This document shows positions 1 to 64,000 of a stretch of 64,000 nucleotides of DNA, piece by piece. The DNA is from Pleodorina starrii (Eukaryota; Chlorophyta; Chlorophyceae; Chlamydomonadales; Volvocaceae): positions 2,114,501-2,178,500 of the forward strand of contig BRXU01000004.1 of the NCBI GenBank assembly GCA_030267565.1, in the 5' to 3' direction. The position numbers and the translations under genes are program-made. Numbering within the stretch: position 1 is the stretch's first letter; each line of letters starts with the position of its first letter. Under the pieces are notes generated by a model. That model worked only from the letters and a program-made list of their open reading frames with translations. It was not told the DNA's origin and searched no databases.

Positions 1-3000
1 TATGGAGGATAGCCTGTGGGTTATAACGAGGCGATTTGTAAGGCGCCGCCTACAGACCTGAGTCGCCGCTGTAAGGTGCCGCTTATAAACCGGAGCAAGA
101 TACGCCCCTAACCCCATGTGCGGATGCGCGTGGCCTGGACACTAGCGTTCGTGTTCATACTCCAATCACCGTTGTGTAAGTTACGGTAGTCATACTGGTC
201 ATTCGTTCTAATTACGGGCACGATTGTCTGCAAGTCAAACATATATAATAACTCACGTGATGCTTGTCAGCGCGTTGGTTCGGTTGACCGCTGCCTGCAA
301 CACCGCGCTGGCTTCACCTCCACCAGCACTAGCGGCCTTCGGAAACGTCCAGGTTGCATTCACGAAGGCGCGGCCCGACGGATCCTTCGACGCGCTTGCG
401 TCGATCTCCACCGACCTAACCGCGGTGATTGAGCGCGCGCTGCTGCCATTACCGGTGTCGCATGGTAGTGCCACCTCGGCTGGATACAGCACCGTGGCTG
501 TGGGGTAAGAGCAGTTGGAGCAGGGCGATACCTGCACGCAGCACGCAGCGGAATGAAGCAAACAGGGTTATCAAAAGTGCGTGATATGGAGACGAATGTG
601 TATATGAGGCGCAGGCTCGGGCGTGGTATGTATACCGTACGTGAAGCATGCAATTGCAGGATGTATGTGCTGTGATGAAGCCTGCGACATATAATGTCTT
701 CACGGACGTGCATGTGGTGGCATCTTCAATTCCTTGCATTCAGCAATGCCCACACCCTACGTAAGACGTTAATTAAAAGTACAATAATCAAGACGGGTTT
801 ATGATGAGTCTCTGCGTGCCGGAGTCCTTACCGTCACAGAGCCGGTGAACGAGCGCGTGGTGTTGAACTTCCAGGTCAAGATCGATCCAGACCCCAAAAG
901 CTTCAAGACAACACCGGCCTGCGGTTTGCAAGTCATGGTTTAGGTAAGTGCGCAAGGAGCACATAAGGAAGGGTTAGCCAGTGAATGGAGGGGTTGTCTG
1001 TAACATACAACAATGTGTGACCACCGTACTACAGCTTTCCCTCGTTTTTTGTGTCGTGCTTTAAATTTATCTTGCTTCTTTCAGGTACTCCAAGATACCA
1101 TGTACAAACGTACACAATCACACGACACGGACCCACCCAACACTCAAGCTCACCACCAGGGTGGCTCCAGCACCCAAGTCCACGGTGAGGACGGTGTCAT
1201 CGACGCTGCAGGCCGCAGCCACCCCACCCAGCTGTGACAGGGTGTTGCTGTCAAACATTCGGCCGCAGGAGACCAGGGAGAGTGGCGCTGCCGGCGCGTT
1301 AAGGGAGACATTGACGGACCTGCCATCATTGGAGAGGACGGCGGACAGAAGCACCAGGGCCTGGGGCTGGCACATACCCGGGCAGGCGCTCTTCACCAGT
1401 GACTGGGTCACCGGATCACACACCCAGGTGTTGCAGGTCGCTGACGTCGTTGCGGCGCAGTACTCATCCGCCGCGCACTGCCCACTGCTGCCGCCGTTAT
1501 CAGGCGGCGTGCACGTCGCGATGCCGGCATTCAGCTCCTTCAGCTTTTGCTTTGTGCTGTCCATGTCGCAGTTCTTTACACATGAGCCAGTGGCGTAGCA
1601 GCGCGTGAAGCCCCAAGGTCCGGGCGGTTCAAGCCCGGAGAGTGAGGGGACAACACATGCCGCATTCGCAGGGCAGTCGCTGTCCGCTCGGCAGCTGCCG
1701 GAAGCCGGCTGGAAGGCCAGGACTCCGCCTCGAACTCCCTCAACTGTGCACCAGTCGAGCGTGCCTGAAAGTGATGCCGAGCCTCCACCCGGTTGCGCCA
1801 CTGATAGCCGCGTGCAGTTGCCCTCAGCGGCGCACATGCCTACAATGCCGCACAAGTAACCAGCGCGGGCTGCGATTGCCCTGATATCGTTGTTGATGGA
1901 AGAGCAGATGTAGCTGCCCAAACGGCCAGCGACTCCTTGAAGGTCCTGCCCGACCGCTCTGGAAATGTTGACAAATCCTTGAAGGGCTGCTGTCACCTGT
2001 CCGCAGTTGGTTGTATTTGACAGAAGGTTAGAAGCAAGTGGAGCCACAACCTGAAGGCATGCCTGGCACGTTGAGCAACCATCCGGGCTTGGGCTTGGGC
2101 TTGGGCTTGGGCTTGGGCTTGGCGAAGTTGATGGCGAGGGAGGTTGTGGTGGTGATGGTGGTGATGGTGGTGATGGTTCAGGTGATGGTGGTGATGGAGG
2201 TGATGGTGGTGATGGTGGTGATGGTTCAGGTGATGGCGGTGATGGCGGTGATGGCGGTGATGGTGGTGATGGTTCAGGTGATGGTGGTGATGGTGGTGAC
2301 GGTGGTGATGGTGGTGGTGATGGTGATGGCGGTGATGGCGGTGATGGTGGTGATGGAGGTGATGGTGGTGATGGAGGTGCTGGTGGTGCTGGTGGTGACG
2401 GTGGTGATGGTGGTGGTGATGGTGATGGTGATGGTGATGGTGATGGTGGTAATGGTGGTGATGGTTCAGGTAACGGTGATGGTGATGGTGATGGTGGTGC
2501 TGGTGGTGCTGGTGGTGCTGGTGGTGATGGTTCAGGTACCGGTTCAGGTGCTGGTCGTGCTGGTGGTGCTGGTGGTGACGGTGGTGATGGTGGTGACGGT
2601 GGGGATGGTGGTGATGGTTCAGGTGCTGGTGGTGATGGTGGTGCTGGTTCAGGTGATGGTGGTGATGGTGGTGATGGTGGTGACGGTGGTGATGGTGGTG
2701 ACGGTGGTGACGGTGGTGATGGTGGTGATGGTTCAGGTGATGGTGGTGATGGTGGTGATGGCGGTGACGGTGGTGATGGTGGTGATGGTGGTGATGGTGG
2801 TGATGGTTCAGGTGCTGGTGGTGCTAGTGGTGACGGTTCAGGTGCTGGTGGTGATGGTGGTGATGGTGGTGATGGTGGTGACGGTGGTGATGGTGGTGAC
2901 GGTGGTGACGGTGGTGATGGTGGTGATGGTGGCGATGGTTCAGGTGACGGTGGTGATGGTGGTGATGGTTCAGGTGACGGTGGTGATGGTGGTGACGGTG

Positions 3001-6000
3001 GTGACGGTGGTGATGGTGGTGATGGTGGTGATGGTGGTGATGGTGGTGATGGTGGTGATGGTTCAGGTGCTGGTGGTGATGGTGGTGACGGTGGTGATGG
3101 TGGTGATGGTGATGATGGTGGTGATGGTGGGGATGGTGGTTCAGGGTCCAACGTGACATCCTGCGTTCCGTTGTTGCTTTCATCCGTGCCCAGCAGCACC
3201 ACAGATGTCCTCACGTACGAGGCCACAGGGGCGACCCCTGTGTGCGAAACAAGTGCCAGAAGCAAGCAAATCACCACACAAGCAGAAGGGACTCATTACC
3301 ATTCATCTTATTTAATGACCTTTTGCGGTCTTTTATATTTGTGTTGAGCGGCAGGCAAATAAACAACATGCGCAGAGCGTGTAGTGCCTCTGCTGCTAGC
3401 TGTAGCCATGGGTAAGGTTAACAACTAACGCATGGATATAGCTGGGTATCTACAGCTATGATGTTGTAGGATGGATGGCGTTGTGCACGGAACAACTTAT
3501 TCGAACATGTGTTTTGAAGCCTTATATATGTTGCCTCTTTCGGCGGCTGCAGCCCGCTATCACCATGAGGGGTGTTCTTGTGTTACTCAGATGAGTCGCC
3601 TCCCACTCCTCCAAGTATGTCATTCCCGCGCGCCTCACGTAGGTGGATCGATGTTAGAACGGGCTATTGTGGAGAAACAATCCCTGATTAACCAGGCACC
3701 AGGCAAGCAATCAAGTGGATGCCATGAGCTGGCTGATGACGGAACATACACATGAATATATATGCCTGATAATGCGCATCTCAGCTCAACAAACGGCAGA
3801 CATGTACAGCTTTCCAAGCCTAAATGCGTGGGCGGGCATAAACGAACGTCACTTGGGACAAGGGGTTGGTGTCGGCTTCCTTGAAGCCGGAAAAGGGTGG
3901 GGCCCCATTCAATCCGTACGGGTGAAACCCTAAGTTGAGTGCTAGGGCGGCGAGGGCGTCAAGTAGTGTGAGAGTGTCATGAAAGTCCTGCTAGCTGATA
4001 GACAGCCAGAGCTGTACATCTGAAATGCCTGCGGCTACAGCAATCCCCAGCATCGCGCGCCGTCTCGGCACTGTGCAAACAACTCTTCCCGCGAGCGCAT
4101 TGCTTGGCTGAAGTAACTTGACATTAGACATGGAGTGGATTATTCGCAGAGCAGGCTGACTTGCAAATAGAAGGACAGCGGAACTGTTAGTTTGCGAGGG
4201 TCGCGACGACGTGCACTTGCCGACGAGAGTGCAAGGCTTGGCTACCAGGGGCTACCAAGGCTTCTCTATTCGCCATAGAGAGGCTTGACAACTTCTCTAT
4301 TCGCCATAGAGAGGCTTAACAACTCTAAGAAGGTGTTTACACTTGGATTAAAATCGACGGATTTAATCCGTCGCATATGTAAACATCTGCGGGATTAGCA
4401 CGGATTGGACAGATTACAATGGGGAGAATTAAGGACCGTTGTACGCGCCGGTACGAGCTTTCTTTAGATTATGTTCAGATAAGTGCTAAGCTTGATTTAC
4501 TTCTTTTCACACGATGAAGAGTTTGGAATTGGCGTAAAAAATTTGATACTCGGTAGCGACCGAGTACCAAATCGGCATTTCAGGATTAGGGTACTTCGCG
4601 CGCATCTCTTCATTAACCTTCTTGAGGAACCTAATGATTATCTCTAAAAAAGGTCATAGCAATTCCCAGGTCGGCATTTGGTTGAGTTTTCTGCCGGGAC
4701 CCAATACTTGGCGGTCACAACTTGCCGCTTGCGACACGCGCTTGTCATATTATAATTCTATTGCATAAACACAAAACATTGCACCAGTCGTTTGGCCGAT
4801 AGCAAGGTTGTAAGATAAATGGCGGTGGTTGCCGTACCTAATCCGTGCCTTAATCAAACTCCTTGAAAACACAACACGGATTAGCGCTCGATTAGCACGG
4901 ATTATTTTTTTGCTAATCCGTCGATTTTAATCCAAGTGTAAACACCCTCTAACAGGTAAAGTAGAAGTCCCCTAGGTTGCCGACTGGACGTGTTGGGGGC
5001 CCGCAGAAGACCGCATCGTGCGTGCATTTGCGGCTTGGAGTCCAAGAACCAGTTTGTCCCGCATATTTTATCCTTTGCAACCTTTGTTATTCTTTGTAGT
5101 ATGGTAGGAAAATGCGTGAAGGCGGTCGGACCGGCTAGCAGAGCTGTGGTGTGGAAGCAGGAAGAATGTTTGCTACCGTACTGCCACGATTCTTTTGCGA
5201 ATAATTAATTAACTGTTTGGGACCTCGTAAAGTGTCAAAAAATTCGAAAGGGTCCCTCGCAAATGTTTCAAGTTTTAAAGAAAACTCCCACAGCATCTCG
5301 CAAAATCTTCTCGCAAATATAAATTATTCCAATCGGTCGTTTTGCAGCTCTTTCCAAGCAGAGGTGGGAAGCCGCAGCGCACGTTGAGCTAGGCGATGGC
5401 AGGGGGTCCGCACAGCCATGCCAGCAGAATGCAATGTCTTTCCGTTGACAACGCTGACGATAAGATGCAATTTCGCAAACTTTTATTTATAGCTCACGAG
5501 CTCGCAAATTTCAAAAGTTTAGAAATAAACTCCTACCGGCGCCTCGCAAACTAATTGCGTTTCCATATCCAAATTTCAATTTTTTTCTGGCCTCGCAACA
5601 TAACCGCGTCGCAAGGTGGCAGTACGGTATGCTAGCATAGTTGGCTGCCGAAACGAATATTCATTTCACGCCGTCATTTCTAGATTCCATTCCGATGAAC
5701 GATGCATATTTTGAAATGAATTACAGGCCGAGAGGCGTTGGTTTGACTTCGGCCTCAGTCCATGGCGACTGTAGAAGTGGTTTGTTCTCATACAATTTTT
5801 GTAGCCTATAACAAAGATACCATGCAATAAAGAGTAATTTGTTACTCGTATCGCGTTTCCGCTGGCCGAGATTCTGCACTTGGGTCAGGACATCACAGGC
5901 AGGCAGGCAGGCAGGCAGGCAAGCAGGCACGGACATGGGCAATCAATCCTACAGGGCGGGGCCCAGGGTTGCGACCGTATTCCAAAGTAATACGCCGAGC

Positions 6001-9000
6001 ACAATTACGCCGAAGTACGCCAAAATACGCCAGCGAGTTGGTAGTTTTTTGAGGCGGCGTATTCCTGGCGTATTTCTGGCGTATTAATACTAAGGCGCGT
6101 GTCGTACAGGCCCCGAAGTGCTCCTTTTGAAACCGGAGAACACTGAAATCGCGCTCCGGAGCCCCTAACACCTTGTAACAAGCACGTTGCTAGCTGCTGG
6201 CCCACAGTCACGATCCGTGTTGCAAGGAGTGGGTGTGTGGCTGTGTCATGGGCTGGGGGCTCGGGTAAGGTGACCTGGACGCTTTGTGTTTAGGTGCTGC
6301 GCTGGCAGTTTGGGGACATGGGTGGGTGCACAAGTGGCGGTGCTGCAGTCGCGCGGCTGTCGAGGTTTTCCTGCGGGAGAACATGCCCTGGTTCGACTAG
6401 ACGAAGGACCCGCTTAAGATGGACACGGGGGCAAAGGCCCCGTCATTCGCCGTGGGGAGCTGAGAGGCATGTGCTTGTACTTGGAACTGTGGTCAGGATC
6501 GGCTCGACGGACGCTGGGGAAAGGCGGGCATGTATGGTAGATGGGGGAGGTATTGCGGGCGGATGTCAGCGCTGCGGTGTATGGTTGGAGGGGGGCGCTT
6601 CCGGGTTCCGGGGCGGTGGGGTCAACGCGACGACTGAGCCAGACAGTGCGGTCTTAACGTTGACTTATGGTCCAGGCAATACGCTTGTTATTTGCCAACG
6701 TTTTGCAAGTGTTTCTAACACGAAATACTGGAATAGTTAATACGCCAAGGAAACCTAATACGCCAAGCAAATTTGAGGTGCCATAAAATACGCCATACGC
6801 CGGGCGCATTATTTTTGGGGGCCGTATTACGCCGTAGGGTCAAAAATAATACGGTCGCAACCCTGGTCCGGGGCCCCCCTGGGCGCTTCGCGCTGGGGCC
6901 CCGCCCAAAAACAACTTTGCATTATCGTACGGATCATGGTATGCTAATGAAGCGACCCAGAGCCGCAGGTAGACTCACTCATGCAACTGACACCAATGTC
7001 GTCGTTGTGGCTGCACGAAGACTGCTCCGGGTCCAGGGCCCGCCACGCGCAGCCCGTTACATCTTGTGCCCCGGAAGGAAAACACGCCCCCACATATCCC
7101 TGAATACATGACAAGGGTCGTCGACATTTGAGACGCCAGAAAACACAGATACATACGAACCCCATACCAAATCAATGTAGGCAATCGCAAGGAATGTAAT
7201 GGTATTTACAGGAGAGGCGGTGATGATTATGGTTTGCAAGTAAACTGAGCCACACCAATAACAGACTTTTTCACTGACTGACCGGCGGGGTGACCCTGCC
7301 TGGTGAGGCTCGGCCCCCCAAGGCGCTTCGCGCCCGGGGCCGGAAAGAAGCAACCAAAAATGCTTATGTAAATGCTAAATATAAATGCGCTGCCTTGCAT
7401 GAAGAATTCGGATATTATTATTATTAGCGAAAATGTTTACGTGTCTAATCATAGGCTAGTATAGCAGGTCTTGTATTATCCTATTTATTGGCTATAATCA
7501 AAACCTAATTATAGACGAATGAAGAGGACATGTATGGGCTAGGACGACATGGGCCTGCTTAGGCAAGCAGGGCGTGTACAGGCTTGCAAGGCGGGCAGAG
7601 CCGGCATGCAGGCCAGGACCTTTACATGACCGGGGCCTTTTTAGGCTTGCAGGACCTGTGTCATTTTTGCACAAATGTAATACACGCACTTTACGTAGGC
7701 ATGCAAGCGCAAGCCCCATGGTTGTTCGATTAGAATAGAATGACACCACCGAAGTGTCAGTCATTACTAGCTTACCGCAAGCGAGCAAGCAAGGCATAGG
7801 GCATCGGCCACCTACCGCACTGCATTTGACGGGTAACCCACGCATTCCGTACAAGCAAGTGCAACTTGAAAGCGACAATTTTGTACTGGTATGAAGCGAT
7901 GCCGAGTTTCGGGCTTTTTCGACTTACCAAAATAGAGCCTGAGCCTCCGCCGGCAATGTAGGGGTAGCCTGCCTTGTATCCAAGCTGCTGGCAGACTGAC
8001 GATGCCTCACGGACAGTTAGGTTGACAGCCCGTGAACTACATTGTTATTGCGGAATAAAAATGTGGCCGAGCATTACTTCAGGGTGAAACGAATGTGCAA
8101 TCAGGAAGCAAGGTATGGGTTAGTATCAAAAGTTAGTCCAAAAGATGAATTATTGTGTTCGACTCATAGTATGGAGAGGCCATTCACCCATTCTACGACT
8201 ACACGTACTGTGGATAAGGTGGTACTACCAGAGGTGCATTTCCTTGTGGTAAAAAAATTAGGATAATTTACATGGCAGGTACCTCTATAATTAGAAGCAA
8301 ACTGCAGGTCCGTAAATGGCTGTTTGATTATTGTCCACTTAACGAGTGGGTTAGTTGTCCACTCCCTGAGTGGACCCGGGTTGTCAGGGTTAGAGAGTAA
8401 TACATAGCTAGACCTGAGAAGCTTATTTATGTGGCGCGGGCGCTTGCTGTTCGGAGCCCGTCTCCTGCGTGTGTTCGTCTGTTGGGCTTTATTCTCGATT
8501 GCTGGCCATTTGTTGTATGCACGGCGTCTGTATGTTCGGCGTCTATAAGCAGCGCGTTACAGGGTATGCGATAGGAAGATGCTTGCTGTCGACGGTATCA
8601 GCACCAGGCGTTTCTTGGCTGGTCCAACCTTCTCCGTCGAGTTGTTTCGTTTCTGGTCTGCCTGCGCGGCCGTTCAAGTTCATGGCTTCGGGGCTCGCTG
8701 TTCGAGTGCACGCAGCCCGGGAGTCGCTTTCAGGTGATCTGGCGCGCTTATATGTGAGGAGGGGGCGGACTTCGGACTTTGGGAGCGAGCCTCATAAACA
8801 AAATCCCCCGCGGTCACGCACATGGCTTTCTGCGTCGCCCCTGGATGGGCTCGCTCATTTGTTCCTGTCTCGGTGACTCCGATTGCCTGGCCTGGCCTGG
8901 CTCTCCTTTGCCCTGGCGGTATCAGCTGCCCATTCGTTTGCGTGATCTATTCTTTCGAGGCAAGGTATGGAACCTGCTGCTGTATCAACAATGGTAATAG

Positions 9001-12000
9001 CATCCAGGGCCCCGGCAGGACCCCCCCCATCGATATGTAGTGAGGCATTATCAAATTCACGCTGTGATTCCCTAGCTCATCAGGTGTCATTTTTCATTAG
9101 GTGTCATCAGCATCTATCATGCTGACAGCATGGCTTCATGTTCGTCATTCCCATGTCTCCCACGACTACAGTTGGGACTCACGGGGGGGTCTATTTTACG
9201 CCCCGGGAAGGCGCGACTTGACAACAACAATAATTATGCCTGATCAAAAAGGATGCTTTCCACGCGCTTTCGCTTGAATGCGAACTGTTGTTCTGGTGAG
9301 CACAATGATTTCCAGATCAACCAATTGGTCGTTAGGAGCCAGCGGCGGGGGACCAGCTGCTGGCCGTGCAATGCAGATGGTCCATGTATGGTAGGGTGAG
9401 TGGCTATCTTATTTTGCTGAGTATCTACGGCCAGAGATACTCCTGGCTCAGAAGCGCTGAGAGTATCTGTCAGGATCTGTCTAGGAGGGGATTTTCCCGG
9501 CTAAACACGGCCCCGGGAGATATCATGCCCACCTGTGAGGCCGGATTATCTAAACCTTCAGCTTTTTGCACGGCAAAAGTATCTTCAGATGTCCAAAATC
9601 TTCTCCCGAATATATATTCATATCTTCATACCACCCTGGTCCATGGTCGGACAAGGCAGAGGCAAGCCCAACCACCTAGCAGCATCATGTATGTATATGC
9701 CTTGAATGTAGTCATATATATATATAATCCGGTTCAGAACGACGCCCGCAAATAAAGCAAGGTGGTGTAGCATCGCATGGGTGGTAGGTTGCACACGTGC
9801 CTGTGCAGGTGAACAAGGGGTTGGTGTCGGCTTCCTTGAAGCCGGAAAAAGGGCGGGGCCCCACTAAATCCGTACGGGTTAAGTTGAGTGCTAGGGCGGC
9901 GAGGGCGTGAAATGTGAGAGTGTCGACATTCCTGCTGATAGACAGCCAGAGCTTTTTCCCGAAATGCCTGCTAGCCGAGTCGTTATCAAGGCCTGTCGGC
10001 GCCGCGCGAAGCGCGTCATCCCGTCGGGTGCATGAGCGCATGTGCGCATCGACCGAAATATGGCATTTCCAAAGCGAGCGGCGAGGGCGTCAACTGTGAG
10101 AGTGTCGCATCGACATTCCTGCTGATAGGTAGCCAGAGCTTTATATCTGAAATGCCTTCGGCTTCAGCAATCCGACCCATGTTTAGCATCGCGCGCCGTC
10201 TCGGCACTGTGCAACTCTTCCGGCCAGCGCATTGGCTGAAGTTACTTGACAGTAGACATGGAGTGTATCATTTACACATCACGCAGGCTGGCTTGCCAAC
10301 AGAAGGACACGCAGCGGAACTGTTTGCGAGGGTAGCGACGACGTGCAGTTGCCGACGAGAGTGCACAGGCTTCGCTACTGAGGTATTCGCCGTAGAGGAG
10401 GCTTGACTGCTATAACATTAGGACAGGGAATGTAGAAGTCCATCCCCTAGGTTGCCGACTGGACTTGTTGGGCGGCCCGCAGAAGACCGCTGCATAGGGC
10501 TGCATCGTGCGTGCATCGGCGGCTTGGCGTCCAACAACCAGCAGTTTGCCCCTCATGGTTTGCTCCTTGCAACCTTTGTAATAGCAATATGCGTCAAGAC
10601 GATCGGACCGGCTAGCAGAGCTGCTGTGGTGTGGTCGCGGGAAGAATGTTCGCAATGCAAACATAGTTTGTTTCCGAAACGAAGATTCATTTCACGCCGT
10701 CATGTCAGAATTCCACCTTAAGGAACGATGAATCTTCTGGAATTAATTATAGGCCGAGAGGTGATGGTTTGACCTCGGCCTCGGTCCATGGAGACTGCCA
10801 AACTGGTTTGTACTCATGCGATGTTGGGTTCCAATAACAAATTTACCGTGCAATAAAGAATGTAATCTTTTACTTATGCAGCCTTTCCGTTGGCCGAAAG
10901 TCTGCACTTGTCCAATTACCCAGAACCCAGAACCCAGAACCCAGAACCCACGGACATGGGCAATCCTACAGGGCGGGGCCCCCCTGGGCGCTTCGCGCTG
11001 GGGCCCCGCCCAAAAAGGTGACCGTAATGTATGCATGCGGGGCAGGTGGTCCTGAGTCATGTACGCAGACAGCGCTCGCGCAGCTGCCAGATAGACAGAA
11101 AGGAACTGCGTGCCGTGTGCTATCTTGCCGCCGGCTTGCTTGGGCGCCCCGTCGTCCGATCGTATCGCGCCAGTCCGCACGCGCATGGCACTTACCAGAG
11201 GCTACCCCAAGTCCCTTGGTAGAGCACCTCGAGCCGCCCGGAAGAGGACGAAGACCCGCCCACCAGCCTCACTCCAGAGTCCGAGCCCGCTTCTGCCAGC
11301 CTACGACGAACCGTTGTCGACGTGGAGATTGAGTCCGTCCGAGCGCTGGGCAGCAGGGTAATGCCAGCACCACTACTGGGTTCGCCGCTGCCGCTGCTGC
11401 TGTGCGCATCACAACCTGCGGTTAGAAGTCGGAAGAATGGACGATGGGCTTCTATAAAAGTATATACATACAGATAGGCAGGCCGCACGATCGGGAGGGG
11501 GAAGAGGACGTGCGTGGTTGCACATGCTCATGCCAGTGCATGGTTGCACATGCACATGCCACAAACGCAGCGAGCGAGTCCGGAGATTCCACCCGCGTAT
11601 CGTATTATTTGCATTGGCGATTCTAATTGCCGCGCAAGCAGTGAGAATAACTACTCCAGCCAGCACTCCAGCGCAACCTGTATACGTTAAGCCCTAAAGC
11701 TGCCAGCGCTCCACACCATGCGTGAATCTTGTATAATGATCGCGGCGCACGCACCCACCTGCCGCATGAAGTGCGGACAGCCGCACCCACTCATCTTGAA
11801 CCTGCGCCAGGCTGCACTCGCTCGGAGCAACAGCAGGCAGGACGGTGCGGAGCGGGCGGGGAGCGTGGACGCCGCTCATCAGCAATCGATGCAAATAACA
11901 GAAATAATGCATGCCTAGTGGGCCATTTACGTTTGATGACAAGCCAACATTCAATCAGAATTTACTTTGAGGAAGTGACAAAAAAACCAGCGTGCATAAT

Positions 12001-12536
12001 ACCGTGCGTGCCTGCCTGCACCTACCGACACGGACACATACACGCACACAAATTCTTCACAGCCGGCGGCCTCCATGGACCCTCACGCAGCACCGAGATT
12101 GGTGAACTTGAAACGAGATGTCTTGCTTATCCGCATGTCCAGTGCGTGGGCGCGCGTATGTTTGTGCGCACACCCATGCATGGTAGGCTGCTGGCTCGCT
12201 GCTCCTTAGCCATACACGCCCTACCTGCTGGAGAACTCCTGGAACGGCGCTCTGTCGGTCTCGTCAATGCCAAGCGACATTGCAGCGTCCGCAATCGCAT
12301 GTGCCAGGGCGCTGAGACCATGGAGAGTGTCCCTGGCAAGAGCCTCGCCCGACAACCCTGAATGGCGGGGTAGACATGCATGGGGTACACATAAGCCCCC
12401 CTTGACCGCTAGAATCTCCTTCTCCTGCATGGGCGGTTTTTTCTACTGTCGTGCTTTTAGGCGTTTTAGTTCCCTTGGGCCCTCGGCTCGTATGGGTTTT
12501 TGTTCATGAGAGGGGCACGCACCCCAAACCATGTAA

Positions 12537-12595
<59 letters not shown>

Positions 12596-12990
12596 AAGGA
12601 AAGGATCAAAACGAAAGGGGTCGATCGAGGGCAAGCTGCATAATATCCTGCTGGTGCCAAACCCCGTTGAAACCATCTGCTGGTTGGCGGTGATGCCTAA
12701 TGGCCATGGTATGCTGCATACAGCAGGGTATGTCCTACAGGTAGGATCCTACACGAGTGAAGGGCGCAAGGATTTCCCGTTGGTTGCCCTGCTGCTTGAA
12801 CCCAACAGTTCCACGCACGGACCGCCCCGTGCAGCCCAAATGTTTACCTGCGCTCGCTCTCACAGCCGCCGTGGAGAAGGCCTGCAGGGTCTTGTCGATG
12901 CTGCTGCTGCTGGTGCCAACATCGAAGAGGCTTGCAAGGGCGTGGACAGCCTCGGTCACTTCTGCATCACGAATAGCCTCAATGGCGGCC
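1..12990 (-). CDS. SRCR / Ser-Pro-Pro / REJ-like extracellular protein gene (both ends open)
   Basis: Multi-exon gene read right to left. My exon chain is 12990-12848, 12357-12225, 11874-11759, 11415-11196, 8036-7928, 7099-6979, 3237-1154, 918-832, 531-257; it continues off the left edge. Each junction has GT donors and AG acceptors and the codon phases match at every step, which is the main support. The order is a helical segment, 'RRRLAEAG', an SRCR domain, a long Ser-Pro-Pro run, a Cys-rich region and REJ/PKD-like sequence. In other proteins SRCR domains bind ligands, SPP runs form extended glycoprotein rods in algal walls, and REJ modules occur in polycystin-like proteins, so an extracellular or membrane role is inferred. 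The true start lies upstream of 12990 and was not found. Introns hold an R1 repeat with three nested elements, a second R1 copy and a LINE tail. A paralogue lies at 51769-64000. Confidence 0.72.
257..531 (-). CDS. Exon of left gene: REJ/PKD-like segment
   Basis: The exon starts after a CAG acceptor at 532-533 and ends at a GTGAGT donor (251-256), leaving two bases of a codon. It encodes a segment with CSNCSYP near the start, VEIDASASKDPSG in the middle and NATWTF afterwards, a pattern typical of PKD/REJ-type beta-sandwich domains ('S.dp.g...W.f'). The same exon is at 61082-61356 in the right gene with only a few changes (Lys to Arg in ASASKDP, Asn to Ser near the end). The next exon of this gene would be left of the window; its counterpart in the right gene is 60692-60737. 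Confidence 0.75.
832..918 (-). CDS. Small 29-codon exon of left gene
   Basis: Acceptor CCGCAG before 918 and donor GTAAGG (826-831) enclose 87 bases in phase 0. The peptide contains SILTWKFNTT and links the Cys-rich region to the REJ-like exon. A same-length copy is at 61650-61736. Too short to be found by ORF length, but conservation of both splice sites and frame in the duplicate supports it. Confidence 0.72.
1154..3237 (-). CDS. Ser-Pro-Pro hydroxyproline-rich exon with Cys-rich tail
   Basis: A 694-codon exon. From 3237 there is a short leader (VAPVASYVRTSVVLLG), then about 330 residues dominated by SPP and PEP repeats (about 3150-2090), then a Ser-Pro block and a region with more than 20 Cys (CSTCQAC, CRADSDCPANAACVVP, CAADEYC, CPGMCQP). 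The frame is open to 3277 without an ATG, starting at GTG with an in-frame TGA just above, and a good acceptor (CACACAG) at 3238-3244 gives the phase needed by the SRCR exon at 6979-7099. So I treat this as an internal exon; the apparent signal peptide (VICLLLALV) is probably intronic. SPP runs in volvocine algae are normally hydroxylated and glycosylated wall-type rods (family knowledge). The donor is GTGAGC at 1148-1153. The Cys-rich end is duplicated at 63611-64000. Confidence 0.8.
4331..4946. mobile_element. 616-bp TIR element nested in R1
   Basis: Perfect inverted ends of at least 32 bp beginning GGTGTTTACACTTGGATTAA (4332 onward, and inverted to 4946). Flanks CTCTAAGA (4323-4330) and CTCTAACA (4947-4954) look like an 8-bp target duplication with one change. 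The inside is AT-rich and has no ORF. Non-autonomous DNA transposon; the 8-bp TSD would fit hAT, P or KDZ types, but the family is not decided. Confidence 0.78.
5174..5629. mobile_element. 456-bp TIR element nested in R1
   Basis: Inverted ends TACCGTACTGCCAC at 5174-5187 and 5616-5629. The interior is AT-rich with repeated CTCGCAAA motifs (5253-5550). It splits the R1 sequence GAAGAATGTT...TAGCATAG that is continuous in the other copies. The target duplication is unclear, perhaps TGC. No ORF. Confidence 0.68.
5963..6866. mobile_element. 904-bp hAT-like non-autonomous element
   Basis: Ends CCAGGGTTGCGACCGTATT at 5963-5981 and inverted at 6848-6866. CAGGG is the usual start of hAT TIRs. Flanks GGCGGGGC and TCCGGGGC match at 6 of 8 bases. 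Subterminal arrays of AATACGCC-like repeats occur on both sides (5988-6090, 6738-6850), as expected for transposase binding sites. It interrupts the GC-rich right terminus of R1 copy 1. No transposase is visible. Confidence 0.7.
6979..7099 (-). CDS. SRCR domain, exon 3 (C-terminal half)
   Basis: Encodes the end of an SRCR domain: GYVGACFPSGAQDVTGCAW then SSCSHNDDIGVSCM. The spaced Cys residues and the C.HN.DIGVSC ending are diagnostic of the family. Acceptor TATTCAG before 7099, donor GTGAGTC (6972-6978). It ends in phase 1, exactly as needed by the SPP exon at 3237. Confidence 0.8.
7100..7927 (-). other. Intron within the SRCR domain
   Basis: Contains a fragment of the R1-type GC palindrome (about 7308-7345) and a short ATTATT run (7413-7424). 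I see no gene. Confidence 0.5.
7928..8036 (-). CDS. SRCR domain, exon 2 (middle)
   Basis: Encodes SRAVNLTVREASSVCQQLGY followed by KAGYPYIAGGGSGSIL, matching the SRCR core 'A..VCRQLGY.GG...G.GPI'. The acceptor is at 8037-8038 (AATGTAG) and the donor is GTAAGT (7922-7927). One base completes a Cys codon from the previous exon, restoring the WGSLC motif. Confidence 0.8.
8037..11195 (-). other. Large intron within the SRCR domain
   Basis: Holds R1 copy 2 (9813-11016). In 8037-9812 I see no gene; there is a pair of short hairpins at 8333-8352 and 8357-8375 (GTCCACTccctGAGTGGAC) and otherwise unrecognised sequence. Confidence 0.5.
9813..11016 (+). mobile_element. R1 repeat, copy 2
   Basis: About 1.2 kb, beginning ACAAGGGGTTGGTGTCGG and ending GGGGCCCCGCCCAAAAA. 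It is flanked by GGTGA (9808-9812 and 11017-11021), a likely 5-bp target duplication. The internal microsatellite position here holds AACCCAG repeats (10918-10950) where copy 1 has CAGG. No convincing ORF. It sits in the SRCR intron. Confidence 0.78.
11196..11415 (-). CDS. SRCR domain, exon 1 with RRRL motif
   Basis: After a CCGCAG acceptor it encodes a Ser/Gly-rich stretch, TTVRRRLAEAGSD, then VRLVGGSSSSSGRLEVLYQG and TWGSL, the classical N-terminal signature of an SRCR domain (RLVGG...G.VEV...G.WG..C). The donor is GTAAGTG (11190-11195 region), in phase 2 within the Cys codon. Confidence 0.8.
11759..11874 (-). CDS. Linker exon of left gene (predicted)
   Basis: The donor CAG/GTGGGT at 11758-11753 is good; the acceptor ATGAG at 11875-11876 is weak in pyrimidines. 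It joins in phase on both sides, giving a segment with PRPLRTVLPAVAPSECSLAQ. Supported mainly by phase compatibility. Confidence 0.5.
12225..12357 (-). CDS. Helical exon of left gene
   Basis: Encodes an Ala-rich, probably alpha-helical segment (LARDTLHGLSALAHAIADAA, then MSLGIDETD). Acceptor CATTCAG, donor GTAGGG (12219-12224). Phases 1 to 2 fit both neighbours. The right gene has a comparable helical region downstream of its REJ exons. Confidence 0.62.
12418..12596 (+). mobile_element. 5'-truncated LINE 3' end with (CA)n tail
   Basis: From TGCATGGGCGG to CCATGTAACAAA it matches, in the opposite orientation, the 3' UTR of the LINE at 17011-24688 (its 17027-17135). It ends in about 27 CA units (12538-12590), so (CA)n looks like the family tail. 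It lies in the intron between exons 12225-12357 and 12848-12990. Confidence 0.75.
12848..12990 (-). CDS. Helical exon of left gene (most upstream exon found)
   Basis: Encodes AAIEAIRDAEVTEAVHALAS, then LFDVGTSSSSIDKTLQAF. Acceptor TGCATTCAG, donor GTAAAC. It starts with one base of a codon, so a further upstream exon exists but was not identified with confidence. A 72-bp near copy of its middle is at 31149-31220. Confidence 0.62.
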
Positions 12991-13435
12991 CTGAATGCAC
13001 ACGCAGAGGGGAGGCTGCTTAAGGCAGGGCAGCAGGGTGGGGAGAGCTATCGAGCAGCAGCTGCATGATTCACTCTGGACAATCACATACATCTTGCATC
13101 CCCTCGACGCGTCCGCCGCTGTGGTGCAAAGCTTTCGAAACAGTGTCCTCGGGCTGGGAGCGCAGCAACGGTGCCGTTTGTACACCCCATCGCATCACTT
13201 CAGGGCTTAGAACCCTAGTGTCCTCCAACCCCTGAACACACCAGCCAGAAGCTTTCATGGAAAGCTCTGTAACTACCTATCGTTTCATCTTGGAGGCGAA
13301 GGTGCGCTTGCCAGAATCAAGTGACGCCCGTCATCATCAGGCGTGAATGCGCAAAAGTTTGGAATGGGCATATTCTGGTGTCCGCATGCACGCTGTAATG
13401 TGCGACGGAAGTGGAAGCCACCATCGGTGCGATGA
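12991..13435. other. No resolved gene
   Basis: Probably intron or upstream exon sequence of the left gene. A possible exon (about 13085-13245, peptide with SQPEDTVSKALHHSGG) has an acceptor and a donor, but its phase does not fit, so I do not call it. Confidence 0.35.
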
Positions 13436-14080
13436 GTAATAATAATAATAATGATACGCCCGGCCGGTAGCCGAGGCGTGGGTTATGGAAGCAGAGGGGG
13501 TGGGGTGACGGGTTTCCCCGGTCCCAGCCCCCCCCCACCACCGCAAGGAAATTTAGGCTTGTCCCACGTTTGTTACGTGCCGGCCGGTGTCGGTTCCGCA
13601 TGGGGGGTGCGTTCCATTTGTCTGCGGGTTATAACGATAGTGTTGAGTGTCCTAACTGCATGGTCGTGGAGGTTGTTGCAGCATGCTCGGGCTTCCTTGC
13701 TGCCCGTGCCTAGGGTGTGGAGTAGAGGGCGTAGGTCCTTCCTGATAGTGCCCGCAAAGCCAAGGCTGATGGCTTCCTGTGTTGTGTAGCGGACCTTCCA
13801 TCCGGCTTCCGTGAGGAGTTTGGCCAGTTCTGCGTGTTGTATGGCCTTGTCGTGCTGTTTCTGTTTGTGGTTGGTGTCGGCGGTGTAGCCGACCTCAAGA
13901 ATGTGTACGGTGTGCTGGCTGGGGTCCGGGGGTCCCATGTACCCTTGCGCTTGCGTTTCATGGAGGGGGATGTCGGGTATAAGGAGCGAGTATATCGGGC
14001 CGCAGTTTGAGGCGTTTCTCATCCGCAATATTCGGGAGCAGGGTGCGATGAACAACATGGGCACGCATGTGGGTGCCGCC
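13436..14080 (-). mobile_element. LINE 3' fragment (RNase H-type family), frameshifted
   Basis: The peptide at 13573-13990 (QHTVHILEVGYTADTNHKQK, then QEAISLGFAGTIRKDLR) is closely related to the C-terminus of the LINE at 52638-54740. The upstream part (LLPNIADEKRLKLRPDIL) continues in another frame near 13980, so it is broken. It ends in a TAA/ATT microsatellite (13436-13454), like the other copy. Confidence 0.72.
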
Positions 14081-14088
14081 ACAGCTCA

Positions 14089-15010
14089 CATCACCCACCC
14101 ACCCACCTGAGTTCGAAGCCCTCGGCCTCCAGAGCGTGGGCGAACCGCTGCCCTGTCTCTGTGGCCAGGAAGGCGTTGGCACCTGCCGTGGCAACCCGAA
14201 TGATGGTCTGGATAGTGCCCATGCCCGCCGCCTCTGTCTGAAGTTGCCGCAGCTGTTGCTGGGGCGCTTCAATTGCGCAAAGGAGGGCTTCCGCCGCCGG
14301 CAGCCAGGTCTCAATCCACTGGCGGTGGGAGGTCTGGACGACCGGTGCAACCGCCGTGAGGATGCGGTCCAGCAGCCGGGTCAGGTGGGGCACGGATCCG
14401 GCATCGCAGACGCATCCCGCCAATAAGACCTCCGGCGCATGAGCAACAACCATGGAAGACACTTGTCCGGCCAGCTTCAGTAGTCGTGGTTCAGCACTGC
14501 CTGGGCCAAGCAGCGGGCTCCGTGGTTCTGTTGAGGTGCGACATACGACGGGCAGGTCGGGCAGGTCAGGCCAGCAGGAACCCGGTAGGTATACGTAGCA
14601 CGCGCGCGGCGCTTACCGTGTTCACCATGCTTTAGCTGGCTGTGAAGCCAGCTGTAAGGGAGCGTGCACTTTTCCGTGTGTTGGAGGGTATCCAACACGC
14701 TTGCGTTGTACGGCCACGGACGCGATCCATCAACCAGAGACTCGAAACCATTCAAGGCTTTCTGGAATGATGGCTCATACCGAGCGCTGTGGCAAAGCGG
14801 GCTGCTTGCCCTGAAAAGCGCCGGCCGCGAAAAGCGCTCCTTCTCAAAAGCTGTTACCAGCGCCTTCTGATGAACGCAAACTGTTATTAATGTGTATATT
14901 AACACAATTACACAAGCGCGCATCTGAAAAAACATTTTGGGTAAATGGGCCGTTGTATGTGGGCTCGCGGGCATTGCGAATTGCCAGCAGCTACGATACG
15001 GATTATACAC
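14089..15010 (-). other. Unrecognised minus-strand ORFs, possible retroelement remains
   Basis: Two open frames (14091-14462 and 14477-15010). The second has CPTCPSYVAPQQNHGARC near its end, a Cys-His cluster like the zinc motif of LINE C-termini, and basic residues before it. The first is helical without known motifs. They might be remains of an element upstream of the LINE fragment or exons of an unknown gene. I do not assign a function. Confidence 0.25.
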
Positions 15011-15932
15011 CCAAACCGATATATTTGTATATTACTGTCATTGAAAATGAATAATACTCCAAGTGATGCCGTATGCCTCGGAAAGTGGAAATGGTGTGCC
15101 GGTAATGCGGTTAAGTCGAGTCTCCAGTAGCCCCAGCAGGCAGCAGCACCGTGAAGTCGGATGACGAATAATTGAGTACCACTAGCACTTTGGTTTGTGT
15201 GTGATCGTTCGGCGTCCTGAAACATTATTTTACCCAGCAGACCAAGGATAGGGCCTTCCCAGTCAGTCGTCCAGGTCAGACGACGGGGTTGGGCCTTACT
15301 TCAAGGTCAAGACGTTGGGAAATATTCCACAATATAAGATACTTCTACTGCCCTATGCACACTGGATAATATTGGCTTGTACGCACGGCGCCGTGGACGG
15401 TTCTATGAACCTTAGCCGGGAGCGAGTAATGCCTGCTATCCCAAGGCCTAGGCCGGTTGCTAAGTAAATCAATGAACGAGCCATGCATTTCAGATCTCCA
15501 GCCTCCGATGGCCCTCTTGCAGCTGGCGTTATCGTCCGCCTACCTTGCCTGTTTTGGCCCAACGGACCTCACGGCGGACAGCGGCCCTGATAGGCAACCG
15601 TTATTTATAATTACTTGCGTGCTCGCCCACCCATGTCGCTTGTTATAAATAACTCCTGAATACTAATTGGTATGTGTGGTACGTCCATACTCTGGAAAAA
15701 AGCGAGCAGCAGGTCTAGATTCCGTAATATGGGATGACTATTTTGCGTTTCTCCAGAAGGTGACTATGTGACCTTTACACTGGCGTGTTAACGGAGAGTC
15801 TACGAAAAGTCTATTACGGAGTTTAAACTGCATATTACGGAGGAGTAGCAGCCCAAAAAACGGTACTGTGGGTCGTCCCTTATACCACGGATGCGCCGTT
15901 TCCGGACACACTATATATGGTACAGTGACCAA
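15011..15932. other. No gene seen; inverted repeat at 15600-15653
   Basis: AT-rich sequence. GTTATTTATAA (15600-15610) and its inverse (15643-15653) form an 11-bp inverted repeat. Repeated TATTACGGAG motifs lie at 15810-15842. This may include the 5' part of the HUH element, whose left border I could not fix. Confidence 0.35.
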
Positions 15933-15993
15933 GGTACATAGGACCGGTATATGGTGCATAGGACCAGTCTAACGATAAAGGACCGGTGTATGG
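15933..15993 (+). promoter_or_regulatory. Iteron-like direct repeats upstream of the Rep ORF
   Basis: Three spaced copies of AGGACCGGT or AGGACCAGT: TACATAGGACCGGTATATGG (15935-15954), GCATAGGACCAGT (15956-15968) and AAAGGACCGGTGTATGG (15977-15993), at about 21-bp spacing. They lie about 200 bp before the open frame. HUH Rep systems often have such iterons as binding sites; the role here is inferred. Confidence 0.4.
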
Positions 15994-16268
15994 TTTCGGT
16001 GTGTATATGGCTTCCGAGAAGGTCGCATTAATTTACGGCAAGCACTTTGTCGTGCACGCTTTTTTGGACGAGCAAGTTGGCAAGGCTGGCCGCAACCGAT
16101 GTGCAGTATGTGTGTTGTTTCGGTGCGAGAATCTCAGAAAACTTTGGACGCAGTAATACAGGTTGCTGTTGCCGCTGATTTACGTGAAGTACACCGAACG
16201 TCATAGCCAACCTTAGCGGCGGTCCTAGCGGCCATGTTAGCGGGTTTCAGGGCCTCCTTGCGGAGGCT

Positions 16269-17010
16269 TTGCATCCCCAAGGTAACACGAGCGGTCTCGC
16301 CGGAGCATCAGCAGCCGGTCCAAACAATGGCGGCGGCATTCCAGCCACCTTCCCTATTGCGACCGGGTCTTCTATCACAAATCGTCACCTTGGCATTGGC
16401 ACGCTTGAACAGTTGCAAGCTTTGCAGCTTGCTCATCAGTCCCAAGCGCGTGTACAACATGCTGCCCAGCAAGCTGCATTGCAGCAGCAAGTTCGTGTCA
16501 ACCAACTGCAACTGCTTCAACAATACCAGCAGCAACAGAGTATGCAGCAGCAACAACAACTTCACGCGCTTATTAGCGGACGGCTTCTTTCAACGCAGCC
16601 AACCCCATCAACAGGGGCCGGTCCTCAGCACGGCGCAGTTGCTGCTGACAACAGGGATGGTGGCGCCGATTCAGGGACCGTTGCTGGCCGCGGACGCTCC
16701 GGCGGCGCCGACCCGGCTTCTGGGACGCGTGGACGTGGGCGTGCCCGCGGCCGCTCAGCAGTTGGGACTCCTCGACGGGGACGTGCCGCTTCTCGAGGTC
16801 GTAGTGGCCGGGGTGGTCGCGGCGCGGCACGTGTACGTGCAGGCGGCTCAGATGGCGACGACGAAGGTGATGCTGACGACCCTCTCGAACCTGCAGATGG
16901 GGCCGACATCGCAGGTGGTGTCGGGGCGTCAGATGAGGCCGATGACGTTGATACAGCGCAATATGGCGTGGCTTCAACGGCCCACCCCGGGCGCGATAAA
17001 GCCGACTTAT
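16269..17010 (+). CDS. Rep ORF, piece 1: Gln-rich, Gly/Arg-rich, acidic N-terminus
   Basis: Low-complexity but open in one frame. It has QQYQQQQSMQQQQQ, then RGRGRARGRS and PRRGRAASRGRSGRGGRG, then GDDEGDADD. The Gly/Arg part could bind nucleic acid or act as a nuclear signal (inference). The competing frame at 16234 is a shadow; only the frame beginning at 16269 joins piece 2. The piece is cut at the LINE target duplication. Confidence 0.65.
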
Positions 17011-20000
17011 GTGTGTGTGTTTGTTACATGGTTGGGGGTGCGTGCCCCTCTCATGAACAAAAGCCCATACGAGCCGAGGGCCCAAGGGAACTAAAACGCC
17101 TAAAAGCACGACAGTAGAAACACCGCCCATGCAGAAGAGGGGGATACTAGCGGCCAAAGGGGACAATTGAGTTGCGGTGGGCCCAAATGCGCTCAAGCAT
17201 CTTCGCCAAACGGGGAGGATCCCATCTCATCGCTTCCTCCATACCCTCGAATTGAGGAAACCCTTCATCCGCGCGGATGCTACTATAAGCAGGGCACTCC
17301 ATTAGGACATGCTTCTCGTCCTCTATTTGACCATCCGCAACGCAGCAGGGACATTTTCGCTCAGTCCTAGGGACATGAACTCTGCCCACTCGCGATCTGT
17401 TGGCCGCAACCGCCCAACAGCACAAACGAAACTGCAAAAGTTTGCGGTGGGCCGCACGCGGAATGAAAACGCTAGCATGCTGTGGCCACATAATTGCCGC
17501 TGCCCGCGCAAAGGGCATACCCATCCAGTGCTTATACTTCGCCATCTGAACTCCCGGCTGTTTCCCGTCCGAAGGGTAAGCCTCTGGCGGTACACTTAAA
17601 CGCTCGTGCTCCCACCCACTCATCAACCGCTCCCTCAGCGCTGTCACAATCGTTCCTTCGGGGAGTGGTTTACTTAACAACCAATCGATGCGGTTATCAA
17701 AACCACTGACGTCCTGCGGCATCCCACTCCAGATGTCGATTTCGAGATACGTTAACAACCGCAACACTGCAGCACCCCAGCCAGACCCAGCTGGGTCATT
17801 AAGTGCGTCGTGTATTTCCTGCCGCAGTACCGCCAACGCGAGAGAACCAGCCTGCTTTCGGACGCGATTCCAGAAACCAACAACCTGTTTGCCCATGTAG
17901 TACTGCAGCGGGAGCTGTGCCATTTCGGCAAACAGCAGCCGTTGGGCAGGCCTCGCCGCCCCCACAATCTGCCGCATAAAAATGACTTGTAGTTGAACCG
18001 CATCATCCCGCAAACAAGCTTCGAAAAGGCCCTCCGCTAGGTTGTTGTTATCACGACGCCTCCCAGAAGAAGCCCTTTCGAGCGCTTCTGCTATCACAAA
18101 CGGGCCCCACGCCTGACAGCCATACAACAGAATGGCGCGCACCTGGGTAGTGAAACACCGCATCCGAACATCAGCTGAGAACAACTTTAACTTATCAAGC
18201 TTGGCACTTAGAGCAAACAAGGCAGATCGCGCCGAATCACACAATTGTTGGCGGCAAGCGCAAAAAGATCGGTCGGGCCCGTACACCAACCCTAGGTAGC
18301 GCGCGCTGTCCTTGGCTGGTACGGCTTGCCCTGCAAGTCGAAGTTGCGCATCACACGCCGTGCTAATTTGAGACCGCAGATCATCGCTGCACGCAAAGAC
18401 TAACCTTTCACACTTGGACACATTGGGTCGCATTCCAAAAGCCACACAGAACAGATCGACAAGATTAAGGAGCTCTACCATACACTCCGGGGAGGTCGCA
18501 AGCAAACTAACGTCGTCAGCATACAGCAGGATGGAAACGCACTTGCCACCCACGAGGGGAGTCTCGTGCTTACGCGCTCTAGCGTTCACCACGTCATGTA
18601 CATCAATCAGGTCGGCAAGCGTTTCGATGAAGAGCCCAAACAACTCGGTGGAAAGGGGGCACCCTTGTTTCACACCCTGCCGTGACTCAAACTCCCCTCC
18701 CACACTCCCATTTACCTTCACCACCATGGACACCTTCTCGTACGCTTTCTTCAGTGCCGCCAGCATCGGCCCTCCAACACCGTCTGTAATCTTGAGGGCC
18801 GTGTATAAATGGCAACCCCGTGTAATAAATGAGGGAAAATTTGACACCGTTTCAACACGGCTTGTGTTTGACACGGGGCGACACGGGCTGTTTCAACACG
18901 GCTCGTGTTGGACACGGGATCGACACGGGCTGTGTCAACACGGTCCCGATTATACATGACGAATATAGCCGAAGCACACGAGACGAGTGCAGTTCACCTC
19001 TCCCAGATGCTCACAAGTGACTAAAACGGCTCATCCGGGCAGGCAACCATATGCCCCACACCCGCGCCACCCGCCCCCACACCACCCGACGGCCCATGCC
19101 CCGCCCATGCTCCGCCCCCGCGCCACCCGGCAGCCCCGCCCCTGCGTTACATGACGGCCCCACCCCCGCGCCACCCGACGGCCCTGCGCCTGTCGGTGTT
19201 ACACGACGACAGCCCAGCCCCCGCGCCACCTGATGGCCCCGCCCCTGCACCACCCAAGCAAGGGCCCAGCCCCCGCGCTACTTGACGGCCCATGCAGCCC
19301 CTTTTTTCTGTGGGGGACGTCCCGGGAAGTCACAGAGCCCAAAAAGCAGGCCGCGCGAGCAAGAACAGCAAGCCGCGCCATTTGGCTAAAAGCCCAAACC
19401 ACCAAAGGGAGCCCTGTCCCTAATCTAATATCGTATATGGATGTACCATTGCCCTTTGCTGGTGCGTATCCACATAGCAGGCGGTAGTAAAGCGCCGAAC
19501 CAGGACGGCACTTTGAAATTTTCGACGCCAAAGCAAACGAGCCCAAAGCCACATCATGCGTGGCGCGTTTTAAGGTGGTGGCACGTGTTGACAGAGCGCA
19601 AATCTCGGGCATAGCGCCAGACTGTAGAGATATGGAGGCCATGGATACTTCATATAACCACCATATCACATTTCATGACTACACGATTCTGGTTTTGTCA
19701 TATTTAGAGCTTGCGTAAGGTATAGTTCACATTTCAGGCAGAAAAGGTCTGAGGCAAAAAAGGACAACGTTCCTGAAATCCTTTCTGCCACATAGAATTA
19801 CGGCATCACCATTTTCTGCCTCAAATGTGAACTATAACTAAGAGTTGGGCAAAATCAAGGCGACACTGAAATCCTGACACCAGAGAACATTGTTAGCAAA
19901 AAGTAAACGTCAAGCTTGCTTGTCAAAAACAAGGTATACTCAAGTGTGGATGTTTAGAATCCAGGTTTACTTCGTCGGGGTGGAGGGTGAAGCGTGAAGG

Positions 20001-23000
20001 TTGTAGACGGCGTGCCGTACTTTGCCCCAATCCTGGGGCAACGTACGACAGTGGTTTAGAAGTCGCAGCTTGACTGCATCACGAACAAAACTCGAATAGC
20101 ACAGGTCACGGCCGCGAAATGAGCTACTGATACACTCGACTTCTCTTAATAAGAAATTTTAGTATCCGAAAATTGTCACGAAAGTTTGGGCTGGCTTAAT
20201 GCAACCCATGCCTGAACTCTTTTTTTACTCAAGCTTATAGATAAATAACTTAATAGATAATACTAATACTGCATTTCTAGATACAATGCGCATGTGCGAA
20301 GTTCTGACCGCGGCAACAACCGGTCAGCATTCGGCCTTGGCTGCCCAGACGCCCTCACCGAGTTCGGTACAACGCTGACAATGATGGAAGGTGTTGCTGA
20401 AGATAAGGCAGGAGTCGTTAGCCTTGTCGGCGGGCCCGGGTTATGCTCGCCGAGGAGCGCATGCTTTGGCACCGGCGGACGCACGCTTGCCCAACGAGCA
20501 CGGACCGCAACGAGGAACTACTTACAAAAGTTCGCTAATAGGATTGGTGATGCATACGACGTAAAGCGTGTGCTCGAAAATTTTGTTATGTTTTGTGTTC
20601 AACTCCAGGTCATCTGTTCTTACCAGAAGAGGAGAATGGCTTAACCTTATCCTATTGATGAGTGCAACCCGCAGGCTGCACATCGGGGCTGGGGCACACA
20701 CTCAGGCGGCCTGGGCAGCGAGCAGCTCGGAGCTAGCGGCCGGGAGAGGTGTCAGCGGCCCGCTCGAAAGTGACCCCTCTCTTGCAGACGAAGCCACATG
20801 TGCTCACGCGGCACTTTATCAAAAGCCTTTTCGAAATCAATCTGCACAACGATCAATGGCTTCTCCCCAGCACGCCTATGGCGCGTAGTGAGATGCTGCT
20901 TGACGAAGAGATGATGCGAGGTACCGAAACCGCGCCTGAACCCTGCCTGACTCGGGTGACGTAGAGCCAGTTGCTCCCCGGCCCTCACAAGCCGGTCGAG
21001 GAGCACTGCCGCGTAGCACTTTGCCAGCGCCCCTCCTACTGCGATTCCCCTATAATTCCCCGGCACCAACGGATCGCCTTTCTTAAGCAAAGGCGTGACC
21101 ACTGTCTTCGTGAACTGCTGCGGGAAATCGCCCGACGTCCTGATATGCTCCATCAAGACATGGAGCACCGGAACGACCTGGTTGACCTCGGGTCCGGGCC
21201 GCCCCTCCCCGTCAACAGTCCGCACGCGCGCGTAACGATAGCACTCCGATGGTACTTTTTCCAGTCCCGGTGACTTACTATTTGGCAGCTTCCCCACAGC
21301 ACGTGCCACCTCCTCCAACGAGAAAGGCTCGTCTAGTATGCTAGCCACCTGCGCCTTCCTGTCCGCGATTGCCCGAGCTGCTTGCCACACTCCATTCTCA
21401 AGACTATCCCCTAAAAATGTAATATAATTCAGGAGCCGGTGTGCCCCCTCGACGCCCGTCTCCCCAACCCCTGCGTTCAAAAGTGACGCAAAATGCTCCT
21501 GAAACACCTGTATGTCCTCAATAGCACAACGCTCCCTAAGCTTCCCGCCCAAAGCACGCCATAGAGCACGCTGATCATATCTGCACTTCGTCACGAACTC
21601 ACGCATCCGCTCCTCATCGTACGCTGCACGCGCGAGCCGTTTCGCGCGGTTAAAAGCACTTCGCGCCTCACAGAAAGCAACCCACAAAGGCCCAGATTTG
21701 TTCAGTACTCGGCCGGCCCCAAGCTGCGCCCGAGCCACGAGCATGCGCTGACGGGCCTGTTGGCAATCCGCGTTCCACCAGATAATACCCTCTCCAGGTC
21801 GCATGCCTGCAGGCCTGTGCCCCGCAAAAGCGCGGGTCATTACCTTCTGCAAGAGCGACCCAATGCGATCCACGGCTGCCGTGCTATCACATACGCCATT
21901 CTGCAAATCACCCGCAATCTGACTGAGAACACTCATGGCGTGGGACCCCTCGGCGAAATAACGTGCATAGTCCCGGTACCGGGCGGCATCAAAGACGACT
22001 CGCCTTCTCCGTGGTGGGCCTGCAGCGCCTGGTCGGTCACAGACTTCAGCATCTAGCACAAGGGTCACTGGGCGGTGGTCTGTTGGTTCCCACCCGTCCA
22101 AACTGAAAAGCTCCCCAACTCGCATCCACGTGGCGCGACGAAAAGCACCAATTGATCCAACGAAAAGATCAATCATACTTCCGCCGGCTTCTCCCTTGGG
22201 GAACGTCAACCTTCCATCCCGATCTCCCTGCACTCGGCCATTAAACACGAGCAGGCCTTGCGACCTGCATAGAGCCCCCAACTGATGACCAAAGAAATTG
22301 CAGACGGCGTCTTCACTCTTGCGATTCGGCACCCCCTCAAGGTCTTCAGGCCCTGCGATACCTGGCAAACCCACGAACTCATGAAGTGCAGCTAGTTGAT
22401 CTGAGTCGGCCACATCGTGTACGTATGCTGGGAGATCCGCGGGTGAAGACCTGTGCCTTTCCCGCTCGGCACTAGCAAGGCGCGCGTTGAAATCACCTGC
22501 CAACAGCACGTCCTCCCCTTCCTCCCTTAAATCGGTAATGCCTTGCTGAACTCTCGCGAAAACAGTCTCCGCCGCTGATGCGCGTTGCGTGCGTGTATGG
22601 CCCCCCGAAGGGTAAACTCTTGACGCCTCGGGTGCCAGATAACAGGCTCCAAACAAAATACTGCCCCCCGATGCAAGCCAAATACGCACCCAAAGAATCT
22701 CACACCCTGGGAGGTCATTGTCCTTGCGAACAGTAGTAACCCCGTTGAAGACTGACTCCCTCACGTACAATACCACTCCACCGTAGTCTGCACGAACGGC
22801 ATCTCTGGATCTCTGCACTCGCAAAAGGCGAAAGCCCTCGAGGAACACACTGCTATCAGGAATGGAATCCGTAAGGTGAGCCTCGGTAGCGATGATGATG
22901 TCGTGACTAGTCACAAAGGCTTTTATCCCCAAACGGTCGAGCTTGAAAACGCCTCCTTCCAACAGACCGTGCACATTCCAAAGCAGGACTCGTAACCCTC

Positions 23001-26000
23001 GGCTCGCGTGATCCTAAGCTTGCTCCAATTCGATCTCACCCAGCCCCTCCAGATGCGTGTACGGGTTGGTGTGTGTGCCCGCCGCGGCCTGGCCTCCCCC
23101 CCAACGATTCCCTGCGTGCCCCCCGCCGCCGTTGCCCGCTGCTTGCCCATCACGTCCAACCCCGCTGCCGCTCGCCCCCTGCATACCGCGCTCCTCCTCC
23201 GCACTGCCCCGCCTGGCAAGCACTCTGTTCCACCCATCTTGCTCCCTGCTGATGCGGCCAAGTGGTCCGGGTCGCGGGTCGCGGGGGGCCAGCGGAAAGC
23301 GTTGCGCCTGGTCCATTGCGCTGGGTGCGGCTGCGTAAGCGAGCCCGACGACTGGCTCTGTGCCGCGCGGGTTCTTGGGCGCCTTCGGCTTCGACGCACT
23401 CAGGTGCTCCACCGGAGGTTCTTTGTTCTTGTTGCCGAACGTAAGAAGTTTCGGCGGCGATGGTGTCTGCTGCGGTTGTTGCGTCCGCGGGGGTGGAGGG
23501 GGAGGTGGTGGAGGGGGCGGGGGGGGCAGCGCTGCGGCTGCCGCCATCGTCCGTTGCACAGCAGGGGGCGCCTGGCCTGCCCGCGACGCCGTGCCGGTGC
23601 CTGCCGCCACGCCTGCCTGCTGTACCGCACCTGCCAGCGTCCCCGCATCCGCCCGTTCAGCTGCACCGGTATTCCGTTGCTCCATGCCGGTAACCGCCGC
23701 CCTTGCTGCCTGCTCTGCTGACCCGATGTCCCCCATTTCACCTGCCTGCGGTGCCGCCCGGTTGACTGCCGCCACGCCCGACTGCGGCGCCTCGCCCCTG
23801 CCTTCAGCCGGCGTCCTGCCATTTTCAGTGGCCCCGAAGCTGCCCGCCTCGCTCGCTGCCCTGCTGGGATGGTACGGCTGCAGCGGGGTCCCGTTGCTGG
23901 ACCGGTAGTACAGCTCCGCTCCGTTGCGCCAGCATGCGAAACACTGGTGCTCCTTGATCTCCCTCCACGCTTCTCTCAGTCGAGACCTTTCGGCCTGACC
24001 GGCGCGCGTGAGCGCGTCGTCGACCCTGAAGCCGTGCGGGTCCCTGAGGCTGCGGCTCGCCGTAAAAAACTTCAGGCGGTCCCTGTAGTCGATGTCCACT
24101 CTCCATGCTTTTGTGGCTCGCTCCGATTGCCCCGGCTTGCTGAGCTGTACTAGCTTTGGCTCTCGCGACCTAACGAGCTTCAGCGAGTATAACACGTCGC
24201 TGACCAGCTCCTCCGTCGCATTGTTGTCGGTAATGATAACCACCGCGTCCAGATAGTGAAAACCATTTGGGGCGACAATACCGCGGTCCGTGAAGGACGC
24301 CGCCTTTTGGGGGCGCTCGCATTCCAGTCGCTGCACTCGTTCCTTCAAATCGTCGTTGGAGGCCTTAATAACACCTACGTCCTTATCGAGCTTTATGATG
24401 ACTGATTCCAGCCGATCATACCGCCCGAGCATCTCTAGGATGATGCCATTGGTTGCTGGCCCGTCCGGGTTCGCCTGTGCTCGCCGAATGTGCTCACTTG
24501 GAATATTCATACTTGTAAATTGCAAAACGTAAACCTTGTGTTACTTTGACCGTGAGGACTCCGGACTGTTGGTGGGCATGTTAAGTCTAGTCCATGTGTG
24601 TGCTATTGTGCTATTGTGCTGTTGTGCTATTGTGCTATTGTGCTATTGTGCTAGTGTGCCATTGATGTATCCTGTATCCTGCTATTGTCGACTTATACCC
24701 ATTGACAGAGTGGAGTTTGACGTTGTCGCAGCGGCGCGCGGATGTCCCGAAATCGTGGGTAACTATCATTGGCAGTTGGATCCACAATCATTGCGACGCG
24801 GGGTTCGTCGCGTATGAGCGCGGTACCCGCAATGAGCGGGGTCATTTGCAGGGATGTATTCGGCTTTACTGGCCCACCCAGCGGGCGTTCAAGTCTCGTC
24901 TAGTGGCCATTCTGAAGGGCGTTCTAGGCGTTGTCGTGGGCGATGGGAGCTCCTTTGTGGTGAAGCCGTTCGCGCGCGAGCAGTCGTGGTTGGCGGTGCT
25001 TGGCTATTGCCAGAAGGACATGGGCCTGTCGCACTATCATTTTGCTCGGAAGGAGTGTGATAACGCTATGTTGGCGGAGGCGCGTGCACAGTACCGCGTG
25101 GTGGGGCGCAATTACCGTGGTGATCGCCGTATCATCACACGCAAAGAGTTCGGAGCGGAAGTGGTTGCTTTCTACCAGCAGCATGTAGTGTCAGGGTAAA
25201 TCAGCGTCACTGAGAAACTGGCGTCGGGCAATTTCAGTTGAGTCCGTTAACGAGGCGGTTGGCGACGAAGCGCCAATCGTTATTGCTGTGAAAGCCGTAT
25301 TTATTGTCTTTGTGAGCATCCTGGATGTGGCTTTACGACGACTACGTCGGAGCTTTGATAGGATGGCTCTAGGGACGTCGCCTGTGTTGTGTCGGAGGGG
25401 CCTTATGAGCTGGCCCTGTATCAGTCCGAGAGGGCGCTGTTAGCGTCACCTTGAGGCATTGTCTGCTTGCAGCTATGCAGGGGTTACCCTACCCCGTAGA
25501 GCCCTTGGCTCTCGGGCGTTGTTTGTAGTGCGTTAGAATGTAGTTTTGGCGCCATGCATGGACCTCGGCCACCGGCAGGCTCTGCTGCTCATCCTGTAAC
25601 TAGTCCGTCTGAGCTTTGCCAATGTGAACTCTGGACATAGCCAAACAGCACGGTCGCCTCGCGGCTCATCAACGGCAGCCGTGGCGCTGGGGGACGCCTC
25701 AATGCCGCCTCTGCGTGCTGCTCGACACTCGTCGCTTCCGCCGCCGTCTTCTGCCTACTTCCTGAGATCTTCCGACAGTCAGCGTGCCCATCAGATGCTC
25801 CTTCCGTTTAGCCGTGTCATGGACGTCACCGTGGTTGGGGAGCGAGGCGCCCAGCGGGCGATGATCGACGTCATCGTCCGTCCTCCTCGGCCTCCCTCCC
25901 CTGTGCGCCACTGCTTTGCCTCAAGGTGGTGGTTCTAACCCACCGTTTCTACTCATTGTGACGTCAGAAGAAGCTTTCGATGGGCATCGCGTGAACATTG

Positions 26001-28918
26001 CCGGAGCAAGCATGCGGACCAAGTTCTTGATCGAAGCGCGATGCCGGCCGCCGAAGTAAGCTGGTGATATAGTGCTTTACAGACGGCGAATTTGGCTTAC
26101 AGTATGCAGCAGAGCTTGGCCCTAAGTTGTTTTGCGCAGTAATACGCGGTGTTTAGGTAGATTACTGATGTTATCAGCTGTGCGCGCAAAGTCTATTATT
26201 TTGTTTTGGTGATATCTGAGATGCCGCTTCGAGCACACTCATGATGGCCCATGGGCCGTTACATTCCAACCGTCGTTGCCGGCCCAACGGTTCCCGCCAT
26301 CCAATACGCGAGTGTCCAGCATGCCGCGTTTAGTACTGCGCACTGCCGCTTTTAGCTCACCCTCGCGTCTGCGTGTTGAGTCGAGTCGAAGCAACGAGGT
26401 CGGATATCTGGCCGTACACTTACTATCAACGCCTCGTTCCATCATATCAAATTAGCTGCCGGAGCAAAGCCCGCGCCATTAAAGAGCGACTAATGGGCAC
26501 GCCCGGTATGTTTGGGGGGATGGGTTGGCTGCCCGAGACTAAGCCACTGACGTACACTCTCCCGTAGCCGGATCTGCGATTTCCTTGTTTGCAGTCGGCG
26601 CGCTTTTCAGCCCGACATGCTTTATCGCTGGAACTCCTCCGCCTGTCGTGCTGGGGGGGAATGGGGCGCGCCGTTTGCCGCAGTGCAGCGTGGTAGCTGG
26701 CGCCCTTCGTATCGCCCGTAGGCAGCCCCACCCGTTGAGAGAGAGTGCCTCGCGTTCATTTCACAGCCGTCGCAGTCGTTTGTTTTGAAGGTGAATACGT
26801 CAAGTGATGCTGTTGCCGGCCTGTCCTTGGCCTGAACTGCTGGCGCCCTTCGGTCCTGCGTATCCAGCGCGCCGCAATTAGTATTTCGCACGGCAGCATT
26901 CCTGCCCGTCGTCACGGCATGCGTGTTGAGTTATGGCAAAGTTTGGTGGTCGTGCATCTGGCCGTACAATGCCTTTCGACGCCTCGTTAAATCAAATCAC
27001 ATTAAATGCCGCAGCAAAGCCCGGCGTTCAATCAAATCACATTAAATGCCGTAGCAAAGCCCGCGCCACTAAAGAGCGACTAATGGGCGCGCACGGCTTG
27101 GGGGAATGGGTTGGCTGCCCGAGACTAAGCCGTTGACATACCCGTGCCGTTAGCCGGATCGCGACACCTTTGCTTGCTGTCGGTGCGCTTCAGCCCGACA
27201 TGCTTTATTGCCGGGGCTTTTCCCGCCTGTCGTGCTTGGAGGGACGGTGCGCGCCGTGTGCCGTACAGTGCAGTCGCTGGCTCCGTTCGGTCCGTAGGTT
27301 TTCGTGCCGCATAAGGCATAGCATGCGTGTCTTCAGTTGTACCCCGTTGCACGGCTCGGCGCCTTCGTTCGTTCATCCCTAGCCCGCTTTGCTAGCAAGC
27401 TTCGGTCTGGGGGGGGAGTGAGGCGCCTACGTGGCCGAACCGTCCCACCGACGGCCGTTTACCCTGACAGCTGTCAGGGTAAATCAGCGTCACTGAGAAA
27501 CTGGCGTCGGGCAATTTCAGTTGAGTCCGTTAACGAGGCGGTTGGCGACGAAGCGCCAATCGTTATTGCTGTGAAAGCCGTATTTATTGTCTTTGTGAGC
27601 ATCCTGGATGTGGCTTTACGACGACTACGTCGGAGCTTTGATAGGATGGCTCTAGGGACGTCGCCTGTGTTGTGTCGGAGGGGCCTTATGAGCTGGCCCT
27701 GTATCAGTCCGAGAGGGCGCTGTTAGCGTCACCTTGAGGCATTGTCTGCTTGCAGCTATGCAGGGGTTACCCTACCCCGTAGAGCCCTTGGCTCTCGGGC
27801 GTTGTTTGTAGTGCGTTAGAATGTAGTTTTGGCGCCATGCATGGACCTCGGCCACCGGCAGGCTCTGCTGCTCATCCTGTAACTAGTCCGTCTGAGCTTT
27901 GCCAATGTGAACTCTGGACATAGCCAAACAGCACGGTCGCCTCGCGGCTCATCAACGGCAGCCGTGGCGCTGGGGGACGCCTCAATGCCGCCTCTGTGTG
28001 CTGCTCGACACTCGTCGCTTCCGCCGCCGTCTTCTGCCTACTTCCTGAGATCTTCCGACAGTCAGCGTGCCCATCAGATGCTCCTTCCGTTTAGCCGTGT
28101 CATGGACGTCACCGTGGTTGGGGAGCGAGGCGCCCAGCGGGCGACGATCGACGTCATCGTCCGTCCTCCTCGGCCTCCCTCCCCTGTGCGCCACTGCGTG
28201 AGGCGCCTACGTGGCCGAACCGTCCCACCGACGGCCGTTTACCCTGACAGTAGCGCCATTGGAGCTGCCATTCGAGCAGGTGGTGTGGCACATGATTCGC
28301 AGTGGCAAGTATGTGCCCGACCATGCATGGCTGCTTCCATCTGCTGGACGCGGTGTTGATATCGCCCGGGCACACGCGTTCTTCGAGTGTGTGTTAAGGC
28401 CTGAAAGCGTGACGGTTGTTGATGTGGCAACGGTATTCTTCGAGCCAACATACCGCACAATGCTGCATACGCTGCGCTTAGAATGGGAGTACGAATTCGG
28501 TGGGGAGGCAGGCTATGATCACAACGATATGAAGCATCGTGAGCAGCGTGATTACCGGGCCCGCATTGCTGCTCGCGCACGCCGTGGTGAGTCTGTTAAC
28601 CCCGAAATAAAAGAGATGCCGTGGGATTTGCCTGAGGGGCATGTTGCTCGGATGGGCGAGGCTGTGTTGGATTGGCAAGCGGTTCAGGCTGCCGTCCAAA
28701 ACACGCGCGGGGGTGACGCGGAGGTCCCCGTTGGTGTGGAGGTTGAGGTGGGGGCTGATGCAGTGGTATTTGCAAACGCCCACGACGAGGACGTTGCACG
28801 GTACGATGCGGCCGATGATTGGGTGTCGTTTCAAAACGCACTTGACGAGGCTGCCGACGCGCGCGGTATCAACCCAGATGACGATCCCGGGTATGGACGT
28901 TACATAGACATTACATGA
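16269..28918 (+). CDS. HUH (Rep-type) endonuclease ORF of a mobile element, split by two insertions
   Basis: One reading frame in three pieces: 16269-17010, 24697-25188 and 28254-28918, total 1899 bases with the final stop. The frame is open from 16188; no ATG lies in the open stretch before 16269, so the start or an upstream exon is undetermined. Residues are numbered from 16269. Residues 30-105 are Gln-rich, 120-190 Gly/Arg-rich, 190-235 acidic. The Rep core follows: WSLTLSQ (motif I-like, 24711), GHLQG (HUQ metal site, 24840-24854), YCQKD (single catalytic Tyr and Lys, 25005-25019). The C-terminal 220 residues are charged, with no Walker A motif, so no helicase is seen. Insertions at 17011-24688 (TSD CGACTTAT) and 25189-28249 (TSD GTAG) inactivate this copy. 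It converges on an RPA-like gene 7 bases downstream. Confidence 0.75.
17147..18781 (-). CDS. LINE ORF2, C-terminal part (reverse transcriptase core to zinc motif)
   Basis: Begins in the RT domain at GGPMLAALKKAYEKV and contains RQGVKQGCPLSTELFGLF, ILLYADDVSLL (catalytic Asp pair), a long thumb region and CPCCVADGQIEDEKHVLMEC, a CCHC-type motif common near LINE C-termini. The frame is offset from the upstream part by exactly the length of the 1991-bp insertion. Stop at 17147. Confidence 0.85.
   Translation of the reverse strand, partial: GVGGPMLAALKKAYEKVSMVVKVNGSVGGEFESRQGVKQGCPLSTELFGLFIETLADLIDVHDVVNARARKHETPLVGGKCVSILLYADDVSLLATSPECMVELLNLVDLFCVAFGMRPNVSKCERLVFACSDDLRSQISTACDAQLRLAGQAVPAKDSARYLGLVYGPDRSFCACRQQLCDSARSALFALSAKLDKLKLFSADVRMRCFTTQVRAILLYGCQAWGPFVIAEALERASSGRRRDNNNLAEGLFEACLRDDAVQLQVIFMRQIVGAARPAQRLLFAEMAQLPLQYYMGKQVVGFWNRVRKQAGSLALAVLRQEIHDALNDPAGSGWGAAVLRLLTYLEIDIWSGMPQDVSGFDNRIDWLLSKPLPEGTIVTALRERLMSGWEHERLSVPPEAYPSDGKQPGVQMAKYKHWMGMPFARAAAIMWPQHASVFIPRAAHRKLLQFRLCCWAVAANRSRVGRVHVPRTERKCPCCVADGQIEDEKHVLMECPAYSSIRADEGFPQFEGMEEAMRWDPPRLAKMLERIWAHRNSIVPFGR
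18840..18955. repeat. Degenerate GACACGGG / CAACACGG repeats
   Basis: Short motifs GACACGGG and CAACACGG recur in both orientations within about 115 bp, suggesting binding sites or a decayed minisatellite at the end of the inserted element. Confidence 0.5.
19050..19310. repeat. GC-rich degenerate minisatellite
   Basis: Repeated variants of CCGCGCCACCCGACGGCCC and CCCCGCCCC. The ORFs across it are compositional artefacts. Confidence 0.55.
19721..19836. mobile_element. 116-bp MITE-like inverted repeat
   Basis: TATAGTTCACATTTCAGGCA (19721-19740) is mirrored by an inverted copy ending at 19836; about 28 bp pair with few mismatches. TA at each end could be the target duplication, as in Tc1/mariner-type MITEs. 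It lies inside the 1991-bp insertion. Confidence 0.6.
20773..23013 (-). CDS. LINE ORF2, N-terminal part (APE endonuclease and start of RT)
   Basis: Open directly after the ORF1 stop. It begins with SRGLRVLLWNVHGLLEGG, then IIIATEAHLTD and FGACYLAPEA, typical AP-endonuclease motifs, and later LLAGDFNARL and DHRPVTLVLD (catalytic Asp/His). The RT start follows: SPGLEKVPSECYRYA, VVTPLLKKGDP..NYRGIAVGG and VVQIDFEKAFDKVPREHMW. Broken after LQERG by the 1991-bp insertion. No ATG near the start, consistent with translation by read-through from ORF1. Confidence 0.85.
23014..24510 (-). CDS. LINE ORF1 protein
   Basis: About 498 residues from ATG at 24510. The N-terminal part has a coiled-coil-like stretch (SVIIKLDKDVGVIKASNDDL) and a region resembling the RNA-binding domain of LINE ORF1 proteins; CFACWRNGAELYY follows, then low-complexity Ala/Gly and a run of 13 Pro (about 23495-23535). 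Ends ELEQA then TAG; the next codon GAT opens ORF2 in the same frame. Confidence 0.78.
   Translation of the reverse strand: MNIPSEHIRRAQANPDGPATNGIILEMLGRYDRLESVIIKLDKDVGVIKASNDDLKERVQRLECERPQKAASFTDRGIVAPNGFHYLDAVVIITDNNATEELVSDVLYSLKLVRSREPKLVQLSKPGQSERATKAWRVDIDYRDRLKFFTASRSLRDPHGFRVDDALTRAGQAERSRLREAWREIKEHQCFACWRNGAELYYRSSNGTPLQPYHPSRAASEAGSFGATENGRTPAEGRGEAPQSGVAAVNRAAPQAGEMGDIGSAEQAARAAVTGMEQRNTGAAERADAGTLAGAVQQAGVAAGTGTASRAGQAPPAVQRTMAAAAALPPPPPPPPPPPPPRTQQPQQTPSPPKLLTFGNKNKEPPVEHLSASKPKAPKNPRGTEPVVGLAYAAAPSAMDQAQRFPLAPRDPRPGPLGRISREQDGWNRVLARRGSAEEERGMQGASGSGVGRDGQAAGNGGGGHAGNRWGGGQAAAGTHTNPYTHLEGLGEIELEQA
24595..24665 (+). repeat. 8-bp tandem repeat in LINE 5' UTR
   Basis: Seven to eight copies of GCTATTGT with single variants. 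In element orientation they lie upstream of ORF1, where LINEs may carry promoter repeats. Confidence 0.6.
24697..25188 (+). CDS. Rep ORF, piece 2: HUH endonuclease core
   Basis: Contains all three Rep motifs (WSLTLSQ; GHLQG; YCQKD) in the order and rough spacing known from rolling-circle Reps: about 44 codons from I to II and 54 from II to III. A single Tyr in motif III places it with Y1-type enzymes rather than the Y2 Helitron RepHel. The piece starts immediately after the LINE target duplication and ends at the GTAG duplication. Confidence 0.78.
25189..27469. mobile_element. 2281-bp TIR element in the Rep ORF
   Basis: TIRs TGTCAGGGTAAA (25189-25200) and TTTACCCTGACA (27458-27469). Together with the shorter copy next to it, it is flanked by GTAG (25185-25188 and 28250-28253). 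The middle holds an imperfect tandem duplication of about 490-530 bp (26330-26800 against 26870-27330). No transposase is recognised; non-autonomous. Confidence 0.75.
26330..27330. repeat. Imperfect tandem duplication inside the TIR element
   Basis: Landmarks such as AAAGAGCGACTAATGGGC, GGGTTGGCTGCCCGAGACTA and CAGCCCGACATGCTTTAT each occur twice, about 530-600 bp apart. The ORFs here are shadows. Confidence 0.6.
27472..28249. mobile_element. 778-bp deletion derivative of the same TIR element
   Basis: Its first 726 bp equal 25189-25914 almost exactly and its last 52 bp equal 27418-27469, so it is the longer element with 1503 bp removed. The two copies are head to tail and separated by only GC (27470-27471). 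Confidence 0.8.
28254..28918 (+). CDS. Rep ORF, piece 3: C-terminal region
   Basis: Continues the frame after the GTAG duplication (PLELPFEQVVWHMIRSGKYV onward). It has basic (QRDYRARIAARARR) and acidic (NPDDDPGYG) stretches and no Walker A or helicase motif. Stop TGA at 28916-28918. I recognise no known domain. Confidence 0.65.
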
Positions 28919-28925
28919 ACTTGCC

Positions 28926-30767
28926 TTAGTCATCGGCGAAGTCGCCGGTACGGAGGCGCTTGAGCATGCGGACGCGGGGCTGCGGCGTGACGGGGGACGC
29001 CGGTCCGTTGACAGCGCCGGCGGCGCCCAATAGCTTCATCAGCATGACGTTCAGGTAGCCGTCCTTCTTCCAGATTCCGAAGACCGCCTTGTTGTTCCTG
29101 GTCTTGTCGAGCACCGCGGACTTGAGGGACTCGCGCTGCTTGGGGGTCATGCTGCGCTGGGCCGTCATGAAGTCGGTGCAGGACTTGTAGCCCGAAAGCG
29201 CGTTACCGGCGTTCTCGAAAATGCGTAGTTCTTGGCGGCCCGACGGCACGTCTACGTAGATCTTGATGACATAGACCGCCTTGGCGTTGGCGACCGTCAT
29301 CCTGCAGTGCTTGCAGTAAATGCCGCCGTCCTTCTCCACGCAGGGGTGCTCTGAACCGGCGATCCAGTTGCCGCATCGCCATTCGGTGATGTTGTTGACG
29401 CGGGCGGGGATGGCCGCTCCACGCAATATGCCGACCACAACGTAGTTGCCATCAGGCTTTCCGACCAGCGATTCGAAGGGGGTGGCCGAGGCGATGTCGT
29501 CGTAGTGCACCGGGTTGATCTGCGGGGTTGTATATGGATGCACGTAAAAGTGGTCATGGTGGTGGGTTCAAGTGTGGGTTCAACTGCGGGTTCGACTGTT
29601 GGTTGAAGAGTGTCTTTAAGTGTGGGTTCAAGTGTGGGTTCAAGAGTGGGTTCAACTGTGTTGTCAATTGGACCACCGGGCGTATGGAATTCGTTTGGGC
29701 GGCGTGCAAAACTCAACCCCGGTCATTTGTTGCCTTCGTAGTCACCCCTAATAGCCGCTTACTCACCCCCAATAGCGGCTTCATGGCGGTGCAGTGCTTG
29801 AAGAGCTTCGCGGCGGAGAATTGCTCCTCGGTTAGGAAGCTCTCCAGGTCGGCGTCGCACCAGTCCGTGCCCGTGACGGATCGTCCGCGCAGGTTGAAGG
29901 AATCACGGAAGTACGCAGCATCGCAGCGCAGCCCGACAAACAGGACCAAGCTTCCGACCTTGGGCAGGGTCTTGTCGGCGTCATTGCAGGCCGCCACCGT
30001 AGCCGGCGACAAGAAGATCTCAACCGTCTCCGCTGCTGTCACCAATCGACCCGCCCACGCGGCCTTGTCCTGGCCAACCAAGCCGCCGCTCTCCAAGTGG
30101 CCAATAACGTTGTAGCAGTTGTTTGGCCGCATGTCGCGCATGTTGGTCATAGGCAGCGTCATATCAGTGACGATGCAGGTTGGGGCCGCCTCCTGGACTT
30201 CGCTTTGCTTGAGGACTTTTGCGGTATCATCAAACAGCAGCCGCACTTTGATACTTCTGGCGCAAGCGACGTTGTAGGTCAAGTCGGGCGGGTCCAGCTG
30301 CAGGTTGTTAATCTGAAGGTAGCGACCCCGAACTGCGTCATTGAGGAAAGATTCATCACCTCCTTGGACGTGTACCTGAATATAGGTTAAACGAGCACAG
30401 ATCGCGTGACCGGTGGGGGCCGCAACAAACATTCAAGGCCATGGCGCGCAGATGCACGGATGTTGGAAGGCCGTTTAGCCATGTATCGTGGATTGCCATG
30501 TGGCTGATCAGCAGACATATCCATCAGTGTGTGTAGGCGTTGTGCCCGATGTTAACCGCATACTTAAGCGACGTCATTCGAAATGCATGGACTCACGTTG
30601 AACAGCGTGTCGTCCGCCGCCCGCGTCTGGAAAATCGTCCAACCTAGAGCATCCGCGTCGCTGGTGGCGAGGATGCGTACCACAAGCACTCCAGCGTGCA
30701 AGCCGTCCCAGTCGGCGATCTCGGCACCGCAAAACAACTGCAGGTCGGTCGCTTCGTCGCCGGCCAT
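28926..30767 (-). CDS. RPA70-like single-strand-binding protein gene, three exons
   Basis: Exons 30767-30597 (ATG, 57 residues), 30375-29767 (203) and 29519-28926 (197 plus stop TAA) total 457 residues. Donors GTGAGT at both introns; acceptors ATTCAG and CCGCAG; all junctions phase 0. Exon 1 resembles the first strands of an OB fold (ADWDGLHAGVLVVRI). Exon 2 has GGDESFLNDAVRGRYLQINN, like the RPA70 DNA-binding repeat. Exon 3 has WRCGNWIAGSEHPCVEKDGG then IYCKHC, a four-Cys ribbon like the RPA70 C-terminal domain. It should bind ssDNA. It runs convergent to the Rep ORF with 7 bases between stops; a TGTAA polyadenylation-type signal (28911-28915, minus strand) overlaps the Rep end. It lacks the RPA70 N-terminal protein-interaction domain. 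Confidence 0.72.
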
Positions 30768-31148
30768 GATGTTGTATACTTTCAAATTCTAAGTTCAGAA
30801 AGAGTTTCTTGACACCCCGCCATGGCCACAACACACAGAAGGTCTTCAACCGTCGTGCATTGTCGTGCAACTTTTTCACTTTTCGGGCCTTTGTGGTACA
30901 CCGCGTTTATGTGCGTCTGTGTATCTGATCTGCTTACCGATACACGCATACTCAACTTTGCACCGTTGTGGCCGTTTGTTACCGACCGCTAAGGCTCTCG
31001 CCCCTATGCATGGGGGCGAGCCAATACCGTAAACTGCACCGCCGCGGATCCAGACCCCGAGAGGTATATCCATTACGATGGTAGTGAAAACCACCGATTA
31101 CGTGACTGAAAGAATCCTCCCAAGTGGCTGCCTGAGGTACTTAGGTGG
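30768..31148. other. Upstream region of RPA-like gene; possible right end of the HUH element
   Basis: No gene. A hairpin at 30993-31022 is the only structure seen. Confidence 0.35.
30993..31022. repeat. Strong hairpin near the possible element end
   Basis: GGCTCTCGCCCC pairs with GGGGGCGAGCC around a TATGCA loop, with one bulge. Helitron-type HUH elements have a short hairpin close to the 3' end; whether this marks the terminus is not shown. Confidence 0.4.
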
Positions 31149-31220
31149 CAGCCGCCGTGGAGAAGGCCTGCAGGGTCTTGTCGATGCTGCTGCTGCTGGT
31201 GCCGACATCGGAGAGGCTTG
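31149..31220 (-). pseudogene. 72-bp fragment of a left-gene-type exon
   Basis: Nearly identical to 12863-12934 within the helical exon (DVGTSSSSIDKTLQAFSTAA). It lacks the flanking splice sites and the rest of the exon, so it is a fragment. Confidence 0.65.
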
Positions 31221-32261
31221 TTACGACGTCGTACATCTGACCGAAGCTTTATCTTCAGTTCTCGCTTCGTTCAGGCATTCTGTCTTCACTTCACGGAAAC
31301 AATCACCTCACTGTGAGTGACCTAGTTTCCCGCCCCGCCCGAGCTGCCCATGCTCGTGCTCCCACCCTCGTGATGGAGCCTTTCGCGGCGGTGCGCGTGC
31401 CGCTGTCGGTGGCTAACCGCACGTGGCTCTCGCGCGTACTGGGTTGTTCTGGGGGGAACGGCTGCGGTTTGACAGGCGAGAGACGACCGTGCTCGCGGGC
31501 CGGGAGCCCGGGACCAGCCCTCCGCTCACGGGACCGTAGCTAGGCGGCAAGGGGCCAGCCCTCTGCCGGGTGGGTTCTGGGTTTGTGGGCCGGCCTACGT
31601 GCCGACGGTGTCCTTGTTTGTGCTGGGTAAGGCGGCGGTGGGTTTTTTGGCCATGTGGCGCCGCGTGTATCCGATGCGGGTTTTCATTGCGGAAATCATT
31701 GGGGTTGCGGGCGCGCGCCTGGACTCTTGGCGCTTGCTCTCGGTCGGGTCTTCTTGGCCCGTCCTGGGTTCCGGTGTTTCGGTTGTCTGCGCCCGGAGAG
31801 GCCCGGAGCTCGTTCTGTTTGGTTTGGGGTTTGTAACGGTTGCCGCGTCTCGTCTCGCCGCCGTCGGGCGGCGTGCGCGCGCCGGTGGCGTCGGCTGCGC
31901 GGTTCGCTTTGCGCGTTCATTTCTGATGTTTGGCGCATCGCGCGCTGTGCTGTGCTCTCGCCGCAGTGTAAAGGTCATGTCCATTGCCCGTTTCCTCCCG
32001 GTTGGCGGGCCACTTCTTCATCAGCGGGCGGCTGGCTTTCTCATTACAGCTACCGACGTAAGGGCAGCTAGGTGGAACAAACACAGATGTGCAAACTATT
32101 ATTGCAGTTGGTTAGTTGGGTTAACGGTCCTGTCAACGGGGAGGCGGGCAGGGGAGGCCACGGAGGCCGGGAAGGCAGGGGGGAGGCAGGGGGAAGGCGG
32201 GAGAGGAAGGGGGAAGCAAGGGATGCATGCCCTCGCCTCGACCTGCCGTTAACGAACCCTC

Positions 32262-32339
32262 CAGAACCTCCAGAGCATCTGCACGCCCTCCATTGTCAGC
32301 CAGAACCTCCAGAGCATCTGCACGCCCTCCATTGTCAGC
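32262..32339 (+). repeat. 39-bp tandem repeat, two copies
   Basis: CAGAACCTCCAGAGCATCTG and the following 19 bases occur at 32262 and again at 32301, identical. Confidence 0.8.
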
Positions 32340-33939
32340 CATTCCCCCAACCCAACCGCCAGCGGTTCACGGTCGGGTCACCATGCAGCCAGTCACAAAA
32401 CACTCGCACGAGCCCGCACAGCTGCGCCCTGCTCGCTGTAATAGCTGCACCGCCCCCACCCTCTCCCTCCTGCAACGTTCTCTCTGCAGCCGTCTGGACC
32501 CGCAGCTCACCCAGGCGAGCGCACCGGCCCTGAGCGGGTTGGCCCGCCACCACCATGGAAGCAGGGCTCCACCCGCCACCACCTGCGGGCTGCGGCCCCT
32601 GCCGATCAGGCAACCCTGCTGAGCCACGCACGGCCGGCCGGGAAGACTGTACGCGCGCGCGTCGCAGACCAGCTTCATCATCCAGCGGCGCATGGCCAGC
32701 TCAGTGATGTGGGTCACCAACCGGCTTCGTTCCGTATACGACATTCCCCGCTAGCTGTCCCCGCCAATGTCAAGGATGGAGACCATCACCCTGCTGGAGC
32801 CAGCCGGACGCCGGGCTCCCTGCCCCGCCCGCTGTCCTCCGTATGTACTCCGCATCACATCACGTTACATCACCCCCACCTACGTAACAACACACACAGT
32901 ACAGAAGGGGCAGCGGACGAGCCCTGCTTCGTCACGGATATCGACTTTGATGCCTGTACGGCCCGCGGCCCGGAAGGTCAACCGCCTCGATGGTGCACAG
33001 CGTAGTTGGGGAACGCTGTCTATCCGTTAACCCCGACGCCAACCGCACAAACTACGTGCGAACTAGGATGCCGCGGGCGCCCGTTCTAACGACGTCAGAG
33101 AGCCACGTTTATGCAGATCCTTATGCAGGACCCCTTTGATTGAGTACCCTTGCTCCGGTCCTGTCGGTCCTGGAGCGCGCGGTCGTCGCCTACCGACTCC
33201 GGTAGCCCGAAACTTGAATCCTTCAAGCATTTTGGCAGTGCGCGACGGACTTAATTTGCTTTGTGATGGCGTCCAGAAGTAGTGCCACATATTTCTGTCG
33301 ATCCTTACTTCCTTGTTTTCATTATCCTATGACCCCAGCAGGAGTTTGCCTGTTTAGGCTTTTGTTGGAACGGTACGGACGAGCGGCGTGACGTACTGCG
33401 GGCTGGCGCGGCGTGCAGCCGCGTACTGACTTGCGAGCTGGCGCGTCCTATATTGCCACAGCGGACAAGTAATAGCACTTCTTCGGAAAGAGTGCAGCTG
33501 TGTGTCTCGTATGCTCTTACTTGTTGCGGTGTCTCCATGGTTGCCCTCCTCCAGCGTTCATAGCGAAGGTCACGTTTTTACAGGGTGGTTTCCAGGCTAT
33601 TAGTATAAACAATTTTGACTGTATTTGAGAATACTACAGCAGCTGCAGAGGCAACTTTGCGGGAATGGTTGTGCAGCTTGCCGCGGGCATAGCGCAAATG
33701 TATAAGGCCATGCAAGGTGAAAGTCTTCTTCTATCCGCTTGCATGGGCTATTGCAAGGTGCTGGCCGGGCACTGTGCTGCAAAGGCGCGACGGGTTCGCA
33801 AACGCCCCTGCGGATCCCTCGCCCTCCATCATGCATAAGCTGGAGTTTACACGTATCTCACAGGTGAGAGCGGGCCACTGCAAATGTTGTGCGACCGCGC
33901 GTGCCGTGCGTGCCCAACAATACCTGCCACCGCTGGCAT

Positions 33940-35180
33940 AACCCTGGGGCCCCCAACCTGGCGCATCGTTGCCCCAGATGTGCGAGCTTTGATTGTGCAT
34001 TGCTGTCGTACCCCACACGTCCAACAGGGCCCCCCTTCCCTACTGCCGACTGTTGTCGTACACTTGACCAGGGCGCGCGCGTGCAGCAGCAGCTGGCGGG
34101 AGAGGACACCCTTTGTGGCCTGACGGCAAGCGTGGGGACGGGTGAGGGCAGAAGCGATGCGCCGCGCTTCCGGATGTGCATGGGGGCAGGTAGCCGGGCC
34201 TGCGGCTGATACGGGCGAGGCTGTGCGCTAGGCTGAGGGCACTTGAGCGTCGAGGGCGCGGATGCACCGGATCGCGGGCAGGGGCAGGGATGTGGCGTTT
34301 AGCAGCTGGGCGGGCTGTCTGGCCGGGTGTGCAGGGTTTTCGTTCCGTGCATCGCAAGCTGGGTAACGGCGGTCCGTTACCTCAGATGTGCGAGCTTAGA
34401 TTGTGCAGCATTGTCACGCCCCACGCACCCAACAGCGCCCCCTTTCCCTTGCCCGGGGCCAGCGATTCTGCCCGGTCGGGTTCGGGTGCGGGTCTGGGCG
34501 CCAGTTGCGGGTGCATCTGTTCTGAGGGAGCGGGTTATGCGCCTGGGGCCGGGGGTCTGTCCCGTCGGGGTTCGGGTGCAGGTCTGGGCGCAAGTTGCGG
34601 GTGTGTCTGTTCTGAGGGAGCGGGCTGCGTGCCCGGGGCTAGCGGTCCCGTCGCGGCTCGAGGGTGGGTTGCCGCGCCGACTGCAGGCGCCCTTCTTGCG
34701 GGGTTCCGGGTCTGGTGCCCGGGGCAGGGGTGTCCATGGTCGGTTGTAAGGTCTATGTCAGGTTTGCGCCCAAGAACTCCCTTAAGTTCACGCCGTGCAG
34801 CCGCTGACAGGTTTGGGGTGCGATGCCTGCTTGCCTGCTTTCGACCTTGCTCTCATCACCATGGCGCCGGTTGCCTTACCCCCTTCCCTCCTGCCAATTG
34901 CTGCCGTACACGAGGCCAGGGCGCGCGTGGGCAGCATCTGCTGGCTGGGGAGGACGCCCTGTGCGGCCTGCAGGTAAGCGCGGGGATGAGTGAGGGCAGT
35001 AGCGATGCACCGTGCTTCCGGCTGGGGAGGCAGCCGGGCCTGCGGCTGATACTGGTGAGGCACTTGAGCGTCGAGGGCGCGGATGCACCGGATCGCGGGC
35101 AGGGTCAGGGATGTGGCGTTTAGCAGCTGGGCGGGCTGCCGGGCAGGGCGCGTGGGGCGGGTAGCGGCGGTCCGTTGCCC
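33940..35180. repeat. Degenerate GC-rich satellite-like repeats
   Basis: The block CAGATGTGCGAGCTT...TTGTGCA recurs at 33976 and 34384 (period about 408), with a diverged third copy near 35178. The block GGGCCTGCGGCTGATAC plus GGCACTTGAGCGTCGAGGGC is at about 34196-34260 and 35036-35080. Inside, a roughly 95-bp unit is doubled at 34471-34645 (GTTCGGGTGC.GGTCTGGGCG). Confidence 0.65.
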
Positions 35181-35705
35181 CAGGTGCGCTAGCTTCAGTT
35201 GTACAGCGCTGTCGGGTGTGGTCGCGGCGACAGGTGGGCGCAGGAGCAATGCGCCACCCTTTGGGCTAAGAATGGGAATTGGGCGATTGGGAGAAAGCCC
35301 ATTCGCCTGGGATTGGCGAGGCTGGGCGAGGGGCTGCGGACACGACAGCATTGATAGCATGGACGCGCAGCCGGATTGCAAGGTTCTGGGTTATGCCGCG
35401 AGCACGTGTGGTGTACGTTCGCTGAGTAGCGTGCCCCTTCCCTATTTTCCGTAGGAGCGGGGTGCCGCATCGGGGGCACGTTTAGCAGCTGGGCGAGGTG
35501 CTAGGCCGGGCGCGCAATCATTTCAAGCCCTGCACCGTAGCCGGGCAGGGCGAGGTGGGTTGAGCTTCGGCAGCCAGTCTGGTGTTTGTCAACACCTTTC
35601 AAAAGGATCTCCATGTCCAGGGCTTCATGGTCGTACAAGAGGCTGGACCCCGGGGTTTGAGTTGCATCGGGTGGAGCGCCTTGCTGGATGCTGCGGTAGG
35701 GTTGC

Positions 35706-36086
35706 TGTTGTAAGCTTTAGAAATGTCCAACTGCATGGGGGCAGTCAGAACCGCCGATTAGAGAAATGCAGAGTGCTTAAGAGCACGAGGTGAGCGGTTG
35801 TAGCGTACGGCGGTCACAGAGACCCGAACCGCAGCCGTTAGCTCCAGAGTAACTCCAATCGGAACAGACAGAACAGCTGCCAAGGACCAGTTGTCCTCAA
35901 CTGTATACAGCAGATACAGTTCCCGTCTGTAACACAGCGTTACAGACCCAGCAGATAACCGATTACGAACCCAGTCAGACGGGACGTATTCAGTTGACAG
36001 GTAGTGACAGAGAGGTAACAGACAGATGTATAGGAATTCAGCAGAATATTCCTAAGTCCAGAACACGCCAGATGCGTGATACAACA
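35706..36086 (-). repeat. 3' LTR (left in window)
   Basis: 381 bp, TGTTG...CAACA. Pairs with 42135-42515. Confidence 0.95.
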
Positions 36087-36105
36087 ACTATCCCCCTTCA
36101 GGCGG
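36087..36105 (-). other. Polypurine tract
   Basis: On the minus strand GAAGGGGGATAGT directly abuts the 3' LTR, the usual plus-strand primer position. It overlaps the last codons of Pol (PPEGG). Confidence 0.7.
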
Positions 36106-39100
36106 CAGCGTCCCTGCTGCACGCTTAGCTTGGAGGCGCACAGCCTCAAGTTCAGGCTTCAGATCAGGGGTAAAGTGTTTCGCAGGTTCCCAGCTGTTAT
36201 GCTCAGACGAGTAGCCAGCCCATTTGACCAGCCATTCGTGCACATTGCGAAACGATTTCCCAGACCGGACGCGGCGGCAACGGTAGTCCAGCACGCGCTC
36301 AACGGACCAGAGAGGTTTCGTTTCAGACAGCCAGGCAACAGGTTCAGGCTCAGGATCCACAATCGACACAGGCTCCGCGTCGGCTGCCCGTGACCGGTAC
36401 GGTCGCAGAAGGGACACGTGGAACGTCGGGTGGACGCGCATATCAGACGGTAGGCGAAGCTCAGCAGCATTCTGACCAACCATGCGCACGACAGGAAACG
36501 GACCAACCCACCGCGGTAGCAGCTTACGAGGACCCTTCGCCAGCTTGCGAAGGTTCTTCGTGCTGAGCATCACCAGCTGCTCAGACGCGAAGGATACGTC
36601 CTTCTTGTTGCGGTTGTAGTATTCAGCAGCCCGTTGTTGCGCCGCTTCCAAACTCGCTTTCGCTTCTGTCAGCCGGGTCACAAAGGACTGGGCGAAATGC
36701 TTAGCGGCAGGGACGTTCACGTCAAGTTCGCGCCAGATGGGCAACGCAGGGTGGAAACCGTAGTTCAGAAAGAAGGGGCTCCGTCCCGTGCTACGATTCA
36801 CAGCATTGTTCAGTGCGAACTCAGCGGCAGACAGATGGGTATCCCAAGCAGTAGGCTCTTGGCCCGCATAGTTACGCAGCATATCCCCCAGGGTGCGGTT
36901 CGTCCGCTCAGTTTGCCCGTCAGTTTGAGGATGATAAGCCGTGGACATGCGTAACTTGACACCCAGCAGATCAGACAGCGCGCCCCAAAACTTACTCGTG
37001 AATCTAGTGTCACGGTCGGATACAATATCCTTGGGAACGCCATGCAAGCGCACTACGTTATCGAAAAACAGGCGTGCGGCATGTTCAGCAGTACAGGCAG
37101 TGGTCGTGGGAGCCAGGTGCGCCATCTTAGTCAGTCGGTCAACAAAAACCGCGATAGCGTCGTATCCCTTTTCAGTTGTGGGGAGCGAGACCACAAAGTC
37201 CAAAGAGACACTGTCCCAGGGGTTGGCCGGAATCGGCAACGCTTGCAGCTGCCCGGGGGTCTTACCGGACTGTGGTTTGTTACGCTGGCACAGATCGCAC
37301 GACAGCACGTAGTCTTCCGCATCTCGGGCCAGCCGAGGCCACCAGAAGGTACGGGAGACCAACTCGCACAGGCGAGTACCGCCAGGATGCCCAGCAAGAG
37401 CCCCGTCGTGGTAATGCCGCAGGATAGTACGCCGCAGGTCGGCGTCGTTGGGCACTACGATCTGTCGAACGCCGCGACGGGAGCGGACCCACAGGCCGTT
37501 GGACAGGGTCAGGTCAGCGACGTTACGGGGGGTCAGGAAGTAGGGATCAGCAGCAGTGGCATCCTTCAGGCGCGTAGCGAGGGCAGGGATCGTAAGAGGC
37601 TCAGGGTCCGGCGCAGGCGCAGGCACAGGCGCGGCGGGCGCAGGCGCGGCGGGCGCGGCGGGCGCGGGCGCGGCGGACGGATTGAAAGCCACCTGCCGAG
37701 ATTGACTACGCGTGACAACAGACAGAATGGCGGCGTGCAGAGAAGGGTGGCGACTGAGAGCGTCGGCAACGTTAAGTGAGCCGGACAGATACTCCCAAGT
37801 ATAGTCGAAACGCGACATATACTCAAGCCAGCGCGCCTGGCGCCGGTTCAGGGTCGGCACGCCTTGCAGGAACGTAAGGGGCTTATGGTCAGTCTTAAGA
37901 GTGAAATGGCGACCTTCAAGGTAGCAGCGCCACTCTTTCAGAGCGTGCAGAACAGCAAGCAGTTCCTGTTCCCCAGTGGTGTAGCGGGTCTCAGCGCCGG
38001 ACAGCTTCTTGCTGGTGAAGGCGACAGGGCGACCCTCTTGCAGCAGAACAGCGCCAGTGCCGTACAGGGAAGCGTCAGTGATAACTTCGACACGGTACGA
38101 CAGGGACGGGTCAGGAAACCGCAGCATGACATCGTCAGCAACAGCACGCTTAAGCTCATCAAAAGCCTTCTGACATTCAGGAGTCCAGGCGTCAGCAGAT
38201 GAGAAAGCACCCTTACGAGTCAGGTTGGTCAGCGGCGCAGCAGTAATGGAGTAACGCGAAATGAACTTGCGAAAGTAGTTGGTCAGCCCCAAAAATTTAC
38301 GCAGTTCCTGCAGATTCGCGGGAGCGGGCCAGTTGCGGACCGCAGCAGATTTGCGCGGGTCCATGCGAATACCGTCAGCAGAAACGATATGCCCCAGATA
38401 CTCCACCTGAGGTTGTACCCAGTGGCACTTAGACTTCTTCGCGTACAGCCGCTCGCGCCGAAGAACCTCAAAGACAGAACGAAGGTGCTGCAGGTGCTCC
38501 TCGCGGGTGCGGGAGTAGATCAGAATGTCGTCCAAGTAGCACACAACGAACTTATCCAGAAAAGGCCTGAAAATACGGTTCATAACAGCTTGAAACGTAG
38601 CAGGTGCGTTAACCAGACCAAAGCTCAGTACGGTGTATTCGTAATGGCCGAAGGGCGTACGGAAAGCAGTTTTCGCAATATCAGAATCAGCAATGCGAAT
38701 TTGATTGTAGCCCTGTTGCAGATCAATAGAACTAAAGTACGCAGCGCCGCGCAGTTTATCCAGCAGGTCATCAACGCGCGGCAGCGGATACTTGTTCTTA
38801 ACAGTAACAGCATTCAGTCCCCGATAGTCAATGCACATGCGGAGACCACCATCCTTTTTGCCCACAAACAGGATAGGCGCAGAGTAGGGCGAGGTACTAG
38901 GGCGAATCATACCCTTAGCCAGCAGATCAGTCACTTGCCGTTTAACCTCGTCCAACTCCAGCGGACTCAGCCGGTACATAGGACGCGAGACAGGTTGCGC
39001 GCCAGGTTCCAGCGGGATGGTGTGGTCGACAGGACGCATGGGCGGCAGACCAGGGATATCACGGAAAAGATCTGCGTACTCTTCCAACAGAGCAGCGACT

Positions 39101-40263
39101 GCAGGGTCTTGTTCAGTAGAAGGGTCAACTGCGGCGTTGAGGCGCAGCTTGGGCTGAACAAGCACAGCATGGGCACCTTTGCGAAGCAAACGCGCAGCGG
39201 CCTTGCGCCCTATAGGCTCAGGTTCGGCACGCTGACAAAGCGCAGCAACAGCAAAATTCACAGAAGGTGCCGCGGCGGCAGTAGGCGCAGGCGAGTCAAG
39301 CAGCGGCACTTTGTACTGCCGCACCCCGTGCCGCAGAAACAAGGCACGCTTGCCGTAATCCAACAAGGCAGCGTGTTGCGACATGGTACCCGAACCCAGA
39401 ATGAACGGTGCCGCATCAGTAAGTTCAGCAAGAACGTAGGGTTTCAGCGTGACGTGTAGCGAGCCGAGCACGACGCGCAACGACACCTCCCCTAGAATGC
39501 GGTTGCGCCCCCCATCAGCAAGGGTGACATGAGACCAAGTGCTGTCTTGCAACGGCACTCCCAGTTGGCGTACCACAGACTCAGAGACGAAATCATGACT
39601 TGCGCCGGAATCGACCAGCGCCTTGAGAGGCAGACCAGCCGAAGTCAGCTGAACCAGCGGAAGATGATCGCCTGAAATGGAAGAAAGGACTGGAAGGGAA
39701 AGAGAAGACAGGAAAGGGATGCTGGCGATCGCCGGAGCTGCAGACGGCGCGTCATACCAGACGTCGACAGAGTACGGCAACGGCGGTAGAAGTACGGGAG
39801 AACCGCTGAGGTCAAGCCCGTTGAACAGCTGACTACCAAGACCGAACCGGTGAACCTTGCGAAGTCCAGGGAGAAGGTCAGCTGCTTTACGCTCAAGGTA
39901 CGAAGGCAACAAAATGCAAGCAGCTGTATCAGGGCGCTGACGCTTGCAAGCACGGTAGTGGGCTAGCTGAAGCTGCAGCGCGCGCAGTGAAGAGGGGACA
40001 AACAGAACAGTGTGACCACCCAGTTGGGCCGAAGACAAAGAACGATTGCACGGCGCGAACAGATTACACAGCTCGCGCGCCTCTCCAAAGCCGGCACGCA
40101 CAGTGCGCGCGTCAAAAGAGATGCAACGTCCCAGCAGTCCTTCCAGCTCAGCCAACACAGCAGGCGTCACAGCGCGCGCGGCACGGAAACGACAGAGTTC
40201 CGGCGCGGCGGCAGCAGCAGCAGACCCAGGAGGCAGTCCCTCAGAACCAGCCTGGGCAGCCCG
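36088..40263 (-). CDS. pol: Chromovirus Pol: protease, RT, RNase H, integrase, chromodomain
   Basis: Same frame as Gag, read from just after the Gag TGA (40264-40266); the frame is open through 40263-40171 and on to 36088. In order: protease [10 protein letters not shown] (near 39615), [21 protein letters not shown] and [11 protein letters not shown] (near 38530), RNase [13 protein letters not shown], integrase HHCC ([13 protein letters not shown]...CDLCQRNKP) and DD35E motifs ([28 protein letters not shown]), and a chromodomain at the end ([21 protein letters not shown], about 36150-36260). Chromodomains target insertion to marked chromatin in this family. All catalytic motifs look intact. 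Confidence 0.93.
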
Positions 40264-41769
40264 TCAGTTCCCCTTGCCACGGTTGTTCCCGCGTTTGCCC
40301 TTGGCCTTGCCGTCCCCGCTACCCCCCGCAGCAGCAGCAGCAGCGTCATTCTCAGCCTTGCGGCGCAGCCAGGCCGGGTTGGAGCAGGCGGAGACGCCGT
40401 GGGTCTTCGCGCCACAAGCCAGGCAGCGGTTGTTCTCCTTGCGCCAGAGGTATATGGACATCTGACAGCCGAACTTGGTCATGGCGCCAGACGGCGCCGG
40501 AGGCGGCGGGTCGTTGTCGGCAGCGGCAGCAGCGAGGGAAGCGCGCCGAGAAGCGGGCTTCTTGCGACGGACCTCCTGGAAGTCCGGGGAGGCAGGGTGC
40601 GCCGCGGCAGCAGTCGGCGACCCAACAGCGGACGACGGCCCAGCAGCACCGCCGACGCGCCGACGCTTGGCAGCGGCGTCCTCCTCCTCGACCTCCTGAA
40701 CAGACAGACAGTTAAATCGGGCAGAAGGCGAACGGGCTTGTTTAGCAGCTTCAAGTTGACGCTCTTTGCGGAGCGCGTAAGCGGCCATGTCGTAGTAAGA
40801 GCTGAAGGTCTTCTTCGCACAGTACTCATACAGGACATCAGACAGGCCATGGTGAAACCAGAATCTGCGTTCGCCGTCAGCAAACTCAGGAATGGCAGTG
40901 ATAAGGGCCTCAAAGCGTGCTTGGTACGAAGCAACGGCCTCGGTCGTACGCATGCGGTAACGACCAGTGGACAGTTTCTGCCGAGCCTCTTGCTCGCGAG
41001 ACTGAACTTGCGGAGCAAAACGAGCAAGCAATGCAGCAAGCAAAGCATCAGAGGTATAGCCGCTAGTCTGCGCTAAGGTCCACTCATCGTGATAGCGCTT
41101 AGCCAAACCGTCAAGGGCTGAACCAAGAAACAGACAGCGAACCTCATCAATATGACCACCTTTTACCAAAGGAAAGAACTTCTTGACGTCCCGGACAAAG
41201 ACGCGAGTAGCATCGGCAGCGGCCCGGACGTTAAGCTTGCCTTCAATCGGGATATTCAGCTTAGGTGGAGGCACATTAAGTTTAAGTACCTCGTCAGTAT
41301 CGGTGGACATGGGCGCGACGCCAGCAGCAGCGTCAGCCCGGATTGCAGCAGCAGCAGCAGAGTGAACGCGAGCAGCAGCAGCGTTCTCGCGAACAGCAGC
41401 GTTGTTCACGTGGGTTTCAGCAGCGACGTGGGCCCCAGCAGCAGCAGTTGCGGTGGCGGCCACGATGCGACCTGAAAGACGGCGCCGAGGGCGAAGGTTC
41501 AGCACATGGTCAGGTAAATACTGCCTCAGGTTAAAAGGATCCTCAAGGTCAGAATCAACGTCCTCAGCAGCGCGGCCAGCAGTCGGCGGGTCAGTAACAG
41601 CAGTTGGGTCAGAACGCGCTGCATCGGTAGGGACAGCAGGGTCCCTAGCAAGCGCAGTCAGTGCAGCCGCAGCAGCAGCGGCAGCAGCATCAACTCCTTC
41701 TTCATTCTCATGCTGAGGTGAAGCAGGAACATATGGGTTGCCGTCGGCGTCAAGCAGGACACCGGACAT
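40264..41769 (-). CDS. gag: Chromovirus Gag
   Basis: About 501 residues from ATG at 41769. N-terminal Ala-rich low complexity, then a retrotransposon Gag domain (LDGLAKRYHDEWTLAQTSGY, SYQARFEALITAIPEF, RRFWFHHGLSDVLYEYC), then a single zinc knuckle CLACGAKTHGVSAC (CX2CX4HX4C) and a basic Gly/Lys/Arg tail. Ends in TGA followed by CGG, in frame with Pol. Confidence 0.93.
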   Translation of the reverse strand: MSGVLLDADGNPYVPASPQHENEEGVDAAAAAAAAALTALARDPAVPTDAARSDPTAVTDPPTAGRAAEDVDSDLEDPFNLRQYLPDHVLNLRPRRRLSGRIVAATATAAAGAHVAAETHVNNAAVRENAAAARVHSAAAAAIRADAAAGVAPMSTDTDEVLKLNVPPPKLNIPIEGKLNVRAAADATRVFVRDVKKFFPLVKGGHIDEVRCLFLGSALDGLAKRYHDEWTLAQTSGYTSDALLAALLARFAPQVQSREQEARQKLSTGRYRMRTTEAVASYQARFEALITAIPEFADGERRFWFHHGLSDVLYEYCAKKTFSSYYDMAAYALRKERQLEAAKQARSPSARFNCLSVQEVEEEDAAAKRRRVGGAAGPSSAVGSPTAAAAHPASPDFQEVRRKKPASRRASLAAAAADNDPPPPAPSGAMTKFGCQMSIYLWRKENNRCLACGAKTHGVSACSNPAWLRRKAENDAAAAAAGGSGDGKAKGKRGNNRGKGN

Positions 41770-42114
41770 GACGGGCAACGACAGTCAGTAACCGCGCACC
41801 CAAGCAAGTAGCCGCTCGAGCGACCACGACCTCGTCAGAGACGAAGTCCAGCAGGGTCTCTGGGTCGAGTGGTGCAGTCTGGACCTCCTGGTCGACAGTG
41901 GTCTTAGACGGCCCAGCGACAGTGGGTTGCTCTGCAACAGCTAAGGAGAGTTAGGCTAAAGAAAGCCCAGCAGGGCCAGTAAGGAGGCTGGGAAGTTACA
42001 AACCTTCAGCAGCCGCCCGCAGAAGGTCAACGACCATAGCGTCGTCTACGGAACCGAAGACTAGTTCGCTCATTGTCGCGATGTTGTCAAGATGTGAACA
42101 GCGGTAAGGGCCAG

Positions 42115-42134
42115 TGCCCGTCTCGATACCAACT
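42115..42134 (-). other. Probable primer-binding site
   Basis: Next to the 5' LTR, the minus strand reads AG then TTGGTATCGAGACGGG. TGGTAT is the usual start of a PBS for a tRNA ending ATACCA (initiator Met type in many elements); the rest differs from the common TGGTATCAGAGC. Confidence 0.55.
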
Positions 42135-42515
42135 TGTTGTAAGCTTTAGAAATGTCCAACTGCATGGGGGCAGCCAGAACCGCCGATTAGAGAAATGCAG
42201 AGTGCTTAAGAGCACGAGGTGAGCGGTTGTAGCGTACGGCGGTCACAGAGACCCGAACCGCAGCCGTTAGCTCCAGAGTAACTCCAATCGGAACAGACAG
42301 AACAGCTGCCAAGGACCAGTTGTCCTCAACTGTATACAGCAGATACAGTTCCCGTCTGTAACACAGCGTTACAGACCCAGCAGATAACCGATTACGAACC
42401 CAGTCAGACGGGACGTATTCAGTTGACAGGTAGTGACAGAGAGGTAACAGACAGATGTATAGGAATTCAGCAGAATATTCCTAAGTCCAGAACACGCCAG
42501 ATGCGTGATACAACA
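42135..42515 (-). repeat. 5' LTR (right in window)
   Basis: 381 bp, with the same ends as the left LTR; the promoter for the element would lie here. Confidence 0.95.
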
Positions 42516-42574
42516 GTTGCTTCTCCCCGTCTGCCTTCCGACGCGGTTGCTTGGGTGCTTTTAATCTTGACAGG

Positions 42575-42766
42575 CTAGTTAGCATGCAAGGATTACAAGG
42601 GGAACCGATGTCCGAATCGGTTGCTAGCCGTACATGCTAGACGGACTGTTCATCCTACCCCAGGGGCACCCTAGTTAGCATGTAAGGGTTACAAGGGGAA
42701 CCGATGTCCGAATCGGTTGCTAGTCGTACATGCTAGACGGACTGTTCATCCTACGCCAGGGGCACC
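42575..42766. repeat. 96-bp tandem repeat, two copies, with internal hairpin
   Basis: CTAGTTAGCATG.AAGG starts at 42575 and 42671. Each unit contains AACCGATgtccgaATCGGTT, a 7-bp stem hairpin, and TAGACGGACTGTTCATCCTA. It lies between the LTR element and the decayed LINE, perhaps the LINE 3' UTR. Confidence 0.75.
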
Positions 42767-42779
42767 TACGGAGGGGTGC

Positions 42780-45700
42780 CGAAAGCCAAGCATCCAAGGC
42801 CCACCAGCACCAAGCCCACAAAGCGTGAAAAAGCAGGACACAGAACCCCAGAACCACAGGGCAGCACAGAGAGGGCCACTGGCCGCAAGCAGCCAGCAAG
42901 AGCTCCAGGCTCACGAAGAACGAAACCAGACAAACAAGAGAGGGGCCACCGGGTCCCCCAGCACCGAGCCCGCAGCGCCACCAGGCCTACCAAAACCCGA
43001 GCCGACCATGGGACAAGGGGGGGCCCACTGCGACGAAGACAAGCACATATACGGCAAGCAAGGGCAAAAGCAAACACAGGGCAGCCCACAGGCGCCAACG
43101 GAACACTCCCGCCGGAACACTCCCGCCGAAACCGTCAGGGGGAGCCGGGAGGGGAGACAGAGTCTGGAGGGCCGACAAACACTACACGGCCCGCCTGGTT
43201 GGGCCGCCGGGACCGCCTCTCAACCAGCCGGCGCGGCCCCAAGGGCCGCAAACGACGCGACACGGGCCCAGAAGTCGGCAACAACCGCGGCACCAACGCC
43301 GACCAACTGAGCCCGAGCAAGGGGGGCGGCGGGAGCACCCCCCGGTACATGCGTTGGCGGCCACGCTCCAGCGCCGACAGGGCCGCCAAAGCCACAACAT
43401 CCCACACAGGGACGGACCCCGGGGGGGCACCACGAGCCAGAGCTGAAACCGCTGCACCACCGAGCAGCCCGACGCTCCCAACACGGCGTCCAGCTCCTCG
43501 TGCAAGGCACGGGCAACAAAACAGTCCCAAAACAGATGCCGACGGACCCAACACCGCCCCTCCTGCGCAGTCGTGGCACCACACGGGCAGCAGGCAGTGC
43601 GCCCACGACCTGCATGCCCACGCAGCAGCAGCGGGAACCCCGTGATGCCATGCACGACCAGCCGCCGGAGCGTCTCCTTGTGGTCGTTTTCCCACCGCAG
43701 CCACCAGAGGCGGCGCAATGTGTCACGGAAAGCTGCAAACGACAGCGGCGGCACCGGGCCATCATACACGTCCGCAAGGAAATCCTCATGGCGCGCGCGC
43801 AAAGCACGGCACTCCTCGTCAAGTTGCAGCTGGGTGCCACGCTTGACGGAAGTACCCAGGACGGGCGTGGGCGGCCCGCCAGCTGGGCACCAGGCGAGCC
43901 CCTGCAGCAGCGCCGCCCAAGCCTCCCGGGCGGGCGGCGCAGCCACAGCACCAGAGGCGACAAGCCGGGCCGCCGCCACCCAGCTGACGGGGACGAGGCC
44001 AAGAAGGGCGTCCAGCTGCTCCGAGATGGAGGGCCCGCTGGCATCCACCGCAGCGCCAAGCTCTCCGTAGCCCAGCACGCCCCGCAGGACCAGCTGCCGC
44101 AGCTGCAAAGTGCAGAGGCGAGCAATGCGGGTGCAGGGCGACATCAGCCCACGGCGGGTCGGCGGGGAGGAGGTCGACCGCCCCTGTGGCACAGCGCACC
44201 GCCGCCACCGTGTGTCGGGCACGGACGTGGGCCACAAGCGGCAGGAGCCCAAAGCCGCCGACTGCGGGGGGTAAAAAGTGATACCGCAGCGGAGACGGAG
44301 ACAGCGTTAGCGAACGGACCCAGAACCCAGTAATACTTATCGAACATACCTGTAACCTTACCGAGCTGAAAATACGCTGCGACCGCGTCGCCGCCGCCGC
44401 CGCCGCGACTGCGGGGGGCAGGGCGAGGATCCCCATGCTCACCCCGACGAGGCGGGCGTCGGGCGCAGCCGCATACATGGCGGGGGTCATCCGCCGCTCC
44501 ACCACCGCGGCGGTGAAGCCAAGAAGGCGGTCGAGGTCGGCGCGAGGGGGCAGACCCTGGAACTCCATGTGGTAGAGTGCTTTGCTGAGGGCGTAGGCCG
44601 AGGCCGCCGCCGCCCGGCCGAAAGTGGTGAGGGGCAGGCGTGCGACCAAAGTCAGCGCGGACTCTACCCCGGCAAGCCGCACCGGCACGGCTTAAGCGTC
44701 GTTGCGGAGGCCCACGCCGAGCGTCTTGGCTTGGGCAACGGTGCGCAGCTGCGCTGCCGGGCCGACGAAGGCAGCCAGGGGCAAGGGGGGCACCGCCGAG
44801 CCCAACCCGCCGCCCGCCGGGGCAGGAGGGGGCGCCGCCCGGCCCGACGGGGCGTCGCGGCCGCCGAGCATGAGCAAGCGGGCCGCCGCGTGCCGCAGGA
44901 GCGTGAGCAGGGTGGCGGAAGCGGCGACAGGAGGCGAGGCTGCCGCCGGCGCCGGCACCGGGACGGCCGCGGCCGCGGCGGGGGCTCGGACGGCCGGGAC
45001 GAGGGCAGCTGCTGCGCCCGCTGGCGGTGGAGCGGCGGGGGCGGCGGCGGCCCGGGGAGCGGGGTAAGCCGGTGCAGCACGCGCCACGCCTGCAGCGGCG
45101 CTCCCACCGTCCGGCGCCGGGCCCAGCGGCAGGACCTCCACCTTGTCAAGGTTCAGGCGCTGTCCAGAGGCCCGGCGGAAGACCTCCATAAGCGCCAGGA
45201 AGCGGGGCAGGTCCGAGGCCGCTGCCAGGAAGGGGGTGCAGTGGTCGGCATACTGGGACGCTGGGAGGGTCCGGGAGACAGTCGGTCCCGCGCCCACCGG
45301 GATACCGACGCCCTGGGCTGTCAGCCAGGACAGGAGCGCCTGGGCGACGGCGAGGTACAGGAGCGGGGCCAGGGGGCAGCCCTGCCGGACACCCGCGGTA
45401 AGGGGCACCCGAGCAGAGCGGAGCCCGTTGACCAGGGCGGTAGCGCCGGTGTCGGCGTGTAGAAGTCGAGGAAAATCGTGACGCCAGGGCGGCGCTGCGC
45501 CCGCAGCAGCTCGGGAAGCAGCTGCAGGAGCCATACATTGTCCCCAATGCGACGAGAGAGGAGAAAGGCGGCCTGCTCGGGGTCGATGGTGGCACCAAAG
45601 ACCGGGAGCAGACGACGCGCCAGCACCCTTGCGAGCGGTATCGAGGAGGGTGATAGGGTGGTAATTGAAGGGGAGGGTGGAGTCACCGGCCTTGACGAGG

Positions 45701-45954
45701 GAGGAGATGACACCGTCCAGGAAGCCCACAGTGGTGGGCCCGCTGCCGACGATGCGCAGGCCGCTACCCCAGCCCGGCAAGGGGAGGCCCAGGGATCGGG
45801 CCTGGCCTTCTAGAGACTGAAGGCAGACAGCCAGCGAGCCGCGAATACGTGGACGGTGCGGGAGGAGGTCGATGCGGCGAGCATCCGTAAGGGCGTCAAG
45901 GCGGAGGCGGCGCACTCCGCTGCAATTGGTCAGGACCTCTGTGACCGAAGGCAA
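42780..45954 (-). pseudogene. Decayed LINE (RT with several frameshifts)
   Basis: RT pieces lie in different frames: STLPFNYHPITLLDT (about 45650), ARRLLPVFGATIDPEQAAFL (about 45590), GVRQGCPLAPLLYLAVAQAL (about 45350) and QYADHCTPFL (about 45250), where YADD has become YADH. Further left, a HLFWDC..ARALHEELD zinc-type motif and a CPCG remain (about 43500-43600). High GC and long overlapping ORFs on the other strand are shadows. Not functional. Confidence 0.75.
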
Positions 45955-46481
45955 TAATGGAGCAACATTAATTTATGGTGGTTGAACGAGCCCGAGCCAG
46001 TGGTGGGCGCGGTTGTGGGGCGGCGGACATCGTGGGTCACATGCTACAATGAGTCGGCATCGCGTATAACGATTTGACGCATCCCCGCAATTACAACTAG
46101 CCTGAGGAAGCGTAACTGGGTGACCATTATGTACGGCTGAACGTATACCGATTTGACACACCCAAACGACCTGGCGAGGTCAAAAGCACTGAATGTTATA
46201 TGGAATTTGAATGTCTGTTGTGTTGGGGCGTAGGCCTTGTCCCTGGCTGCCTGGCTGCTGGCTGGCTGCCCGGCTGAGTGACGAGCAACCTTGATGGCTG
46301 GATACTCTGTAAAGGCTAAACAATAGCCCTTAATACTCGCAACACAATATTAGAATCTTAACAGCAATAGTGTATGTAAAAGTATGAAAGATGCTAGACT
46401 GAGTTCATGGTCCGAGGCCGCACTCGCTCCATCGCATCCGGAACTTCTGTTCATTCCATATTGTTCCGTTTTTGTCGTATG
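45955..46481. other. No gene seen
   Basis: AT-richer sequence with a short CTGGCTGC-type repeat (46238-46275). Confidence 0.4.
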
Positions 46482-47456
46482 ACAAGGGGTTGGTGTCGGC
46501 TTCCTTGAAGCCGGAAAAAGGGCGGGGCCCCGTTCAATCCGTACGGGTGGAGTTGAAGGGCTAGGGCGGCGAGGGCGTGAAGTGTGAGAGTGTCAACATT
46601 CCTGCTGATAGACAGCCAGAGCTTTCAGCAATCCGCCCCATGTTTAGCATCGCGCGCCGTCTCGGCACTGTGCAACTCTTCCGGCCAGCGCATTGGCTGA
46701 AGTTACTTGACAGTAGACATGCAGTGTATCATTCACACATCACGCAGGCTGACTTGCCAATAGAAGGACAGCGGAACTGTTTGAGAGGGTCGCGATGATG
46801 ACGTGCAGTTGCCGACGAGAGTGCACAGTCTTCGCTACCGAGGTATTCGTCGTAGAGGAGGCTTGAAAACATTAGGACAGGGAATGTAGAAGTCCCCTAG
46901 GTTGCCGACTGGACTTGTTGGGCGGCCCGCAGATGAATCGTGCGTGCATCGGCGGCTTGGCGTCCAACAACCAGGTTTGCACCTCATGGTTTGCACCTTG
47001 CAACCTTTGCAATAGCAGTATGCGTCAAGACGATCGGACCGGCTAGCAGAGCTGCTGTGGTGTGGTCGCGGGAAGAATGTTCGCAATGCAAACATAGTTG
47101 GTTGCTTGCCGAAACGAAGATTCATTTCACGCCGTCATGTCAGAATCCCACCTTAAGGAACGATGAATCTTCTGGAATTAATTATAGGCCGAGAGGTGTT
47201 GGTTTGACCTCGGCCTCGGTCCATGGAGACTGCCAAACTGGTTTTTACTCATACGAGGTTGGGTTCCAATAATAAATTTACCGTGCAATAAAGAATGTAA
47301 TCTTTTACTTATGCAGACTTTCCGTTGGCCGAAAGTCTGCACTTGCCTTTTTACAGACATACATCAGTAAGACAGTAGACATCAGACGCACGGACATGGG
47401 CAATCCTACAGGGCGGGGCCCCCCTGGGCGCTTCGCGCTGGGGCCCCGCCCAAAAA
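46482..47456 (+). mobile_element. R1 repeat, copy 3
   Basis: Starts ACAAGGGGTTGGTGTCGG and ends GGGGCCCCGCCCAAAAA, about 975 bp. Closest to copy 2. It lacks the AACCCAG or CAGG microsatellite; at that place is GACATACATCAG-type sequence. No target duplication found. Confidence 0.75.
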
Positions 47457-47463
47457 TATTTAC

Positions 47464-48436
47464 ATGACGGCGTCTCATCTTTCCGACATCCAAAGATATT
47501 TGCATAGCGAACATTCTTCCCGCGACCACACCACAGTTCTGCTAGCTCCACCCTCACCGCAACCGGAGCAGGAACAGCCCCCACAGCAGGAGCCCGAACC
47601 GCAGCAGCAGCCCGCCCCGCAGCAGCAGCCCGCCCCACAGCAGCAGCTACAGCAGCAGCCAGCGGCCAACATCAGTGCACCCAGCGCTCCACGGCGGCCC
47701 GGCAGGCTGCAATTTGTGGGATAGCTCATAGTTAACATGCTGTAGGCTGTTTGCTGTGGTGCTTGTTGACGTGCAGTGAGGATTTTGCTTTAATTGCACC
47801 CACTCCCCACAGCCAACCGCTGCTGTGAACGCTCTGGATCTACTCGCCGCGGCGGCCGCCGGGGAGCTGCAGCAGCCGGCAATCACGGCAGTTGCGGCAC
47901 CGGCGGTCGCCGCGGTGCTGGTCGGCACTGCGGCGCCGCCTCAGCCACCGGTCGTGCCGCGCCTGGTGGGCCCGGGGGACAGGCTCGAGGAGCGGGTCCA
48001 ACGCAAGCGATGTGACAACGCCAAGCTTCTCACTGCGCGGGAGGCGAGGGAGGCGCGCCGGCAGGAGCTGCAGGAGAAGGAGGACGCCGCACGGGCAAAG
48101 GTCGAGCAACGCGAGCTGAAGAAGGCCGAACGCGCGGAGGCGAAGCGGCTGAAGGAGGCTGATATGGCGGCACGGAAGCAGCAGCGGGAGCAGGCTCGCT
48201 TGGAGAAGGCTGCCACTAAGCAGCAGCGGGCCGCCTTGGCGGCGGCACAGGTGCAGGCCGCTCAGGTTGAGGGGGCTCCCGATGCCGGAGCGCAGGGCGT
48301 GGGGCGCGGGAGGGGCCGGGGGCGCGGGAGGGGCCGGGGTGGTGGGCGAGGTGGCCGGGGCCGCCACGGGACCCGTCGCTTGTCTGACAGCGACACGGAC
48401 CCCGGGGAGGCGCCGTCAGACTCGGGCAGTGACTGA
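47464..48436 (+). CDS. Gln-rich / Lys-rich coiled-coil / Gly-Arg-rich ORF, two exons, function unknown
   Basis: Exon 1 from ATG 47464 encodes a short leader and then a Pro/Gln-rich run (QPEQEQPPQQEPEPQQQPAP) ending near 47716 before a GTGGGA donor. Exon 2 begins after CCCACAG (about 47812) and encodes VNALDLLAAAAAGELQQP, a highly charged helical part (REAREARRQELQEKEDAARA, LKKAERAEAKRLKEADMAAR), then a Gly-Arg run (GRGRGRGRGRGRGGGRGG) and an acidic Ser/Asp end, with stop TGA at 48434-48436. The layout recalls the N-terminus of the Rep ORF at 16269 without being a clear homologue. The first 25 codons come from an inverted R1 fragment, so the real start may differ. Confidence 0.5.
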
Positions 48437-48922
48437 GCACCGTGAGGTTGCGTGGAGCGACTGTGACGGAAGGGGTTGGCACGTCCATTTCGGTCGTAAT
48501 TCGAGACATGCCCAACCGGGCAGGTCCAGACCTTGGCTTTACTTCATAATAATGCTATATGAACGCGTGTATGTCGTTGAACATGAGATTGGGCGATACT
48601 TTTCCTGACTTTTACGAACTGGCCGAATTTAGGCACCATGGCCGAAACAGCGGGATACCAGTCGCAAGCCAGCGCCGCTCCAGGGCCACTTCTATCACGG
48701 TCACATCATCTAATACATATGTAAAAGTAATTAGCGCCACTTTGGGAGCGTCGCGGCCGTCGATAAGGCCTTTTATTGAACAAACTGACATCTGGCCGAA
48801 GTTAGGGACATTTGGAGCTAGCCGGTCCGACGGCCTTGACGCACATTATTATTTATAGAATAACAAAGATGGCAAGGGACAAAATAAGAGTGGCAAAGCG
48901 ATTGTTGGACGCCAAGCCGCAA
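47491..48922 (-). mobile_element. Inverted R1 fragment split by about 1.27 kb
   Basis: 47494-47545 (GCGAACATTCTTCCCGCGAC onward) and 48812-48922 (GCTAGCCGGTCCG to GTTGGACGCCAAGCCGC) are consecutive parts of R1 in reverse orientation. They are interrupted at CTAGC by the ORF-bearing segment 47546-48811, with CTAGC on both sides. Confidence 0.6.
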
Positions 48923-49431
48923 ATGAACAAATTTGTTTGCGTTAATGCGGTTCATGTTTCCGAAACATGAACGTTATGAGACCGGGGTCGCCATCCTTTT
49001 CTCTTCCAATCAATACCGGAGAACGATCTGACGCACCACTGCAATTGGCCTAAGGACGTGCACCTTATGCGAATGGCTGCACGGTGCATTTTCCGGATAT
49101 CTGTCAGTTCCAATGTAACACGGTTACAACGGACACTGTCCTACACTACTGTAAGTCAGAGTGCGCGGGGGAAAGGGGTCTGTGGGGGGATGGGGGGTGG
49201 CAGCCCCCCGCCCCCCACCAGCGGGGGGGAGGGGGTCTGGGGGAGGGGAGCAGCAGCCCCCCTCCCCCCAGCCGACCCCAACGCCTGGAAACCTATTATG
49301 CATATGACGCATCGTATTCTGTAATGCATTGATGCAACTCCATCCTCGCATCAAACTTGCCATCCCAGCACCGTCTCCCCAACGACATCTACCGATCACA
49401 CCAGGGTGGCTAAGGAAAGGAAAAGGAAAGT
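48437..49431. other. No gene; G-rich inverted repeat at 49165-49275
   Basis: Apart from the R1 fragment, the notable part is a run of G and C tracts (GGGGGGATGGGGGGTGG ... GCCCCCCTCCCCCC) that can fold on itself or into quadruplexes. Confidence 0.5.
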
Positions 49432-49836
49432 TTACGCTGGACCGTAAGCCCTAGCGTGGGTTAAGGGAGCAGACTGATGCCTCATCGGCGGGTACAGCCC
49501 ATTACCGCGGTGGCCGCCTTTTTGACTAAGATGGGTTGCTTCTCCCACCCACTCAATGTCTGGGCTCCGTCTCACTCGGATCATATCTGGGTACCCGCAC
49601 GCATTCTTCCCTGATATGCCAGACACATCATTGTTTGAACATTCAACCGTGATGAGTTCTACCAGTGCAGGGGACAGGGACATGGCTGAAGAGCCATGCG
49701 ATCGCGTGCTGTTTGTCCCACGCACACCAGGGCCCCCATCGGTCACCCAGCCCTCTGCGAAGGCCAGGATCGAACTTATGACCTCTCGGTCATATATTCA
49801 GTGCCCTAACTCTCAGGCACTTCCTAGGGGATCAGC
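49432..49836 (-). mobile_element. Probable tRNA-derived SINE
   Basis: On the minus strand a tRNA-like head has an A-box-like TGCCTGAGAGTTAGGG (49804-49819) and a good B box GTTCGATCC (49767-49775) at normal spacing. An unrelated body of about 320 bp follows and ends near TTTCCTTTTCC (49411-49430). No protein is implied by the ORFs here. Confidence 0.6.
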
Positions 49837-51768
49837 ATCACACCGACCTACATAACGGGCGTCAGGGGCTAATTGGTTTTGGGAGGGTTTCTGCAGCAGG
49901 GATAGAGGAATTCAGGGCCGAAGGAGGATGGGAGGGTTGCAGGAGGGCGGATGGGCTGCAGAACCGTGGAGGGGTCGCTGATTGGGGGGGAGGGGGTTGC
50001 AGGACGGCAGCAGCAGGGGTCTGGGACCATAGGAGGGCGGGAGGGCTACAGGAGGTGGACCAGATGCAGGTGGGCACATCACATTATGACAGTAGTGGTT
50101 TCCAAACATGTATCCAGGATTTTGCGGTCTCGAGATCTTGCTGCTGCTGTCACCAGATTGCTGTGGGTTGGGTTCTAAATGCGTTCGTGATGGGTGCAAA
50201 AGCACTTGAAAAAGAGGCTGGGGGCCTGGGCGGCGGGGGTGCAGAGAATAAACAAGAGGGGCTGTGGGTGGCTGTGGGGTTGGTGGAGGTGGTGCGGGTG
50301 GGCGTGGGGGTGATGGAGGGGCGGGGCGATGGTGGGGTCGGGGTTGGTGGATGGGGTTACAATGTGATTACAGTCGACTGGACATTTCCAGTTCGGGCAC
50401 GGCCCGCCACCGTTGAAATAATGACGTGCGTCAGAACTTATTTTCTTCCAACGCACGCATAACACTCCTGCAGGATCACGCTGCGCGATAAAAGTAACTC
50501 CTGTGCTCGTAACATTTCGCAACGAAAACATGCGACGACAGCTCCCCGTCCGTGCCCAGAGACCAAGCAACCCGCTGCAGCAAGTCAGTACAGCGCTTCA
50601 TATACAGCGGCTGCAGGCAGGCTCATCCTGCAGACGCACACAAACCGGTCAAAAGCCAAGGCAAGTCAAGGTAGGATGCGATAGGATAGAGGCGAGATGT
50701 CTGTATGTAAGGAACAAATATCGAGCAGCAGCAACAGCTACATCATCTGCGGCTGCCACACGCAGCGAACGGAGTCACGCATACATAGTCACAAGTCCGC
50801 CATTCTTTGGCGATCGCATGATGTTCCATTCCAGGTGCCAGTTTTTTAAGCCGCCACGCTCCTTGCAGCCGCGTGCTAGCTGTAATGGACGCACCGCAGT
50901 CTCAGCAGCGGTCATTCGAGCCCTCAACGGGGCGATACGCACGTACTCAAATAAACAGCCGCCGATTACCACCCCGAAATAGAACTTCAATGTGAACGGG
51001 TGCAATTTTGGTGCGCACTGCTGAAGGTGCACACGCACCTCCATCTGTCTTGCTTGCAATCGACTTCTGGTGCGTGGTTGGTTGAAGAATGGGTCCAACG
51101 CGCAGGACATGCATGTTCACACGCACGTGTACGTACGTGTAGCTCATGGTATACCATGGGTGTGAGTAGGGGTGCGTTCATCGTGAATTGTGCGCAAAAG
51201 GGGCCGGCCGACATGCCCCCACTAGATAGGCGCTGCAACGTCAACAAACCAGCGAATAATAAACCCGCTTCTTACGAGACAAGGTATAGTAATGGACACA
51301 AATAAAGTGCCACATACACCTGCTCCTGTCGAAAGAAAGTTCCACGCACATCACCATCGGTGCACCCTCGCTCATTGTTCATCTTGTTCAACCAAAACCT
51401 CCTCCACAGAACTCGGGCAATCACAAATAAAACAAGAGTAGGAACATAGTTAATATACGCCGAAACAAATAGGGCGGGCATCCTGGCAGCAACATAATAA
51501 GAAGTTATACCATCCATATGATGGCCCGCACGGTCCTACGTAGCACGTGCCTGCTTGGTCATAGCACGTGTGTGCAAACTCTCAGGCGCGAACTTTGGGG
51601 ATCCAGGCGCCATCACAAGTTGCCCTGGCGTGTCAGCCAGGATGCGCGCACGCCTCGGCGGGCCATCTGGATGCATGGAAATACACACGGACATCCAGGG
51701 AGGCCTGCACATCAAGCTGCTGGCTACGGCGCCGCCCCCTTCGTGATGACCAAAAGCGTCGGTATAAT
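49837..51768. other. No gene recognised
   Basis: Includes Gly-rich simple sequence (50240-50350) and the 3' flank of the right gene. ORFs have no domains. Confidence 0.45.

Positions 51769-64000
<12,232 letters not shown>

Follow-up and report, generated by a model that had tools for sequence, protein, structure and literature searches.

A Replitron in the green alga Pleodorina starrii with a convergent, likely RPA-like gene

HUH enzymes nick a DNA strand through a tyrosine and rejoin it at a target. The question raised by a locus in the colonial green alga Pleodorina starrii is whether a transposon with such an enzyme also carries its own gene for a single-strand DNA-binding protein. The locus lies within a stretch of 64,000 nt (contig C4, 2114501-2178500; hereafter the window) of a genome of 136 Mb in 95 contigs. 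For this species, the available part of the genome paper gives 95-288 contigs across three strains, with RNA sequencing backing the gene models (PMC10256686). The reading favoured here, at a probability of roughly 0.65, is that the element is a Replitron with convergent genes for a predicted HUH-type Rep and a likely RPA70-like protein, the latter coating the strand that Rep would cut free. The features of the locus, in window coordinates, are as follows.

15861..15994, no strand: left half of the short repeat that received the Replitron; outside the element
15995..30926, ends approximate, no strand: Replitron with two nested later insertions; ends common to three relatives (L075-L077), surrounding repeat found without Replitron at L007
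15999..16106, plus: 5' terminal segment, 95-96% identical in the three dispersed 1.87-kb relatives
16188..17010, plus: N-terminal part of Rep, open as a reading frame from 16188; Q-rich at first, later Gly/Arg-rich and acidic; remnants in L075 and L082
17011..24688, minus: LINE with endonuclease and reverse transcriptase, inside Rep; CGACTTAT on either side (17003-17010 and 24689-24696)
24689..25188, plus: Rep HUH domain (Replitron_HUH, Pfam PF21859; WSLTLSQ, GHLQG, YCQKD)
25189..28249, no strand: DNA transposon in the Rep gene, 3061 bp, ends TGTCAGGGTAAA/TTTACCCTGACA, flanked by GTAG at 25185-25188 and 28250-28253
28250..28918, plus: Rep C-terminal domain (Replitron_C, Pfam PF21860) and stop
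29519-28926, minus: RPA-like exon 3 (Rep_fac-A_C-like, four cysteines; gene model, annotated protein); remnant in L082
30375-29767, minus: RPA-like exon 2 (gene model, annotated protein)
30767-30597, minus: RPA-like exon 1 (gene model, annotated protein); remnants in L075 and L082
30852..30926, plus: 3' terminal segment; identity to the three 1.87-kb relatives 80-82%
30927..31022, no strand: right half of the short repeat, including its 3' hairpin; outside the Replitron

Element ends and later insertions

The Replitron is placed at about 15995-30926 because L075-L077 share its ends and L007 has the surrounding repeat alone. At L007, the short repeat (231 bp) stands at a like site with no Replitron, and at another locus, L006, the flanks are present with neither the short repeat nor the Replitron. 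On comparison of these sites, the Replitron is an insertion into a short, older repeat. The boundary at 31022 belongs to the short repeat: the region around the right end has matches at 40 places, 36 of which match the short repeat only (33 of these to its end) and three of which match the Replitron side only, to 30926/30927. The span of 15933-31022 claimed in the initial annotation takes in the older repeat and gives way to the narrower one. The alignment of copies that it had proposed yielded shared termini, the 3' end being common to four relatives and the 5' end to three. The heptamer TGTGTAT occurs at both ends of the Replitron, and also at those of L075-L077; a repeat of 7 bp is reached in 193 of 2000 pairs of shuffled ends. 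The longest inverted match between the ends is 6 bp, and no clear repeat that would suggest a target duplication was found on either side of the window copy or of L075-L077.

At present the element measures 14,932 bp, or approximately 4,181 bp when its two insertions are subtracted. Both insertions break the Rep gene, and each is flanked by a target repeat, the larger being a 7.7-kb LINE and the smaller a 3.1-kb inverted-repeat transposon. In the latter, the left part is near-perfectly repeated (25189 onward and 27472 onward) and the right end is also doubled (27418-27470 and 28198-28250), an arrangement suggestive of a self-nested element.

The surrounding repeat (15861-15994 plus 30927-31022) belongs to a family of short dispersed repeats (L051-L074). 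Copies in which both ends could be located range from 231 bp to ~1.1 kb; the family has its 5' end, near ACTGCGGCTCGCCCC, in common and carries the 3' hairpin GGCTCTCGCCCC...GGGGCGAGCC. The dinucleotide AA directly follows the repeat in 22 of 23 relatives (L052-L074), four of the 23 being tandem copies with identical flanks. These four (L058-L061; C24:1679148-1691576) are regularly spaced at 4117 bp and form a long tandem array. The short repeats may be non-autonomous elements belonging to a different HUH transposon.

The Rep gene and its convergent neighbour

When Rep is read through both insertion sites, 659 codons are open from 16188, with the sole stop at the end. The motifs WSLTLSQ, GHLQG and YCQKD all fall within a plus-strand ORF at 24666-25199, as had been claimed for a Rep-type ORF. 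The frame first marked at 24697-25188 is thus real, but its end is not its own, the frame being broken by the transposon at 25189-28249 and having no stop there. In the profile search suggested by the initial annotation, the Rep ORF matches the Pfam model Replitron_HUH (E 1.5e-34; 119.6 bits against a cut-off of 28.5), and the frame that resumes at 28250 scores 65.8 bits with Replitron_C (cut-off 27; E 4.7e-18). Because both Replitron domains match, the Rep of the window element is, by its domain content, a Replitron Rep; of the two classes initially offered, 'Replitron-like or new HUH family', the former is retained and the latter dropped. The three Rep pieces contain one YxxK and, in a motif search with the pattern G....GK[ST], no Walker A, in agreement with the single catalytic Tyr and missing Walker motif noted from the outset. 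Nor did the Rep pieces match a helicase domain in the Pfam scan. Relatives of Rep are found elsewhere: P0004 (589 aa) has both Replitron domains, is 48% identical across 59% of the query with GHIQ and YCQKD conserved, and P0003, on a short contig from another organism, is 54% identical over 60% of the query.

The neighbouring gene, on the minus strand, is modelled with three exons joined at GTGAGT donor and CAG acceptor sites; it is intact over 457 aa, and its product is identical to the annotated P. starrii hypothetical protein PLESTB_000449400. Its stop at 28926 is separated by 7 bases from the end of the Rep stop at 28918, such that the two genes converge exactly as first described. Tandemly repeated 12-bp units (GTGGGTTCAAGT and variants) lie at 29550-29681, at the end of the intron upstream of exon 3.

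The case for an RPA-like product is drawn mainly from exon 3. Against 24736 Pfam models, exon 3 matches Rep_fac-A_C (PF08646) with E 2.7e-4 and 21.2 bits, below the cut-off of 28.5, and the whole protein matches the same model with E 8.6e-4. The four cysteines of exon 3 are placed much as in the zinc ribbon of RPA70. Two fold models of the product are both poor (mean pLDDT 31.2 and 41.5). The latter, a low-confidence model of exon 3, orders its strands and helices as an OB fold does, and RPA is named in rows 3-6 of a Foldseek search with it (E 0.061 to 0.086, TM ~0.2). No RPA is found among the VIA-align 2 rows for this model, and searches of PDB sequences with the protein returned nothing. 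A relative in another organism (P0002, on a short contig) is 59% identical over 44% of the query. Considered together, the product is held to be RPA-like with moderate confidence and is likely, on its predicted sequence features, an RPA70-like single-strand DNA-binding protein. The RPA70 OB fold and zinc ribbon initially ascribed to it are plausible, but with a Pfam match below cut-off and low-confidence folds the kinship is weaker than was worded. A search of the genome with Rep_fac-A_C places the likely host RPA gene on contig C5, as opposed to the element on C4; the RPA-like gene was therefore not found to be a single-copy host orthologue. A second genomic match to this domain besides that on C5 lies at C3:8160942-8161043.

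Decayed relatives and linkage of the two genes

Four relatives of the element, all decayed and all from the one P. starrii genome, bear on whether the two genes belong together. Three of these (L075-L077, on C18, C24 and C34) are dispersed elements of ~1.87 kb that are >99% alike, L076 and L077 aligning to L075 along 1866 and 1870 bp with an identity of at least 99.5%, and with immediate flanks that differ from one another. The fourth, L082 (C24), shares the Replitron 3' end, and its 5' end is absent among the matches to the window 5' segment. The high identity of the first 108 bp (15999-16106) to L075-L077 falls to ~60-80% in the remaining aligned parts, which may reflect either selection acting on the 5' end or ends having been exchanged. 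Two more, weaker copies of the 5' segment follow it in L075-L077.

Linkage was assessed region by region for L075 (standing for L075-L077) and L082, with 200 dinucleotide shuffles each. For L075, none of 200 shuffles was as good for the Rep N-terminal region, the HUH domain, RPA exon 1 or the exon 1 leader; for L082, the same was true of these four regions and of exon 3. Regions not detected, with the share of shuffles that did as well, were exon 3 (9/200), exon 2 (40/200), the Rep C-terminal domain (12/200) and intron 1 (56/200) in L075, and exon 2 (60/200), the Rep C-terminal domain (174/200) and intron 1 (17/200) in L082. In both relatives, the Rep remnants (plus) and RPA-exon remnants (minus) are in the window's order and strands, and exon 1 adjoins the common Replitron 3' end; the exon 1 donor GTGAGT is still legible in L075. 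At the protein level, again against 200 shuffles, the HUH signal is above in both relatives, the RPA signal is above in L082 (30.8 versus 25.8 bits) and below in L075 (22.7 versus 26.6 bits), and the Rep N-terminal signal is above in L075 (31.6 versus 28.9 bits) and below in L082 (27.7 versus 35.0 bits).

Since pieces of both genes survive in unchanged order in the decayed relatives, Rep and the RPA-like gene have likely travelled together. The initial proposal of a two-gene unit with an element-encoded SSB-like gene is upheld, in that the gene lies between the shared ends and both L075 and L082 retain the pair in the same order and on the same strands; a pattern in which Rep copies never occur with the RPA-like gene was not found. 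Genome searches with the HUH domain, the Rep C-terminal domain, exon 2 and exon 3 each list the window as the sole place. Because these searches missed known decayed pieces, there may be further decayed copies. Nowhere did the genome searches list RPA exons apart from Rep sequence, but decayed copies can escape them, as the exon 3 remnant of L082 did.

Proposed mechanism, alternatives and related transposons

By analogy with HUH enzymes in general, Rep would nick one strand at the element end through the tyrosine of YCQKD. The strand would then be opened or copied by host replication, a reliance suggested because no helicase motif was found in Rep. The element's RPA-like protein may coat and protect the freed strand until Rep joins it to the target. 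The spread of L075-L077 would require Rep in trans because their own Rep is decayed, and only one trans-acting candidate was found, a Rep from the lineage of the window copy, which has the 5' end in common with them. These 1.87-kb relatives may thus have been moved by the Rep of a fuller copy. That the three are >99% alike suggests recent movement.

The RPA-like gene might instead be a passenger, picked up once by the Replitron lineage and with no role in transposition. Relatives that are missing most of the RPA gene have nevertheless reached three near-identical copies, such that an RPA gene of their own was dispensable for them. Against this, the RPA-like frame is intact across three exons, the gene predates the split of two element lineages here that are now ~66% identical, and P0002 represents a 59% identical relative elsewhere; in addition, the available part of one report credits Helitrons with at least three gains of such genes (PMC4683698). 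A passenger gene is accordingly considered unlikely. A different possibility is that the second gene is Replitron-borne but encodes an accessory protein other than RPA, its likeness to the RPA C-terminal domain being due to chance. The single, sub-threshold Pfam match, the two poor fold models and the lack of RPA in the VIA-align 2 list are all compatible with such a protein. Chance is harder to reconcile with an E of 2.7e-4 across 24736 models, with the RPA70-like spacing of the cysteines and with the OB-fold order and Foldseek rows obtained from the low-confidence exon 3 model, and this alternative is regarded as improbable.

It is also conceivable that Rep and the RPA-like gene derive from two adjoining elements, for instance a Helitron-derived RPA gene beside a Replitron Rep. 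Such genes are common in plant Helitrons, according to the available part of the same report (PMC4683698), and eight Helitron_like_N matches are listed in the genome. None of the eight listed matches is on C4, however, and the position of exon 1 against the common Replitron 3' end in both L075 and L082 makes two adjoining elements very improbable.

The preferred reading of a Replitron with its own RPA-like gene can be set beside other HUH systems. The Rep motifs, of the HLQ and YxxK kind, resemble those of CRESS-DNA virus Reps; unlike in those Reps, no Walker A was found in the Rep pieces, and the Pfam matches are to Replitron models only. The 3' end is taken not to be of the Helitron kind. 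In contrast to Helitrons, the window Rep has Replitron domains, one YxxK and no helicase motif, and a RepHel fusion was not encountered. Replitrons are described as occurring in green algae at sizes of 0.9-4 kb; they are without TIRs, end in direct repeats of 5-11 bp and duplicate 2-8 bp of target (PMC10741241). The window element is similar in having both Replitron Pfam domains, no helicase motif found and a green-algal host. The lack of long inverted terminal repeats and the 7-bp direct repeat near its ends would fit that description, though shuffled ends also yield direct repeats of this length. Its size, ~4.2 kb without insertions (4181 bp), is close to the cited 4 kb maximum and slightly above it. 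The convergent RPA-like gene is an addition to the description. With plant Helitrons and animal Helentrons that carry RPA, as described in the available part of one source, it shares the combination of an HUH transposon with an accessory RPA-like gene, and the existence of decayed non-autonomous relatives with common ends (PMC4683698).

The element is provisionally considered a novel Replitron variant with an element-borne RPA-like gene, in parallel to the reported capture of RPA by Helitrons on at least three occasions. No Replitron with RPA was found in the literature searched, which did not include the founding description of Replitrons (Craig 2023, doi 10.1073/pnas.2301424120). Even odds are given to a broader interpretation, in which Replitrons would have acquired a single-strand coat of RPA type for themselves, in an event separate from those in Helitrons, the coat would replace the missing strand-handling part in a helicase-less Rep, and protection of single-stranded DNA would be a recurrent need of eukaryotic HUH transposition. 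As a compact two-gene system in which no helicase motif was found, the element would be suited to testing the role of a single-strand DNA-binding protein, and recent movement is suggested in a culturable alga for which the available part of the genome paper describes three sequenced strains (PMC10256686). A Replitron with an RPA-like gene would show two classes of HUH transposon converging on a single-strand DNA-binding protein of their own.
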